From: Phycisphaerae bacterium
Lineage (GTDB): Bacteria; Planctomycetota; Phycisphaerae; Sedimentisphaerales; Anaerobacaceae
Length of the DNA: 59,771 nt
NCBI GenBank assembly: GCA_012744475.1
Contig: JAAYBV010000037.1
Span: 1-59,771 of the forward strand
Direction of reading: 5' to 3'
Each line of letters begins with the position of its first letter. The stretch's first letter is position 1. Positions 1 to 59,771 of the stretch are shown piece after piece. The position numbers and the translations under genes were made by a program. The notes beneath the pieces were generated by a model. The model made no database searches and had not been told where the DNA came from. It was given only the letters and a program-made list of their open reading frames with translations.

Positions 1-62
1 GGGGATGGATCGCCTCGCAGAGGCCTTTCCGTACGGATGCGCCACTCCCATTCGCCATCCCC
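1..62. other. Nested inverted repeats at the window edge
   Basis: The first eight bases GGGGATGG are complementary to CCATCCCC at 55-62, and inside that span GCCTC (12-16) pairs with GAGGC (20-24) around a three-base loop. This may be the transcript end of a gene outside the window. Nothing between here and the gene at 234 looks coding; a 60-codon minus-strand ORF at 77-259 has no recognisable features. Confidence 0.25.
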
Positions 63-233
63 AAAGCTCCGTTGCACTACGCTTTGAGGCTGCCACCCAC
101 ATGCCACGATATTTTCACACACACGTGGTGGCAGCGGGATGACACGGCCAGGTGAAAGAGATATGCTGTCGGCTCGAAGAGCGGTCGAGGAGGCCGCCGG
201 CAGACAAGACAGCCTCTGCTTGGGAGTGGCGAG

Positions 234-1043
234 ATGCTGGGCGCCATCGCGGGCGACATCGCGGGATCGGCCTACGAGAGCAGGCCGACCAAACGCAAGG
301 ACATACCGCTGTTCGGGCCGCTGGCGACCTTTACCGACGACACGGTTCTGACGGTGGCGGTCGCGGATGCGCTTCTGGGCGAGTGCAACTACGAGCATGC
401 CCTGCGAACCTATACCCGCCGGCATCCCTTGCGCGGGTACGGCGGCCATTTCCTCCAATGGGCGGCGGCGTCGCGCATGCGGCCATACAATAGCTTCGGC
501 AACGGCTCGGCGATGCGCGTCAGTCCGGTGGCATATGCCTTCGATTCAGAGGATGACGTGCTGCGCGAGGCGGCCAGGACGGCCGACTGCACGCACAACC
601 ATCCCGAGGGGATCAAAGGGGCCCAGGCGACGGCATTGGCGGTGTTTCTCGCTCGCAAAAGCGAGAACAAGGAGTCGATCCGCAGGCATGTCAGCGAGCG
701 TTTCGGCTACGACCTTTCTCGAACCGTCGACGAGATTCGGCCCGGCTACGCGTTCGACGTGACCTGTCAGGGCTCGGTGCCGGAAGCGATCATCGCCTTC
801 CTGGACTCTTGCTCCTACGAGGATGCCGTACGCAACGCGATCTCGCTGGGCGGCGACAGCGACACCCAGGCCTGTATCGCCGGGGCCATCGCTGAGGCGC
901 ACTATCGCGACATCCCCGCCGAGTTCCTCCGACAGATTCGCACGCAACTGACCGAAGACCTCTGGGACACGACCCTGCGATTCTACAGGCGCTGCGGCAT
1001 CCCAGCGATCCTCGAACGCATTCAGACACTGGACTCGGCGTAG
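234..1043 (+). CDS. ADP-ribosylglycohydrolase family protein
   Basis: A 269-residue protein of the ADP-ribosylglycohydrolase (DraG/ARH) superfamily, which removes ADP-ribose from proteins or small molecules using a dinuclear metal centre. Visible family signatures are GDIAGSAYE near the N-terminus (residues 7-15), the metal-binding TDDT (34-37), GNGSAMR in the middle, and the C-terminal metal motif GGDSDT (206-211) followed by an alanine-rich helix. Length is typical for the cytosolic bacterial family. The ATG at 234 follows a GGGAG stretch. No ADP-ribosyltransferase lies nearby, so the substrate cannot be inferred from context. Family assignment is firm; whether it acts on proteins, nucleic acid or ADP-ribosyl metabolites is unknown. 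Confidence 0.88.
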   Translation: MLGAIAGDIAGSAYESRPTKRKDIPLFGPLATFTDDTVLTVAVADALLGECNYEHALRTYTRRHPLRGYGGHFLQWAAASRMRPYNSFGNGSAMRVSPVAYAFDSEDDVLREAARTADCTHNHPEGIKGAQATALAVFLARKSENKESIRRHVSERFGYDLSRTVDEIRPGYAFDVTCQGSVPEAIIAFLDSCSYEDAVRNAISLGGDSDTQACIAGAIAEAHYRDIPAEFLRQIRTQLTEDLWDTTLRFYRRCGIPAILERIQTLDSA

Positions 1044-1066
1044 CTTCCTGAGTCAGGGCTTTTCGA

Positions 1067-1095
1067 TTGATAATCCGCGCCGATCAAGGTATCAC
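1067..1095 (+). promoter_or_regulatory. Candidate sigma70 promoter for the FAD oxidoreductase operon
   Basis: TTGATA (1067-1072), a 17-base spacer, then TATCAC (1090-1095), about 65 bases before the ATG at 1160. It lies just after the stop of the glycohydrolase gene. Confidence 0.45.
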
Positions 1096-1159
1096 AGGGC
1101 CATGAGCTGGCACTTGGCCGCTCCAACCTCGATCCATTTCAGCGTAGAGGAGAGCCTTC

Positions 1160-2527
1160 ATGGACAAGCATATGAATCGACGCGAATGCCTCAGGGCGCT
1201 CGGGCTGTCAGGACTGACGGCGGGACTCGGATTGACCGGCGCGCCGGCGTCTCACGCTCAAGGCGTTGGGGAATCGAGCGGGTTCCAGAGTTCGGTCATC
1301 GACGCTCACAAGGTCCAGGACATGCGCACGGCCGCGACGATCGTCGACGGCAAGGTGATCCAGCCACAGCGAGAGTTGCCGATCCTCCACCAAACCGACG
1401 TGCTTGTGGTAGGAGGCGGCTCTGCCGGCGTCGTGGCTGCCATCGCCGCCAGGCGAGCCGGCGCCAGCGTCACGCTGGTTGAGCGTTACGGCCACTTCGG
1501 AGGGCTCTGGACCGGCGGGCTTGTCGTGCTGATCATCGGGCACATCGTCAAAGGCGGAAAGCAGGTCTGCCAAGGCATCGGCGAAGAGATGATGCGGCGG
1601 CTGGACAAGCTCGACGGCGCGATCATCGACCGGCGTCCCGGCGTCAGTCCCACCGTCGACGCCGAGGCCGCCAAATACATGATGGTCGAGATGATCGAAG
1701 AGGCAGGCGTCGACGTATTCCTTCACTGCTGGGGCGTCGACGCCATCGTCACCGAGAACACCGTGCGCGGCGTCGTCTTCGAGAGCAAATCGGGCCGGCA
1801 GGCCATCCTGGCCAAGATCGTGGTCGACGCCACCGGTGACGGTGACCTGTTCGCCGCGGCCGGGGCCGAATTCGAGCATCGTTCGCACAACGTCGGTCTC
1901 GTCTCGCGGATCGGCAACCTCGACCGGGTCGATGCCGAGAAGGCCGGGCAGGCTCCGAAACCACGGCGCCTCGGGTCGGCCACTCCTGTGCCGGGCGTCA
2001 ACTGGGTCAATCTGACCGGGCCGGAGGTGGATGGGCTCGATATCGCGACCCTGACGCAAATGGAGATGAATCACCGCAAGTTTATCTGGAACAACGTCCA
2101 GAGAACCCGCCAGACGCCCGGATACGAGAAGGTCTATCTGGTCGAGACCGCACCGCAGCTCGGTGTACGTATCACTCGCATCCTCAACGGCCTGAACCGC
2201 GTGAGGCTGTCGGACCTGAGAGAGGCGACGAAGTTCCCCGACGTGGTCGGCGTGGGCGGTTCCTCGGGAGCTACCCACGGCGAATGGCAGATTCCCTACG
2301 GGGCTCTGGTCCCCACGAAGGTGGACAACGTGTTGGCGGCCGGTCGCTGCATCAGCGTCGACATGGGCATGGCCGACCTGGTGCGTCTGGTGCCCAACTG
2401 CTTCGTCACCGGTCACGCCGCAGGCGTTGCGGCCGCGGTGGCCGTGAGGGACAATTGCCGGCCCCGCGACGTGGACATCGCGAAGGTCCAGAAGGTCCTC
2501 CGGCAGCAGGAGGCCTATCTCGGGTGA
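1160..2527 (+). CDS. FAD-dependent oxidoreductase with Tat-like signal
   Basis: A 455-residue FAD-dependent oxidoreductase of the FAD_oxidored type (PF12831-like). The N-terminus has a twin arginine (NRREC, residues 6-10), a hydrophobic stretch rich in Gly and Leu, and an Ala-Ser-His-Ala end near residue 33, which together look like a Tat signal, so the folded flavoprotein is probably exported. The dinucleotide-binding fold follows with GGGSAG (85-90) and an acidic end of strand 2 (VER, near 107-109). The C-terminal region has the AAGRC and GHAAGVAAA segments common to these enzymes. The ATG at 1160 is preceded by an AGGAG box. Its stop overlaps the start of the next gene, a membrane polyferredoxin, so the two probably form one redox unit. 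The substrate is unknown. Confidence 0.8.
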   Translation: MDKHMNRRECLRALGLSGLTAGLGLTGAPASHAQGVGESSGFQSSVIDAHKVQDMRTAATIVDGKVIQPQRELPILHQTDVLVVGGGSAGVVAAIAARRAGASVTLVERYGHFGGLWTGGLVVLIIGHIVKGGKQVCQGIGEEMMRRLDKLDGAIIDRRPGVSPTVDAEAAKYMMVEMIEEAGVDVFLHCWGVDAIVTENTVRGVVFESKSGRQAILAKIVVDATGDGDLFAAAGAEFEHRSHNVGLVSRIGNLDRVDAEKAGQAPKPRRLGSATPVPGVNWVNLTGPEVDGLDIATLTQMEMNHRKFIWNNVQRTRQTPGYEKVYLVETAPQLGVRITRILNGLNRVRLSDLREATKFPDVVGVGGSSGATHGEWQIPYGALVPTKVDNVLAAGRCISVDMGMADLVRLVPNCFVTGHAAGVAAAVAVRDNCRPRDVDIAKVQKVLRQQEAYLG

Positions 2528-3765
2528 ACAACCCCTTAGAGCCCAACAGCGAGTCGGGTAGAACAGAGGCCGCAAGACGCCGCCGCATCCGATGGCTCGT
2601 CCGCGTTTCGTCCCTGGTTGTCGCTATCGTCCTGCTCCTGGCGGCCAGGCAGACGCGATGGCCGGTGCTGGTCCCAGCGTTGAGTCCCTTTGTCGCTGCG
2701 GGCTCGATCCTGGCGACGCGGGCGTTTGCTGTCACGGCGTGTCTGGGATTGGCGGTGGGCTTGATCGCGATGCTGCGGCCGCGCTGCTTCTGCCGATGGG
2801 TTTGTCCCCTGGGCCTGTGCGCCGATGGCATGAGCTACGTGGGCCGGCGCTGCGGCCGAAAGCCTGCAAAGCTACCCTCGATCGGCCGATGGATCGTGTT
2901 GCTGACCCTGGCGAGCGCCTGTCTGGGCTATCCTCTGCTGCTGTGCTTGGACCCGCTGACGATGTTCTCCGGGGCATTTGGGATCGCAGAATCGCGGACA
3001 GGCTGGCTGACAGCCCTGCCCCTGTTGCTGGTTCTGACGACGAGTTTCGTATGGCCGCACATCTGGTGCAGCCGAATCTGCCCCTTAGGGGCATTTCAGG
3101 ACATGCTCGCCTATCCGCTGCGACGCGCCCGCCAGGCCAGGAATCAAGCCGGCGGCAATCGCTCATCGTCGCGATGGAATCCACCGCTGGCCAGACGGAC
3201 GGTCCTTGGCGTGGCCGCCGGCGCCGCTCTGGCCGGAATTGCCCGGTCCAGCCAAGGCTCCACGCCACGGCCACTTCGTCCGCCCGGCGCGATCGACGAG
3301 CCGGAGTTTCTCGGCGTCTGCGTTCGCTGCGGCAACTGCGCCCGGGCATGCCCTACCCACATCATTGAGCCGTCTCTCGGCCGTCACGGACCGGCAGGTC
3401 TTCTGACGCCCATCCTCCACTTCGAAGAGAGTTACTGCCTGGTCGATTGCACAAAATGCACGCAGGTGTGCCCCAGCGGCGCGCTGGTGCGGCTGTCTCC
3501 CGATGGCAAAGCCAGCAGACCGATCGGGCTGCCACAGGTGGACATGAGTGTGTGCCTGCTGGCAGAGAGCCGCGAGTGCACGGAATGCGGCAGGTGGTGT
3601 CCGCACGCCGCGATTCGCTATGTGTGGTCCGAAACCGAATACACTCTGACCCCGGAAATCGACGCTCAGAAATGCACAGGTTGCGGCGCATGCGAGGCGG
3701 CTTGTCCCACGAAGCCAAACAAAGCCATTGTCGTTGTGGCCTTCGAGAACGCGGCCAGCGGATAA
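2524..3765 (+). CDS. Membrane polyferredoxin, NapH-NapG-like fusion
   Basis: A 413-residue iron-sulfur protein starting at GTG 2524, whose GTGA overlaps the preceding stop, so translation is probably coupled. The first half resembles NapH/MauN/FixG: about four membrane segments (roughly 26-42, 52-84, 122-142, 162-180) with two cysteine motifs, CFCRWVCPLG (88-97) and CSRICPLG (182-189). A second twin-arginine-like stretch, ARRTVLGV followed by a hydrophobic run (223-240), sits between the halves. The C-terminal half is ferredoxin-like: CVRCGNCARACP (266-277), CLVDCTKCTQVCP, CTECGRWCP and CTGCGACEAACP (384-395), room for about four 4Fe-4S clusters. It looks like fused NapH and NapG. It probably moves electrons between the membrane quinone pool and the exported FAD partner; direction is unknown. 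Confidence 0.8.
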   Translation: MNNPLEPNSESGRTEAARRRRIRWLVRVSSLVVAIVLLLAARQTRWPVLVPALSPFVAAGSILATRAFAVTACLGLAVGLIAMLRPRCFCRWVCPLGLCADGMSYVGRRCGRKPAKLPSIGRWIVLLTLASACLGYPLLLCLDPLTMFSGAFGIAESRTGWLTALPLLLVLTTSFVWPHIWCSRICPLGAFQDMLAYPLRRARQARNQAGGNRSSSRWNPPLARRTVLGVAAGAALAGIARSSQGSTPRPLRPPGAIDEPEFLGVCVRCGNCARACPTHIIEPSLGRHGPAGLLTPILHFEESYCLVDCTKCTQVCPSGALVRLSPDGKASRPIGLPQVDMSVCLLAESRECTECGRWCPHAAIRYVWSETEYTLTPEIDAQKCTGCGACEAACPTKPNKAIVVVAFENAASG

Positions 3766-3781
3766 GCTTCCGCCATTGACG

Positions 3782-6007
3782 TTACTTGTGCCTTTTCTTC
3801 TTCGCCTGGAGCTTTCGGGTGGGCTTGCGGGCATTGCGGCGAGACTTGCGGTCCGATCCGCCCCGTGACTTGCCTCGGCCCTCGCCCAGAGGGCTGACGG
3901 GCGCAAGGCTCAACTGGCGTCCGGGAACGTTGACCGAGACGATGCGGACGTGCATGGGCTGGCCCAGATGGACCTCATGGCCGCTGCGCTCGCCGACGAC
4001 GCACTGAGCGGCCTTGTTCAGCAGCCACTTGTCAGGCCCGAGGTCTTCGAACTTGATGAGACCCTCGATTCCGAATTTCCGCGACTGAACGAACAGGCCA
4101 AACCCGGCCAGTCCCGTCACGACACAATCCAGCTCTTCCCCGATTCGCTTGCTGAGCATTTGCAAGGTCAGCACGGCAACCAGGTCGCGCTCGGCGTCTT
4201 CGGCCCGCTGCTCGGTAAAGGTGATGTGCTTGCCCACCGCCGCAAGGTCCTGACCGGCAGCCACCTGCTTGGCGATGTCAATCCGATCCTGGAGGTGGAA
4301 CTGCAACTGGCGATGCACCAGCAGGTCCGCATAGCGGCGGATCGGGCTGGTGAAATGGCAGTAGTGCGTCGATGCCAACGCGTAGTGACCGATGTGCAGC
4401 GGCGCGTACTGGGCCTTCTCAAAACTCCTGAGCACGATCAAGTTGACCGCCAGCGCGCGTTCGGCGTCCTTGACGGAATCCAGCAGGTCCTGGATCGCCC
4501 TGCGGTCCGGATTGCGGGGCATCGGGAACCCCATCGTTCGCAGCAGTTTGGAGAGATTCCTGATGCTCAGCGCATCGGGCTCCGGGTGGATGCGGCGCAT
4601 GAACGGCACATCCAGGCGGTCGAGCAGTGACGCGACGGCGTCGTTGGCCTCGACCATGAACATCTCGATGATCGTGTGCGGATAGCTGTTGTCGGCGGGA
4701 TGGGCGTCCACGACCTGGCCCGACTCGTCAAAGTCCAGCTCGGGCTCGGGCAGGTCGAGATGAAGCATGCCATTGTCCGCCCGGCGTTTCTCGATCCACC
4801 GGGCGAGCGCCTCCATTGTGCCGAGCAACTTGATGACCTCGGGCTTGGCGCCTTTGGTGTGGCCCTTGAGAATCCGGTCGGCCAGTTCGTAGGTCAGCCG
4901 GGCCTTGGAACGGATGATACTGTTGGCGAAGCGGCGATGCAGAATCTTCCCTGCGTCATCGTACGTAATGTAGACGCTCTTGGCGAATCGCGGCTGGTCC
5001 GGCTGGAGGCTGCAAATACCGTTGCTGAGGACTTCCGGCAGCATGGGAATCGTCTTGCCCGGCAGGTAGACGCTGTTGCCTCGAAGGCGGGCCTCCTCAT
5101 CCAGCGGCGAGCCGGCCGGGATAAAGTGGCTGACGTCGGCGATGTGCACGCCGAGCACCCAGTTGCCGTCGGCGTCGCTGTCCAGGCTGATCGCGTCGTC
5201 GAAGTCCTTGGCATCCGGCGGATCGATCGTGACGATCATCTTGTCGCTGATGTCCTCTCGCTCGGCGCCCGGTTCGGCGCCGAAGGCCGCGGCGGCGCTG
5301 CGCGCCTGTTCCAGGCACTCCTCATCGAATGCTCCCGGCAGATGGAACTGCCGCAGAACCGCTTGGATTTCCGTCTCGTACCGCCCGGCGCGGCCGAGCA
5401 CCTCGACGATCACACCCCGCGCCAAGTATTGCTCATTCGGATACGACAGGATCTCGACGACAACCTTGTCTTTCTCCTTGGCGTTCTTGGCCGCGACGTC
5501 TTCGACGACAATAGGCTCGATAAACCTGCTCCCATCCGGCTGAACGATCCACGCCTCCGGATGCCTGGTCAGGGTCCCGACGAACTGATTGTCGGCGCGT
5601 TCGAGCACCTCGATGATCTCACCCGTATACCGGGTCTCGCGTCCCCGCACGCCTTTGCGCGTCGCCTTGGCAAGGACGGTGTCGCCGGTCATGGCGTCGC
5701 CTGTGCTGTCGGGGGGGATGAACAGATCGCCGTGCGCGTTCGCTTCGAGCGGCACGACGAAGCCGAAACCTTTGGCGTTCTTGCGGAAGGTGCCGACAAT
5801 CTGGCCGGCCATGCTGGGCAGTGTCACAAGGTTGCCGCCTCCGATGACCACGTGCCCGGCGCGGCGCAGCTCTTCGAAGGCCGCCTTGAATTCCGAATAG
5901 GCGTCCGACTCCACGCCCAGCGCTTTGGCCAACTGCGCCACCTTCACAGGGGTGTAATCGGCATGCTGGAGCAGCTTGACAATCCGGTCTCGATACACGT
6001 TCGGCAT
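3782..6007 (-). CDS. rnr: Ribonuclease R
   Basis: An RNase II/RNase R family 3'-to-5' exoribonuclease of 741 residues that degrades structured RNA and works in rRNA and mRNA turnover. Visible features are an N-terminal winged-helix-like segment, cold-shock/OB domains, the RNB catalytic core with IDPPDAKDFDDAISLD (the aspartates bind catalytic metal), the HYALASTHYCHFTSPIRRYADL segment region, a C-terminal S1 domain (GFGLFVQS), and a lysine/arginine-rich tail typical of RNase R. A longer reading frame begins at a GTG at 6031, but that codon lies inside a strong hairpin, so the ATG at 6007 with GGAGTGG upstream is preferred. It follows rpsT on the same strand. Confidence 0.93.
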   Translation of the reverse strand: MPNVYRDRIVKLLQHADYTPVKVAQLAKALGVESDAYSEFKAAFEELRRAGHVVIGGGNLVTLPSMAGQIVGTFRKNAKGFGFVVPLEANAHGDLFIPPDSTGDAMTGDTVLAKATRKGVRGRETRYTGEIIEVLERADNQFVGTLTRHPEAWIVQPDGSRFIEPIVVEDVAAKNAKEKDKVVVEILSYPNEQYLARGVIVEVLGRAGRYETEIQAVLRQFHLPGAFDEECLEQARSAAAAFGAEPGAEREDISDKMIVTIDPPDAKDFDDAISLDSDADGNWVLGVHIADVSHFIPAGSPLDEEARLRGNSVYLPGKTIPMLPEVLSNGICSLQPDQPRFAKSVYITYDDAGKILHRRFANSIIRSKARLTYELADRILKGHTKGAKPEVIKLLGTMEALARWIEKRRADNGMLHLDLPEPELDFDESGQVVDAHPADNSYPHTIIEMFMVEANDAVASLLDRLDVPFMRRIHPEPDALSIRNLSKLLRTMGFPMPRNPDRRAIQDLLDSVKDAERALAVNLIVLRSFEKAQYAPLHIGHYALASTHYCHFTSPIRRYADLLVHRQLQFHLQDRIDIAKQVAAGQDLAAVGKHITFTEQRAEDAERDLVAVLTLQMLSKRIGEELDCVVTGLAGFGLFVQSRKFGIEGLIKFEDLGPDKWLLNKAAQCVVGERSGHEVHLGQPMHVRIVSVNVPGRQLSLAPVSPLGEGRGKSRGGSDRKSRRNARKPTRKLQAKKKRHK

Positions 6008-6025
6008 AGGCCACTCCAATGAAAG

Positions 6026-6061
6026 CAGCACCCAACCGACTGTGTCATCGATTGGGTGCTG
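6026..6061 (-). terminator. Hairpin between rpsT and rnr
   Basis: A perfect 10-base-pair stem (6026-6035 with 6052-6061, core AGCACCCAA/TTGGGTGCT) and a 16-base loop. It follows the rpsT stop and precedes rnr. On the minus strand it is followed by GCTTTCATTGG, only weakly T-rich, so it may attenuate transcription or set an mRNA end instead of acting as a full terminator. Confidence 0.55.
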
Positions 6062-6131
6062 GCGTTTTCCTGCCGCGCCATTCTATTCGCAGGCCACCTG
6101 GCCAGCCGTCGGGCCGGCCGCAACGCTCCGG

Positions 6132-6413
6132 CTAACTGGTCTGCTGTTTAGCTTTCAGCGCGTTGAGCCTCTTGGCCAGCCGGGATTTCTTTCTCGCAGC
6201 GGTCTTCTTGTGCATCGTGCTGGTGGAGGCCACCTTGTCGAGCTTCTTGACCGTCGCCCGGAATTCCGCTGTCGCCTGTTCGACGTTGCCCTCGCTCAAA
6301 GCGGTTTCGAGACGCTTGACCTGCGTCTTGACCTGGCTCCTGCGAGCCCGGTTGATCGTTCGTTTCTTGGTGTTCTGCCTGACTCTCTTCTTCGCTGATA
6401 ACGAATGTGCCAC
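6132..6413 (-). CDS. rpsT: 30S ribosomal protein S20
   Basis: A 93-residue basic, helical protein matching bacterial S20, which binds 16S rRNA in the body of the small subunit early in assembly. It begins MAHSLSAKKRVRQ and has the conserved HKKTAARKKSRLAKRLN segment near the C-terminus. The start is a GTG at 6413, six bases after a clear AGGAG. It lies 39 bases after the TPR gene and before rnr, all on the minus strand. S20 often starts with a non-ATG codon, linked to autoregulation in Escherichia coli; whether that applies here is unknown. Confidence 0.95.
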   Translation of the reverse strand: MAHSLSAKKRVRQNTKKRTINRARRSQVKTQVKRLETALSEGNVEQATAEFRATVKKLDKVASTSTMHKKTAARKKSRLAKRLNALKAKQQTS

Positions 6414-6452
6414 GTTGTTCTCCTGGTCGTTCCCAAAACGCTACTGCAAAAC

Positions 6453-8603
6453 TCACTGAGAGGTTGGTTCCCTGAATCCGGCATCGCCGCCCGGGCCGTC
6501 GGGCCCGGTCGATTTCAGCTCGGCCCGAAGCCGATCCACCCGCTCGCTGACATCCTTGTACCCGAAATCGAGCTGGGCGATCCTCCGATACAACTCCAGC
6601 GCCCGGTCCCGGTCACCCTGCGACTCGTGCGCCAGGGCAAGATTATACCGCAATTCTTTGGCGATTGCATCATCTTTTATTTCGTAGGAATCGATGGCGC
6701 GGGAAAAAACATCGATGGCGTCGGCGTACCAGCCCTTCATGAAGAAGCAGTAGCCGATCTTGTCCATGGCGGAGATCCGGCGGCGCGGGTCCTTCTGGGC
6801 GTCCTGGAACAGCGGAATGGCCTCATTGTAGTTCTCGTTCCGCATCAGCCGCAGCCCGTATTCGTATTTGGCGGACAGGTCTGTGGGGTAGTGCTCCACG
6901 CAAAGCCGGTAATGCTCCAGCTCCGTGCGGGCGAGGACCTCGGTCAGTTCCCTGACGCCGGCCTGGGCCGCAGCATCGGACGGTTCGGCCTTTAGCCGCT
7001 TCTTGGCGGCCCGGAGCCTGCGCCGGCCCTGGCGGATGCGGAGGAGGCCCGCCCGCTCGGCAAACCGAAAGTCCTTATGGCTCTCGGCCGCGTCGCTGAG
7101 CAACTGGATCGCCTCGTCTTCGGCGTCATCCTGCTCCAAATCCGCCAAGGCATCGGCCAGATTGAAGGCATTCTGGGCCACGTCCGGGTCCTTGGCGTAG
7201 GCCCGCCGGGCCTCCTCGACGGCGCTGAGCCGGTAGTCCTCTGTCTTGATCATCCGGTCCTGGGCGTACAGTCTGGCCTGTGTCTCGCGGTCCCGGATCG
7301 ACTGGCGGAAGTCGCCCTCGACGCCGTACTTGCCTTTGGACATCGTCAATTCGGCCGAGAGGTTCTTGAACTCGTCGGCCAGCTCCTTGTCGTCGGGCTT
7401 CATCCGCACGGCCCGCTGACAGGCCGCCACCGCCTTGTCGTACTGCCCCATCGCCTTGTAGCAGTCCTTCAAAAGGACATAGGTTTGCAGGGAGGGTTTC
7501 TCAATGGCGTTGTTGGTCTGGAAGATCAGATTGGCAATCCAGTGCGCCGTGCGGTGGTATCCGCCGTCGACCGCCGCCTTGAGCATGGCTTCGGCATAGG
7601 GGGTGTGGTCGGGGTCCTTCGCGAAGAGATACTCGGCGTTGAGCATCTGTTCGAGCGGAGTCCTGCCGCGCAGATGCTTGACCCGCTCGACCATGGAAGG
7701 CTTCTTGCCGCCCCGCCCTCGCCGCTGAAGCCCCAGCTCGCACAGGGGCAGGTGTCCCTCTTCGAGCGCGTCGGGAGCTCGCTGAAGGCCTTCGAGGTAC
7801 ATCTCGATCGCGTAGTCGTAGTTCTTGCTCTCCGCGGCACTGCGCGCCTTCTCAAAGAACGCCCTGGCGGCGGCCAGGTCACCCTGGTCCGACGGGGCGG
7901 CCGGGACAGACTCCTCCTGTTCTGCTCCCGCCGGATCCTGAGCCTGAGGCGGGCGCGCCGCATTGACGCGAGTCCGCTGGGGTCGCGCCTTGGCGGCGCC
8001 TGAGACGGCGACGGGCGTTCCGGTACCGGCGCGTCTGGCAGCCCCAAGCTTGCCGGCCAGGCGTTTGAGGTCTTCCGCCAGCATGAGATCGTCAGGCTTG
8101 AGCCGTGCGGCACGCTGGCAGGCGGCCACGGCGCGCTCGATCTGCCCGATCGCCTCGTAGGAATCCTTCAGCAGGATGTAGACAGCCGCCGAGGGTCTGC
8201 GGGCATTGTTGTTGGCCAGGAACATCAGGTCCGCCATCCACTTGACCGTTTCGGTGTATCGACCCGCAACGGCGGCGCGTAGCACCGCTTCTCCGTAGGC
8301 CAGATGCTGAGGGTCCTTGGCGAGAAGGTACTCGGCGTTGAGCATCTTCTCCAGCGGCGTGTCACCCTCGGAGAGCTTCTGCTCGACCTCCTCGGCCGAT
8401 GGCCTGGCCCCGCCCCGCTCGTCGCGCCGCAGGGCCAGGACACGAAGATCTATGTGGCCGCCCTCGACCGTGTCGGGACTGTGTCGCAATCCCGCCAGAT
8501 ACGCATCGATGGCCCGGTCGAAATCGCCCGCCTCAAAAGCCTGGCGAGCTCGTTCGAAGTGGGCCTCGGCCTGCGCTTGTGCTTGAGCATCCGGTTCGGG
8601 CAT
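6453..8603 (-). CDS. Tetratricopeptide repeat protein with internal duplication
   Basis: A 716-residue TPR-type scaffold protein with no catalytic motif, signal peptide or membrane segment. About 178 residues occur twice: residues 13-190 and 246-422 align at an offset of about 233 and share MLNAEYL, AKDP, LLKD, AVAACQRA and KPDD. An alanine/proline/glutamine-rich linker (about 191-245) separates them. The C-terminal part (about 430-700) carries more TPR units ending in a conserved-looking GYCFFMKGWYADAIDVFSRA region. It is the first gene of a minus-strand run leading to rpsT and rnr, hinting at a link to ribosome or RNA metabolism, though simple adjacency is possible. The ATG at 8603 has only a distant GAGGTG upstream. 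No function can be named. Confidence 0.82.
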   Translation of the reverse strand: MPEPDAQAQAQAEAHFERARQAFEAGDFDRAIDAYLAGLRHSPDTVEGGHIDLRVLALRRDERGGARPSAEEVEQKLSEGDTPLEKMLNAEYLLAKDPQHLAYGEAVLRAAVAGRYTETVKWMADLMFLANNNARRPSAAVYILLKDSYEAIGQIERAVAACQRAARLKPDDLMLAEDLKRLAGKLGAARRAGTGTPVAVSGAAKARPQRTRVNAARPPQAQDPAGAEQEESVPAAPSDQGDLAAARAFFEKARSAAESKNYDYAIEMYLEGLQRAPDALEEGHLPLCELGLQRRGRGGKKPSMVERVKHLRGRTPLEQMLNAEYLFAKDPDHTPYAEAMLKAAVDGGYHRTAHWIANLIFQTNNAIEKPSLQTYVLLKDCYKAMGQYDKAVAACQRAVRMKPDDKELADEFKNLSAELTMSKGKYGVEGDFRQSIRDRETQARLYAQDRMIKTEDYRLSAVEEARRAYAKDPDVAQNAFNLADALADLEQDDAEDEAIQLLSDAAESHKDFRFAERAGLLRIRQGRRRLRAAKKRLKAEPSDAAAQAGVRELTEVLARTELEHYRLCVEHYPTDLSAKYEYGLRLMRNENYNEAIPLFQDAQKDPRRRISAMDKIGYCFFMKGWYADAIDVFSRAIDSYEIKDDAIAKELRYNLALAHESQGDRDRALELYRRIAQLDFGYKDVSERVDRLRAELKSTGPDGPGGDAGFREPTSQ

Positions 8604-8646
8604 AGCGGCAAGTGGATTATCACCTCACATGGTATACAACTAACCA

Positions 8647-8674
8647 ACTGTAGTATTCGACCTGATTTTGTCAA
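8647..8674 (-). promoter_or_regulatory. Promoter for the TPR gene
   Basis: On the minus strand TTGACA (8674-8669), a 16-base spacer and TACAGT (8652-8647), giving a leader of about 35-40 bases before the ATG at 8603. It is back to back with the glyA promoter. Confidence 0.5.
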
Positions 8675-8685
8675 CGAATAAATGC

Positions 8686-8714
8686 TTGCGTCTGCCATAC
8701 CCCCGCGTTATAAG
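8686..8714 (+). promoter_or_regulatory. Promoter for glyA
   Basis: TTGCGT (8686-8691), a 17-base spacer and TATAAG (8709-8714), about 75 bases upstream of the glyA ATG. The -35 box is only half-consensus. No riboswitch structure was recognised in the leader. Confidence 0.5.
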
Positions 8715-8789
8715 AATTCGTTCGCCGGTTATCTGACCTTGCGGGGTTGCAGCCGCCACGATGGACACGTCATTTAGGAAGAAGCAGGT

Positions 8790-10061
8790 ATGCAAACGGC
8801 TCTGGAGCAGTACGACCCTCAGATCTACGAGCTGATTCGGCAGGAAGAGGCCCGACAGAGCGGCTCGATTCGGCTGATCCCCTCGGAGAACTATGTCTCG
8901 CGCGCCGTAATGATGGCCAGCGCGAGCTGTCTGACGAACAAGTACGCCGAAGGCTATCCCGGCAAACGCTACTACGAAGGGCAGCAGGTCACGGATCTGA
9001 TTGAGAAACTGGCCCAGGACCGGGCCAAGGCGCTGTTCAAAGCCGATCACGCCAACGTCCAGCCCTACTCGGGCTCGGTGGCGAACCTGGCCGCTTACGC
9101 GGCGCTGATCGAGCCGGGTGACACAATCATGGGCATGTCTCTGTCCCACGGTGGACACCTGACCCACGGCTGGAAGGTCTCTCTGACGAGCAAGTTCTAC
9201 AATTCCGTCCCCTACTACGTGAACACCGAGACCGGTCTGCTCGACTACGACGCCATTCGCGACCTCGCCAAGAAGCACCGTCCGAAGATCATCATCTCCG
9301 GGGCCACCGCCTATCCGAGAATCATCGATTTCGACCTCTTCGGCCAGATCGCCAAAGAGGTCGGAGCGTTCCTTGTCAGCGACATCGCCCATATCGCGGG
9401 CCTGGTGGTCGCGGGCATCCACAAGAGCCCCGTGCCGTACGCGGACATCGTCTCGACGACAACTCACAAGACCCTGCGCGGTCCGCGCGGGGGCCTGCTG
9501 TTGTGCAAGGCCGAACACGCCGCCAAGGTGGACAAGGCGGTCTTCCCCGGCCTCCAGGGCGGTCCGCACATGCATACGCTGACCGCGATCGCCGTGGCTA
9601 TGGCCGAGGCCAACACGCCGGAATTCGTCGCCTATGCCACGCAGGTCGCCAGGAACGCCAAGGCGATGGCGAATAAGCTGCTCGAATATGGCTTCAAGCT
9701 GGTCACCGGAGGGACCGATAACCACCTGATCCTCATCGATCTGCGGAACAAGGAGATCCCGGGCAAGAAGCTGGCCAAGGCCCTGGACCGGGCGCGGATC
9801 GTCAGCAACTACAATACCGTCCCGGGCGACCCGGCCCCGCCGTTCAACCCCAGCGGCCTGAGGATCGGAACCCCGGCAATCACCACGCGGGGGATGAAAG
9901 AGCCGGAGGCCGAACAGATCGCGACGTTCATTCACCGGGTGGCCGAGAGCATCGACAACGAATCCGTCATCGAGCAGATCAGCAAAGAGGTCCTGTTGTT
10001 GTGCTCCCGGTTTCCGGTGCCCGAGCACTTCATCATACCGCCGAAGAACGGACATCGGTGA
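8790..10061 (+). CDS. glyA: Serine hydroxymethyltransferase
   Basis: A 423-residue PLP enzyme that converts serine and tetrahydrofolate to glycine and methylenetetrahydrofolate, the main source of one-carbon units. Family signatures include IRLIPSENYVS near the N-terminus, the NKYAEGYPGKRYYEGQQ region, the cofactor aspartate in DIAHIAGL, and the PLP-lysine motif STTTHKTLRGPRGG with the Schiff-base lysine at residue 227. Length matches the family. The start follows an AGGAAGAAGCAGGT stretch. It has its own promoter, divergent from the TPR gene; a Gfo/Idh/MocA gene follows after 133 bases. Confidence 0.96.
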   Translation: MQTALEQYDPQIYELIRQEEARQSGSIRLIPSENYVSRAVMMASASCLTNKYAEGYPGKRYYEGQQVTDLIEKLAQDRAKALFKADHANVQPYSGSVANLAAYAALIEPGDTIMGMSLSHGGHLTHGWKVSLTSKFYNSVPYYVNTETGLLDYDAIRDLAKKHRPKIIISGATAYPRIIDFDLFGQIAKEVGAFLVSDIAHIAGLVVAGIHKSPVPYADIVSTTTHKTLRGPRGGLLLCKAEHAAKVDKAVFPGLQGGPHMHTLTAIAVAMAEANTPEFVAYATQVARNAKAMANKLLEYGFKLVTGGTDNHLILIDLRNKEIPGKKLAKALDRARIVSNYNTVPGDPAPPFNPSGLRIGTPAITTRGMKEPEAEQIATFIHRVAESIDNESVIEQISKEVLLLCSRFPVPEHFIIPPKNGHR

Positions 10062-10194
10062 GGCATCCGGCAAGAGTGCGGCGAGATGGAGATGCAAATC
10101 GGCGAATGATGTCGCCTGGTCTGAGACCCGGTTGGCATGCGCGCGGCTTTCGGTCCCCCGCGAACAGAGCCGTCGACCACACGTAGCGTAACCT

Positions 10195-11292
10195 ATGGCA
10201 GAACAGATGTTGACAGCGGGCATCCTCGGCTTGGGCGGGACCGGACGCCTTCTTCTGGAGTCGGCTCGACAGACCGGGCAGTTCCTCATCAAAGCCGTCG
10301 CGGATCAAGACCAGCAGCAGGTGGAAAGGACCGCCGCCGAGCTTCCGTGCGAGCCCTACACCGACTACCGGCAGATGATCGTCCAGAATCAACTCGACTG
10401 TCTTCTGGTCGCCGCCGACATCCATCTCTGCGACGAGCACCTTAAGACGGCGATCCGAAAGAAGTTCCACGTGCTGAAGCTGGCCCCGCCCGCCAGGGAT
10501 TACGAAGAGGCGCTTGAGTACGTCCAGATGGCGGAGTACGAGAAGGTCCGATTCGCCATCGGCAATCCGGCCAGGTTCCAGTCCAGCTACCTGGCCGCCC
10601 ATGAGTTGATCGCCCAGGGACAGATCAAGAACGTGTTTCTCGTCACGGCCTACAGTGAAGCCGCGGACGTCGATCGGCCCGCCTGGCAGAGCGATCCCCG
10701 GTTGGCCGGAGGGGGTGTGCTGCTGCACGATTGTCACCAGATCGTCGATCAGATCCTCTGGAACTTCTCTCTGCCGCAACAAGTCTATGCCCTGACCACC
10801 AATCAGGCCCCCGACAAACAACAGCGGTTGTACCTGACGGAAGACACGGCGGTGATTTCCATGAAGTTCACCGACGCCCTGACCGCCAGCATCGTCGCCA
10901 CGCGACGGAGCGATCAGGGCCCGACCCGAAGGGGCTTGCAGATCTACGGCAAGGAGGCTCGTCTGACAATCACGGACAATCGGGTGATCCTCAGCACCGA
11001 CTCCGGTCTGGACGATCAAGTCTGGCAATTCGAGGAAACCGAGCAGGACGCCATGCAGAGGCTGTTGTCCAGTTTCGCCCGGAGCGTTCGCGACCCGTCG
11101 GAGCACCCGCTGGCCAGCAGCGGCGCCGAGAACCTCAAGAACATGGCCGTGTTCGAATCCGCCTACCTGTCGGCGCGAACGGGTTTCCCCGAGGAGCCCA
11201 TGCGAATCCTTCAGATCACGCGAAACGCCTCCGGCGCCGCCAGTCTCTCCGGCGCCGACATCGTCGCATACATCCGCGATGCCGCATCGTGA
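10195..11292 (+). CDS. Gfo/Idh/MocA family oxidoreductase
   Basis: A 365-residue NAD(P)-dependent oxidoreductase family protein. The N-terminal Rossmann domain shows GLGGTG (12-17), and the C-terminal half looks like the alpha/beta substrate domain of Gfo/Idh/MocA enzymes, with LLHDCHQIVDQILW in the region that usually carries the catalytic Asp/His. The usual EKP motif after the cofactor site is replaced by a LAPPAR-like stretch, which is atypical. These enzymes act on sugars, inositols or their derivatives, and planctomycetes carry many of them. No sugar operon adjoins it, so the substrate is unknown. It lies 133 bases after glyA on the same strand. Confidence 0.75.
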   Translation: MAEQMLTAGILGLGGTGRLLLESARQTGQFLIKAVADQDQQQVERTAAELPCEPYTDYRQMIVQNQLDCLLVAADIHLCDEHLKTAIRKKFHVLKLAPPARDYEEALEYVQMAEYEKVRFAIGNPARFQSSYLAAHELIAQGQIKNVFLVTAYSEAADVDRPAWQSDPRLAGGGVLLHDCHQIVDQILWNFSLPQQVYALTTNQAPDKQQRLYLTEDTAVISMKFTDALTASIVATRRSDQGPTRRGLQIYGKEARLTITDNRVILSTDSGLDDQVWQFEETEQDAMQRLLSSFARSVRDPSEHPLASSGAENLKNMAVFESAYLSARTGFPEEPMRILQITRNASGAASLSGADIVAYIRDAAS

Positions 11293-11397
11293 GAACCCTG
11301 CCGCTGTCCATCAGGGCAAAGCAGGATGCGCAACCCGTGGATGCTGAAAGGCCGGTCACATCCAGCACCCCTGTGCCTCTGCCGCCCCAACAAGTAT

Positions 11398-11426
11398 TTG
11401 ACAGACATCCTGCACCGGGGTATGTT
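11398..11426 (+). promoter_or_regulatory. Promoter for the zinc-ribbon membrane protein
   Basis: A consensus TTGACA (11398-11403), a 17-base spacer and TATGTT (11421-11426). This gives a leader of roughly 90 bases before the ATG at 11522. Confidence 0.6.
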
Positions 11427-11521
11427 TCGTCTCGGCAGTGTCGATGAGACGGCCTCAATCGGCAAGACCGTGTGGACAGGATCGACCAGAGGCGCCTAAT
11501 TCCAGTCGGGAGGTTTGAGTC

Positions 11522-11935
11522 ATGAAGAACCTGATTTACGGCGGTATCATCGCGTTGTGTCTGATCGTAGCGGCAGTCGTCGTCTTCGCGACTCGATCGA
11601 GCGGTCCTGGCGGCATCGACAGTCTTTCTGACGATACCCAGGTGTGGGTCCTGTGCACGGCCTGCAACGCCTCGTACCAGATGGGAGAGAAGGAATTCTA
11701 CACGCAACTGACAGACAGAACGGCGCAACTGGCCAATCCGATGGCCCGGGCTCTGCTGACCTGCCAAAAATGCGGCAAGGACAGGGTCGTCAAGGCCGTC
11801 AAATGCGACAAGTGCGGCGAAGTCTTCCCCGAGGGGATCGTGCCCAACGACTTCGACGATCGATGCCCCAAGTGCAAGTTCAGCGCCACCGAGGAAAAGC
11901 GAAAAGCCAGCAAGGCAAAGGCAGACCAAGGTTGA
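11522..11935 (+). CDS. Membrane-anchored zinc-ribbon protein, function unknown
   Basis: A 137-residue protein with one N-terminal membrane segment (about residues 4-23) and a soluble part with four CxxC pairs: CTAC, CQKC, CDKC and CPKC, which should form two zinc ribbons. The C-terminus is lysine-rich. The ATG follows GGGAGGT. It has its own promoter and is followed by a hairpin shared with the convergent M48 gene, so it is monocistronic. It resembles small zinc-ribbon proteins common in planctomycete genomes; no function can be assigned. Confidence 0.75.
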   Translation: MKNLIYGGIIALCLIVAAVVVFATRSSGPGGIDSLSDDTQVWVLCTACNASYQMGEKEFYTQLTDRTAQLANPMARALLTCQKCGKDRVVKAVKCDKCGEVFPEGIVPNDFDDRCPKCKFSATEEKRKASKAKADQG

Positions 11936-12044
11936 ACACTGCGTGCATCGCCTGACGGCACATGTGGCCATTCTGCCTGAGACAGAAGGGATATGACCGC
12001 AGCTCGCAGCGGTGGCCCACACGCCTGCGGCCAGATCGAGATAT

Positions 12045-12073
12045 AGAGCCGGCCCTTGCCAAGGGCCGGCTCT
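12045..12073. terminator. Bidirectional hairpin between convergent genes
   Basis: A perfect 13-base-pair GC-rich stem (12045-12057 with 12061-12073) closed by a three-base loop, between the stops of the zinc-ribbon gene and the M48 peptidase gene. A short TTGGCATTTCT follows on the plus strand. Its position suits termination from both sides. Confidence 0.7.
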
Positions 12074-12081
12074 TGGCATTT

Positions 12082-12921
12082 CTATGGAGTGTTCGGTTCC
12101 GCGACTTCACCGTGGTTCCGTCGCGAGGTCAGAACGTCGAGCACGTTCTGCTTGTATTCCTCTGTGCCCTTCTTCAGTTCGCTGAACATCGCGTAGCGCC
12201 CGCCGATTCGCTCCTCCAGATACGAAATGCGACTTTCCGGGTTGGGGTGGGTGGAAAAGAACTCGATCGGTCGAACCGTCTGCAACTCCTGCAAGATCCG
12301 CATCGTCTCGACCATTCCGCTGGGATCGTAGCCTGCCTGAACCATGTAGGACAGTCCCACCAGATCGGCGTCCTTCTCATCGTCTCGGCTGTATTGCAGG
12401 GACAGGACGCCGCTGATGAAACCCGCCGCCCGGGTCACGTCGCCCGGGGCGTCGCCGATGGCCGCCGCCGCCACTAACGCCGTCATGCCGATCTGCCGGC
12501 TCATGGCCACCAGGGTGTCTCTGGCGACGACGTGGCCCACTTCGTGGCCCAGTATTGCGGCCAATTGGGCCTCCGATTCGAGTTTCTCCAGGAGTCCGCT
12601 GGTGATATAGACGTAGCCACCGGGAACGGCAAAGGCGTTGATCCCTTTGTAGCGGACCGCCGTGAAGTGATAGGCAATGTCCGGCCGATGACAAACCCGC
12701 GCGATGCGCTGGCCGACGCGGTTGACGTAGCTCTGGAGATTCTCATCCGTCAATCGCCCCCCCAAGGCTTTCTCGATCTGCGGCGCGTACTTGCGGCCCA
12801 GTTCCACGTCCTTCTCCGGGCCGAAGAACATCAACTCCTCGTCCCCCGTGACTGGATTGACCGCGCAGCCGGCCAACATGACCGTCAATGCCGCACCCAA
12901 CAGCGTCAATCCCGTTCTCAT
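12082..12921 (-). CDS. M48 family metallopeptidase lipoprotein
   Basis: A 279-residue zinc metallopeptidase of the M48 (HtpX/BepA/Oma1-like) family. The start at ATG 12921 gives a lipoprotein signal with lipobox LAGC near residue 17-20 and is preceded by GAGGT; a longer frame upstream to 13221 lacks support. The catalytic motif HEVGH is followed downstream by the third zinc ligand region with KDADLVGLSYM. The family degrades misfolded or damaged envelope proteins, as BepA and LoiP do. It shares a divergent intergenic region with the Rnf operon. Its gene is monocistronic, ending at a strong hairpin. Confidence 0.88.
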   Translation of the reverse strand: MRTGLTLLGAALTVMLAGCAVNPVTGDEELMFFGPEKDVELGRKYAPQIEKALGGRLTDENLQSYVNRVGQRIARVCHRPDIAYHFTAVRYKGINAFAVPGGYVYITSGLLEKLESEAQLAAILGHEVGHVVARDTLVAMSRQIGMTALVAAAAIGDAPGDVTRAAGFISGVLSLQYSRDDEKDADLVGLSYMVQAGYDPSGMVETMRILQELQTVRPIEFFSTHPNPESRISYLEERIGGRYAMFSELKKGTEEYKQNVLDVLTSRRNHGEVAEPNTP

Positions 12922-12953
12922 GCCCAAGACCTCTGGATTTCGCGAAGTTCCCG

Positions 12954-12981
12954 TTGAAAAGCCTGCAAAGCGCATTATAAT
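12954..12981 (+). promoter_or_regulatory. Promoter of the Rnf operon
   Basis: TTGAAA (12954-12959), a 16-base spacer and a perfect TATAAT (12976-12981), giving a leader of about 22 bases before the ATG at 13011. It is the only good promoter seen upstream of the Rnf genes. Confidence 0.7.
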
Positions 12982-13010
12982 CGCGGTTTTATCGTTTGGT
13001 AGTAGAAACC

Positions 13011-13301
13011 ATGGAACACGCGGAGCCCTGTAAGGGCTGTAGTCAGGCACACGACTGCGCCAGAGTCTACGAGCGACTCGGCCATGCCGGGGGGCCTTCG
13101 GTGGCGTGGAAGGCGGTCGTCGCTTTCGTGCTGCCCGTTGTCGCGTTTGTCGCGGCCCTGGCAACGTTCGACGACCTGCTCGAACAGGCTGTAACAGAGC
13201 GGTACCGAACGCCCTGCGCATTCGTCATGGCTCTGGCATTCGCCGTCGGCCTGACTGTGGCCACCAGTTTCCTGCTCCGACGATACGGTAAGAAGCGTTA
13301 G
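13011..13301 (+). CDS. Small RseC-like Cys-rich membrane protein
   Basis: A 96-residue protein. The N-terminus has CKGCSQAHDC, a C-x2-C-x5-C pattern, followed by two hydrophobic segments (about residues 30-48 and 60-80) and a basic C-terminus. From memory of the family, RseC/SoxR-reducing proteins carry the same cysteine spacing followed by two membrane helices, but are longer. RseC works with the Rsx (Rnf) complex in Escherichia coli to keep SoxR reduced. Here the gene is the first of the Rnf operon, 18 bases before rnfC, which fits an Rnf accessory role. The ATG at 13011 is preferred over an in-frame GTG-like start further up because it sits 30 bases after the -10 box. The name is inference from pattern and context. 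Confidence 0.55.
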   Translation: MEHAEPCKGCSQAHDCARVYERLGHAGGPSVAWKAVVAFVLPVVAFVAALATFDDLLEQAVTERYRTPCAFVMALAFAVGLTVATSFLLRRYGKKR

Positions 13302-13319
13302 TACTCGGATTGCGTCCAT

Positions 13320-14693
13320 ATGGCTACCGATTCGCATGGCAGAACCACATTCTCTCGCGGAGTGCATCCTCCCGAGAGCAAGCACCTGACCGAAGACAGG
13401 CCGATCGAGCCGGGCCCAGGTGTTGCGGAGCTTTCAATCTTGCTCAGCCAGCACATCGGCGCGCCCTGCCAGGCAGCCGTCAAGAAGGGCGACCTCGTGC
13501 AGGCCGGACAGAAGATCGGCGAGTGCCAGGCGTTCGTCTGTGCACCCGTGCATGCCCCGGTGGCGGGCAAGGTCAAGGAGCTGGCGCTGCGGCCGCATCC
13601 GGTGCTCGGACGCTGTCAGGCCATTGCCATCGAGCCTCAGGAGCCCGCGTCGCCAACCCTGCCTTCGTTCAGCCTTCCCGCCGATTTCGACCCGACTCGG
13701 CACACCCCTCAGGAGATCTGCGAGGCCGTCAGGGATGCCGGCCTGGTGGGCATGGGCGGAGCAGGGTTTCCCACCAGCGTGAAGATCCAGCCGGATGCGA
13801 AGCCCCCGAAGCACACCCTGCTCGTCAACGGCTGTGAGTGCGAGCCCTATATCACTTGTGATTACCGCCTGATGCTCGAATGGACCGATCAGGTCCTGGC
13901 CGGGATTCGGCTCGCTCAGCGGGCCTGCGGTGCATCCAAGGTCTTCATCGGCGTCGAGGACAACAAACCCAAAGCCATCGACGCAGTGGGCGCGGCGATC
14001 AAGAGGGCCGGATCGGGCTCCGACATCCGCGTGGTTTCACTGCAGACCAAATACCCGCAGGGAGGTGAGCGGCAGCTCATCAACGCCGTGCTCGGCCAGA
14101 CGGTCCCGACCGGAGGCATTCCTCCCATGATCGGGGTCGTCGTGATCAACGTAGCCACCGCGGCCGCCATTGCCGATGCCGTCCTCTATCATCGGCCGCT
14201 GACTCATCGCGTCGTCACCGTCACCGGCGAAGCCATCGCCAAGGCGGGCAATTACTACGTCCCGATCGGCACGCCCGTCGAAGCATTGATCGAGTTCTGC
14301 GGAGGCGTGACCGAGAAGTCCGCCAAGGTCGTCATGGGCGGCCCGATGATGGGATTGGCCATCGCCGACCTGAACACGCCGATCACGAAGACCAGCGGGG
14401 CTGTGACCGTCCTGACCCGGCGCCAGATCGGCCAGGCCAAGTTCGAGCGGCGACAGACCGCCTGCATTCGCTGCGGCCGGTGCCTGGAGGTCTGCCCGGA
14501 GAATCTCAGTCCAACTCGCATCGCCCACGCGGTCAGGAGCAACCTCCTGGACGTTGCGCAGAGCTACTTCATCAGCGCCTGCATCGAGTGCGGCTGCTGT
14601 AGTTACGTCTGCCCCGCCAACATCGAACTGACCGGCTACATCAAGACAGGCAAAATCTTCCTGGCCCGGCAGAGAAAGAAGATGCCGGCCTGA
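13320..14693 (+). CDS. rnfC: Electron transport complex subunit RnfC
   Basis: A 457-residue subunit of the Rnf complex, which couples electron transfer between ferredoxin and NAD+ to ion pumping across the membrane. RnfC is the peripheral NADH-binding subunit. Visible features are an N-terminal RnfC barrel/hybrid region, the glycine-rich FMN/NADH part (GMGGAGFPTSVK), and two C-terminal 4Fe-4S motifs, CIRCGRCLEVCP and CIECGCCSYVCP. It is the first complex gene of a C-D-G-E-A-B operon, 18 bases after the small RseC-like gene and 43 bases before rnfD. Shine-Dalgarno support at 13320 is weak. Confidence 0.95.
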   Translation: MATDSHGRTTFSRGVHPPESKHLTEDRPIEPGPGVAELSILLSQHIGAPCQAAVKKGDLVQAGQKIGECQAFVCAPVHAPVAGKVKELALRPHPVLGRCQAIAIEPQEPASPTLPSFSLPADFDPTRHTPQEICEAVRDAGLVGMGGAGFPTSVKIQPDAKPPKHTLLVNGCECEPYITCDYRLMLEWTDQVLAGIRLAQRACGASKVFIGVEDNKPKAIDAVGAAIKRAGSGSDIRVVSLQTKYPQGGERQLINAVLGQTVPTGGIPPMIGVVVINVATAAAIADAVLYHRPLTHRVVTVTGEAIAKAGNYYVPIGTPVEALIEFCGGVTEKSAKVVMGGPMMGLAIADLNTPITKTSGAVTVLTRRQIGQAKFERRQTACIRCGRCLEVCPENLSPTRIAHAVRSNLLDVAQSYFISACIECGCCSYVCPANIELTGYIKTGKIFLARQRKKMPA

Positions 14694-14736
14694 TGGGCAT
14701 GGTGCGCCACGGCAAGGGATGACAAGGACTCGATAG

Positions 14737-15753
14737 ATGCTCAGAGATATCACGGTTTCGTTCGCACCGCACATCAGCAAGCGGCTTTCGACGCAGCGGG
14801 TCATGCTGGACGTGCTCATCGGGCTGGTCCCGTTGGTGGCGGCGGCGGGCTTCTACTTTCGGATTCGCGCCCTGCTGCTCATCGGCGTCTGCGTCCTCTG
14901 GTGTGTGGGCATCGAGTGGGTCTGCAACCTGATTCGCAGGAGGCCCAACTCGCTGTGGGACCTCAGCGCGGTCGTCACCGGCGTCATCCTGGGCCTGTCG
15001 CTTCCGCCGGCCCTGCCCTTCTGGACGGCCGCCGTCGGCTCGGTGATCGCCATCGGCGTCGGCAAGATGGCCTTCGGGGGCCTGGGCGCCAACGTCTTCA
15101 ACCCGGCCATGGTCGGCCGCGCCTTTCTGACTGCCTCGTTCGGCATTCTGATGACGACGTGGACCGTGCCGGCGTCGATCGACAGCGCCATGCCGAAGCT
15201 CTCTCCGGCCGACGCCGTGGACACGCGAACCCAGGCCACCCCGCTGGCCTGGAGCAAGACGGCCATCAAGAACCAAACCGAAGCGAAGACGTACAGCCGC
15301 CGACTGCTTCTGTCGACGATCACCGGGGAGGTGGCCGGCAGTTTGGGCGAAACCAGCGCAATTGCCGCCCTCCTGGGCGGCGCCTATCTGCTCTGGCGTC
15401 GGACTATCGGTTTCCACATCCCGGCCGCCGTGCTGCTGGCGGCGTTCGTATTCGGTGGGATCGCCTACCTGATCGACCCGGACGCCTACGTTTCGCCGTT
15501 TTACCACCTCACGAGCGGCGCCCTGCTGTTCGGAGCGTTCTTCATCGCGACAGACCCAGTGACCGCTCCGCTGACGCGCCGCGGGATGTGGCTCTTCGGC
15601 CTGGGCATCGGGACCATCACGCTGCTGATTCGCATCGTCGGCACGTATCCGGAGGGCTTCATGTTCGCGGTCCTGGTGATGAACGGCCTGACCCCTCTGA
15701 TCGACAGACTGTGCCGGCGGGTGCCGGTGGGAGGATTGCCTCGTGTTGGATAG
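14737..15753 (+). CDS. rnfD: Electron transport complex subunit RnfD
   Basis: A 338-residue integral membrane subunit with about eight to ten helices, homologous to NqrB. It normally carries a covalently bound FMN on a threonine. The expected position here reads DTRTQATPLAW, keeping the Asp and Ala-Thr core of the flavinylation motif but with Gln where Gly is common. Conserved segments NVFNPAMVGRAFL and FFIATDPVTAPL are present. It has an AAGGA box and overlaps rnfG by 11 bases. Confidence 0.95.
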   Translation: MLRDITVSFAPHISKRLSTQRVMLDVLIGLVPLVAAAGFYFRIRALLLIGVCVLWCVGIEWVCNLIRRRPNSLWDLSAVVTGVILGLSLPPALPFWTAAVGSVIAIGVGKMAFGGLGANVFNPAMVGRAFLTASFGILMTTWTVPASIDSAMPKLSPADAVDTRTQATPLAWSKTAIKNQTEAKTYSRRLLLSTITGEVAGSLGETSAIAALLGGAYLLWRRTIGFHIPAAVLLAAFVFGGIAYLIDPDAYVSPFYHLTSGALLFGAFFIATDPVTAPLTRRGMWLFGLGIGTITLLIRIVGTYPEGFMFAVLVMNGLTPLIDRLCRRVPVGGLPRVG

Positions 15754-16375
15754 CCTGAAGCACTTCGCAAGGGAAAGCTGGCTGCTGGTGGTCGCCTCTG
15801 TGCTGTGCGGGCTGCTGCTGGCCGCGACGAACGCCGCGCTGGGCCCGCGGATCGAAGTGAACAAGGCTCTGAAGCTGACCAGTCTGGCGGGCGGTCTGCT
15901 GCCCTCCGCCCAGGCTTTCGTACCTCTATCCAGCCCTGTGGAGGTCAAAGGCCTCGACGGCAAGACGGAGTCGGCAGTGGTATTCAAGGCCACAGCCGAC
16001 GACACCGTCGTAGGCTGGGTCTTCAAAGTCGTGGGGTCGGGGTTTGCCGACAAGATCGAGTTGGTCGTCGCGGCCGATGCCTCATTCAGCAAGCTTGTCG
16101 GCTACGACGTGGTCAGCAGCAGCGAAACCCCGGGGTTCGGCGACCAGATCAAGGACGCGTACTACCGCAACCAGTTCACCGGAGCGCCCGTCGGGCAACT
16201 CTCACTCGTCGGGCTTGGCGCCGCCAAAGAGCAGGACATCGACTCAACCATCGTGGCCATCAGCGGCGCGACGATCAGCAGCACCGCCGTCGTCCAGGCC
16301 ATGAACCACTACCTGCCGCAACTGAAGGACCAACTCCAGCAGAAAGGGCTGATCGGCCATGGCAACAACCCCTGA
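15743..16375 (+). CDS. rnfG: Electron transport complex subunit RnfG
   Basis: A 210-residue subunit with one N-terminal membrane helix (about 10-28) and an extracytoplasmic FMN-binding domain. The flavinylation motif SGATISS is present (SGAT at 16262-16273), so ApbE can plausibly attach FMN to its threonine. The residue usually Asp, three positions before the Ser, is Val here (codon 16253-16255). The start is a GTG inside the end of rnfD, and the gene overlaps rnfE by 17 bases, so translation is tightly coupled. Confidence 0.93.
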   Translation: MLDSLKHFARESWLLVVASVLCGLLLAATNAALGPRIEVNKALKLTSLAGGLLPSAQAFVPLSSPVEVKGLDGKTESAVVFKATADDTVVGWVFKVVGSGFADKIELVVAADASFSKLVGYDVVSSSETPGFGDQIKDAYYRNQFTGAPVGQLSLVGLGAAKEQDIDSTIVAISGATISSTAVVQAMNHYLPQLKDQLQQKGLIGHGNNP

Positions 16376-16976
16376 CGGACAGAACGTCTACGCAGAGGCC
16401 GTCGCCACGGGTCTGTGGCGCGAGATTCCGGTCTTTCGCATGCTCCTGGGCACATGCCCGACCCTGGCGGTGACCGCTGCGATCAAGCCGGCCCTGACCA
16501 TGGGGCTGTGCGTGATCTTCGTGCTCGTGTGCAGCAACATCATGGTCAGTCTGATGCGAAAGGGGTTGCGTCCGCACGTTCGCATCCTGTTGTTCACGCT
16601 GACGATCGCCACCTTCGTGACCATTGCGGACCTTTTCCTGCGGGCCTACCAGCCGGTGATGAGCGAGGCCCTGGGCCCGTACGTTCCGCTGATCATCGTC
16701 AACTGCGTGATCATCTGGCGGGCCGAGGCCCGTGCCAGCAACAGCGGCGTCCTGCTGAGCATCGTGGACGGCCTGGCCATGGGCGTGGGGTTCACCATCG
16801 CCTTGTGCGTTCTGGCCACGATCCGTGAAGTTCTCGGCACCGGCTGCCTCTTCGAGATCCCGGTCCTGCCCAAGGCCTTTCCCGCATGGGCGGCGATGGG
16901 TATGCCGGTGGGCGCGTTCCTGACGTTCGGGCTCGTGCTCGGGTTCATCAACTACGTCAGCCGGAAACGGAGCTAA
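16359..16976 (+). CDS. rnfE: Electron transport complex subunit RnfE
   Basis: A 205-residue membrane subunit with about six helices, homologous to NqrD and to RnfA. The early segment LLGTCPTLAVTAAIKPALTMG region carries the conserved cysteine that, with its RnfA counterpart, helps hold a membrane iron-sulfur cluster, and a second conserved Cys lies in VNCVIIW. It starts within the end of rnfG after AAAGGG and is 12 bases before rnfA. Confidence 0.94.
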   Translation: MATTPDGQNVYAEAVATGLWREIPVFRMLLGTCPTLAVTAAIKPALTMGLCVIFVLVCSNIMVSLMRKGLRPHVRILLFTLTIATFVTIADLFLRAYQPVMSEALGPYVPLIIVNCVIIWRAEARASNSGVLLSIVDGLAMGVGFTIALCVLATIREVLGTGCLFEIPVLPKAFPAWAAMGMPVGAFLTFGLVLGFINYVSRKRS

Positions 16977-16988
16977 GGGAGTCGCACG

Positions 16989-17576
16989 ATGGATTTGCTG
17001 TACGTTCTGCTCACGGGCTTCATCTCCGTTGTCTTGATCAACAACCTCGTGTTCACGAAGTTCCTGGGGATCTGCCCGTACATCGGAGTCTCGGGGCGAA
17101 TCGACATGGCCTTCGGCATGGGCCTGGCGGTTACGTTCGTCATGACGCTCAGCGGCACCCTCACCTGGATGATCGACCACTGGCTGCTGATGCCTCTGAA
17201 CCTGGAGGTGGCCCGGTATGTGGCCTTCATCATGGTGATCGCGGCCGCCGTGCAACTAGTCGAAATGTACCTGAAGAAGTTCTTCCCCCCCTTGTACGAG
17301 AGCTTCGGCATCTTCCTGCCTCTGATCACGACCAATTGCGCGATTCTGGGCTTGTGCCTGTTTCTCGTCGTCTGGGGCACCAGCACTCTGATTGAGGCGG
17401 TGGTTCTGAGTTTCGGCGGAGGCATAGGTTTCACCATCGCGATTTGCATCATGGCGGGGATTCGCGAGAACATGCAGATGGTCGACGTGCCCGAGTCCCT
17501 GCGTGGCGCTCCGATCACACTGATCACGGCGGGACTTCTGGCCCTGGCCTTCATGGGATTTGCGGGAATCATATGA
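16989..17576 (+). CDS. rnfA: Electron transport complex subunit RnfA
   Basis: A 195-residue six-helix membrane subunit, homologous to NqrE. It has the family segments INNLVFTKFLGICP near the N-terminus and TTNCAILG in the middle, whose cysteines match the intramembrane iron-sulfur ligands. The ATG follows AAGGGAG, and its TGA overlaps the ATG of rnfB (ATGA). Confidence 0.95.
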   Translation: MDLLYVLLTGFISVVLINNLVFTKFLGICPYIGVSGRIDMAFGMGLAVTFVMTLSGTLTWMIDHWLLMPLNLEVARYVAFIMVIAAAVQLVEMYLKKFFPPLYESFGIFLPLITTNCAILGLCLFLVVWGTSTLIEAVVLSFGGGIGFTIAICIMAGIRENMQMVDVPESLRGAPITLITAGLLALAFMGFAGII

Positions 17577-18460
17577 TCATGTTGACGGGTGTTCTGGGAG
17601 CGATAAGTGGCGTGTGGCTGGCCGGCCTGATCATGCTCGGCCTGGGCCTGGTCTTTGCGATTGTCCTGCTCGTCGCCAGCGAGAAGCTCAAGGTTCCCGT
17701 GGACCCGAGGATCACACAGGTTTACGAGGTCCTGCCTCACCTCGATTGCGGGGCCTGCGGCTATCCCGGGTGCAGCGGGTACGCCAAGGCGGTGATCGCC
17801 AATCCCGAACTGCTCGGCCAGTGCGCGCCGGGCGGGGCCGACGCCGCTAGCAGAATCGCCGCCATCCTAAACCTGCGAATCAGCGCGTCCGGACCAGCCA
17901 AGCGACCAATCGTCCACTGCCGCGCCCATACGGCGGACCGAACCTACTTCGCCCAGTATCAGGGCATTCCAAGCTGCACCGCCGCCAATGCGCTGGCCAA
18001 CGCCCAGGCGTGCAAGTTTGGGTGCCTCGGGTTCGGAGACTGCGTCCGCGCGTGCAAGTTCGATGCGCTGCACGTGATCGACGGCCTGTCTACGGTCGAC
18101 TACACCAAGTGCACCGGCTGCGGCGCCTGCTCGAAGGCCTGCCCGCGAAACCTGATCGAGATGGTCCCCTTCAGCTACGAGAACATGATGACCGTCGCGT
18201 GCCGCAGCCGGGAGAACGGCAAGAGCACGCGGGCGTTCTGCCAGGTCGGCTGCATCGGCTGCGGCCTGTGCGCCAAGCAGAGCGAGGCCTTCACCGTCGC
18301 CGACAATCTCGCCCGCATGGACTACGCGAAATACGCGCCCTGCGGCGAGAATGAGGCCGCCATGAACAAGTGCCCCACCGGCGTCATCGTCTGCCGCGGC
18401 AAAACCGCCCCACCCCCACGCGAACCCAAAGCCAAATCCGCCGAAGCAGCCAAAGGCTGA
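17573..18460 (+). CDS. rnfB: Electron transport complex subunit RnfB
   Basis: A 295-residue subunit that takes electrons from or gives them to ferredoxin. An N-terminal membrane helix (about 12-36) is followed by the Fe-S motif CGACGYPGC and a polyferredoxin part with several cysteine clusters: CKFGCLGFGDCVRAC, CTGCGACSKACP, and CQVGCIGCGLC plus later cysteines. The start is the ATG at 17573 overlapping the rnfA stop; a second in-frame ATG lies two codons later. It is last in the operon, and apbE converges on it 32 bases downstream. Confidence 0.94.
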   Translation: MIMLTGVLGAISGVWLAGLIMLGLGLVFAIVLLVASEKLKVPVDPRITQVYEVLPHLDCGACGYPGCSGYAKAVIANPELLGQCAPGGADAASRIAAILNLRISASGPAKRPIVHCRAHTADRTYFAQYQGIPSCTAANALANAQACKFGCLGFGDCVRACKFDALHVIDGLSTVDYTKCTGCGACSKACPRNLIEMVPFSYENMMTVACRSRENGKSTRAFCQVGCIGCGLCAKQSEAFTVADNLARMDYAKYAPCGENEAAMNKCPTGVIVCRGKTAPPPREPKAKSAEAAKG

Positions 18461-18492
18461 CGGTGACGTTTGGCAGTGCGATGTTCGACGCC

Positions 18493-19536
18493 TTACCTGA
18501 CATAGGCTTTCGCGCCGCTGCTGAAGATCGGCTGAGCGTCCCGGCCGACGGGAATCAGGATCGCCTCAACATCGGGGATACTCTCAACCAGGGCGAGGCC
18601 CGCTTCCGGCCCAAGGACATTCACGGCGGTTGACAGCGCATCGGCGGTGACCGCATTCGACGCGATGATCGTGTCGCTGACCAGCTTGTGTGCACCTTTG
18701 CCGGTTCCGGTATCGATGATGTGGCTCTCCTTGCTGCCCTGGACCTTGACGAACCTGCGGTAGTCTCCGCTGGTGGCCACGCTCTCGTCCGTTAGCGTCA
18801 GAACCAGCAGGAGCTTCGAGCCGCCTAGTTCGTCCGGCGCGACGTTCGGGTCCTGCAGACCGACTCGCCAGCACTCCTGTCCTTCAGGGGGCCGTCCGAA
18901 GCAGCGGATGTTGCCGCCCAAGTCCACCATTCCCCCGGCAGCGCCTCGCTTCTTCATCGCCGCAACCGACTTGTCGACCGCATAGCCTTTCGCTATCCCA
19001 CCGAGGTCGATTCTCATCCCTTCGGCCGCAAAGCGGACCGTCCGCGTATTCGTATCGAGCAGCAGCTTGTCGTAGCCCACTCTGCTCTTGGCCTCGGCAA
19101 TCTCGGCCTCTGTGGGCACGGTGTCGGCGGCGGCAGCGCGGCGCCACAGCTCGCCCAGAGCGCCGATCGTGACATCGAACGCACCACCGGACAGCTCGCT
19201 GAACTGTCTGGCCTTCTCCAGGACCTCGAAGGTCGCTTCGTCGACCTCAACCGCCCTTTGGTGAGCCTCGCGATTGACCGTGTTCAGTTCGGAGTCGCAA
19301 TTGTGGTAGCTCATCAGCTCCTCGACGCGCCTCTGCTCTTCAAATGCGGCGGCGATACAGGCGCGCGCCACCTTCTCGCTCGGCGCGATGGCCACAGCGC
19401 GGGAGAATGTCCCCATAACGACCTTGTAGCCGCTGTCGACCTGGACCATCTTGCGGGCTGTCAGGCCTACATAGAGGGCGCCTCCAAGCAGCAGACAGAC
19501 GACTACGACGGCAATTCCGCGACCGGTTCTGTTCAT
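18493..19536 (-). CDS. apbE: FAD:protein FMN transferase (ApbE)
   Basis: A 347-residue ApbE family enzyme that attaches FMN to threonines of RnfD, RnfG and similar proteins using FAD and Mg2+. An N-terminal membrane anchor (about residues 6-24) without a lipobox cysteine puts the enzyme outside the cytoplasm. Family motifs include MGTFSRAVA, DVTIGAL, DLGGIAKGYAVD and GGMVDLGGNIRC. The ATG at 19536 follows GAGGT; two upstream in-frame ATGs have weaker sites. It converges on rnfB, so it is not in the Rnf operon, but the pairing strongly suggests it modifies that complex. Confidence 0.93.
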   Translation of the reverse strand: MNRTGRGIAVVVVCLLLGGALYVGLTARKMVQVDSGYKVVMGTFSRAVAIAPSEKVARACIAAAFEEQRRVEELMSYHNCDSELNTVNREAHQRAVEVDEATFEVLEKARQFSELSGGAFDVTIGALGELWRRAAAADTVPTEAEIAEAKSRVGYDKLLLDTNTRTVRFAAEGMRIDLGGIAKGYAVDKSVAAMKKRGAAGGMVDLGGNIRCFGRPPEGQECWRVGLQDPNVAPDELGGSKLLLVLTLTDESVATSGDYRRFVKVQGSKESHIIDTGTGKGAHKLVSDTIIASNAVTADALSTAVNVLGPEAGLALVESIPDVEAILIPVGRDAQPIFSSGAKAYVR

Positions 19537-19602
19537 GACAACCTCATGCATCTTCCGGCGGGACACACCCCGCCGCATCTATCGAGACCATGCGAGACCC
19601 GG

Positions 19603-19608
19603 TATAAT
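19603..19608 (+). promoter_or_regulatory. -10 box just before the radical SAM gene
   Basis: A perfect TATAAT ends seven bases before the ATG at 19615, so a transcript would begin at or next to the start codon. No Shine-Dalgarno is seen in the gap, and no clear -35 box is recognisable. Confidence 0.45.
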
Positions 19609-19614
19609 AGCCGC

Positions 19615-21402
19615 ATGACACACAGAAAGATAGAGATACTGGCCGACCGGGTCGAGCGTGAATTCCTTCCCTTCGTGCGCCGGCCGGCTCGCTATATTGG
19701 CGGCGAAATCAACCAGGTTCGCAAGACTCTCGACCGGTGCGAACTGACCGTAGCATTGTGCTTTCCCGACGTATACGAAGTCGCCATGTCCAACACGGGC
19801 CTGGCCCTGATCTATCACGTCCTCAACAGCATGGGCGGCGTCGCAGCCGAACGCGTCTTCGCACCCTGGGTGGACGCCGAGGCGATCCTGCGCGAGAAAC
19901 GCATACCCCTGTTCAGCCTGGAATCGAAGGCGTCGCTGGCCGGCTTCGACGTGATCGGTTTCAGTCTCAGCAACGAGCTTTGCTACACGAACGTGCTGAA
20001 CATGCTCGACCTGGCCGGGCTACCCGTTCGCAGCGAGCAGCGGGCGCAGGACGATCCGCTGGTCATCGCGGGCGGCGGGATGGCCAACTGCTGCGAACCG
20101 GTCGCCGACTTCATCGACCTGTTCGTCCTGGGCGAGGCGGAAGAAGCCGTGGTCGAACTGGCAAACCTCTTGATCGCCGGCAAGAGAGACGGCAAAGCCA
20201 AAGACGAGATCCTGTTCGAGATTGCTCGGCGATTTGACTGGGCCTATGTCCCCCGCTTCTACGAGTTCGCCTACGACCATTCGCGCATCACGGCCTTCAA
20301 GGCCCGCAACGAGATGCTGCCGATCCGATTTCACAACGCCGTCGTCGGGGATTTTGAGAACGCGCCGGTTTCAACACGTCCCATCGTCCCGTTTGCCGAA
20401 GCAGTCCACGAGCGCGTCAGCATCGAGATCATGCGAGGCTGTCCCGGCCGGTGCCGGTTCTGCCAGGCGAGCTTCTGCCGACGGCCGATCCGCTACCGAA
20501 GCGCCGAGAAGGTCTTCGAACTGGCCAAGGCCTCGCAGGAGACGACAGGATTCGACACCGTGAGCCTGCTGAGTCTGTCGAGCGCCGATTACCCTCCTCT
20601 CGAAGAGCTGGTCGCCCGGCTGAAAGGGTACTTCGAGGACAGAAAGGTAGGCCTGTCCGTGCCGAGCCTGCGCGTGGACCAGCAGCTTCACATGCTGCCG
20701 AAGTATTTCACCTCGGTGCGAAAGAGCGGCCTGACCATCGCGGTGGAGGCGGCCAGCGAGAACCTGCGTCAGATCGTCAACAAGCCGCTGAAAGACGAGG
20801 ACTTGTTCGCCGCAGTCGAGGCAGCGTATCAATCCGGCTGGCAGAAGCTGAAGCTTTACTTCATGATCGGCCTGCCCGGCGAGACGCTCGATGACATCAA
20901 GGCGATCGTCGATCTGTCCGACAGGCTGGCGAGACTCCGCAAGAGCGTCGACAATCGGATCGCGCAACTGAGTATCACTGTCAGTTGGTTCGTGCCGAAG
21001 CCTCACACTCCCCTCGGCTGGTTTGGCCAGAGGCCGCGAGAGTACTTCCAACAGGCGCGAGGCCTCGTCCTCGACGAGAAACAGCGGCGCCGTGCGAACC
21101 ATCTGCGTTTCAAGTTCCACGACATCCAGCGGAGCCTTCTCGAATCGGCCATCGGCCGGGGCGACCGGCGTTGCGGCCAAGTCATCGAGGCGGCATGGCG
21201 CGACGGCGCGCGCTTCGATCTCTGGGACGAATGTTTCGACTATGAGCGATGGCGGACCGCCTTCGCCGCCACCGGCATGGACTTGGAGGCCGCCGCACAG
21301 AGAGCGTTCGAAACGGACCAGAAGCTGCCCTGGGACCACCTTGGAGGTCCCGACAGGCAATACCTCCTGAGGCACTACCACGACGCCATGAGATCGCTGT
21401 GA
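19615..21402 (+). CDS. B12-binding/radical SAM protein (TIGR03960-like)
   Basis: A 595-residue protein resembling the TIGR03960 family: an N-terminal B12-binding-like domain followed by a radical SAM core. The cluster motif is CPGRCRFC (C-x3-C-x2-C), in the conserved EIMRGCPGRCRFCQASFCRRP region. The family is often next to a DUF2344 protein and ribosomal protein genes, but neither adjoins here. The ATG at 19615 is preferred because homology begins there and a -10 box lies just upstream; a longer frame from 19258 overlaps apbE. The reaction is unknown; a role in RNA or protein modification has been guessed from neighbours in other genomes. Confidence 0.83.
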   Translation: MTHRKIEILADRVEREFLPFVRRPARYIGGEINQVRKTLDRCELTVALCFPDVYEVAMSNTGLALIYHVLNSMGGVAAERVFAPWVDAEAILREKRIPLFSLESKASLAGFDVIGFSLSNELCYTNVLNMLDLAGLPVRSEQRAQDDPLVIAGGGMANCCEPVADFIDLFVLGEAEEAVVELANLLIAGKRDGKAKDEILFEIARRFDWAYVPRFYEFAYDHSRITAFKARNEMLPIRFHNAVVGDFENAPVSTRPIVPFAEAVHERVSIEIMRGCPGRCRFCQASFCRRPIRYRSAEKVFELAKASQETTGFDTVSLLSLSSADYPPLEELVARLKGYFEDRKVGLSVPSLRVDQQLHMLPKYFTSVRKSGLTIAVEAASENLRQIVNKPLKDEDLFAAVEAAYQSGWQKLKLYFMIGLPGETLDDIKAIVDLSDRLARLRKSVDNRIAQLSITVSWFVPKPHTPLGWFGQRPREYFQQARGLVLDEKQRRRANHLRFKFHDIQRSLLESAIGRGDRRCGQVIEAAWRDGARFDLWDECFDYERWRTAFAATGMDLEAAAQRAFETDQKLPWDHLGGPDRQYLLRHYHDAMRSL

Positions 21403-21899
21403 GCGCCCGGCCGTTGCGTCCGAGAACGTCACAGGTCCGCATCCATCGGATTGGATCGGTCTATCGAGCCGACATCAGCACCGCCACGAATGCGTGCCGG
21501 CACCCTCCGGGGCAACCTACGAACTAAACCACCTAACATGCTTTGTGAACTGCACTTACGAAAACGCGCCCGTCTGGAGCCCCGCGAGACGCAGCGGTGA
21601 TCATCCCTGCTCGATCGTCCCTGGACCTGTCCGGGCCGATGCGTGACGCGAACACACTGGAAACCGCCGCCCAATGTGCCGATGAGTCCCTATATCAGCA
21701 ACAGGAGACGGGATGCTCAGGACCTCCCATGCTGATGGCGAATCAACATGGCTTCGCAGGCCATGTCCTGCAAAGCCGAGCGTGCCCGAAACCGCGTGAA
21801 CCGGGCAAGGAAGAGCGATGACAATCGTGCAACAACGCTGGTCACGACCGAGAGTCTCACAGTCTGCTCTATGGGCCAAGACGTGAGAGGGAGCCGATA
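21403..21899. other. Long intergenic region, no gene recognised
   Basis: About 500 bases between the radical SAM gene and the response regulator. The short frames in it (for example 21597-21821) show no protein family. It holds a small palindrome, ATCGGATTGGATCGGT, near 21445-21460. Just before the next gene there is a GAGGGAG ribosome site. No clear promoter was found, so the regulator may be transcribed from within it by a signal I cannot read. Confidence 0.4.
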
Positions 21900-22367
21900 A
21901 TGCGCAACTGTCAGCCGATTCTGCTGGTGGAAGACGACACCATTGACGCCATGACCGTCAAGAGAGCGTTCAAGGAGCTGAAGGTCATCAACCCCTTGGC
22001 GCACGCCTTGAACGGAGAGGACGCGCTTGCCTATCTGCGAGAGGGAGAAGGCGAGAATCCCTGCGTCATCCTGCTCGATCTGAACATGCCGAAGATGAAC
22101 GGCGTCGAATTCCTCAAGATCGCCAAGGACGATCCATCCCTGAAGAAGATCCCCGTGGTGGTTCTGACGACATCGAATGAAGAGCGGGACATTATCGAGA
22201 GCTTCAAGCTGGGCGTGGCCGGCTACATCGTCAAGCCGGTGGACTACCGCAAATTCGTCGAGGCCATCCGGACGATCGACCTCTATTGGACTCTGAGCGA
22301 ACTGCCCGACGCCGACATCGTACCGCAACCGTCATGCGGCCAGAAGCCGCTTGCCGCAGAGTGCTGA
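21900..22367 (+). CDS. Stand-alone response regulator receiver protein
   Basis: A 155-residue single-domain receiver, similar to the Rcp1/CheY group. It has the acidic pair near the N-terminus (EDD, 11-13), the phospho-acceptor Asp60 in LLDLNMP, the TT switch residue region (VLTTSN) and Lys112 in YIVKP. There is no output domain; the last 25 residues are a short unique tail. No histidine kinase occurs in the window, so it is an orphan, and such proteins usually receive phosphate from phytochrome-like or hybrid kinases. The ATG follows GAGGGAG. Confidence 0.9.
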   Translation: MRNCQPILLVEDDTIDAMTVKRAFKELKVINPLAHALNGEDALAYLREGEGENPCVILLDLNMPKMNGVEFLKIAKDDPSLKKIPVVVLTTSNEERDIIESFKLGVAGYIVKPVDYRKFVEAIRTIDLYWTLSELPDADIVPQPSCGQKPLAAEC

Positions 22368-22373
22368 GGTGTC

Positions 22374-22390
22374 CCGGCAGCCCCTGCCGG
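22374..22390 (+). terminator. Short hairpin after the response regulator
   Basis: CCGGCAG (22374-22380) pairs with CTGCCGG (22384-22390) around CCC, seven bases after the stop. No T-run follows, so termination is only suggested. Confidence 0.4.
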
Positions 22391-22607
22391 TCTGTGCCCG
22401 CGTCCGATCACCCGATCATGATTCTGCCAACGCGCGGTTGACGACCCCGCCGTCCCCCTTATGATGCGCCGGTAGCCGGCCGAGCCGCATTCCACACGGC
22501 CTGTTGGCAGCCCTCGACTCCTGCTTCGGCCGCATCGGCCAGGGGCTAGCCAGCCTGCCTGCGACCGGAATGCCTCAGGTCTTCAAGTACAAGTTCCGAA
22601 TTTTCGT

Positions 22608-22636
22608 TTGACACCCCTTCTTCGTGACATTATAAA
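22608..22636 (+). promoter_or_regulatory. Promoter of acs
   Basis: A perfect TTGACA (22608-22613), a 17-base spacer and TATAAA (22631-22636), one of the closest matches to sigma70 consensus in the window. Expression of acs should be strong or depend on an activator only weakly. Confidence 0.75.
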
Positions 22637-22765
22637 TCAGGTTTTACATTACGCTCGAAACCACGACTCAAACAGATGCGATGTCGGCCGGATTTGACAT
22701 CATTGCCGAGGAGCGGAATGGAAGGCCTTCAAGACGAACCGTTGAACACATAAAAGGAGAACGCA

Positions 22766-24745
22766 ATGACACAAGAGCAAGCCATCAACTCCCTGATGAC
22801 CGAGAATCGGACGTTTCCGCCGCCCGAGGCAGTCCGGAAGAACGCCTATGTCTCGAGCACCGAGCAGTATACCCGGATGTGGGAAAGGTCGGTCAAGGAT
22901 CCGGACGGCTTCTGGCTGGAGCAGGCCCAGTCGCTGTTGTGGTTCAAGAAGCCGACCAAGAGCCTCGAATACACCTGGGATACCAAGAGCCGGAAGATCG
23001 AGCACACCTGGTTCGCAGACGGGCAACTGAACGTCTCGTACAACTGCCTCGACCGCCATCTCAACACGCCGACCGCCAAGAAGACGGCCCTGATCTGGCA
23101 GGGTGAGGTCGATTCGAACGTCAGGAAATACACATACGAGCAATTGCACAAGGAAGTCTGCAAGTTCGCGAACGTCCTGAAATCCAAAGGGATCAAGAGG
23201 GGCGACCGCGTGGCAATTTACATGCCCATGGTTCCGGAGCTTCCGATTGCGATGCTCGCGTGTACGCGGATCGGGGCGATTCACTCGATCATCTTCGGTG
23301 GTTTCAGCGCCGACGCCCTCGAAGGACGCATCAACGACTCGGAGTGCCGGATGTTGGTCACCTCCAACGTGTCGTTGCGCGCCGGCAAGCACATCCCGCT
23401 GAAGAACATCGCCGACGAGGCCCTCAAGAAGACGCCGTCGATCGAGTGCGTCATCGTGACCAAGGAAACGGACGATCCCTGCCACATGCAGCCGGGACGC
23501 GATTTGTGGTACCACGAGGAGATGGCCAGGGCCGGCGAACAGTGCGAGGCCGAGAAGATGAACGCCGAGGATCCGCTGTTCATCCTCTACACCTCCGGCT
23601 CCACCGGCAAGCCCAAGGGCGTGGTCCACACGACCGCCGGCTATCTGCTGCACGTGGCTCTGAGTCACAAAATCATTTTCGATGTCCATGACAAGGACGT
23701 TTACTGGTGCACAGCCGATATCGGCTGGGTGACCGGGCACAGCTACATCGTCTATGGTCCTCTGGCCAATGGGGCCACTTCGCTGATGTTCGAGGGTGTC
23801 CCGACCTATCCGGACGCGGGTCGGTTCTGGCAGGTGTGCGACAAGTTCGGGGTCACCGTCTTCTACACGGCCCCGACGGCGATTCGCGCGCTGATGCGGC
23901 TGGGCGAGGAATGGCCCGCCAAGTACAAGCTCGACACCCTGCGGATCCTCGGCACGGTCGGCGAGCCGATCAACCCGGAGGCCTGGATGTGGTATTACGA
24001 ACACATCGGTCACAAAAGGTGTCCCATTGTGGACACCTGGTGGCAGACCGAAACGGGCGGCATCCTGATCACGCCGCTGCCGGGTGCCTTCACGCTCAAG
24101 CCGGGCAGTGCGACCAAGCCGTTCTTCGGCGTGGACCCGGTCATCCTGCGGGATGACGCCACCGAGTGCGGGCCCAACGAGGGAGGCAAGCTCTGCATCC
24201 GTAAGCCCTGGCCCGGCATGATGCGAACGATGTGGGGCGACCACGACCGCTTCATCGACACCTACTTCACCATGTTCGCCGACCAGTACTTCACCGGCGA
24301 CGGTTGCCGCGTCGATCCGGACGGGGACTACTGGCTGATGGGCCGAATCGACGACGTCGTCAACGTCTCCGGGCACCGCATCGGCACCGCGGAGGTCGAG
24401 AGCGCCCTGGTCAGCCATGCGAAAGTCGCCGAAGCGGCCGTAACGCCAATGCCGCATGAGATCAAGGGACAGGCCCTGTACGCCTTCGTGACCCTCAAAG
24501 AGGGTATCCATGAGAGCGACGATCTGAAAAAGGAACTGGTCATGCACGTGCGCAAGGAGATCGGCCCGATCGCCGCACCGGACGTGATCCAGTTCGCCCC
24601 GGCGCTGCCGAAGACGCGTTCCGGCAAGATCATGCGGCGCATCCTCCGCAAGATCGCTGAGAACAACACCGACAATCTCGGTGACATCACGACCCTGGCC
24701 GATCCGCACGTGGTGGAAGTCCTGGTCAAAGGCCGGGGAAAGTAA
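22766..24745 (+). CDS. acs: Acetyl-CoA synthetase, AMP-forming
   Basis: A 659-residue acetate--CoA ligase that makes acetyl-CoA from acetate, ATP and CoA through acetyl-AMP. Length is typical of Acs. Visible motifs are the P-loop-like [11 protein letters not shown] (275-285), the WWQTETGG region, and the C-terminal [11 protein letters not shown], whose lysine (residue 621) is the known acetylation target that switches Acs off in other bacteria. The ATG follows AAGGAG. It has its own strong promoter and is followed by an OFA-family transporter. The facing operon encodes a GNAT fusion and an AcuC-like deacetylase, candidate enzymes for that switch. Confidence 0.97.
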
Positions 24746-24773
24746 GGATTGTCTCTCTGCCTGCCGATCGAGA

Positions 24774-24809
24774 AACCGGACGTGCGCCTTCTTCGGCGCA
24801 CGTCCGGTT
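24774..24809 (+). terminator. Perfect 15-bp hairpin between acs and the OFA transporter
   Basis: A 15-base-pair stem without mismatch (24774-24788 with 24795-24809) and the loop TTCTTC. No T-run follows. Because the transporter starts only 24 bases later, this may partly stop transcription after acs, or stabilise the acs message end and lower transporter expression. Confidence 0.6.
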
Positions 24810-24833
24810 CAGCTACCATGAAGGGGACTGTGC

Positions 24834-26099
24834 ATGAGCGATGAACAAACCGCTACGTTACCCGAGATCAAGAACCACGGCTGGCGCGTGACATTTGCCG
24901 CGGTAGGTGTCAATCTCGCCCTGGGTATCCTGTACACCTGGAGCGTTATCAGCAAGGGTGTCCCGCCGGAATGGCAATGGAGCGAGACGGACAAGTCTCT
25001 GCCCTACATGTTTGCCTGCCTGATTTTCTCTCTGGTCATGGTGCCGGCCGGTCGCATGCAGGACCGAATCGGTCCGCGCGTGGTGGCCACCATCGGCGGC
25101 GTCCTGGTGGGCGCTGGCTTCCTGCTGGCCAGCGTGACGACCTCGCCCTTGGGCTATATCCTCGGATTCGGAGTTCTGGCGGGAACCGGCATCGGCTTCG
25201 GCTATGCTGCCGCGACGCCGCCGGCGGTGAAATGGTTCCCTCCCGCCAAGACGGGCCTGATTGCCGGCATCGTCGTCTCGGGGTTTGGCCTGGCCTCGGT
25301 GTACGCCGCACCGCTGACCAAGACGCTCATCGACACATGGAACATCCAAACCGCTGTGATGGTCCTTGGCATCACGTTTCTGGCAATCGTCACCGTCCTG
25401 GCGCAGTTCCTGAAGGCGCCGCCGGCGGGCTACCTCCCGGCAGGAGCGCCGGCGCCCAAGGCCGCAGCCATCGGCGACAGGAAAACAGACTTCGCGCCCA
25501 GAGAGATGCTCGGCACTGCGCAATTCTACCTGCTATGGTTCATGTACGCCTGCGGCGCTGGTGCTGGACTGATGGTCATCGGAAAACTCGCGATCATTGC
25601 CAAGGTCCAGGCCGGCATCGATCTCGGCTTCCTTCTCGTAGCCGTGCTGGCCATTGGGAATGGCGCCGGGCGAATCGTCGCCGGCACCCTGAGTGACAAG
25701 ATCGGACGCAAGGCAACCCTGTTCATGTGCTTTGTGGTACAAGCGGTTCTCGTGCTCGTGCTCTCACAGACCGTAGAGGGCGGCACGTTGGCCCAAGCGC
25801 CGATTCTGGCGCTCGTCTCGGCCCTCATCGGCGCCAACTACGGAGCCAATCTCTCGCTGTTCCCATCCGTCACGAAGGACTACTACGGCCTGAAGAACTT
25901 CGGCGTGAACTACGGGCTGGTCTTCACCGCCTGGGGTGTGGGCGGGTTCATGCTCGCCTTTCTGGCCGGCAAACTGTATGACGTCTATCAAACGTTCAAC
26001 TTCGCCTACTACGGGGCATCTGTCCTGCTGATTCTCGCCGCGATCGTGACTGTCTTCGTCAAAGCGCCGCATCGCACGCAGACCGCCACGCAGGCGTAA
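24834..26099 (+). CDS. OFA family MFS transporter
   Basis: A 421-residue major facilitator protein with about twelve membrane segments, of the oxalate/formate antiporter-like (OFA) group. Features seen are the first helix region with NLALGILYTWSV, the GRMQDRIGPR loop between helices 2 and 3, the GTGIGFGYAAATPPAVKWFP segment region, and a second half beginning near residue 220. The group includes transporters of small carboxylates. Linkage to acs suggests it brings in acetate, pyruvate, lactate or a related acid; this is inference. The ATG follows AAGGGG, 24 bases after a strong hairpin. Confidence 0.85.
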   Translation: MSDEQTATLPEIKNHGWRVTFAAVGVNLALGILYTWSVISKGVPPEWQWSETDKSLPYMFACLIFSLVMVPAGRMQDRIGPRVVATIGGVLVGAGFLLASVTTSPLGYILGFGVLAGTGIGFGYAAATPPAVKWFPPAKTGLIAGIVVSGFGLASVYAAPLTKTLIDTWNIQTAVMVLGITFLAIVTVLAQFLKAPPAGYLPAGAPAPKAAAIGDRKTDFAPREMLGTAQFYLLWFMYACGAGAGLMVIGKLAIIAKVQAGIDLGFLLVAVLAIGNGAGRIVAGTLSDKIGRKATLFMCFVVQAVLVLVLSQTVEGGTLAQAPILALVSALIGANYGANLSLFPSVTKDYYGLKNFGVNYGLVFTAWGVGGFMLAFLAGKLYDVYQTFNFAYYGASVLLILAAIVTVFVKAPHRTQTATQA

Positions 26100-26173
26100 C
26101 CAGCCGACGCCACGCGGACCAGCCAAGGCCCAAGCTCTGACCATCTCGGGCCTTCGTGGTGCTTACCCGCCTC

Positions 26174-27310
26174 TCACAGTCCGTGAATGGGGAAGACCTT
26201 GGCCTTGATCAGATCGATCGAGGCCATCAACGCGGGCAGGACCGCCTGTTTCTGTTCTTCACTGACGGCCAGTTCGCGGTCGCGCAGGCCGCCCCGCCAA
26301 TCGGTGCTCTCCATCATGACGCCGCCCATCAGAGGGCCGAGGTCCGGGCCATCGTCCTCCCCCGTGAAGACGGTCCAGGCCAGGGCCCAGGCACGGACGG
26401 AATTCTCCACGTTGTAGCCTCCGCCACCAGTGGCAAGGATCGGCGTGCCGAAGTTCAACAGGTGCTTGATGATCTCCACGTAGGCGTTGTTGGTCAGATG
26501 CAGATGGGCCAGCGGATCGCCCGCTAGCGCATCGACACCCAGCTCGAACACGATCACATCCGGTCCGAAGGCGCCGATCAGAGGCAGTACGACAGACTCG
26601 AAGGCGTACAGATAGGCGCGATCGTAGGTCCCCACCGGCAACGGGAGATTGACGCAGTAGCCCTCGCCCTTGCCCTCGCCGATCTCGTCCTCGAAGCCCG
26701 TTCCCGGAAAGAGCATCTTGGGATTCTCGTGAACGGAGATGGTCATGACGTCCGAACGGCTGTAAAAGGCGTGGGCGACGCCGTCGCCGTTGTGTACGTC
26801 CACGTCCAGATAGAGAACCTTCTTGCCCGCCTCCGCCAGAACCAAACAGGCAATCGCGTTGTCATTGATGTAGCAGAAACCCGCCGCCTTCTCGGGAAGG
26901 GCGTGGTGATAGCCCCCGGATGGATTGAACGCGACATCGACCCGTCCCGAGAGAACCAGGTCCGCCCCCACGAGCGTCGCGCCCGTCGCGAGCACCGCGT
27001 AGTCGTACATGCCGCGGAAGATGGGAACGTCGTCGGTGCCGATGCCCATGTGCAGCGCCTGGATGTCCCATTGTCCCTGGTCCGCTTTCTTCAGGGCATT
27101 CAGGTAGCGGGCGGAATGGAAGAGCTTCAGCACCGGTCGATCCGCCGGGATGGGAGCCACTTCGCTGATCCCCCGCCCGGAGAGCAGTCCCATCGAGCAG
27201 AGGGTCTTGCGGAGCCTCCCGGCCCGTTCAGGTCGGAAGGGGCAGCCCTCCGGGTAGCGGTACTGCTCGATCTGGTCCGAGTGAATGAAAGCAGCTCTTC
27301 GTCCGGACAA
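26174..27310 (-). CDS. acuC: AcuC-like histone deacetylase family protein
   Basis: A 378-residue zinc amidohydrolase of the class I deacetylase/AcuC type, which removes acetyl groups from protein lysines; in Bacillus AcuC reactivates acetylated acetyl-CoA synthetase. Seen are SGGYHHA (active-site histidines), GFCYINDNAIA, the zinc site DVDVHNGDG, GVDALAGDP with the third zinc ligand, and the catalytic tyrosine in GGGGYN. The usual second His in the HHGDG stretch is Asn, but the zinc ligands remain. The start is a TTG at 27310 with AGGAAAG overlapping the stop of the upstream CoA-transferase/GNAT gene. It is the last gene of a three-gene operon. Confidence 0.9.
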   Translation of the reverse strand: MSGRRAAFIHSDQIEQYRYPEGCPFRPERAGRLRKTLCSMGLLSGRGISEVAPIPADRPVLKLFHSARYLNALKKADQGQWDIQALHMGIGTDDVPIFRGMYDYAVLATGATLVGADLVLSGRVDVAFNPSGGYHHALPEKAAGFCYINDNAIACLVLAEAGKKVLYLDVDVHNGDGVAHAFYSRSDVMTISVHENPKMLFPGTGFEDEIGEGKGEGYCVNLPLPVGTYDRAYLYAFESVVLPLIGAFGPDVIVFELGVDALAGDPLAHLHLTNNAYVEIIKHLLNFGTPILATGGGGYNVENSVRAWALAWTVFTGEDDGPDLGPLMGGVMMESTDWRGGLRDRELAVSEEQKQAVLPALMASIDLIKAKVFPIHGL

Positions 27311-27318
27311 GGGCTTTC

Positions 27319-29190
27319 CTACGAGTGTTCTTTGGTCAGGTCGTATGAGACGTTGTAGACGTCTCCGTCAAACTCCACGTTGACTTTGTATCCGGAATTC
27401 TGGAAAACCGCCAGCATCGGTCGGTTGTCCGGCAGCACCTTCGCATAGAAGCGTTTGACGCCACGCTGCTTGGCTACCTGCGTGATGTAGTCCAGCAGGA
27501 ACGTGCCCATGCCCTTCTGCTGCCACTCGTCCTGCACGAGGAACGCCACCTCGGCCGCCAGCGTCTTCGGGTCGAGGTAGTACTGGGCGATCGCGACGAT
27601 GTCGTCTCCGCCGATCCCGGGGACCATACCGACAATGGCGATGTCACTCTTGTAGTCGATGTTCGTCAACTGCTGGACATCCTTGTGCGGGAAGGCCACC
27701 GTCCGTGTCATGTAGCGAGTCCGAACCGACTGCTCGCTGAGCGAATAGAGCATTTCAGACAAGGCCGGTTCGTCAACCGGCTTGATCGGTCGGAAGAAGA
27801 TCTCCGTTCCGTCCCGCAGGGTGGCGTAATGCTCCAGTTCCTCCGGGTAGTTCACCTGGTCCCAGGACAGCTCGATCTGATCCTGGTAGATATAGTTCTT
27901 GGCCTTGGCCGCCTGGATCAGGCCCTTGCGGAATTTCGGATGGGCAATGTTGATCAGGTCGAGGACGCGCTGCCGGATGCTCTTGCCGTGCAGATAGGCA
28001 ATGCCGTACTCGGTCACGACGTAGTGGACATCGGCTCGCGTGGTCACCACGCCGGCGCCTTCCGTCAGGTGAGGTACGATGCGGGAGATCTGACCGTTCT
28101 TGGCCGTCGAAGGCATGGCGATCACCGCCTTGCCCCCACGGCTGCGGGCCGATCCGCGAATGAAGTCCACCTGGCCCCCGATGCCGCTGTAGAACTTGTG
28201 GCCCAGCGAATCGGCACAGACCTGTCCGGTCAGATCAATTTCCAGGCCGGTGTTGATCCCGACCATCTTGTCATGCTGGCTGATGATGTTGACGTCATTG
28301 ACGTACTCGGTGGGATAGAATTCAAAGAACGGATTGTTGTCGATGTAGTCGTAGAGCTTCTTGGAGCCCATGCAGAAGCTGGCGACGATCTTGCCGCGAT
28401 TGAGCGATTTCTTGGCACAGGTAATCGCGCCGCAGTCGATCAGGTCCATGATCCAGTCGCTGAACATCTCGGTGTGGACACCGAGGTCCTTCTTGTAGAC
28501 GAGGTATTCGGCCAGGGCCTGCGGGATGCGTCCGATGCCACACTCGATGGTACTGCCATCGTCGACGAGCTGGGCGACGTTCTGTCCGATCCGGCGGAGC
28601 GTCTCATCGGGCTCGTCGATCGGGATCTCGATGATCGGTTCATCGTAGGGAACCAGCACATCGATCGTGTTGACGTGTAGGAAGCTGTTGCCATGCGTTC
28701 GGGGCATGTGGGAGTTGACCTGTGCGACGACGTAGCGAGCGTTGGCGGCCGCCGGCTGCACGATGTCCACGGAAACTCCGAGACTGCACAAGCCATTGGC
28801 GTCGGGCGGAGCCACAGAGATCAGCGCCACATCGATGGGAATACGTCCGCTTTCGAACTCGGCGGGAATCTCCGACAGAAAGATCGGCGTGTAGTCGCCG
28901 ACCCCCCGATCCAGGGCATGTCGGACGTTGTCCGCGATGAAGAAGCTGTTCATCTTGAACTTCTCGCGGAATTTGTCGTCCACGTAAGGAGCCTCTCCCA
29001 TCGTCAGCAGATGCACGATGTGCGCATCGTAGATATGATCGGAGTACTCCACCAGCGATCGAACCAGATGCTGCGGCTGCGCGCAGCCGGTCCCGATGAA
29101 GATGCTGTTGCCCGACTTGATCAGCTTCATCGCCGCCGAAGCGGGCTTCACTTTGTCTTTGTATCTCGCTTGCCAATCAATTGCTTGCAT
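27319..29190 (-). CDS. Acetyl-CoA hydrolase/transferase fused to GNAT acetyltransferase
   Basis: A 623-residue two-domain protein. Residues about 1-430 form an acetyl-CoA hydrolase/CoA transferase of the 4-hydroxybutyrate/acetate CoA-transferase type, with the likely catalytic glutamate in STIECGIGRIP and the signature TEYGIAYLHGKSIRQR. Residues about 455-620 are a GNAT acetyltransferase, with the acetyl-CoA loop QQKGMG and the preceding VAFLVQDEW strand. The first part moves CoA between acids or hydrolyses acetyl-CoA; the second could acetylate a lysine. It sits one base after the ADP-forming acetyl-CoA synthetase gene and is followed by the AcuC-like gene. Similar fusions exist elsewhere; the target is not known. 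Confidence 0.88.
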   Translation of the reverse strand: MQAIDWQARYKDKVKPASAAMKLIKSGNSIFIGTGCAQPQHLVRSLVEYSDHIYDAHIVHLLTMGEAPYVDDKFREKFKMNSFFIADNVRHALDRGVGDYTPIFLSEIPAEFESGRIPIDVALISVAPPDANGLCSLGVSVDIVQPAAANARYVVAQVNSHMPRTHGNSFLHVNTIDVLVPYDEPIIEIPIDEPDETLRRIGQNVAQLVDDGSTIECGIGRIPQALAEYLVYKKDLGVHTEMFSDWIMDLIDCGAITCAKKSLNRGKIVASFCMGSKKLYDYIDNNPFFEFYPTEYVNDVNIISQHDKMVGINTGLEIDLTGQVCADSLGHKFYSGIGGQVDFIRGSARSRGGKAVIAMPSTAKNGQISRIVPHLTEGAGVVTTRADVHYVVTEYGIAYLHGKSIRQRVLDLINIAHPKFRKGLIQAAKAKNYIYQDQIELSWDQVNYPEELEHYATLRDGTEIFFRPIKPVDEPALSEMLYSLSEQSVRTRYMTRTVAFPHKDVQQLTNIDYKSDIAIVGMVPGIGGDDIVAIAQYYLDPKTLAAEVAFLVQDEWQQKGMGTFLLDYITQVAKQRGVKRFYAKVLPDNRPMLAVFQNSGYKVNVEFDGDVYNVSYDLTKEHS

Positions 29191-29191
29191 G

Positions 29192-31291
29192 TCAGTTCTC
29201 TACACTAATTCTGGCGTCTACAGCAATGGGCGTGGTGCCCGGAAGGCCCACGACATACGGATTGATGTCCATCTCCTGAATCTGAGGGAACTCCGTCACC
29301 AACTGGCTGAGCCGCTGAAGTCCCTCGGCAATCACTTCAATATCCACTCCCTCCTGGCCCCGCACTCCTTTGAGAAGCTGATATGTCTTGGTGTTCACCA
29401 GCATCTGCCTGGCCTCATCCTCCGTCAGAGGAGCCAGGTAGAATGCCACGTCCTTGAGGACCTCGACCATGATCCCGCCCATGCCGAACATCATCAGCGG
29501 GCCGAAATGCGGATCGCGATGCATGCCGAGGATAACCTCCCGCCCGCTGGAACACATCTCCTGGACCAGCACACCAAGGATATGGGCCTTCGGCATCTTC
29601 TTCGGGATGCGGTACATCATCAGATCGAATGCGTCCTTGACCTCCTGGGCGCTCTTGAGTCCGACCTTGACCCCGCCGACGTCGGACTTGTGCACGATGT
29701 CGGGCGACCAGATCTTCAGCACGACCGGATAGCCAAGCTGCTCGGCAATGTTGGCCGCCTGCTCGGGCGTCGTGGCAATCGAGCCGTTGGGCGTCGCAAA
29801 GCCATAGGCCTCCAGAATCTCCTTGGATTCCGCCTCGCCGACCTCCCGGGCGCCGTGCCGCAGATGTCTCTCGATGATGCTCTCAACCTTGCGACGATTG
29901 ACAGGGAACAGCCGCACCACCCGTTTCGGTCGGGCGCGCCATCGAACGTAGTCCGCCATCGCCTTGATCGTGGCCACGGCCGCTTCCGGGGAATCATACT
30001 GCGGAACCTTGGCCTCTCGAAATACCTTGACGCCCTCCTCGACTTTGCTGGCGCCCATGAAGCACGCGAGAATCGGTTTGTCGGGCTTGCGCCGGGACAT
30101 CCTGACGACGGCCTCGGCCGTCTCTTTGGCCTCGGTCATGGCCTGTGGCGTCAGAAGGATCAACACCGTCTCCACATTCGGATCGTCGAGGAGCACGTCC
30201 AGCGCGAACTCATAGCGGTCCGCCAATGCGTCGCCGAGTACATCCACGGGATTATGGAAGTTCGCGGCGGGCGGCAGTTTGGTCTTCAGCTTCTCGATCG
30301 TCTCGGGACCGAGCTTGGCGAAGGTCAGCCCCTCTCGTTCGATCGCATCGGCCGCCATGATGCCGGCGCCGCCGGCGTTCGTCAAAATCACCACGCTGGG
30401 GCCTTTGGGCAGCGGCTGATTGGCGAACGCCTGGGCAAAGTCAAATTGCTGCGTGATGGAATCGCAGCGAATGACCCCGGCCCGCGTGAACATGGCCTCA
30501 TAGGCCACCTCGCTGCCGGCCAGCGACCCGGTGTGCGACGACGCCGCCTTGGCGCCCGCTGCGGTGCCCCCGGACTTCATCAGGAGGATCGGCTTCTCAT
30601 GGGAGATCTGCTCGGCGGCATGGACGAACGCGTTTCCGTCCTTGATGTTCTCGAGATATCCGGCGATGACTGTGGTGTTGGGGTCCTCCGCCAGCGCTTC
30701 GACCAGATCCAACTCATCAACGTCCGCTTTGTTGCCGATGCTGAACAGGCTGCTGAAGCCAATGCCATTGGCCTTGGCGGTGTCGAGAATGGCCGCCAGC
30801 AGTGCGCCGGACTGGGACAGGTAACCGATCCCCCCAACCTCTGGCAGGTCCCCTCCGAAACTAGCGTTCAGCTTCGAAGCTGTCACGGTCACCCCCAGGC
30901 AGTTCGGTCCGATGATCCGAATGCCCGCCCGACGCGCCACGCGCACCACCTCGTCTTCGAGTTTCTTGCCTTCTTCTCCGATCTCTTTGAAGCCGGCCGT
31001 GATAATGATCACCGCCTTGGTCCCGATCTTGGCGCACTCTTCTATGACACCGAGCACGAACTTGGCCGGGATAATGACGATCACCAGTTCCGGCGTCTCG
31101 CCGATCGAGGTCAGGTCCGGATAGCACTTGAGGCCTTCGACCGAGTCCGTGCTCCGGTTGACGGGCCAGATCTTCCCCGCGAAACCGGACGAGATCATGT
31201 TGACCAGAATCTCGTATCCGACTTTGCCCTTCTGCCGTGAGGCCCCCACGATAGCGACGGATTTCGGAGAAAAGAAGCTTTTGAGACTCAT
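29192..31291 (-). CDS. ADP-forming acetyl-CoA synthetase, fused alpha-beta
   Basis: A 699-residue acyl-CoA synthetase (NDP-forming) in alpha-beta order. It interconverts acetyl-CoA and acetate with ADP/ATP, often making ATP while releasing acetate. The alpha part starts with a CoA-binding Rossmann domain (VAIVGASRQ) and holds the phosphorylated histidine motif SSHTGSLAG (His253). The beta part is an ATP-grasp domain with IVHKSDVGGV (His534) and FGMGGIMVE. The ATG at 31291 is chosen over the longer frame because homology begins there; AAAGGA lies about 11 bases upstream. It leads the operon with the CoA-transferase/GNAT and AcuC-like genes, facing acs. Confidence 0.93.
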   Translation of the reverse strand: MSLKSFFSPKSVAIVGASRQKGKVGYEILVNMISSGFAGKIWPVNRSTDSVEGLKCYPDLTSIGETPELVIVIIPAKFVLGVIEECAKIGTKAVIIITAGFKEIGEEGKKLEDEVVRVARRAGIRIIGPNCLGVTVTASKLNASFGGDLPEVGGIGYLSQSGALLAAILDTAKANGIGFSSLFSIGNKADVDELDLVEALAEDPNTTVIAGYLENIKDGNAFVHAAEQISHEKPILLMKSGGTAAGAKAASSHTGSLAGSEVAYEAMFTRAGVIRCDSITQQFDFAQAFANQPLPKGPSVVILTNAGGAGIMAADAIEREGLTFAKLGPETIEKLKTKLPPAANFHNPVDVLGDALADRYEFALDVLLDDPNVETVLILLTPQAMTEAKETAEAVVRMSRRKPDKPILACFMGASKVEEGVKVFREAKVPQYDSPEAAVATIKAMADYVRWRARPKRVVRLFPVNRRKVESIIERHLRHGAREVGEAESKEILEAYGFATPNGSIATTPEQAANIAEQLGYPVVLKIWSPDIVHKSDVGGVKVGLKSAQEVKDAFDLMMYRIPKKMPKAHILGVLVQEMCSSGREVILGMHRDPHFGPLMMFGMGGIMVEVLKDVAFYLAPLTEDEARQMLVNTKTYQLLKGVRGQEGVDIEVIAEGLQRLSQLVTEFPQIQEMDINPYVVGLPGTTPIAVDARISVEN

Positions 31292-31341
31292 CTGGTGGAA
31301 TGTCCTTTCTTGAGCTACGTGGTTCCCTGCAAAAAAAATTG

Positions 31342-31370
31342 ATTGTATGGCGTGCGCCCCCTGTCTGCAA
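31342..31370 (-). promoter_or_regulatory. Candidate promoter of the ADP-forming synthetase operon
   Basis: On the minus strand TTGCAG (31370-31365), a 17-base spacer and TACAAT (31347-31342), about 50 bases before the ATG at 31291. An eight-base T-run on the minus strand follows the -10 box. Confidence 0.45.
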
Positions 31371-31401
31371 CAGTTTTCCGGCGAACGAGCACGGAAAACT
31401 G
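31371..31401 (-). terminator. Hairpin after the cation diffusion facilitator gene
   Basis: CGGAAAACTG (31392-31401) pairs with CAGTTTTCCG (31371-31380), a perfect 10-base-pair stem, between the CDF gene and the synthetase operon. It probably ends the serA-side transcript; the T-run comes about 30 bases later. Confidence 0.6.
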
Positions 31402-31434
31402 CCAACCAGGTTCGATTCTCCGCCGTCCGCGAGT

Positions 31435-32334
31435 CTACTTCCGAAAGGCAGGCAAATCGGGCTCGATGTGGACCGTGAGATTGACCGGGCAGGCCATCTC
31501 CCGATCCAGGGTTTCTTCCAGTCGCTCGGAGATCTCGTGAGCCGCGGCCACGTTCAAGTCCGGGTCGACCAGGATATGGACATCGAGAAACAGCTCCCGC
31601 CCCACCGTGCGACTGCGCAGCCGGTGCCACTGGCGGACCCCGTGGTGGCCGTCGATCACCTTCATGACCTGCTCGACCGTCTGCGGATCGACGACCCCTT
31701 CGGTCAGCTCCCGCAGCGAGTCGCCGATGATCTTAACACCCACGAGGATAATCATCATCCCAACGGCAATGGCCGCCACCTGATCGCCATGATCGAATCC
31801 GACATACAACGCCGCGTAGCCGATCAGCACGGCAACCGAGCTGAGCGCATCGCTGCGATGGTGCCAGGCATTGGCATAAAGTGCTGTGCTGTGGGATCTT
31901 ACAGCAACGCGTCTCGTGGCCTGATAGAGGGCCTCTTTCGCCAGGATCGACAGCACGGCCGCGAACAAGACGGGCCAGTGCGGCACCACTGCTTCATTCC
32001 TGGTAATCGCCAGCGTGGCATAGTAGATCATGGCCCCGCCGACGAGGATCAACACGATCGCCACGAGAACAGCCGAGAACGTCTCCAGCCGGCCGTGTCC
32101 ATATGGGTGTGACTTGTCGGGCTTCCTGGCCCCCAGATACAGCCCGAGCAGAACCGCCAGGTCGGTCACCAGATCGCTGAGCGAATGAATCCCGTCGGCA
32201 ATCATCGCCAGAGAGGAAAAAACCAGCCCGACCGCGACCTTGACGACCGAGAGGGCAACGTTCACCGCCATGCCCAGATAGGTAATCCACCGAATCTGCC
32301 GGACAGCCGCATCGTTCTTGTCGTTGACTGCCAC
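31435..32334 (-). CDS. Cation diffusion facilitator family transporter
   Basis: A 299-residue CDF protein that exports divalent metals such as Zn2+, Mn2+ or Fe2+ using the proton gradient. Six membrane helices fill residues about 12-200. The metal site residues are seen as DGIHSLSDLVTD in helix 2 and HHRSDALSS in helix 5, followed by a C-terminal cytoplasmic domain with DVHILVDPD. The GTG at 32334 is chosen because it lies four bases after the stop of the phosphohexomutase gene and has GGGG upstream; the longer frame reads back into that gene. The metal cannot be told by eye; the helix 5 pattern HxxxD is most common in Zn and Fe exporters. Confidence 0.9.
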   Translation of the reverse strand: MAVNDKNDAAVRQIRWITYLGMAVNVALSVVKVAVGLVFSSLAMIADGIHSLSDLVTDLAVLLGLYLGARKPDKSHPYGHGRLETFSAVLVAIVLILVGGAMIYYATLAITRNEAVVPHWPVLFAAVLSILAKEALYQATRRVAVRSHSTALYANAWHHRSDALSSVAVLIGYAALYVGFDHGDQVAAIAVGMMIILVGVKIIGDSLRELTEGVVDPQTVEQVMKVIDGHHGVRQWHRLRSRTVGRELFLDVHILVDPDLNVAAAHEISERLEETLDREMACPVNLTVHIEPDLPAFRK

Positions 32335-32338
32335 CGGT

Positions 32339-33715
32339 CTACCCCAGTGCGGACTCGCGAATCTCCGAGACCGCATCAATGTACCGCCGTGCCGCAGCCT
32401 CGTCCCTGGCCTCGACGATAATGCGCATGACAGGCTCGGTGTTGCTGGTGCGCAGATGCACCCAGCCGTCGTCGAAGTCGAAACGGCATCCATCGGACGT
32501 GTCCATCGCCGCACCGGCAAACCGCTGCTTCGTTCGAGCGATGATGCGCTCCGCCTGGCCCGCATCAGCAGCGAATTTGTCCTTGTGCATATAGTAGCTG
32601 CCGATCTGGCGCACCAGTTGGCTCACCGTCTGGCCCGTCTGGGCCATCAGTTGCAGAACCAGCGCCATCGCCACAAGACTGTCGCGAATCGGCCCCACGC
32701 GAAGGTCAATGACCCCTCCGTTTCCCTCGCCGCCGATGATGCAATCATTTGCCAGCATGGCGCCGGCGACGTTGGCCTCTCCCACCGGCGTACGTATGAC
32801 GCGCCCGCCGGCGGCCTTGGCGACGTCGTCGATCATGCGGGAGGTGGATAGATTTGCGGCCGCCGTGCCCGTGCGGGAGGAATACGCATGCTTTGCGGCC
32901 AGCGCCAGCGTGTACTCCTCACCGATGTAGAGGCCGTTCTCGTCGACGATCGCCAGTCGGTCGGCGTCCGGGTCCTGCGCAAAGCCCACATCGGCTCCGG
33001 CCTGCCTGACCCGCTCGCATAGGCCACCCAGGTTGGCGGCGGTTGGCTCGGGCTCGTGCGCGAACAGCCCCGTCGGCTCGTCGTTCAACGCGACTACCTC
33101 ACAGCCCAACTCCGCCAGCAGCCGCTTCGCCACGGGCGCGCCGGCGCCGTTGACACTGTCCAGCACGATCTTGTACCTGCGACGCGCAATCTGTTGTGAC
33201 TGCACAACCGCTAGTACTTTCTTCACATGAATCTGATCGGTCTCGGAATTGACGGCCACCCGTCCGCACTGTGGCGAGCCGACAAACGAAAACTGCTTGT
33301 CGAAGAAACGCCGGCGAATCTGCGCTGCCGTCTCCGGCGGCGGCGCCATGCCGTTGTCCAGAAGTAGCTTGATCCCATTGTAGGGAAGCGGGTTGTGCGA
33401 TGCCGTGATGATGACACCACCGCGACAACCGAAATGGCGCAGCATGATGCCGACCCCAGGCGTCGTCACCAGACCCAGGTCGATCGCCTCAACGCCGACC
33501 GAACATAGACCGGCCATGACTGCCGAAGCGAGCATCTGGCCGCTGACGCGGGAATCCCGCCCGACGCAGACGGAAGGCCCCCGCTCACCGGCGTCGGTGT
33601 CCCCTTTCAGGAAACTGCCAAACGCACAACCATACTCGGCAGCGATGGCCGGGGTGAGATTCTCACCGACGATGCCGCGCATCCCACTGACGCTGATGAT
33701 GAGTTCCTCGGCCAT
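32339..33715 (-). CDS. Phosphoglucosamine/phosphomannomutase family enzyme
   Basis: A 458-residue phosphohexomutase that moves phosphate between C6 and C1 of a sugar. The phosphoserine loop TASHNPLPYNGIK, the metal-binding DPDADRLAIVDE loop and the sugar-binding GEGNGGVID segment are present, as is the C-terminal phosphate-binding RTSNTEPVMR. The start MAEELIISVSGMRG resembles archaeal- and planctomycete-type GlmM proteins, so the product may be glucosamine-1-phosphate for cell-wall or LPS sugar, but mannose or glucose specificity cannot be excluded. The ATG at 33715 follows AGGAGA. It lies 96 bases after serA. Confidence 0.9.
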   Translation of the reverse strand: MAEELIISVSGMRGIVGENLTPAIAAEYGCAFGSFLKGDTDAGERGPSVCVGRDSRVSGQMLASAVMAGLCSVGVEAIDLGLVTTPGVGIMLRHFGCRGGVIITASHNPLPYNGIKLLLDNGMAPPPETAAQIRRRFFDKQFSFVGSPQCGRVAVNSETDQIHVKKVLAVVQSQQIARRRYKIVLDSVNGAGAPVAKRLLAELGCEVVALNDEPTGLFAHEPEPTAANLGGLCERVRQAGADVGFAQDPDADRLAIVDENGLYIGEEYTLALAAKHAYSSRTGTAAANLSTSRMIDDVAKAAGGRVIRTPVGEANVAGAMLANDCIIGGEGNGGVIDLRVGPIRDSLVAMALVLQLMAQTGQTVSQLVRQIGSYYMHKDKFAADAGQAERIIARTKQRFAGAAMDTSDGCRFDFDDGWVHLRTSNTEPVMRIIVEARDEAAARRYIDAVSEIRESALG

Positions 33716-33811
33716 GATATCCGTTCTCCTGGCCACACCACCCGCGCGCCGCTAACAGGCGTCGAAGGAGCATTGCGGCATCTGTGTCTGCCGGTCGCCA
33801 ATTGCGGGCGT

Positions 33812-35398
33812 TTACAGCGTACAGACGTAGATCTCGTTTACGAAGTCCAGCTTCGTAAGTTCTTCGACGGCGTCGGCACTCGGCTCTTTGTCGAGGCTGA
33901 CCGCCAGGATGGCCTTGTGCTCTTCCAGTTTCTGGCCTACGCCCATGGTGCCGATGTTGATGCCGTGCTTGCCGCAGACGGTGCCCACCGACCCGATGAC
34001 ACCCGGCTTGTCGTCGTTGAAGATCACCAGCACCGCTCCCTGCGGCGTCATTTCGATGTTGAATCCGTCGATCTCGATGATGCGCAGCAGCCGCTCGCCG
34101 AACACGGAGCCCGTCACAGTTCGAGTGACTTTCGTTGTGACGACCTTCGCACTGAAGCTCGAGGCAACGTCCTTAGCCTCGCTGTTCTTGGTCTCGTCGA
34201 TGTTGATGCCGCGTTCCTTGGCGAGCATGGGCGTGTTGACCATATTCAGAGGCATCTCAAAATGCTTCTGAAGCAGCCCCATCAGGAAGCCGAGGGTCAT
34301 CGGCTGGACGTCCATTTCCGCAACCGTTCCACGATACTGGACTTCGATGCCTTTGATATTGCCCGGAGCGATCGTGCTGAGCAGCGCCCCAACGCGGCGG
34401 GCCAGCTCGGCATAGCGGCGGACCATCGGCGGCACAGCGCCGGCTGTCGAGGGCGCGTTGATCGCGTTCTTGATCGGACCGCCCTTGATGGCATCGAGCA
34501 GGATCTCCGCCGCCTCAACCGCCACCTCCACCTGAGCTTCCTCCGTGCTGGCGCCCAAGTGCGGGGTCACCAGGCAGTTGCCCAGCTCGGCGAAGCGGAT
34601 GTTCACAGGGGGTTCGCTCGAGAACACGTCGAGGGCCGCCCCGGCAATTCGCTTGGCCGCCAGGGCCTCGTACAGGGCTTCTTCATTGATGATGCCGCCA
34701 CGGGCGCAGTTGACCAGACGCACGGTCGGCTTCATCATCTCGATCTGCCTAGCACCGATCATGTTGAGGGTTTGCTCGTTCTTCGGGACGTGAAGGCTGA
34801 TGAAATCGGATTCTTTGAGGATCCGCTCGATATCATCCGTCACCTCGACCCCCTTCTGCTGCGCGTCTTTCGGCGCCGCCAGCGGATCGAATCCGAGCAC
34901 CTTCATGTTGAATCCGCGGGCCATCTGGGCCACGGCCATACCGATCCGCCCGAGGCCGATCAGGCCCAGGACCTTGCGGTTGAGCTGATTTCCCGTGTAT
35001 TTCTTGCGGTCCCAGGCCCCGGATTTGAGACTGTTGCAGGCGGGGACCACGTTCCGGCTCATGGCCAACATCAAAGCCATCGTGTGCTCGGCGGCGCTGA
35101 GCGTATTGCCCCCGGGCGTGTTCATCACGAGGATTCCCTTGCGGGTCGCTTCCTTGACGTCGATATTGTCCACCCCCACGCCGGCCCGGGCGACGCCCTT
35201 GAGCTTGCCCGGATTGGCCAGAACCTTCGCCGTGACTTTGGTGTCGCTGCGGATGATCAGCCCGTCATACTCGCCGATGATCGAGGCCAGCTCGTCCTCG
35301 CTGATCCCCGTCTTGACGACGGCCTCGACGCCGTCGGCCGCGTTGATGATATCGATTCCTTCCCGGGCCAGTTTGTCAGTGATCAGAACTTTCATCAT
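33812..35398 (-). CDS. serA: D-3-phosphoglycerate dehydrogenase
   Basis: A 528-residue long-form SerA, the first step of serine synthesis from 3-phosphoglycerate. The NAD-binding motif is GLGRIG, and catalytic Arg, Glu and His regions appear as NCARGGIINEEAL and TPHLGASTEEAQ. The C-terminal intervening (ASB) domain and the ACT domain (LVIFNDDKPGVIG) are present, suggesting serine feedback control. The ATG at 35398 is eight bases after GGGAG. It is second in a minus-strand run headed by a DUF2752 gene; together with glyA it supplies serine, glycine and one-carbon units. Confidence 0.95.
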   Translation of the reverse strand: MMKVLITDKLAREGIDIINAADGVEAVVKTGISEDELASIIGEYDGLIIRSDTKVTAKVLANPGKLKGVARAGVGVDNIDVKEATRKGILVMNTPGGNTLSAAEHTMALMLAMSRNVVPACNSLKSGAWDRKKYTGNQLNRKVLGLIGLGRIGMAVAQMARGFNMKVLGFDPLAAPKDAQQKGVEVTDDIERILKESDFISLHVPKNEQTLNMIGARQIEMMKPTVRLVNCARGGIINEEALYEALAAKRIAGAALDVFSSEPPVNIRFAELGNCLVTPHLGASTEEAQVEVAVEAAEILLDAIKGGPIKNAINAPSTAGAVPPMVRRYAELARRVGALLSTIAPGNIKGIEVQYRGTVAEMDVQPMTLGFLMGLLQKHFEMPLNMVNTPMLAKERGINIDETKNSEAKDVASSFSAKVVTTKVTRTVTGSVFGERLLRIIEIDGFNIEMTPQGAVLVIFNDDKPGVIGSVGTVCGKHGINIGTMGVGQKLEEHKAILAVSLDKEPSADAVEELTKLDFVNEIYVCTL

Positions 35399-35434
35399 AC
35401 ACAGCACTCCCGCAACTGTCCATTGTCCGTACGG

Positions 35435-35908
35435 CTAACCAGTACTCTGCGCCGCGAAGGCTCGGGCCAGTGTCACCGCCCAGCCGGCAGCCAGAACCAC
35501 GAGCAAACCCACGATCCAGTACGTTACCTTCGTCTCGTACAAGAGACGATCGAAGACCCTGAAATATACCCCAAGGACTGCCGTCAGAAAAGCCAAAAAT
35601 GCCGTCAGCACGAGGACACTGCACAGAAACGCGGCGGCCGGCTGAATGTAAAACGCATCCAACAATTGCCCTCGCGCAAAGGCGAGCACGGAGGTCGTCA
35701 TGCCGCAGGCCGGACAGGGCCATCCCGTCCGCTGCCTGAAACCGCACGGGTTGAAAAGCAGCCCGAAGTCGAAACCACGTCGCTGAAGGACCCACAGGCC
35801 CGCGAAGAGCGAGAGAATCGACAACGATATCCCCAAGGCCACACGGCGCTCCGAAGCCGTTGCGCCACGGGTGAGTTTGGCGGCATTTGCCGATTGGCGT
35901 GTCAGCAT
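35435..35908 (-). CDS. DUF2752 family membrane protein
   Basis: A 157-residue protein with about three membrane segments (roughly 22-40, 75-100, 125-148) and the DUF2752 signature CGFRQRTGWPCPACGMTTS, a CxxC-containing loop whose function is not known. The ATG at 35908 gives this form; the longer frame runs into the divergent gene. It begins a minus-strand run with serA 36 bases downstream. The -10 box lies 10 bases before the ATG and no Shine-Dalgarno is seen, so the message may be nearly leaderless. Confidence 0.8.
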   Translation of the reverse strand: MLTRQSANAAKLTRGATASERRVALGISLSILSLFAGLWVLQRRGFDFGLLFNPCGFRQRTGWPCPACGMTTSVLAFARGQLLDAFYIQPAAAFLCSVLVLTAFLAFLTAVLGVYFRVFDRLLYETKVTYWIVGLLVVLAAGWAVTLARAFAAQSTG

Positions 35909-35917
35909 AGCGACAGT

Positions 35918-35946
35918 AGAATAGAAGGAGTCAACACCCCTGTCAA
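35918..35946 (-). promoter_or_regulatory. Promoter of the DUF2752-serA run
   Basis: On the minus strand a perfect TTGACA (35946-35941), a 17-base spacer and TATTCT (35923-35918). Transcription would begin within a few bases of the ATG at 35908. Confidence 0.6.
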
Positions 35947-35969
35947 CGATAACGAAGAGGTAGCCCGGT

Positions 35970-36785
35970 ATGTGCTTGGAACAGCAGGCGTTAAGCCAGA
36001 TTCTCGAGACAGCCATTGTCGCCGCCCGGCTCGCGGGTCAGCACGCGATGGAGGAAATGAACTACGTCAAGGCCACCTTGAAGAATCCGACCGAGCTGGT
36101 CACCGACGCCGACCGGCATTGCCAGCAGCTCATCGTCGACCGCATCAAGGAGAGCTTCCCCGACCACGGTTTCATCGCCGAAGAAGGTGAACCGGGAAGG
36201 ATCTTCAAGCGCGCCCCTCGCGGCGAGCCGGCCATCTGGTGGGTGATCGACCCGATCGACGGGACGAACAACTTCGCTCACGCCATTCCGATCTTCACGG
36301 TCAGCATCGGCGTCCTCTACGAGGGCCGGCCGATCGCCGGCGTCGTCTTCGACCCCGCCACCGAATCGATGTACACGGCGGTCAAAGGAGGAGAAGCCCA
36401 GCTCAACGGCCGACGCATCGAGACCGGCCAGGACGACATCGCCGCCGTGAACAGCATCGGGCTGGACAGCCACTTCGGCGACCCGCTGCCGAGCTGGGTC
36501 GCTCGCATCATTCGCCAGTCGCGATTCCGCAACTTCGGAACGACCGCGCTGCAACTGGCGTACGTGGCCGCAGGAGGATTGATCGGCACCGTGGTCTGCA
36601 CGCCGAAGCTGTGGGACATCGCCGCCGGAGTCATGATCGCCGAGGCCGCCGGAGCGATCGCGACCGACTGGAGGGGCAGACCCCTGTTCCCCGTGGACCT
36701 GGACAACTACGAGGGACACGCCTTCGATGTGCTCGTCGCCAACAGGAAAGTGCATCCCAGGCTCGTCGAGTGGATCGGCGCGTAG
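35970..36785 (+). CDS. Inositol monophosphatase family protein
   Basis: A 271-residue Mg2+-dependent phosphatase of the SuhB/IMPase family, acting on inositol-1-phosphate or related sugar phosphates. The metal-binding motifs are seen: the EE of IAEEGE, the DPIDGTNNF loop, and the C-terminal WDIAAG. Length is normal. The ATG follows AGAGGTAGCCCGGT. It is transcribed away from the DUF2752 gene and converges with the GspK-like gene only three bases later. It could be SuhB, which also helps rRNA transcription in some bacteria, but context gives no hint. Confidence 0.9.
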   Translation: MCLEQQALSQILETAIVAARLAGQHAMEEMNYVKATLKNPTELVTDADRHCQQLIVDRIKESFPDHGFIAEEGEPGRIFKRAPRGEPAIWWVIDPIDGTNNFAHAIPIFTVSIGVLYEGRPIAGVVFDPATESMYTAVKGGEAQLNGRRIETGQDDIAAVNSIGLDSHFGDPLPSWVARIIRQSRFRNFGTTALQLAYVAAGGLIGTVVCTPKLWDIAAGVMIAEAAGAIATDWRGRPLFPVDLDNYEGHAFDVLVANRKVHPRLVEWIGA

Positions 36786-36788
36786 ATC

Positions 36789-39323
36789 CTATCGCGGATC
36801 GGGAACCGGATACAGCGAGACCAGTCTCGCTCTTGGATTTGCCTCGCTCGTCTGACTCCGGTCGAGGATGGCCATCATTCGTTTCTGCGGCCCGTTGACG
36901 CCGATCCGCACCAGGATATACGCCGTGAAGACGTCGCTGCGCACCGTCACCAAGTCGCTGACTCGCGTGAAGAGCACGTCGCGTTCCTCCAGATCGTCGC
37001 GCACCCGGTCATAGGTGACATCGGGGCCGCGCGGGTCGTCCTCGTGCAGATTGTCGAGCCCGTCGCTGCCCAGTTGCCGCATTTCCGGAACCTGCAACAA
37101 GCCGGCGGGACTGCGGAAGGGACCGTGCTGCTCGCGGTATTCCACGATTGCCTGGGCCCGCGCGAAGGTGGGCTGTCCATTGGGCTGATACTGCATCCAC
37201 GGCAACTGCGCGATCACAAACCACGGCGCCGTGTTGATGTTGATCCGTCCCATGATGCGCGTCTCGTCGGCGGATCGGCCATGCTCGGTCGGATCGAGGA
37301 CGGTCAGGTAGTTCAGCAATTCCGCGTAGTCCGGCCGGGCAAGGTCCAGCAACACGCCGGCCGCCGTATCGTCGCGGGTGACGCCGGAGGCGCTGGTGGC
37401 AAAGAGCATTCCCAGTTCGCCGATGTTCTTCAGCGGCCGGTTCGCCGGGTGGGCCTGGATGACACCTTCATCGGGATCCACGTAATTGCCTGTGGCATGA
37501 CCAAGCCCCGGAGAATCCGTCGCGATTTCACTCCAGAGTTTGCGGATGCACTTGCCGGGCGAGATGTCTCGCTGGAGACTGCGGGCCCCCTGGTCGGGCG
37601 CCATCCAGCCGGTCCCCACCCTCGTGTGATCGACCGTCGTCCACGTATCCGTCTGCTCGACGTACCGTTCGAGCGATATCCTGGCTCCCTGCGCGAAGCC
37701 GTTGGGATCGATCTGGGCCGTGGGATTGGCGTACGCGCTCGGGCGATACCCATACCGCTGGAGGGCATCTTCCGGATCCGGATCGGAGAACCCACTGTCG
37801 TTGAATAGCTCCGCTATCGGGTCCTCATTGAGAATGACATGAAAACGTCGGGTCCCCGACCACACAATCGGCACGTGTCTGGACCCGCCGTCGTCCACGA
37901 TCGTCAGACGCCATTGGCCGGGCTGCGGATCCCTGTCTTCGAAGTATGGTTTGGAGAGTTCGATGGCCGTCGAAGTGTGAACCACACCGGTCGCGTCCGT
38001 CACCCCGCGGTAGGCGATTTCGGAGATATAGATGCAGGGCTGCTCGAAACCGTAGTAGTGCGCACCGGAACTGCCGGGAGCGGCGATGGCCGTGACGACG
38101 TCATCGTCGTCAATGTAGTCCCGCAGGTTGGCGACAAGCTGGGCGGAATCGGCACTGACGACATTCGCATCGCGGCCGGCCCCGCTCAGTGCGGTGACAA
38201 TGGCGTCGCGAATGGCGTTCTCGTCGGCGCTGTTGACATTCACCTTCTTGCGCAGCGTCACCGAGCCGACCTCGATCGGTCTGGGCGTGATAATCCGGTC
38301 CATGTTGTACGTCGTGGCCAGATGCCGGTACGCGTAATTGGGATCGAGCGTCCCGTCGTCGCGGACCCGGGCAAACCAGCTGTCGAGCGCCTCGCCCGCC
38401 GAATCCACAGGCGTGGAGATCGTACGGGGCTTGAAGCGTCCCCACGTTTCGATGCGCGCGTCGATGTCCGCGTGATTGAGCAGGAACCGATAGCGCAACT
38501 CCAGCTCATCCGACAGATCGAACGTGCGATACGGGCTGTTCGGATCCGATCGGCCGTATTGCCAGATCACCCACTGCTCATATCCCCTCAAGCCCTGGGT
38601 CGGATCGATTCGGCGCTCCGCCAGCAGCGCCGCCGCGTGATTTTGCCGGTCCGCCGGCGTGCTGTTACGGTCCCCCGCCAAGGCGATCACATTGATCTGC
38701 TGGACGCTGTTTCCATCGACGCTGGCGGAGTCGGGCCGGTTCGGATCGAACCAATAGCCTGTGTTGACGTTCAGCATGGCGGAGTTGTCGATGATCCGAA
38801 CGGCGGCGTAGACCGGCCTGCCTCGGCTCGACGTGATGTCAGGCACCTTGAACCACCGTGCATCTCCCACGCCGTCTCCGCTGGCGTCGGCGTTGGTCCC
38901 GGTCATATTGACGTCGATGACGTCTCGATCCCCGATGACACGGATTCGCACGTTTCTTGCGTCGGCCGCATTGATGTCGGCGATACGACTGATCTGCCGC
39001 CAGTAGTAGTCAGAACCCGACCGATAAGGCTCCAGGTCCGCCAGCCACGGATCGTTCGCGTCCGGGAAATCCCAGTACTCCGGATCGCCTGAAACACCGG
39101 GTGTGTCGGCAATCAGCATCTCGCCGATCTGGGCCACGAGTGTCTCGACCGCCAGGCTGAGCTGCTGATTCTCCGCCGCCGCCGACGCGGCCATCCGGTC
39201 GATCCGCGCCGTCATGATGAACAGAACGCCCACGATCGCCAGCAGGCTCGTGAGAACCACCGTGAGGATCAACGCCGAACCCGGACGAGAGTCCGCCGAG
39301 GATTGTCTTGCCCATGCCGCCAT
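36789..39323 (-). CDS. GspK-like type II secretion minor pseudopilin
   Basis: An 844-residue protein resembling GspK, the large minor pseudopilin that caps the type II secretion pseudopilus. It starts with a short basic leader and a hydrophobic helix (about 15-40), has a large extracytoplasmic part, and near the C-terminus a helix-hairpin-helix-like segment with RININTAPWFVIAQL and an AIVEYREQHGPFRSPAGLL region. Usual GspK is about 300-350 residues, so this form is more than twice the normal size. It is the last gene of the pseudopilin run, 11 bases after the GspJ-like gene. The ATG follows GGGGGAACGG. Confidence 0.75.
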   Translation of the reverse strand: MAAWARQSSADSRPGSALILTVVLTSLLAIVGVLFIMTARIDRMAASAAAENQQLSLAVETLVAQIGEMLIADTPGVSGDPEYWDFPDANDPWLADLEPYRSGSDYYWRQISRIADINAADARNVRIRVIGDRDVIDVNMTGTNADASGDGVGDARWFKVPDITSSRGRPVYAAVRIIDNSAMLNVNTGYWFDPNRPDSASVDGNSVQQINVIALAGDRNSTPADRQNHAAALLAERRIDPTQGLRGYEQWVIWQYGRSDPNSPYRTFDLSDELELRYRFLLNHADIDARIETWGRFKPRTISTPVDSAGEALDSWFARVRDDGTLDPNYAYRHLATTYNMDRIITPRPIEVGSVTLRKKVNVNSADENAIRDAIVTALSGAGRDANVVSADSAQLVANLRDYIDDDDVVTAIAAPGSSGAHYYGFEQPCIYISEIAYRGVTDATGVVHTSTAIELSKPYFEDRDPQPGQWRLTIVDDGGSRHVPIVWSGTRRFHVILNEDPIAELFNDSGFSDPDPEDALQRYGYRPSAYANPTAQIDPNGFAQGARISLERYVEQTDTWTTVDHTRVGTGWMAPDQGARSLQRDISPGKCIRKLWSEIATDSPGLGHATGNYVDPDEGVIQAHPANRPLKNIGELGMLFATSASGVTRDDTAAGVLLDLARPDYAELLNYLTVLDPTEHGRSADETRIMGRININTAPWFVIAQLPWMQYQPNGQPTFARAQAIVEYREQHGPFRSPAGLLQVPEMRQLGSDGLDNLHEDDPRGPDVTYDRVRDDLEERDVLFTRVSDLVTVRSDVFTAYILVRIGVNGPQKRMMAILDRSQTSEANPRARLVSLYPVPDPR

Positions 39324-39334
39324 CCGTTCCCCCG

Positions 39335-40402
39335 TCAGTCGTCCAAATAGACTATGTGTGTGAACGTCCTGCCGCCCGTGAGAAGCCCTTTCGAGTCGTA
39401 CAGGGTGAAGGTGAATTTCAGGGCGCGTCCCAGGCCGGGGATTTCGTGCAGATGCGCCTCGTCGATACGCGAGGCCTCATACGTGACGTCCCGCAGCGTC
39501 ACCGCGCCGCGCGGATACCAGATTCCGGGGTTGTCGTTCGGATCCAGATCGTCACCCTCCAGGAGGAAATCGGAGTCATCGTCCAGCTCTTCGTCGCCGT
39601 CCGGATTGACCTCCGGCATCCATCGCTGCTCCGTGTCGTTCCAGCCCTGGACGGCAAACTGCCCCACGCCGTCGCATAGCAGCGCGTGCACGGGGTCCGG
39701 CTGAGACAGGTCGATCACGACGCCGCGGGCGGCTTCGCTCGTCGTACTGGTAGCGGCGCCGGCAATCGTAACGTCACCCACCACGGACAGAATGTCGATC
39801 TTCTCGGCCCTGGGAATCTGCATCCACTCCTGCAACGAGATGTTGTCGTATTCGAGGCTGCTGTTCCATTCCCGCCATTGCTCGTCGGTAAACGAACCGG
39901 TGTCGAGTTTGTCGTCGGGGTCCGCCGTGGGCACGAGGATGTGCACCGTTCGCGCCAGCATCCGCTCGGCCGGCTCCTGCTCCTGTGGCCGCAACCGTCC
40001 GACCGCATTGTCGGCCGGTCTGCTCACGAGGGTATAGCAGACACGTGCCACGTTGCCGCGGACGGCAGGATCGGCTTTGTACGTCTGGAAATCCCCCGTG
40101 GTGAAGAACATGATCCGGTCGAATCGCTCGAAGGCCAACGGATCGTTCGCATTCGGACCGCTGTAGTCGCTCTTGCGCTCGGCGTCCCAGATGATGAACA
40201 GGTCTCCGTCCTTGCGCCATCCCTGGAAGTCGGCGTCGAGCTGTTCGGTGATCACGCGGAGCTTCTGCATGATCTCGGCGTTGGCCAGGGCGACCCGGTG
40301 CGAGTCAATGCTCACCCGGAAGATCACGCTGGCGAACGACATGACCACCGCCAGAATGCCCAGCGCCACCACCAGTTCGATCAATGTAAAGGCTCTTCGC
40401 AT
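39335..40402 (-). CDS. GspJ-like prepilin-type protein
   Basis: A 355-residue protein with a type III (prepilin) signal: MRRAFTLIELVVALGIL, cleaved after a short leader ahead of the Phe, with Glu at mature position 5. The hydrophobic helix runs to about residue 26 and is followed by a large soluble domain with an acidic stretch rich in Asp and Glu (EELDDDSDF). Position and order match GspJ of type II secretion systems. It lies nine bases after the GspI-like gene. Ribosome site support at 40402 is weak. Confidence 0.75.
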   Translation of the reverse strand: MRRAFTLIELVVALGILAVVMSFASVIFRVSIDSHRVALANAEIMQKLRVITEQLDADFQGWRKDGDLFIIWDAERKSDYSGPNANDPLAFERFDRIMFFTTGDFQTYKADPAVRGNVARVCYTLVSRPADNAVGRLRPQEQEPAERMLARTVHILVPTADPDDKLDTGSFTDEQWREWNSSLEYDNISLQEWMQIPRAEKIDILSVVGDVTIAGAATSTTSEAARGVVIDLSQPDPVHALLCDGVGQFAVQGWNDTEQRWMPEVNPDGDEELDDDSDFLLEGDDLDPNDNPGIWYPRGAVTLRDVTYEASRIDEAHLHEIPGLGRALKFTFTLYDSKGLLTGGRTFTHIVYLDD

Positions 40403-40411
40403 TCTATCGCT

Positions 40412-41194
40412 CTAAAACCGCAGGACCTTCTGATAAACTGCCACCAGAGGACTTCGTCCGCCCGCCACCGGTGGTGGAACCACCCAGACCCACCCCCCCG
40501 CCGATGCCGCGATGTCGCCGCCGGTCCACGGACGATCCAGTTTGATCCGTTCGGGAGGTTCGCGGTATCGCTGAAGCACCCGATAGATCTGCCCTGTCTG
40601 GTCGTCGAGAAGCGTGGCGCCGTCGTTGGCGAACGTGTTCTCGTCGATCTGGTCCGAGGTCACTGAGTCGATGATCGACACTTCATCTTCTGCCAAGCCC
40701 GCCTCCTGGGTCACCCGGATGCGCAGCGGTCGAGGCAGGTCGCCCTGCTCCAGATTCGGGAAACCATCGCCGGAGGCGCGCACCCAATACCGAGCATCGG
40801 CCCCGGCGTGGCGACAGACGAACACCGTGACCTGAACCAGGTGACTGTCGGCTCCCAGACGCTTGCACAGAGCCCTCCAGGAGTACTGCCTGGCCGTATC
40901 GCCGGCGAGCGACGGATACAGGAACTCGTCGGTCGGGATCGTCGTGAGCTTCTCGTAGGACACAAACTCGTCGGTCTCCAGATTCGGATCGGACGGATCG
41001 AGACCGTACAGGCGAATCTTCACCAACGCCTCGTCGCTCGCCACCGCGGCAATCGTCCGTTCCGTCGACAGCGACGTGAAGTAGATGCCCGCCATGAACG
41101 TGCCGGCGACAAACACCATGCCAACCGCCAGAGTGCTGACGGCCAGCAGCGTCTCCAGAAGGGAAAAACCGTCTTGTCGCGGTTGCTTCTTCAT
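40412..41194 (-). CDS. GspI-like prepilin-type protein
   Basis: A 260-residue pseudopilin-like protein. The N-terminus (KKQPRQDGFSLLETLLAVS) is a prepilin signal with processing expected after the Gly before Phe. The helix runs to about residue 35. Its place between GspH- and GspJ-like genes suggests GspI, though the family is usually near 120 residues. The ATG at 41194 is preferred to a TTG three codons earlier. The upstream gene stops 10 bases before, so translation is likely coupled. Confidence 0.72.
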   Translation of the reverse strand: MKKQPRQDGFSLLETLLAVSTLAVGMVFVAGTFMAGIYFTSLSTERTIAAVASDEALVKIRLYGLDPSDPNLETDEFVSYEKLTTIPTDEFLYPSLAGDTARQYSWRALCKRLGADSHLVQVTVFVCRHAGADARYWVRASGDGFPNLEQGDLPRPLRIRVTQEAGLAEDEVSIIDSVTSDQIDENTFANDGATLLDDQTGQIYRVLQRYREPPERIKLDRPWTGGDIAASAGGWVWVVPPPVAGGRSPLVAVYQKVLRF

Positions 41195-41203
41195 ATCGCC
41201 CAA

Positions 41204-42055
41204 TCATTCGGATGAGATCAACGTCCCCGTATGGGGGCTCACGTACACCACGCCGTCGCCCGATAGTCCCGACAGATACTCCGACCACACGACCTTCCTT
41301 TGGAACAGATCCGCCAGACGCTGGTGATCGCAGATGACGAAACTCGTGCGGCTCATCTCCCGGCCGAGACCGTAATCGGCCCCGTTTCCCGGCGAGGGAT
41401 TGCGCGCGGAGTAGTCGTCCTGAATGAACATGCCCCGACCGTATTCGGTGATATTCACAGCGGAGTTGAACACCTGGTCCAGGGACACTTTGCTCGACCC
41501 GCTTTCGTTGCTGGGCAGGCTGTACCCGTCCCGATTGCGGACACGCACTTCGCGCACCACCAGCTTGCCCGAGGGTGAGAACAAAATCGAAAACGCCGAG
41601 GCGTCGTTCAACTCGTGCTCTTCGTCGATATCGCTGTCGGCCGCGAGCTGGCTGAGGTCCAGGACCCCCACGGTATCGGGCAGCTTCACCGGTTCCAGAC
41701 CCTCCACCGCTCGGAAACCGATGGCCAATCCCCCTATGTTCTTCGGCTCTTCATGCACGATAAAGATCATGTATTGCGGCGCATCCACTACGCCGATCAG
41801 CGGGTTCTGCGAATCCCTCGATCGGCACAGCTTCTGAAATCGTACGCCGGTGTATTTCTGATTCCTCACGGCCATGGCCCGCGCGGAGCTGAGGGCGGCA
41901 CTGATCATGCTGCGCGTGCCGCTCTGCGATTCGAACGAATGAACCAGCGACCGCAACGCCGGAAGCCCGAAGCCCACCAACAGCGCGATGGTCGCGATCA
42001 CCAGCGTCATCTCGATCAGCGTCAGACCACCCTTGTTGTGCGCTTGGCAATTCAT
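41204..42055 (-). CDS. GspH-like prepilin-type protein
   Basis: A 283-residue pseudopilin-like protein with a prepilin signal (HNKGGLTLIEMTLVIATIALL), then a helix and soluble domain with the SARAMAVRNQK segment common in GspH/FimT-like pseudopilins. The ATG at 42055 has a GGAAG site close by; the longer frame to 42091 adds residues without support. It is 98 bases after the GspG-like gene at 42154. Confidence 0.72.
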   Translation of the reverse strand: MNCQAHNKGGLTLIEMTLVIATIALLVGFGLPALRSLVHSFESQSGTRSMISAALSSARAMAVRNQKYTGVRFQKLCRSRDSQNPLIGVVDAPQYMIFIVHEEPKNIGGLAIGFRAVEGLEPVKLPDTVGVLDLSQLAADSDIDEEHELNDASAFSILFSPSGKLVVREVRVRNRDGYSLPSNESGSSKVSLDQVFNSAVNITEYGRGMFIQDDYSARNPSPGNGADYGLGREMSRTSFVICDHQRLADLFQRKVVWSEYLSGLSGDGVVYVSPHTGTLISSE

Positions 42056-42153
42056 AAGCTTCCGTTTCACATCGAGCCGAAGTCGGCCCATTCAAGGCGA
42101 ACGCCTGCGGGGCATGCCTGCCCCCATACCCTCTCTGGTCATGTGCTTCTTCG

Positions 42154-42633
42154 TCAGCCGGGTCTGCTGCTGATGTCGTCTTCGGTTCCGAACTCTTTGT
42201 CCGGTCCTGCCGAGAGCAGTTCCGGAAGATCGTCATCCGGTCCGTAGCGATAATCCAACACTGTTCCCCACGGGTCGCGGACCTCGGCGACATGCGGGTC
42301 GGGCTGGTCGCCCTGCCTCGGGAAACTCGGCAGATGCGCCAGAACCTGGCGTGAGGCCGGCTCGGCCATCAGCCGCCCGTACAATTCCCGCATGTGCACC
42401 GCCGCGTTGGCATAATCCAGTTCCGGCTGGGGCGGAAACTCGCCCGTTTCTTCCCGGTACTCCTGCAAGGCGCTCCTGAACAGTGCAAACGCGCTGGCCA
42501 GGTCGCGCTCCTTGGCCTGATTGCTCATCCGCAGCGTCAGCATCACCACCATGCCGGCCACCACCGCGACGATGGCCACCACGACCAGCATCTCCACGAG
42601 GCTCAGTCCAACATGTCGTCTTGCATTCGTCAT
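42154..42633 (-). CDS. GspG-like major-type pseudopilin
   Basis: A 159-residue pseudopilin close to the normal GspG size. It has a prepilin signal (RHVGLSLVEMLVVVAIV), the helix, then a beta region and a C-terminal calcium-type loop ending SAGPDKEFGTEDDIS. GspG calcium loops stabilise the pseudopilus. This is the third and shortest of three GspG-like genes in a row, and may be the major subunit. The ATG at 42633 is chosen by the signal sequence. Confidence 0.78.
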   Translation of the reverse strand: MTNARRHVGLSLVEMLVVVAIVAVVAGMVVMLTLRMSNQAKERDLASAFALFRSALQEYREETGEFPPQPELDYANAAVHMRELYGRLMAEPASRQVLAHLPSFPRQGDQPDPHVAEVRDPWGTVLDYRYGPDDDLPELLSAGPDKEFGTEDDISSRPG

Positions 42634-42664
42634 GGCTTCAGACCGCCGCCGCAACCGACCCGAC

Positions 42665-43597
42665 CTACCGCTGGAAATTGCAGACGTCGTCGTCGGTGCC
42701 GTAGAAACCGTCGTAGCCCGCCGAGATCAGGATGTAGGAATCGCCCTTGTGCGGGACCGGAAAATTCTGCGTCGAGGCCCGCCAGTCGGTGATGAAGTCG
42801 TAGAACGTGGCCACCGAGCCCGCCAACGGGTTCCAGAACCGCCCGGGGGCTCTCAACGGAGCCGTTCCCCGCTGTGCCAGGTCGATCTGCTCCTTGGCGA
42901 CGATGAGATAGTCGTTGTCCCGGCTGTCGTAGATGTTCTCCCGGACTTTCTCCGAGGGGTTCGCGCGATAGTAGAGCACGGGCAGGCCGGACTTGCGACG
43001 CGATCCATCCAGAAGCGTTACGTCCTTTCCTTTGCCGAAGACGTCTCCGAGAACGAAGGTATTCGCCGCCAGCGGTACCCCGACCGCTCCCAGATCGAAC
43101 AACCCATCCTGGTTGCCGGCCACGCCCAGTCGCACGGCGTTGGCCGTATCCAGATCCAGGTAGCGGGACTTCCTCTTGTTCATGTCGTACTCGACCGTCC
43201 GGTCGTAGAGGAAATAGGTCCCTTCCCCGTGGGTCGTCGTCCCGACACGATAGGGCCAGCGGTTCATCCCGTCGGCGCGCCAGCCCGAATCCGGGTGGAA
43301 GCCCAGCAGGTCCCAGCCGAGCAGGGCCTCCGCCAGTTTCTGGGCGCCCGAGGAGTTCTCCGTCTGCTGCGTGTCACGCAGCCACGTGTAACGGTCAGAG
43401 GGCGGCAGACTCCCGTAGTCGTTCTTGAACGTCGCCAGGGCCAGATCGATGGCCGTAAACTGCACCTTCTGCTTGGCCTCCCGGGCCGTCTTCCTGACCA
43501 TGCCGATGGCCGGCAGGAGCATCCCCGTGAGGATGGCGATGATTCCCACCACCACCAGGATCTCCACCAGTGTCAAACCTGACCTTTTCGGTTTCAC
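42665..43597 (-). CDS. Long GspG-like prepilin-type protein, copy 2
   Basis: A 310-residue pseudopilin-like protein starting at GTG 43597 after GAGGA. The prepilin signal is KRSGLTLVEILVVVGIIAIL. The C-terminus has the same Asp-rich loop as its neighbours (SAGYDGFYGTDDDVCNF). Compared with standard GspG it has about 150 extra residues, including an AEALLGWDLLGFHPDSGWR stretch that also occurs, in altered form, in the next gene upstream. The two long copies look like relatives by duplication. Confidence 0.76.
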   Translation of the reverse strand: MKPKRSGLTLVEILVVVGIIAILTGMLLPAIGMVRKTAREAKQKVQFTAIDLALATFKNDYGSLPPSDRYTWLRDTQQTENSSGAQKLAEALLGWDLLGFHPDSGWRADGMNRWPYRVGTTTHGEGTYFLYDRTVEYDMNKRKSRYLDLDTANAVRLGVAGNQDGLFDLGAVGVPLAANTFVLGDVFGKGKDVTLLDGSRRKSGLPVLYYRANPSEKVRENIYDSRDNDYLIVAKEQIDLAQRGTAPLRAPGRFWNPLAGSVATFYDFITDWRASTQNFPVPHKGDSYILISAGYDGFYGTDDDVCNFQR

Positions 43598-43708
43598 GAT
43601 CGTCCTCTTTCAATACCGACGGTTTCCGTCCAATGCTCGTCGCGCTGCCTCGGCTGGATCAGGCAATCCGTCCCGACAACAGGTCCAAGGATGTCGGTCG
43701 ATGGAACG

Positions 43709-44593
43709 CTATTCCCGGTACTTCCACTCAAAGTTGCAGATGTCGTCGGCGGTGCCATACTCGCCGTCCCAGCCGGCCGAGATCAGGATGTACGAATCGG
43801 GCCTGTACGGCCGGTCCGTCGTGCTGATCTTGTCGCTACGCGTGTTGCGGAAGAACCGAAGCGGGTCGGTCAGATTGTGGGGCGTCGCGGTGGAACCCGA
43901 GGCCTCCCAGGGCTTGCCCAACGTGAGCAGCGCCTGATTGTCATGGTAGTTATAGATGTTCCCCCGGCTGTCCGTGATGGTCATAGACGACGCCACGTTC
44001 GGATCGTGGAGATTGTTGGCGGTGTTGGCCTTGTAGTACAGGATCGGCATACCCGTCTTCTCGCCCGAGGCCATCTGGCGTTCGTACACGTCACACAGCA
44101 CGAACGTGTCGGGCAGGAACGAGCCGGCCCCACCGTCGCCATAGATCTGTCTCAGCCGGTAGGCATTGGCATTCTCCGCTTGCAGGTAGGGCCCCTTCCG
44201 CGCCGACAAGTTTGCGGCCGTCGGATTGGGTGGATACAACTGCACGCCGCCGGGGCCCAGACCGTCGCGACGGAACAGGGTGTTCGCGTGACAGCCGAGC
44301 AGGTCTTTGCCCATGATGGCTTCCGCCAGTCTCATCGAGCCACAGTATGGAGCGCCAGTCGGATCGAGCGAGCCGGAATCCGGGTAGCCGCCGAATTCGT
44401 TGCTGAACAGCTCGATGGCGGCGTCGATGCTGCGCAATTGCGCCATCTGCTTGACGTTGGTGGCGAACTTCTTGGCCTTGTTCAAGGCCGGTACGAGCAG
44501 GCCGATCAGGATGACGATGATGCTCATCACGGTCAGCAGCTCGACGATCGTGAACGCCCTCGGCGTTCTGGCTGGGTTGGCGACTGGTCTCAT
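43709..44593 (-). CDS. Long GspG-like prepilin-type protein, copy 1
   Basis: A 294-residue pseudopilin-like protein. The ATG at 44593 lies seven bases after AAGGAG; the longer frame to 44662 is not needed. Prepilin signal: TPRAFTIVELLTVMSIIVIL. It shares AEAIMGKDLLGCHANTLFR with the AEALLGWDLLGFHP stretch of copy 2 and ends in SAGWDGEYGTADDICNF. The gene follows gspF by 52 bases. Confidence 0.76.
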   Translation of the reverse strand: MRPVANPARTPRAFTIVELLTVMSIIVILIGLLVPALNKAKKFATNVKQMAQLRSIDAAIELFSNEFGGYPDSGSLDPTGAPYCGSMRLAEAIMGKDLLGCHANTLFRRDGLGPGGVQLYPPNPTAANLSARKGPYLQAENANAYRLRQIYGDGGAGSFLPDTFVLCDVYERQMASGEKTGMPILYYKANTANNLHDPNVASSMTITDSRGNIYNYHDNQALLTLGKPWEASGSTATPHNLTDPLRFFRNTRSDKISTTDRPYRPDSYILISAGWDGEYGTADDICNFEWKYRE

Positions 44594-44645
44594 TTCTGTT
44601 CTCCTTTTAAGATACATGATTGCCTGAATCTCGGTCGAGAGCCGA

Positions 44646-45899
44646 TTAGCTGCCGGTAGCACTCAAGCTGGTGATGACCTGAATCATCGGCAGGAACACC
44701 GCCACGACGATCACACCCACCATGCCGCCGAGCCCGATGATCATGATCGGCTCCAGCATGGACATCAAACCGCCGACCAGCACATCCACCTGCTCGTCGT
44801 AATTGTCCGCCACTTTCAGCAACATCTTGTCGAGGTCTCCGGTCTCTTCGCCGACCGCCACCATGTTGCTGACCAGCAAGTCGATGGTCTTGGACTGGCG
44901 GAGCGGCGCGGCGAAGGTGTCCCCCTGCCGGATCGAGTTGTGGATGTTGCCCAGCAGCTTCGCATAGACCTCGTTGCCTGCCGTCTCACGCGTCACGTTG
45001 ATGGCGTCGAGAATCGGCACGCCGGCGCTGATCAGCGTCCCGAGGGTTCGCGTCCATCGCGTGATGGAGACCTTACTGGACAACTGCCCGACCACCGGCA
45101 TCCGCAGATTGATGCTATCCAACACCATGCGTCCCGCCTGGAACCTCCGGATGATCCGCAGGGTGATGATGATGGCAATCGGGGTCGCGATCATCCACGC
45201 CCAGCCGTACCGGTAGGCGATCCACGCGCTGATGCCCAGCACGGCCGTCGTGATGGGGTTCAAGGAGCCTCCGACCATCTCCTTGAGCACGCTTTCAAAC
45301 TGCGGGATCACAAACATCATCAGGCCCAGCAGGATCAGAAACGCGGCCGTGAGCACCACGATCGGGTAGATCATGGCGCTCTTGACACGACCCTTCAGGC
45401 GGATGGCCTTCTCCTTGAAGTCGGCGATACGCGCCAGAATCAGGTCGAGCACGCCGCCCGCCTCGCCGGCCGCCACCATGTTCACGAACAGACGGTCGAA
45501 ACACCGCGGGAACTTCGCCATGGCCTCCGAGAGCGTCGTACCGCCCTCGATCTCGTCCGCCACGTACCCGATGATCCGCTTGAAGGCGCCCGATTTCTGC
45601 TGCTCTTCGAGGATGCGCAGAGACCGAAGGATCGGCAAACCCGCATCCTGGAGCGTCGAAAGCTGCCGCGCGAACTCCGTGACGTATTTGACCTTGACCT
45701 TCGCCCTGGCCCCCCGGCGGGCCCGCGTCTTTGCCGCGGTCTTGCCCACCTGCTTCGTCGCCGTCTTCGAGCGGACCTTCGTGGGGAAGTACCCCATGTT
45801 GCGGATCTTGCTGATGGCTTCCTTCTCGCTGAGGGCCTCGATCTCGTCCTTGATCTCGACCCCCTGGGAATCCAACGCTACATATTGAAAGACAGGCAT
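44646..45899 (-). CDS. Type II secretion/type IV pilus inner membrane protein GspF/PilC
   Basis: A 417-residue GspF/PilC family protein, the inner-membrane platform that receives the ATPase motion. Two T2SSF domains repeat: the first (about 70-195, with EFARQLSTLQDAGLPILRSL) and the second (about 275-400, RWTRTLGTLISAGVPILDAI), each followed by membrane helices. A lysine/arginine-rich stretch (about 45-70, with KTAAKTRARRGARAK) precedes the first domain. The ATG follows AGGTAGGAAC. It lies after one GspE/PilB gene and before the pseudopilins. Confidence 0.93.
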   Translation of the reverse strand: MPVFQYVALDSQGVEIKDEIEALSEKEAISKIRNMGYFPTKVRSKTATKQVGKTAAKTRARRGARAKVKVKYVTEFARQLSTLQDAGLPILRSLRILEEQQKSGAFKRIIGYVADEIEGGTTLSEAMAKFPRCFDRLFVNMVAAGEAGGVLDLILARIADFKEKAIRLKGRVKSAMIYPIVVLTAAFLILLGLMMFVIPQFESVLKEMVGGSLNPITTAVLGISAWIAYRYGWAWMIATPIAIIITLRIIRRFQAGRMVLDSINLRMPVVGQLSSKVSITRWTRTLGTLISAGVPILDAINVTRETAGNEVYAKLLGNIHNSIRQGDTFAAPLRQSKTIDLLVSNMVAVGEETGDLDKMLLKVADNYDEQVDVLVGGLMSMLEPIMIIGLGGMVGVIVVAVFLPMIQVITSLSATGS

Positions 45900-45950
45900 G
45901 TTCCTACCTCACTTGAACGCAACCATCCTGAGCTCCACACGGCCAGCGCC

Positions 45951-47714
45951 TTAGCTTTCCGTGATCGTTTCCTTGGCGATCTCGTCGATTGTGGTGATGC
46001 CGTCGAACACCGCGATCAAACCGTTGTAACGCAGCGGTCTCATGCCCGCCTTCTGGGCCGCCACACGCAGGACATTCGTCGAGGCGCGATTCATGATCAG
46101 GTCGCGGATTTCGTCGTTGAAGATCATGATTTCATAGACGCCGGTTCGACCCTTATAGCCGGTCCCGTTGCACTTGCTGCACCCTTTTCCATAATAGAAC
46201 TTCCGGCCGGCGATTTCCTCTTCCGTCAGACTCAGTTCTTTCAACTGGGCCTCGTCCGGTTCGTAGGGGGTCTTGCACTTGGTGCAGATCCGACGGACCA
46301 GACGCTGGGCGACGACGCCTTCGATCGTCGCGGTGATAAGGAACGGCTCGACGCCCAGGTCGAGCAGACGGGCGACGGAACTCGGCGCGTCGTTGGTGTG
46401 CAGCGTGGTGAACACCAGGTGGCCGGTCAGCGACGCCTGGGCCGCGATTTCAGCGGTTTCATGGTCACGAATCTCACCGACGAGCACGATGTCAGGGTCC
46501 TGTCGCAGAATCGAACGCAGGCACCGGGCAAAGGTCAGCCCGATGTCCGGCTTCATCTGGACCTGGATGAGACCGTCGAGATCGTACTCCACCGGGTCTT
46601 CGGTCGTGATGATCTTACTGTCAATCGTGTTCAACTCACTCAAGGCCGAATAGAGGGTGGTGGTCTTTCCGGAACCGGTCGGACCCGTCACGATGATGAT
46701 CCCGTTCGGCCTGTTGATGAGCTGCCGCACCAGCTTCAGGTCTTCCGGCTGGAACCCCAGCTTCTCCAGGTCGAAGCTCACCTGACTGCGGTCCAGCACA
46801 CGAAGCACGACGCTCTCCCCGAACATCGTCGGAAGCACGCTGACACGCAGATCGATCGGATTGCCCTGGACCGAGAGCGAAATGCGACCGTCCTGCGGCA
46901 GTCTTCGCTCGGCGATGTCCAGGTTCGCCATGACCTTGATTCGGGAGCTCAGGGCCGCGGCAATGTACTTCGGAGGCGGGATCATCTCGTACAGAACGCC
47001 GTCGATACGATACCGCATCTTGTATTCGGTCTCGAACGGCTCGAAGTGAATGTCCGACGCCTTGTCTCGAATCGCCTGCAGGAGCACCAGGTTCAGCAGC
47101 TTCTTGACAGGGTTGGACTCCGACAGCTCCTTCAGCTCATCCAGGTCGATGCTCTGATTTCGTCCGTCGAATTCCGCCAGAAACGCATCCGACTGGATCT
47201 CGTCGATCAGCTCCGTGATGTTGTCATCTTCCGACTCGTAGTACTTCTTCAGCGCCGCCTCAAGGGCATCCCGGTCGGTCATTTTCGCCGTGACGGAAAA
47301 CCCCATCAACGTCCTCAGGTCGTCCGTCGCCCGGAAGTTGTCGACATTGTCAAGCACGACGACCAACTCATTCTTTGCCTTGTTGTACTCAATTGGAACA
47401 ATATGATAGCTCGTCGCGGTCTGCGCAGGGACCTTGTCGATGACCTCCTGCGGAACATCCAGTCCGTCGATGTTGACGTACTCCATCCCTCGCTTGGCCG
47501 CCAGGGCCACCTGCAACTGCGTCTCATCGATCAGCCCGAGTTCGAGGAAGATCTCGCCGATCCGGACGCCTCCGCCTCGCTGCTTCTGGATGGTGAGGCA
47601 CTCGTGGACCTTCTCCCGACTGAGGATCCCCATCTTCATCAGGATTCGCCCCAGGGGCCGGCCACGCAACTGCTCAACCGGAGGGAGCTTGATAGCTGTT
47701 TTGCTTTTGCCCAT
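45951..47714 (-). CDS. GspE/PilB family assembly ATPase, copy 1
   Basis: A 587-residue hexameric ATPase that drives pseudopilus or pilus assembly. The N-terminus has two MshEN-like repeats (LGRILMKMGILSREKVHECL and IGEIFLELGLIDETQLQVAL), the type that binds c-di-GMP in MshE. The core has Walker A GPTGSGKTTT, Asp boxes (TTEDPVEY), Walker B DPDIVLVGEIRD and HTNDAPSS. A tetracysteine zinc site (CTKC, CSKC) is present near 500-540. The gene starts at ATG 47714 behind its own -10 box and leads gspF and the pseudopilins. Confidence 0.93.
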   Translation of the reverse strand: MGKSKTAIKLPPVEQLRGRPLGRILMKMGILSREKVHECLTIQKQRGGGVRIGEIFLELGLIDETQLQVALAAKRGMEYVNIDGLDVPQEVIDKVPAQTATSYHIVPIEYNKAKNELVVVLDNVDNFRATDDLRTLMGFSVTAKMTDRDALEAALKKYYESEDDNITELIDEIQSDAFLAEFDGRNQSIDLDELKELSESNPVKKLLNLVLLQAIRDKASDIHFEPFETEYKMRYRIDGVLYEMIPPPKYIAAALSSRIKVMANLDIAERRLPQDGRISLSVQGNPIDLRVSVLPTMFGESVVLRVLDRSQVSFDLEKLGFQPEDLKLVRQLINRPNGIIIVTGPTGSGKTTTLYSALSELNTIDSKIITTEDPVEYDLDGLIQVQMKPDIGLTFARCLRSILRQDPDIVLVGEIRDHETAEIAAQASLTGHLVFTTLHTNDAPSSVARLLDLGVEPFLITATIEGVVAQRLVRRICTKCKTPYEPDEAQLKELSLTEEEIAGRKFYYGKGCSKCNGTGYKGRTGVYEIMIFNDEIRDLIMNRASTNVLRVAAQKAGMRPLRYNGLIAVFDGITTIDEIAKETITES

Positions 47715-47756
47715 AGCTCAAAGCCCTTAAAGCCTCTCTATCTCTTCTACGTCCCG

Positions 47757-47762
47757 ATTATA
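47757..47762 (-). promoter_or_regulatory. -10 box before the first GspE/PilB gene
   Basis: A perfect TATAAT on the minus strand, placing a transcription start about 36 bases before the ATG at 47714. A -35 candidate, TTGGAG, is 19 bases upstream, longer than usual. It sits in a 231-base gap that otherwise shows no gene. Confidence 0.5.
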
Positions 47763-47945
47763 GCAAAGTAAACAGTTATTTCTCCAAAAATTAGAAATGG
47801 GACACCTGGTTAATGAGGCGCAATACGGCTCAGTCTTGCAGCCCCGACAACCAGACAGCGTGTAAGCCTATGTCCTATAGACGTGTTTGTGGCCACCCCG
47901 TTACGCGTGGAATAACCGCTCGTGTGTCGCAGACTTTTCGGACCT

Positions 47946-49097
47946 TTACGTCTTGAGGATCGGTCCCATGTCTTCCAGTTCCTGGGCCGCCTCGGCAGCC
48001 TTCTTCTTCATCTTTCCTCTGGCCGAGGCGATCTTGGCCAGCGCCTTCTCTTGGAGCGCTCCCGGACCCCGGCCCTTGTCGAGCATCTCCTCAAGCGTGA
48101 TCTTGCCGGAGTCGTAGAGGTTCCAGAGATGCTCATCCAGCAATTGCATGCCGAGCTTCTTGCCCGTCTGGATGCTGGAATCAATGCGGTAGGTCTTGTT
48201 CTCCCGGATCAGGTTGGCAATGGCCGGCGTCACCACAAGGAATTCGTAGGCGGCGATTCGGCCGCGACCCGAAGCCAGCGGACAGAGTGCCTGGCTGAGC
48301 ACCGCAAGCAGATTGCCCGCCAACTGGATTCGGATCTGTTCCTGCTGGTCCACCGGGAACACGTCAATAATACGGTTTATGGTACCTGCGGCACTGGTCG
48401 TGTGGACCGTGCTGAACACCAAGTGGCCCGTTTCCGCTGCACGGACCGCCGCCTCGATCGTTTCGAGGTCGCGCAATTCGCCGACGAGAATCACGTCGGG
48501 GTCCTGACGGAGCACGCGTCGGAGGGCCTCGGCGAAGCTGGGCACGTCCACGCCTACTTCACGCTGGTTGATGATCGATTTCTTATGTGGCTGGTAGTAC
48601 TCGATCGGGTCTTCCACCGTCACGATGTGTCGATCGAAATTCTCGTTGATGTAGTTGATCATCGTCGCCAGCGTTGTGGTCTTGCCGCTTCCCGTCGGAC
48701 CGGTAACAAGAAAAAGCCCGCGAGGACGGCGGCAGAGTGCCGCACAGATCTTGGGCAAGCCGAGCTGTTCAAAAGTCAGGAGCTTGTTGGGGATCTGCCG
48801 CAGGACGATGGAAATATTGCCCTTCTGCTTGAACACGGACACACGGAATCTCGCCGCATCGCCGAAGGCGAAGCCAAAATCCGTGCCCCCTTCCTCCTGA
48901 ATCTCCTGCTCGCATCGTTCCGGCGTAATGCTCTTCATCAGGGCTACTGTATCATCGGGCTCCAGAACCTTCGTCTCCAGCGAACGAAGATGCCCATCGA
49001 TGCGAAGCACCGGTGGCCGTCCCACCGAGATGTGAATATCCGAGGCCCCCTGCGAAACACACGCTTGCAGAAGCCTGTCCATGTTCACTGTCGCCAT
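47946..49097 (-). CDS. pilT: PilT family twitching motility ATPase
   Basis: A 383-residue PilT-like ATPase, which retracts type IV pili by pulling subunits back into the membrane. It has the PAS-like N-terminal domain (ASDIHISVGRPPVLRIDG), Walker A GPTGSGKTTT, Asp boxes, Walker B DPDVILVGELRD, and the AIRNLIREN-type helix (here AIANLIRENK). The retraction-linked AIRNLIRE sequence is kept almost whole. The ATG at 49097 follows AAAGGA; the longer frame to 49115 is not needed. It lies 26 bases after the second GspE/PilB gene. Its presence argues that this cluster works as a dynamic pilus, not only as a secretion system. Confidence 0.93.
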   Translation of the reverse strand: MATVNMDRLLQACVSQGASDIHISVGRPPVLRIDGHLRSLETKVLEPDDTVALMKSITPERCEQEIQEEGGTDFGFAFGDAARFRVSVFKQKGNISIVLRQIPNKLLTFEQLGLPKICAALCRRPRGLFLVTGPTGSGKTTTLATMINYINENFDRHIVTVEDPIEYYQPHKKSIINQREVGVDVPSFAEALRRVLRQDPDVILVGELRDLETIEAAVRAAETGHLVFSTVHTTSAAGTINRIIDVFPVDQQEQIRIQLAGNLLAVLSQALCPLASGRGRIAAYEFLVVTPAIANLIRENKTYRIDSSIQTGKKLGMQLLDEHLWNLYDSGKITLEEMLDKGRGPGALQEKALAKIASARGKMKKKAAEAAQELEDMGPILKT

Positions 49098-49123
49098 CTG
49101 GTGATCCTTTGCCAAAAAAACGG

Positions 49124-50863
<1,740 letters not shown>

Positions 50864-50899
50864 ACAAACCTCATGTGCAGCATCAACCCATCCCTGTTC

Positions 50900-50928
50900 A
50901 TTTTATCAGTTCTTCCCAGGCAAGTCAA
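50900..50928 (-). promoter_or_regulatory. Promoter of the pilus/secretion cluster
   Basis: On the minus strand TTGACT (50928-50923), a 17-base spacer and TAAAAT (50905-50900). The -35 box overlaps the last bases and stop codon of cinA. The first gene starts at 50863. Confidence 0.65.
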
Positions 50929-52175
50929 CGGTCCAGTCCGCGTCGCAGGATATCCAGCGCGGTCTGTGCGGCGCGCAGCCGCACGTAACTGCGTTCCCAC
51001 GGGAACACCTGGCGCACCGTGTGCACCTGCCCTTCAAAGTCGGAACAGACATACACAAGGCCGACCGGCTTCTCGTCGGTCCCACCGTCTGGGCCGGCGA
51101 TGCCGGTTATGCCAATCGCATAGTCAGTGCCGGCCCGAGCCCGGGCGCCTCGCGCCATGGCTTGTGCCACCTCCTCACTGACCGCGCCGTGTCTGGCGAT
51201 CAACTCCGGCGGCACCCCCAATTCGTCTATCTTGGCTTCATTGCTGTACGTCACCCACCCGCGCGTGAAGTACCGGCTGGCCCCCGGAACATCGGTGATC
51301 AGCTTGGCGAGAAGCCCTCCCGTGCAGGACTCCGCCACCGCCAGCGTCTTGCCCTGCCGCTGCAACTGCCGACCGACGACCTCGGCCAGGGTCTCCTCGC
51401 CCACGCCATAGACCAGCGGCCCCAGGAGGCCGCGCAGCCTGGTCTCCTGGCACTGGGCCAGATTCTCGGCCTCGGCTACGGTCTGCGTGGTGGCAACAAT
51501 CTCCAGCGTGATTACCCCCGTATGAGCCGTGCAATTGACCAGCGGATTGTGGTCCCGGAGCATCGCGTCGCCAATCATTTCGGCGATCGTCGATTCGCCG
51601 GCGCCGAAGCACCTGAGCCTTCTGACCACCACCGCCTGAGACGGCGCCACCGCCCGCAGTCTCGGAAGGACCGAAGCCGCCAGCATTTGCTCCATCTCTC
51701 GCGGGACGCCGGGAAGAGCGAAGAAGACCTTGCCATCCTTCTCGGCGACGATCCCCGGAGCTGTCCCCCACTCGTTGGGCACAACGTCAGCCCCCTTCGG
51801 GATCCGGGCCTGGCCCGCATTCTTGCGCACCATCGGCACACCACGCCTCTGGAACATCTCACTTATTCTGACAAGCAGGTCCTCCCGGAGTTCCAGCTCG
51901 ACCCCCAGGAACTCGGCAAAGCCTTCCCGCGTCAGATCGTCGTCGGTCGGGCCCAACCCTCCGGTGGCAATGACAATGTCCGCCTCCTCGGCGGCCAGCC
52001 TCAGGGCGCGGACAATCGCCGGCTGGAGATCGGCTACCGTATATGAACTGGCCGTCGGGACGCCGATCAACCGCAACTGCCGTTCGATATACGCCGCATT
52101 CGTGTCGACGGTATGGCCGCTGAGAACCTCGTTGCCGATACTGATGATAGACGCCTGCTTGACCCGACCGACCAT
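50925..52175 (-). CDS. cinA: CinA family protein
   Basis: A 416-residue CinA: an N-terminal MoaB/MogA-like domain (COG1058) with GNEVLSGHTVDTN, GGLGPTDDDLTRE and PGVPREMEQM, and a C-terminal PncC-like domain (AESCTGGLL, GITGIAGPDGGT) of the kind that deamidates NMN. Together they salvage pyridine nucleotides or act on ADP-ribose; competence roles are known in other bacteria. The ATG at 52175 is chosen by homology and GGGAG upstream; the longer frame to 52304 runs into the alcohol dehydrogenase. It lies 129 bases after that gene. Confidence 0.93.
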   Translation of the reverse strand: MVGRVKQASIISIGNEVLSGHTVDTNAAYIERQLRLIGVPTASSYTVADLQPAIVRALRLAAEEADIVIATGGLGPTDDDLTREGFAEFLGVELELREDLLVRISEMFQRRGVPMVRKNAGQARIPKGADVVPNEWGTAPGIVAEKDGKVFFALPGVPREMEQMLAASVLPRLRAVAPSQAVVVRRLRCFGAGESTIAEMIGDAMLRDHNPLVNCTAHTGVITLEIVATTQTVAEAENLAQCQETRLRGLLGPLVYGVGEETLAEVVGRQLQRQGKTLAVAESCTGGLLAKLITDVPGASRYFTRGWVTYSNEAKIDELGVPPELIARHGAVSEEVAQAMARGARARAGTDYAIGITGIAGPDGGTDEKPVGLVYVCSDFEGQVHTVRQVFPWERSYVRLRAAQTALDILRRGLDR

Positions 52176-52304
52176 CCCATCTCCCGACGCACACTGGACC
52201 TGAAACCCCCGAGTGTGACCCCATGCACCACCCGGCGTAGAAACGCCACTATACCCTCCGGCCTGCCCTCGCCACCTGCCGCTGCCACGGAGCGATCCAG
52301 GCAA

Positions 52305-53339
52305 TCACATCTCGATCATCGCCTTAACGACGCCGTCTCTGTATCCGGCCACCAGCTCAAAGGCCTCCTGAACCCGCTCAAGCCTGAACCGGTGCGTCAC
52401 CATGAAATCGACGCCTGCTGCACCCGACGCGACCAGATCCATCGCTTCGTGCGTACACTTGTTTTGACGGCGCACGTTGATGATCGTTACTTCCTTGCGG
52501 CGGATTTTGTCGATCGACAGCGAAATGCGGTCTTCGCGAGGAATACCGATGAGCAGGAGCTTGCCGCCCGGCTTGAGCAGATCGACCGCCTGGTCGATCG
52601 TTTCCTGCTGGCCCGCGCATTCGTACACGACATCCATTCCGGAAGGTTTATGCCGAAGGATCGCCGCGACCACATCCTCCTTGAGCGGATTGCCGACCCA
52701 GGCGGCTCCTGCCTTCCTGGCGATCTCCACTCGCTCGTCGATCTTCTCGGTCATGTAGCACGCCCCGACGCCGGCGGCCCTGGCACTGACCAGACAGCAC
52801 AGCCCAATGGGCCCGGCGCCCAGCACCGCGACGTCCGCCCCCTTGGCCGGACGCGATTGTTTGACCGCGTAGACGGCGATTGCCAGAGGCTCGCAGAGCA
52901 CCCCCTGCTCGATGGAAATCCTGTCGTGCGTCGGCAGACAGCATTCCTCGGGCATTACGATGTACTGCGACAGGCACCCGTTGCCCTGACCGGGCGTGCC
53001 GAGAAAACGCAGATTGAAGCAGGTGTTCTCGCGACCAGCCTTGCACTGCGCACAGGCGTGACAGGACACCGCCGGCTCGATCACCACCTCCTGCCCTACC
53101 TTGAGGCTCTTGACGTCGGGGCCGACCTTCGCGACCGTCGCTGCACACTCATGGCCGACGATGAACGGGAACTGCACGACCTGCGAACCGATTCGCCCGG
53201 TCTCGAAGTAGTGAACGTCCGAGCCGCAGACCCCCACCTTCTCGACCCTCAGCAGAACATCGGTCCCCTTCTGTATCTTCGGATCGGGAACCTCACGTAC
53301 TTCCATCCGGCGAACGCCGGTCAACACCGCTGCTTTCAT
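52305..53339 (-). CDS. Zinc-dependent alcohol dehydrogenase (sorbitol/threonine dehydrogenase type)
   Basis: A 344-residue medium-chain dehydrogenase with catalytic zinc site (GVCGSDVHYF, VGHECAATV), the structural zinc cysteines (CHACAQCKAGRENTC), and the NAD fold motif GAGPIG. The type includes sorbitol, threonine and xylitol dehydrogenases, so polyol oxidation is likely; the exact substrate is uncertain. It follows the YchF-like gene by 33 bases and precedes cinA. Confidence 0.88.
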   Translation of the reverse strand: MKAAVLTGVRRMEVREVPDPKIQKGTDVLLRVEKVGVCGSDVHYFETGRIGSQVVQFPFIVGHECAATVAKVGPDVKSLKVGQEVVIEPAVSCHACAQCKAGRENTCFNLRFLGTPGQGNGCLSQYIVMPEECCLPTHDRISIEQGVLCEPLAIAVYAVKQSRPAKGADVAVLGAGPIGLCCLVSARAAGVGACYMTEKIDERVEIARKAGAAWVGNPLKEDVVAAILRHKPSGMDVVYECAGQQETIDQAVDLLKPGGKLLLIGIPREDRISLSIDKIRRKEVTIINVRRQNKCTHEAMDLVASGAAGVDFMVTHRFRLERVQEAFELVAGYRDGVVKAMIEM

Positions 53340-53372
53340 TCCGTGCTCGACTCCCGTCTGACCCGAGTATGC

Positions 53373-54431
53373 CTATACATTGAATCGGAAATTGATGATG
53401 TCGCCGTCTTTGACGACGTATTCTTTGCCTTCCAGCCGCATCTTCCCCGCCGCTTTAACCGCCTTCTCGTCGCCCAGCGCTTTCAGGTCGGTGTAGGCCA
53501 TCGTCTCGGCTCGGATGAAGCCCCGTTTGATGTCGCTGTGGATCTTGCCGGCCGCATCCACCGCCACCGTGCCGTCCTTGATCGGCCAGGCCCGCACCTC
53601 GTCGGACCCCGCCGTCAGAAAACTCACCAATCCGAGCGTCGAATAGCACATCTGGACGAACTTCTCGGCCGCCGACTCGGTGATCCCCAGATCGGCCATG
53701 AAGGTCTTGCGGCTCTCGGCATCCAACTGCGCCAGCTCGTATTCGAGCTTGGCGCACATCGTCACCGCCGAGATCGGCCCGTCCACGGCAATCGTCTCGC
53801 CCGCCTGATCCTCCCCCACGTTGATGACAGCCGCCATGGGCTTGAGCGTCAGGAAGCCAAGGGATTTGACGATGGCCCGTTCCTCTTCGGTGTGAATCAC
53901 GGAACTGATCGGCTTCTCCGCTTCGATGGCCTCCTGCAACCTCAGTTGGATAGCCAGTTCGACCTTGTCCTGCGCCTGCGTCTTGGTGGGCTTGTGGACC
54001 TGCTTTTCCAGCTTCTCGACCCTCGTGGTGACCAGCTCCAGATCGCTCAGGAGCAGTTCGGTTTGCAGCTCGGCCAGGTCGCGTTTCCAGTCGACGCTGT
54101 TGCGGTATGCCGCGACGCTCGGGTCGTCGAACGCCCGCACGACCAGAATCAACATGTCGGTCGTGCGGATCTGGCCGATCAGCCGTCTGGCCGCGGCGCG
54201 ACCGTGCTCGTCGGTGAAACTGAAACCCGGCAAATCCAGCACATCGATGGTCGCCAGGGTCTTCTTCTTGGGCTTGTAGAGGGCGTTGAGCCAATCCAGA
54301 CGCTTGTCCGGAACCGGCACGATCGCCTCCTCGATCGCGGTGGCTCCGATCGGCGGAACGGCCTTGCCGCTGATGGCTGAGAAAATCGTACTCTTGCCGG
54401 ACTGCATCAGTCCAAGCAATGCTGCTTTCAT
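53373..54431 (-). CDS. YchF/Ola1-like GTPase
   Basis: A 352-residue protein resembling YchF, an Obg-group ATPase/GTPase that binds ribosomes and takes part in stress responses. The P-loop is GLMQSGKST (residues about 7-15), unlike the usual GLPNVGKST of YchF. The G3 DLPGF, the NVGED at the G4 position (NVxE type, linked to ATP use), a coiled-coil segment (about 130-175) and the C-terminal TGS-like domain (KDGDIINFRFNV) are recognisable. The ATG at 54431 is one base after the stop of the fumarase-like gene, so translation is coupled. The function is inferred from the family and is less certain because of the unusual P-loop. Confidence 0.82.
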   Translation of the reverse strand: MKAALLGLMQSGKSTIFSAISGKAVPPIGATAIEEAIVPVPDKRLDWLNALYKPKKKTLATIDVLDLPGFSFTDEHGRAAARRLIGQIRTTDMLILVVRAFDDPSVAAYRNSVDWKRDLAELQTELLLSDLELVTTRVEKLEKQVHKPTKTQAQDKVELAIQLRLQEAIEAEKPISSVIHTEEERAIVKSLGFLTLKPMAAVINVGEDQAGETIAVDGPISAVTMCAKLEYELAQLDAESRKTFMADLGITESAAEKFVQMCYSTLGLVSFLTAGSDEVRAWPIKDGTVAVDAAGKIHSDIKRGFIRAETMAYTDLKALGDEKAVKAAGKMRLEGKEYVVKDGDIINFRFNV

Positions 54432-54432
54432 C

Positions 54433-54981
54433 TCATAGTGCTCCGGACTTATCGCGAACCCTATCGTACACACAGCCCCCGGCGGCATCATATGCCACCA
54501 CCGCAGGGAAATCAACGACCTCCAGCCGGCGGATCGCTTCCGTGCCCAGATCCTCGTACGCGACGACATCGGCGCGGACGATGTGCTTGCTCAGCAGCGC
54601 GCCGGCTCCCCCGAGCGTCGAGAGGTGAACGGCTCCATGCTGCTGCAACGCCCGGCGGACCTCGTCGCTGCGATAGCCTTTGCCCATCGTCGCCCGCAGG
54701 CCGTGGGCAATCAGCCTGGGACTGAACGGGTCCATTCGCGACGAGGTGGTCGGACCGGCGGCGCCGATGACCGCTCCCGGCCGGGCCGGCGTCGGACCGA
54801 CGAAGTAGAGAATCGCCCCATCCAGATCGATCGGCAGTTCCTCCCCGGCGTCGAGTGCGGCACAGAGGCGCTTGTGGGCCATGTCGCGGGCGGTATACAC
54901 CACGCCGCGAAGGATTACCTCATCACCCGCTCTCAGCCGGCGGATATCCTTTTCCGCCAGGGGCGCACACAACTGTATCAC
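54433..54981 (-). CDS. Fumarate hydratase class I beta-subunit-like protein
   Basis: A 182-residue protein matching the C-terminal (beta) part of class I fumarases and tartrate dehydratases. It has GDEVILRGVVYTARDMAHKR in the early part, GPTTSSRMDPFSPRL and GKGYRSDEV in the middle, which are strongly conserved in the family. The GTG at 54981 is preferred over the ATG at 55011 because GGGAGG lies nine bases before it. The alpha subunit with the iron-sulfur cysteines is not in the window, so it must come from elsewhere in the genome. It is followed after one base by the YchF-like gene. Confidence 0.85.
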   Translation of the reverse strand: MIQLCAPLAEKDIRRLRAGDEVILRGVVYTARDMAHKRLCAALDAGEELPIDLDGAILYFVGPTPARPGAVIGAAGPTTSSRMDPFSPRLIAHGLRATMGKGYRSDEVRRALQQHGAVHLSTLGGAGALLSKHIVRADVVAYEDLGTEAIRRLEVVDFPAVVAYDAAGGCVYDRVRDKSGAL

Positions 54982-55058
54982 TGAATCGGACCTCCCGGGC
55001 CCGCTCTGCATCGAGCGCGCCGGACTATGCTATTGGATAAGCGATGCCGCAGGCGGCG

Positions 55059-55087
55059 AGTGTAACACATCGCTCCATCCTTGCGAA
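55059..55087 (-). promoter_or_regulatory. Candidate promoter of the fumarase-like gene run
   Basis: On the minus strand TTCGCA (55087-55082), a 17-base spacer and TACACT (55064-55059), giving about a 70-base leader. It shares the gap with the divergent gene at 55175. Confidence 0.35.
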
Positions 55088-55158
55088 TGGAAAAACGTGC
55101 TGAAAGGGATTTGTTGGGAAAGCCCCGGAAAATTCGTGTCGAAGCGGATCGGCGACTG

Positions 55159-55164
55159 TATAAT
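55159..55164 (+). promoter_or_regulatory. -10 box just before the precorrin-2 dehydrogenase-like gene
   Basis: A perfect TATAAT ends 10 bases before the ATG at 55175, with no Shine-Dalgarno between. A transcript starting the usual distance downstream would be almost leaderless. Confidence 0.45.
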
Positions 55165-55174
55165 CCACAGCGCT

Positions 55175-55819
55175 ATGCCGAAATATCCGATATTTCTGGA
55201 TCTGACAGATCGACGGGTCGTGCTCATCGGCGGTGGCGCCGTCGCCGTGCGGAAGGCCCACGTGCTTCTCGACGCCGGTGCGCGCCTGGTGATCGTGACC
55301 GACCAGGCGAGCGACATGCTGACCGGCCTGTGCGTCGAGCGCGCCGCCGAACTGGTCCGAGCCAAGTACGCCAAGGAATATATCGCCGAGGCGGTGCTGG
55401 TCATCGCCGCGACCAACGACGAGAAGGTCAATCGGCAGGTATACAGCGACTGCCAGGAACTGGGAATTCTCTGCAACGTGGTCGACGACCCGCCCCTGTG
55501 CGATTTCTTCGTTCCGGCCGTGGTGCGACGAGGCGACCTGCAAATAGCCATCGGGACCGACGGCTATTGCCCCGCCTATGCCGGCCACCTTCGCAACAAA
55601 CTCGAAGCGATCTTCACCGAGCAGCACGGTCTGTTCCTGGCCGAGCTCGAATGGGCCCGGAAGCAGATCATCGAGGAGATTGCGAATTCCGCCGACCGTA
55701 AGGCGTTGCTGGGCGAATTGGTCGAAGATGCGTCGTTCGAGTGTTTCACCGCCCATGGCTCGGCCGCCTGGCGAGAGAGGGCCCGCCGGCGCATCGAGTC
55801 GTACAAGACCGGAAGCTGA
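55175..55819 (+). CDS. Precorrin-2 dehydrogenase/sirohydrochlorin ferrochelatase-like (MET8/CysG N-domain)
   Basis: A 214-residue protein matching the N-terminal part of CysG and yeast Met8. It has the NAD-binding GGGAVAVRKAHVLLDAGA segment, an AATNDEKVN region holding the catalytic Asp, and NVVDDPPLCDFFVPAVVRRGDL. The family oxidises precorrin-2 to sirohydrochlorin and may insert iron for siroheme. No methyltransferase domain is fused. The ATG at 55175 matches homology. Downstream lies the U32 peptidase gene after about 100 bases. Confidence 0.9.
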   Translation: MPKYPIFLDLTDRRVVLIGGGAVAVRKAHVLLDAGARLVIVTDQASDMLTGLCVERAAELVRAKYAKEYIAEAVLVIAATNDEKVNRQVYSDCQELGILCNVVDDPPLCDFFVPAVVRRGDLQIAIGTDGYCPAYAGHLRNKLEAIFTEQHGLFLAELEWARKQIIEEIANSADRKALLGELVEDASFECFTAHGSAAWRERARRRIESYKTGS

Positions 55820-55917
55820 CCTGCGGTCGGCTCGTCAGATAGAATCGCCGTGTCCGATCTCCGCACCCAAGCCGCCCTCCCGCTGATGTGCCCGGTGAGG
55901 GGCCGAAGCCAACGACC

Positions 55918-57735
55918 ATGACCGCCAGGATCGAACTGTTAGCTCCCGCTCGAGATGTGCCGGTCGCGATGGCCGCGATTCGCTGCGGGGCCGATGCCGT
56001 CTACGTCGGCGCGCCGCAGTTCGGCGCCCGCGAGGCGGCGGGCAACACGATCTCGGCAATCCGGCAGATCGTGGATTTCGCCCACCCGTATTACGCCCGG
56101 GTGTACGTCGCGCTGAACACGCTGCTGCGTGACGATGAGCTGGCGCGGGCTGAGAGGATGATCGGCGAACTGCATCGCGTCGGCGTCGACGGCCTGATCG
56201 TTCAGGACGTCGGCCTGCTCGAACTGGACCTGCCGCCAGTGCCGCTGATTGCCAGCACGCAGATGCACAACGCGACGGTCGAGAAGGTGCGGTTCCTTGA
56301 AGCGGTGGGCTTCTCGCGGGTGATCCTGGCCCGCGAACTGAGCCTGGATCAAATCCGCGTAATCCGCCGGGCGACCACCATCGAATTGGAGTGCTTCGTT
56401 CACGGCGCCCTGTGTGTCGGCGCCAGCGGCCAGTGCTATATGAGCTACGCCATCGGCGGACGCAGCGGCAATCGGGGCCAATGCGCCCAGCCCTGCCGTC
56501 GGCGATACACTCTCAAGGACCGGCGCGGCAAGATTCTGGCCCGCGACCGCCACCTGCTGTCCCTGAAGGATCTGAATCTGGCCGACCATCTGGCGGAGTT
56601 GATCGACGCCGGGGTCAGTTCATTCAAGATCGAGGGGCGGCTGAAGGATGTTGCCTACGTCGCCAACACCGTGGGCTTCTACCGCCGCAAGCTCGATGCT
56701 CTCCTGGCGGAAAAGGGACTCGCACGAACCTCTTCGGGGTCGTCTGAACTGGCTTTCGAACCCAATCCCGACAAGACGTTCAGTCGCGGATTCACAGATT
56801 ACGGCCTGGCCGGAGACCGGTCAGGCTTCGGCGCCATCGACAGTCCCAAATCGAGGGGAGAGTTCATCGGGACGGTGGCCAGCGTGGAGAAGTCATGCTT
56901 TATCCTCGGTGACGACCACGATCTGCACAATGGTGATGGGCTCTGCTTCTTCTATGGAAAACGCGAGCTGGCCGGCACACTCGTCAACCGCGTCGAGGGT
57001 CGCAGGGTCTATCCACAGAAGATGCACGGCATCCGCGCCGGCCAGGAGATCCATCGCAACTACGACCGCGTCTTCTCAGGCAAACTGACGGACAAGGCCG
57101 CGCAACGGAGAATCCAGATCGTCATGACGCTTGCGGAGAAGCCCCAGGGACTGACTCTGACCGGTTGCGACGAAGATGGAAACGAGGCAACCGTCGAGAT
57201 CGCAGGCCACAAGCAACTCGCCCGGAACGAGGACGCCGCGCGCAAGACGATCCTTGCCCAACTGACCAGGCTCGGCAATACCCTCTTCGCCTGTCGCGAC
57301 TTGCGGATGCAAACCAACGCCACGTACTTTCTGTCGGTGTCGCAGTTGAACACGGCCAGACGGGAACTTGTGCAGCGGTTGATGCAGGTACGAGAAGCCC
57401 ATCGACCCCGCTTGGGCGGCGCACTCCGTAAGAATGCGGCCCCCTATCCTGAGAAGCGCCTGTCCTACCTGGGCAACGTGCTGAACCGCAAGGCCGAGGA
57501 ATTCTATCGCCGGCACGGAGTCGAGGTCATCGAACCAGCCGCCGAATCCGGCCTGGACTTGTCGGGTCGCCTCGTCATGACCACCAAATACTGCCTGCGT
57601 CAGGAGCTGGGCCTGTGCGAGGGGCCCCGGCCCGGCGCGGCAGCCGAGCCGCTGATCCTCGAGGATGAGGATGGACGCACGTTCGAGGTCCGCTTTCGCT
57701 GCGGGTCGTGCGGCATGGAGATCGTGGCGCGGTAG
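55918..57735 (+). CDS. U32 family peptidase (RlhA/YdcP-like)
   Basis: A 605-residue U32 family protein with the collagenase-like N-terminal domain (PARDVPVAMAAIRCGADAVYVG), the cysteine-rich HGALCVGASGQCYMS and NRGQCAQPCR motifs that hold an iron-sulfur cluster in RNA-hydroxylating members, and a C-terminal domain ending with a CGSCGM pair. RlhA, the best known long form, hydroxylates C2501 of 23S rRNA and needs prephenate. The length and cysteines fit that group better than a protease. ATG 55918 is chosen over the longer frame from 55888 because the conserved domain begins there. Confidence 0.85.
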   Translation: MTARIELLAPARDVPVAMAAIRCGADAVYVGAPQFGAREAAGNTISAIRQIVDFAHPYYARVYVALNTLLRDDELARAERMIGELHRVGVDGLIVQDVGLLELDLPPVPLIASTQMHNATVEKVRFLEAVGFSRVILARELSLDQIRVIRRATTIELECFVHGALCVGASGQCYMSYAIGGRSGNRGQCAQPCRRRYTLKDRRGKILARDRHLLSLKDLNLADHLAELIDAGVSSFKIEGRLKDVAYVANTVGFYRRKLDALLAEKGLARTSSGSSELAFEPNPDKTFSRGFTDYGLAGDRSGFGAIDSPKSRGEFIGTVASVEKSCFILGDDHDLHNGDGLCFFYGKRELAGTLVNRVEGRRVYPQKMHGIRAGQEIHRNYDRVFSGKLTDKAAQRRIQIVMTLAEKPQGLTLTGCDEDGNEATVEIAGHKQLARNEDAARKTILAQLTRLGNTLFACRDLRMQTNATYFLSVSQLNTARRELVQRLMQVREAHRPRLGGALRKNAAPYPEKRLSYLGNVLNRKAEEFYRRHGVEVIEPAAESGLDLSGRLVMTTKYCLRQELGLCEGPRPGAAAEPLILEDEDGRTFEVRFRCGSCGMEIVAR

Positions 57736-57766
57736 GACGTTCGCGTCGTCGTCGGGCCAAATAGAA

Positions 57767-57795
57767 CGGCTCGACCGAATGATGCGGCCGAGCCG
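57767..57795. terminator. Hairpin between the U32 gene and rplU
   Basis: CGGCTCG (57767-57773) pairs with CGAGCCG (57789-57795), extended by CCG/CGG after one mismatch, between two convergent genes. No strong T-run on either side. Confidence 0.5.
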
Positions 57796-57826
57796 ATAGA
57801 CTGCTTGAAGACGGTGTTTGCCTGCG

Positions 57827-58156
57827 TCAGGCCTGGATCTTGTCGATCTTGACCTGGAGGTACTTCTGGCGATGCCCGATCCGGCACTTGCTGTTCTTAC
57901 GCCGGCGGAAGTACGTGACGTAAAGCTTGTCGCCCTTGACCAAGGCGTCTTCGGCCGTGCCGTCGAATGAGGCAATGACCTTCGCCCCTTCCACGTAAGG
58001 GGTTCCGAGCCGGCTGGCGCCCCCGTCACCCACAAAAAGCACCTTGTCCAATTCGATCTGCTTGGCTTGCGGGTCCACGTCCACCAGTTCGATATTCAGG
58101 CGATCGCCCTCGGCCACCTTGTGCTGTTTTCCGCCCTGCTCGATTACTGCGTACAT
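57827..58156 (-). CDS. rplU: 50S ribosomal protein L21
   Basis: A 109-residue L21, which binds 23S rRNA domain V in the large subunit. It opens MYAVIEQGGKQHKVAEGD and ends in the conserved RRRKNSKCRIGHRQKYLQVKI region, with VLFVGDG in between. In most bacteria rpmA (L27) follows; here the U32 gene converges from the other side, so rpmA must lie elsewhere. A separate promoter precedes it. Confidence 0.96.
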   Translation of the reverse strand: MYAVIEQGGKQHKVAEGDRLNIELVDVDPQAKQIELDKVLFVGDGGASRLGTPYVEGAKVIASFDGTAEDALVKGDKLYVTYFRRRKNSKCRIGHRQKYLQVKIDKIQA

Positions 58157-58200
58157 CTCAAAAACTCCAGGTCAAGGACTGCAATCTTGGCAAAACCGGT

Positions 58201-58229
58201 ATATTACGCCTCAGGGCCATTTTTGTAAA
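58201..58229 (-). promoter_or_regulatory. Promoter of rplU
   Basis: On the minus strand TTTACA (58229-58224), a 17-base spacer and TAATAT (58206-58201), about 45 bases before the rplU start. Confidence 0.6.
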
Positions 58230-58256
58230 GACATTTCTGCGGGTTTTTCGTATTCT
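58228..58256 (+). promoter_or_regulatory. Candidate promoter of the class IV aminotransferase gene
   Basis: AAGACA (58228-58233), a 17-base spacer and TATTCT (58251-58256). It overlaps the -35 box of the rplU promoter, so the two may compete for polymerase. Confidence 0.4.
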
Positions 58257-58310
58257 GTCGCCCACAGGCGTTGCTCGAACCTGAACGGATGCATTCTCGG
58301 GAGTGCCTTG

Positions 58311-59144
58311 ATGAAATTGGCCATGCTCAACGACAGGATCGTCCCTGTCGACTCTCTCGATCCGATCTACTTCGATCGGGGAATCTACTTCGGCGACGGG
58401 GTCTATGAGGTCCTTCGCAGCTATCACGGCAAGCTCTTCGCCCTGGACGACCACCTGGCGCGGTTCGCCCGGAGCCTGGCGGAGGTCCGTATTACCAGTG
58501 TGGATGTCGCCCAGATTCGCAGCCGGGTCGAGCGGGCCTTTGCCGCCAGCGGCCTGCCCGACGCCAAGATCTATTTCCACGTGACCCGAGGCTCAGCCCC
58601 CCGAAATCACGTCTGGAACGCCGATCTGGAGCCCAATTTCTTCCTTACGGTCAGTGAAGTGCCCGACGACAGCCGCGACAAGGCAGAGGGGATCACCGTC
58701 GCGACCCACCCCGACTGGCGGTGGAAACGGTGCGACATCAAGTCGCTGAACCTGCTGGCCAACGTCCTGGCCCGTCAGAATGCGGCGGAAAAGGGCTGCG
58801 GCGAGGCGATCCTCGTGGATGACGCCGGGCTGATCACCGAGGGCGCCGGCTCGGGTTTCTTCGCCATCCTGGGCAGCAGCCTCTGGACCGCCCCCCTCTC
58901 AGCCAACATCCTGCCGTCCATCACGCGGAGCTTCGTGATCAAGGCGGCCCGGAAGCTGGGGATGGAAGTCGTGGAGCAATGCCTGACGCCGCAACAGGCC
59001 GCCTCGGCCACCGAGCTGTTCATCGTGGTCACCACCAAGGACATCGTCCCGGTGGTCAAGTTCGACAATACCGTCATCGGCAATGGCACGCCCGGCGCCC
59101 AGACCGCCGCCCTGATCGCTGAATTCCACAAGTTCACCGTCTGA
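58311..59144 (+). CDS. Class IV aminotransferase (D-amino acid/branched-chain type)
   Basis: A 277-residue PLP-dependent aminotransferase of fold type IV. Seen are YFDRGIYFGDGVYEVLRSYHG near the N-terminus (residues about 20-40), the PLP lysine in DIKSLNLLANVL, and the EGAGSGFFAI turn before the phosphate-binding region. The size and opening fit D-alanine transaminase or aminodeoxychorismate lyase better than IlvE, which is larger. The ATG follows GGGAG. Its gene has its own promoter and ends near a strong hairpin. Substrate is uncertain. Confidence 0.85.
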   Translation: MKLAMLNDRIVPVDSLDPIYFDRGIYFGDGVYEVLRSYHGKLFALDDHLARFARSLAEVRITSVDVAQIRSRVERAFAASGLPDAKIYFHVTRGSAPRNHVWNADLEPNFFLTVSEVPDDSRDKAEGITVATHPDWRWKRCDIKSLNLLANVLARQNAAEKGCGEAILVDDAGLITEGAGSGFFAILGSSLWTAPLSANILPSITRSFVIKAARKLGMEVVEQCLTPQQAASATELFIVVTTKDIVPVVKFDNTVIGNGTPGAQTAALIAEFHKFTV

Positions 59145-59163
59145 ACTTGTCCGCGAAAAACAC

Positions 59164-59192
59164 AAGGGGGCTGCACCACAGGCAGCCCCCTT
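59164..59192. terminator. Strong hairpin between convergent genes
   Basis: An 11-base-pair GC-rich stem (59164-59174 with 59182-59192) and a seven-base loop. On the minus strand it is followed by TTGTGTTTTTC, a real T-run, so it is a good terminator for the transporter gene and may serve the aminotransferase on the plus strand. Confidence 0.75.
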
Positions 59193-59217
59193 CTCCTTCG
59201 AAGCCCAACCAGTACCG

Positions 59218-59771
59218 TCAAATCAAAGGCACCGTCCCTTTGTAGAAGAGCACCAGGGCAATCACACAGACCAGCATGATGACCGCCGGGACCATCCACA
59301 CCTTCTGCCACTGGAACTGATCGCCCACTTTGAACTTGTCCATCACTATGCCCGCCAGTTGCGTGCCGCCGAACAAGGCCACGCCGCTCTGGGCCGTGAA
59401 GATCAGGGCCTGCATAGAGCTGCCCGCCCCTTCCGGCGCCACCGCCCCGGCATACATCTGTCCAGCGATGATGAAGAACACATAGGCCAATCCGTGAAAG
59501 GCCTGGGCCCCCACGATCATGGCGGGTGGACGCGGCACAATGTAGGTCACGAACAGGACCAACCAGGAAACGGCTCCGGCCACCAGCGTCCACTTGTAGC
59601 CCCCTTTGCCTACCATCCAACTGAGGACGAAGAGCGTCGCCGCTGCCTGCACCGCCTGCGCGATGGCCATCGAGGCCGGCACGTTCTTCGCCTGGATGCG
59701 ATTGTCCTGCATGAACTGTGCGGTCCCGAGGAAGTAGAACTGCATCATTCCCGGCGCGACCATCGAAATCA
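59218..59771 (-). CDS. MFS transporter, partial (nucleoside permease-like)
   Basis: The C-terminal 184 or so residues of a membrane transporter cut by the window edge; the reading frame stays open past 59763. It has about five membrane segments, a cytoplasmic loop, and a VAPEGAGSSMQAL region that resembles the nucleoside:proton symporter branch of the major facilitator superfamily. It ends near a T-run hairpin. The substrate cannot be decided from a partial sequence. Confidence 0.7.
   Translation of the reverse strand, partial: ISMVAPGMMQFYFLGTAQFMQDNRIQAKNVPASMAIAQAVQAAATLFVLSWMVGKGGYKWTLVAGAVSWLVLFVTYIVPRPPAMIVGAQAFHGLAYVFFIIAGQMYAGAVAPEGAGSSMQALIFTAQSGVALFGGTQLAGIVMDKFKVGDQFQWQKVWMVPAVIMLVCVIALVLFYKGTVPLI

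Follow-up and report, generated by a model that had tools for sequence, protein, structure and literature searches.

A conserved gene pair for a Tat-signalled flavoprotein and a NapH-NapG-like fusion, a candidate periplasmic redox module in a Phycisphaerae bacterium

Near the edge of the contig analysed here (C9, taken whole and called the window; 59,771 nucleotides), a gene for an FAD-dependent oxidoreductase with a Tat-type signal overlaps a gene for a membrane polyferredoxin. This raises the question of whether the two proteins belong together and, if so, between which partners they would pass electrons. The genome comprises 5.75 Mb in 118 contigs and is 99.6% complete. The features discussed below are as follows.

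1160..2527, + strand: FAD-dependent oxidoreductase (PF12831) with a Tat-type signal, 455 aa, ATG start (Pfam, AF2, VIA)
1160..1261, + strand: Tat-type signal peptide, residues 1-34, with the twin arginine at residues 7-8, 1178-1183 (read from the translation)
2508..2513, + strand: AGGAGG, possible ribosome-binding site of the fusion gene, within the flavoprotein gene (sequence)
2524..2527, + strand: GTGA start/stop overlap, the flavoprotein TGA (2525-2527) lying within the GTGA of the fusion
2524..3765, + strand: NapH-NapG-type fusion, predicted five-helix membrane polyferredoxin, 413 aa, GTG start (profiles, AF2)
2791..2808, + strand: NapH-type CxxxCP motif 1, residues 90-95 (both cysteines in 65/65 rows)
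3067..3084, + strand: NapH-type CxxxCP motif 2, residues 182-187 (first cysteine in 52/65 rows, second in 65/65)
3187..3258, + strand: twin arginine (residues 224-225, 3193-3198) and fifth helix (residues 222-245 in the model) (alignment, AF2)
3319..3708, + strand: NapG-type domain with four 4-Cys motifs, residues 266-395 (cysteine columns, NapG profile)
13320-18460, within the window: rnf operon

The first gene matches PF12831 (FAD_oxidored) over the entire profile (positions 1-416 of 416; E 7.8e-82, 276.2 bits against a cut-off of 27). The N-terminus of its product, MDKHMNRRECLRALGLSGL, reads in translation as a Tat-like signal, the end of which, at AQ after AxA-like residues, is a guess. 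The twin arginine of the signal is present in all 63 aligned rows, window included, and together with the full-length domain match this upholds the initial annotation, which had described a Tat-signalled FAD oxidoreductase. The alignment consists of the window and 62 of the 80 loci introduced below: fifteen loci failed the rule of a stop-free frame of more than 430 residues, and L077, L087, and L102 were deliberately omitted; their counterparts in the genome set (G012, G060, and G036) all carry the twin arginine.

The AF2 model of the flavoprotein has a pLDDT of 87.4 and a pTM of 0.86. In fold comparison (VIA), its top match is 3oz2 (Z 21.5, rmsd 4.2 over 287 residues), and among the 50 matches listed the kin are FAD proteins at Z 18.3-21.5. 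They include geranylgeranyl reductase-like proteins, FixC, MnmG, Thi4, and flavocytochrome c3, none of which stands out. As all of these are FAD proteins with similar Z, the fold does not allow a substrate to be called. A sequence search against solved structures yielded chiefly matches to the cofactor domain. Six arginines invariant in 63/63 rows give at most a hint of an anionic substrate and may instead have a role in binding FAD.

The second gene encodes a single chain with two recognizable halves, as had been proposed. The NapH model matches residues 50-195 with 57.1 bits against a cut-off of 234, and the NapG model matches residues 224-410 with 89.8 bits against a cut-off of 269. Since both scores are far below the curated cut-offs, the protein is NapH/NapG-like rather than NapH or NapG proper. 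Both halves occur in one chain throughout the alignment of 64 of the 68 extracted ORFs and the window, from which four ORFs running off their contigs (L059, L085, L092, and L112) are absent: the NapG model and the NapH/MauN model each match 65/65 rows (E <= 1e-3). Of the 16 NapG-type cysteine columns, 15 are filled in every row and one in 64/65. CxxxCP motif 2 lacks its first cysteine in 13/65 rows. No CxxC occurs between residues 187 and 223 in any of the 65 rows.

At the seam of the two halves, the twin arginine lies at residues 224-225, within the stretch in which it had been located earlier, and is retained in 65/65 aligned rows, window included. The AF2 model (pLDDT 92.4, pTM 0.87) has a helix at residues 222-245, at the twin arginine, and the helices of the model as well as the hydropathy profile fit four helices before it. 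This fifth helix has a mean hydropathy of 1.56 versus 1.99-2.27 for the first four; it is the least hydrophobic of the five in 50/65 rows and not so in the remaining 15/65. Of the 15 residues that follow it in the window, three are K/R and none is D/E. In the alignment and the predicted model, this is the pattern of a protein that would be begun by Sec and completed by Tat. PMC5449189 describes a delta-proteobacterial NapH-NapG fusion, with a twin arginine before the fifth helix, as a Tat substrate needing both translocases, based on E. coli reporter fusions, and reports for Sec-Tat proteins that the last helix is of low hydrophobicity and has positive charges behind it. The suggestion that a Tat signal had turned into a membrane helix corresponds to this published design, a Sec-Tat dual-inserted polyferredoxin, and the seam therefore is not new. 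Structural searches with the fusion model provided little more: Foldseek returned no match at E 1e-3, and the best VIA match (Z 6.8 over 67 residues) covers the ferredoxin part and is uninformative on the membrane half. Ferredoxin-type matches were also what a sequence search against solved structures returned.

The two genes overlap as initially read, with the GTG of the fusion at 2524 and the TGA of the flavoprotein at 2525-2527. The AGGAGG ends 10 nt from the GTG; its conservation may be due to the protein, because the same bases encode a conserved C-terminal QxAYLG. A 4-nt overlap is found in 29 of the 68 measured pairs, Hydrogenedentota among them, these gap counts being approximate since the start codons of the fusion were picked by rule.

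A search for both proteins in other genomes, suggested in the initial annotation, found the pair to be conserved. The contig scan yielded 180 flavoprotein relatives; the best 80 were analysed, and most of their locus records are titled MAG. The fusion is directly downstream in 69 of these best 80 loci, "directly downstream" meaning a tblastn match of the window's fusion at E <= 1e-3 that starts -60 to +1300 nt from the end of the flavoprotein match. The 69 loci include one weak match cut by a contig end (L112, E 2e-4). Eight loci have a contig end no more than 600 nt away from the flavoprotein gene, and three (L063, L114, and L127) have no adjoining fusion. Whole-genome searches for the eight contig-edge loci recovered a fusion with an E value of at most 1e-49 for L069, L077, L103, and L126, and only distant fusions for L104 (best 1.0e-24); for L074, L087, and L124, none was recovered at E 1e-10. 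Among the loci without an adjoining fusion, L114 and L127 have one elsewhere in the genome (3.2e-58 and 2.9e-69, respectively), and the genome of L063 has only a distant one (2.5e-21). As the assemblies are mostly fragmented, an absent fusion may reflect an absent contig.

The distant PF12831 control loci behave differently. The ten control entries correspond to nine places, L144 and L166 being identical, and the fusion was found in the fetched flanks of none of the nine. The possibility that homologues of the flavoprotein usually lack the partner, which would have made the pair accidental, thus does not hold in the best-80 subfamily and does hold among distant PF12831 proteins (9/9), as would be expected for a family of diverse functions. 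Likewise, of the seven roughly full-length PF12831 loci in the window's genome, only the one at 1160-2527 adjoins a fusion. Another PF12831 protein of this genome has a twin-arginine start and adjoins a BNR-repeat protein. With the fusion directly downstream at 69/80 loci, we reject chance neighbourhood; the two genes are a conserved unit and not an accidental one.

Among 61 related genomes, the own one included, nine carry the fusion at E < 1e-60, and all nine carry an orthologue of the flavoprotein. The two genes are on one contig in seven of them and at contig ends in the other two (G012 and G032). In a tenth related genome (G060), the flavoprotein gene is 165 nt from a contig end, and no fusion match was found at 1e-20. 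Within the window's own genus, adjacency says little by itself, since several other neighbours of the pair are also common there. The flanks of the pair differ from those of the window in G036 and G031, and the flanking genes vary across the 80 loci. In a sample of 392 genomes of the phylum, own genome included and at most four candidates scored per genome, the flavoprotein (1e-50) was found in seven genomes, the fusion (1e-40) in seven, and both in five. The flavoprotein is present without a whole fusion in G223 and G173 (39% identity), and the fusion without the flavoprotein in G070 and G139 (37% identity). In G223, a one-contig genome, the NapH half alone adjoins the flavoprotein. The locus and genome sets share contigs, e.g. 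L059, L062, L077, L087, L102, L103, L109, and L137, and therefore are not independent. Across the 80 loci, no third conserved partner gene was found; an upstream gene of about 309 aa is common to only 11 of them and had no Pfam match in the two members scanned (L122 and L117).

According to the submitters' titles, the pair occurs in five phyla: Planctomycetota, Verrucomicrobiota (L111, L121, and L125), Kiritimatiellota (L138), Hydrogenedentota (L128-L130, L132, L134, and L135), and Acidobacteriota (L131). The nearest named relatives at the pair locus are planctomycetes (L059 and L137). The record titled Candidatus Nealsonbacteria (L098), with 79% identity to the window's flavoprotein, may be misbinned. 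For 55 pairs, distances in the flavoprotein and fusion trees correlate with r 0.84, the maximum of 500 permutations being 0.22; this is support and not proof, because a common history of the species also tends to increase correlations of this kind. The two trees have 29 of 52 splits in common. Of the supported splits, eight of 41 in the flavoprotein tree are contradicted by the fusion tree, and nine of 39 in the fusion tree by the flavoprotein tree. This degree of agreement is consistent with predominantly joint inheritance, along with some reshuffling or error in the trees.

To which electron carriers the pair might be connected depends on the rest of the genome. No match to the NapA model (TIGR01706) was found at E 1e-3 in the 5.75-Mb genome, so the earlier statement that no Nap-type reductase is nearby can be extended to the whole genome. 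Given this and the sub-cut-off NapG and NapH scores, we rejected a Nap system. A flavinylated NapH-like system was rejected as well, since no FMN_bind was detected at E 1e-3 in the pair or in the five further genes of the 234-10058 interval that were scanned. The genome also encodes a longer fusion with more Fe-S motifs (L044:5110-6849), adjoined by an FMN-binding protein. The absence of PF02621 from the genome at E 1e-3 suggested a quinone-free reading, which was dropped, as a menA-type prenyltransferase scores above the cut-off (TIGR00751, 120.9 bits against 102.15). The oxidase search covered the heme-copper type and found none in the genome at E 1e-3. A menaquinone pool in a presumably anaerobic host is plausible, judging from menA.

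The domains, the conservation of the pair, the motifs, and the predicted folds were computed in this analysis. From them we infer the targeting and topology of the two proteins, their contact, the quinone, the direction of electron flow, and the kind of substrate. Our preferred reading, with a probability of roughly 0.55, is that the two genes encode a periplasmic redox module in which the flavoenzyme is wired to menaquinone, menaquinol is oxidised, and the substrate is reduced. The FAD enzyme would fold with its cofactor and then be exported by Tat. In the fusion, four helices would be inserted by Sec, and the two CxxxCP motifs would form an Fe-S site on the cytoplasmic side; the helix with the twin arginine would then be handed to Tat, placing the four-cluster ferredoxin domain in the periplasm. 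The electron path would comprise menaquinone at the NapH half, the site on the cytoplasmic side, the four clusters in the periplasm, and the partner's FAD. Most likely, menaquinol would be oxidised and an organic, perhaps anionic, substrate reduced by the flavoenzyme, which would amount to a small anaerobic respiration. We incline to reduction driven by quinol, since PMC5449189 calls NapGH a quinol dehydrogenase and the genome yielded no heme-copper oxidase.

Less probable, but worth serious consideration, is the opposite direction: a periplasmic dehydrogenase would oxidise a sugar-derived or organic acid substrate and deliver electrons through the fusion to menaquinone, similarly to TcuA/TcuB. 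TcuB moves the FADH2 electrons of TcuA to the membrane, according to the available parts of PMC8593673 and PMC10468695, and NapH-like systems are described as serving oxidases too (PMC8238504, available part). The BNR-repeat neighbour of the other PF12831 protein with a twin-arginine start would also fit glycan breakdown. However, none of the genes that neighbour the pair at the 80 loci is a recurrent catabolic gene, and the oxidase search, which covered the heme-copper type, yielded none that could drain the quinone pool.

It is improbable that the fusion connects the flavoenzyme to cytoplasmic ferredoxin and not to quinone. The rnf operon in the window at 13320-18460 means that low-potential ferredoxin matters in the host, and this speaks for such a link. 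On the other hand, the window type lacks the ferredoxin-type clusters that the longer type of fusion has on the cytoplasmic side (65/65 rows are devoid of CxxC between residues 187 and 223), so there would be little to accept electrons from ferredoxin, and menA is present in the genome. Finally, that the two genes adjoin through shared ancestry alone and act separately would agree with the common neighbours in the own genus, with the three loci lacking an adjacent fusion (L063, L114, and L127), and with the genomes lacking any fusion match, but is very improbable given a pair that spans five phyla by title with changing flanks, the 4-nt overlap in 29/68 pairs, and the largely agreeing trees.

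The quinol-driven module can be extended to a broader proposal, which we consider speculative and rather unlikely as a whole: an undescribed respiration in which a periplasmic PF12831 reductase receives electrons from menaquinol via a single-chain NapH-NapG wire. It would be spread over at least five phyla and would allow anaerobes that lack heme-copper oxidase or Nap to respire an organic acceptor, and wires of this kind would also serve DUF362 proteins. In L157 and L158, fusions related to that of the window adjoin a DUF362 protein with a twin-arginine signal, and in L158 there is again a GTGA overlap. The fusion thus looks modular, in line with the use of NapH-like proteins described in the available part of PMC8238504.

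Among the papers listed in searches of the open-licence PMC literature, none, judging from titles and abstract starts, connects PF12831 with a NapH-NapG fusion. The parts are of known kinds, while the pairing and the substrate apparently are undescribed. If the preferred reading is true, the locus provides a compact and testable two-gene candidate for periplasmic redox chemistry in bacteria that have mainly been seen as assemblies, and a role for one branch of PF12831, a family for which a search of this literature by its name listed a single paper; the short Sec-Tat polyferredoxin would be a re-usable wire for different exported enzymes.

Several known systems resemble the pair in part. NapGH, a quinol dehydrogenase according to the available part of PMC5449189, has the same two halves by profile and the same cluster motifs. 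By contrast, the fusion is one polypeptide with sub-cut-off scores and a flavoprotein partner, in a genome without a NapA-model match. The flavinylated NapH-like systems, in which NapH-like proteins serve both reductases and oxidases in a modular manner, combine a NapH-type wire with varied exported oxidoreductases, as the pair does; they carry FMN_bind in the NapH-like protein or in a neighbouring gene (PMC8238504), whereas the window pair does not.

The tricarballylate system of Salmonella, TcuA/TcuB (PMC8593673, PMC10468695, available parts), also consists of a flavoenzyme and an Fe-S membrane protein and passes FADH2 electrons to the electron pool of the membrane. A title cited in PMC8593673 has TcuB transfer electrons from the FADH2 of TcuA via 4Fe-4S clusters and heme to membrane acceptors, and PMC10468695, in its available part, calls it an FADH2:quinone oxidoreductase; the use of heme distinguishes TcuB from the fusion. 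The two TcuA equivalog models reach 33.5 bits against 369 and 27.1 bits against 372.55 on the flavoprotein, matching the FAD-binding stretch only. To our knowledge, TcuA is not exported by Tat.

For the seam, the counterpart is the MLMS-1 protein Q1NSB0, whose export behind the last helix is Tat-dependent according to the available part of Tooke et al. (2017, PMC5449189). Like the fusion of the window, it has NapH and NapG halves, a conserved twin arginine directly before the fifth helix, four extracytoplasmic clusters, and a weak fifth helix followed by positive charges. It differs in having seven clusters, three of them predicted on the cytoplasmic side, for which the fusion of the window carries just the two CxxxCP motifs. 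The available part of the paper names no flavoprotein partner for Q1NSB0, whereas the fusion of the window has one, encoded directly upstream.

The window also carries an rnf operon, identified with the NCBIfam Rnf/Rsx models:

13320-18460, rnf operon, gene order C, D, G, E, A, B

Within it, rnfC, D, E, A and B each matched at least one of these models above the cut-off, while rnfG scored below threshold, at 90.9 bits vs. a cut-off of 102. In the genome to which the window belongs, menA was found, and given this gene the bacterium plausibly holds a quinone pool. At E 1e-3, the same genome yielded no heme-copper oxidase and no match to the NapA model or to PF02621.

In other loci, we looked at the genes upstream of the flavoprotein. 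By clustering, a conserved gene of ~309 aa lies directly upstream of it in 11 of the 80 flavoprotein loci (the best 80 of 180 relatives), including L105, L108, L113, L115, L117, L122, and L123; several of these loci come from rumen or gut planctomycetes, judging by the record titles. The two members scanned had no Pfam match. At a single locus, the flavoprotein gene begins within a 4-nt overlap with the gene for a 4Fe-4S-domain aldo/keto reductase (L090:3856-5004), possibly a hint at the substrate of the flavoprotein.

Some flavoproteins occur without a whole fusion. In a one-contig genome (L161:7497-9882), the flavoprotein is followed by a protein matching the NapH half only, and the stretch examined contained no match to the NapG half. 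The window's own genome encodes, on another contig, a further PF12831 flavoprotein with a twin-arginine (RR) start, adjoining a BNR-repeat protein (L045:5774-9126); no fusion partner was found for it in the 14 kb examined.

The same genome has a second, longer NapH-NapG-type fusion (within L044:5110-8033), with additional Fe-S motifs between the two halves and an adjoining FMN_bind-domain protein. In two further loci, L158:4741-7001 and L157:503-2690, a related fusion directly follows a DUF362 protein with an RR signal, and in L158 the two genes are joined by a GTGA overlap. Besides the flavoprotein, such predicted membrane polyferredoxins have a second type of partner in the RR-signalled DUF362 protein.
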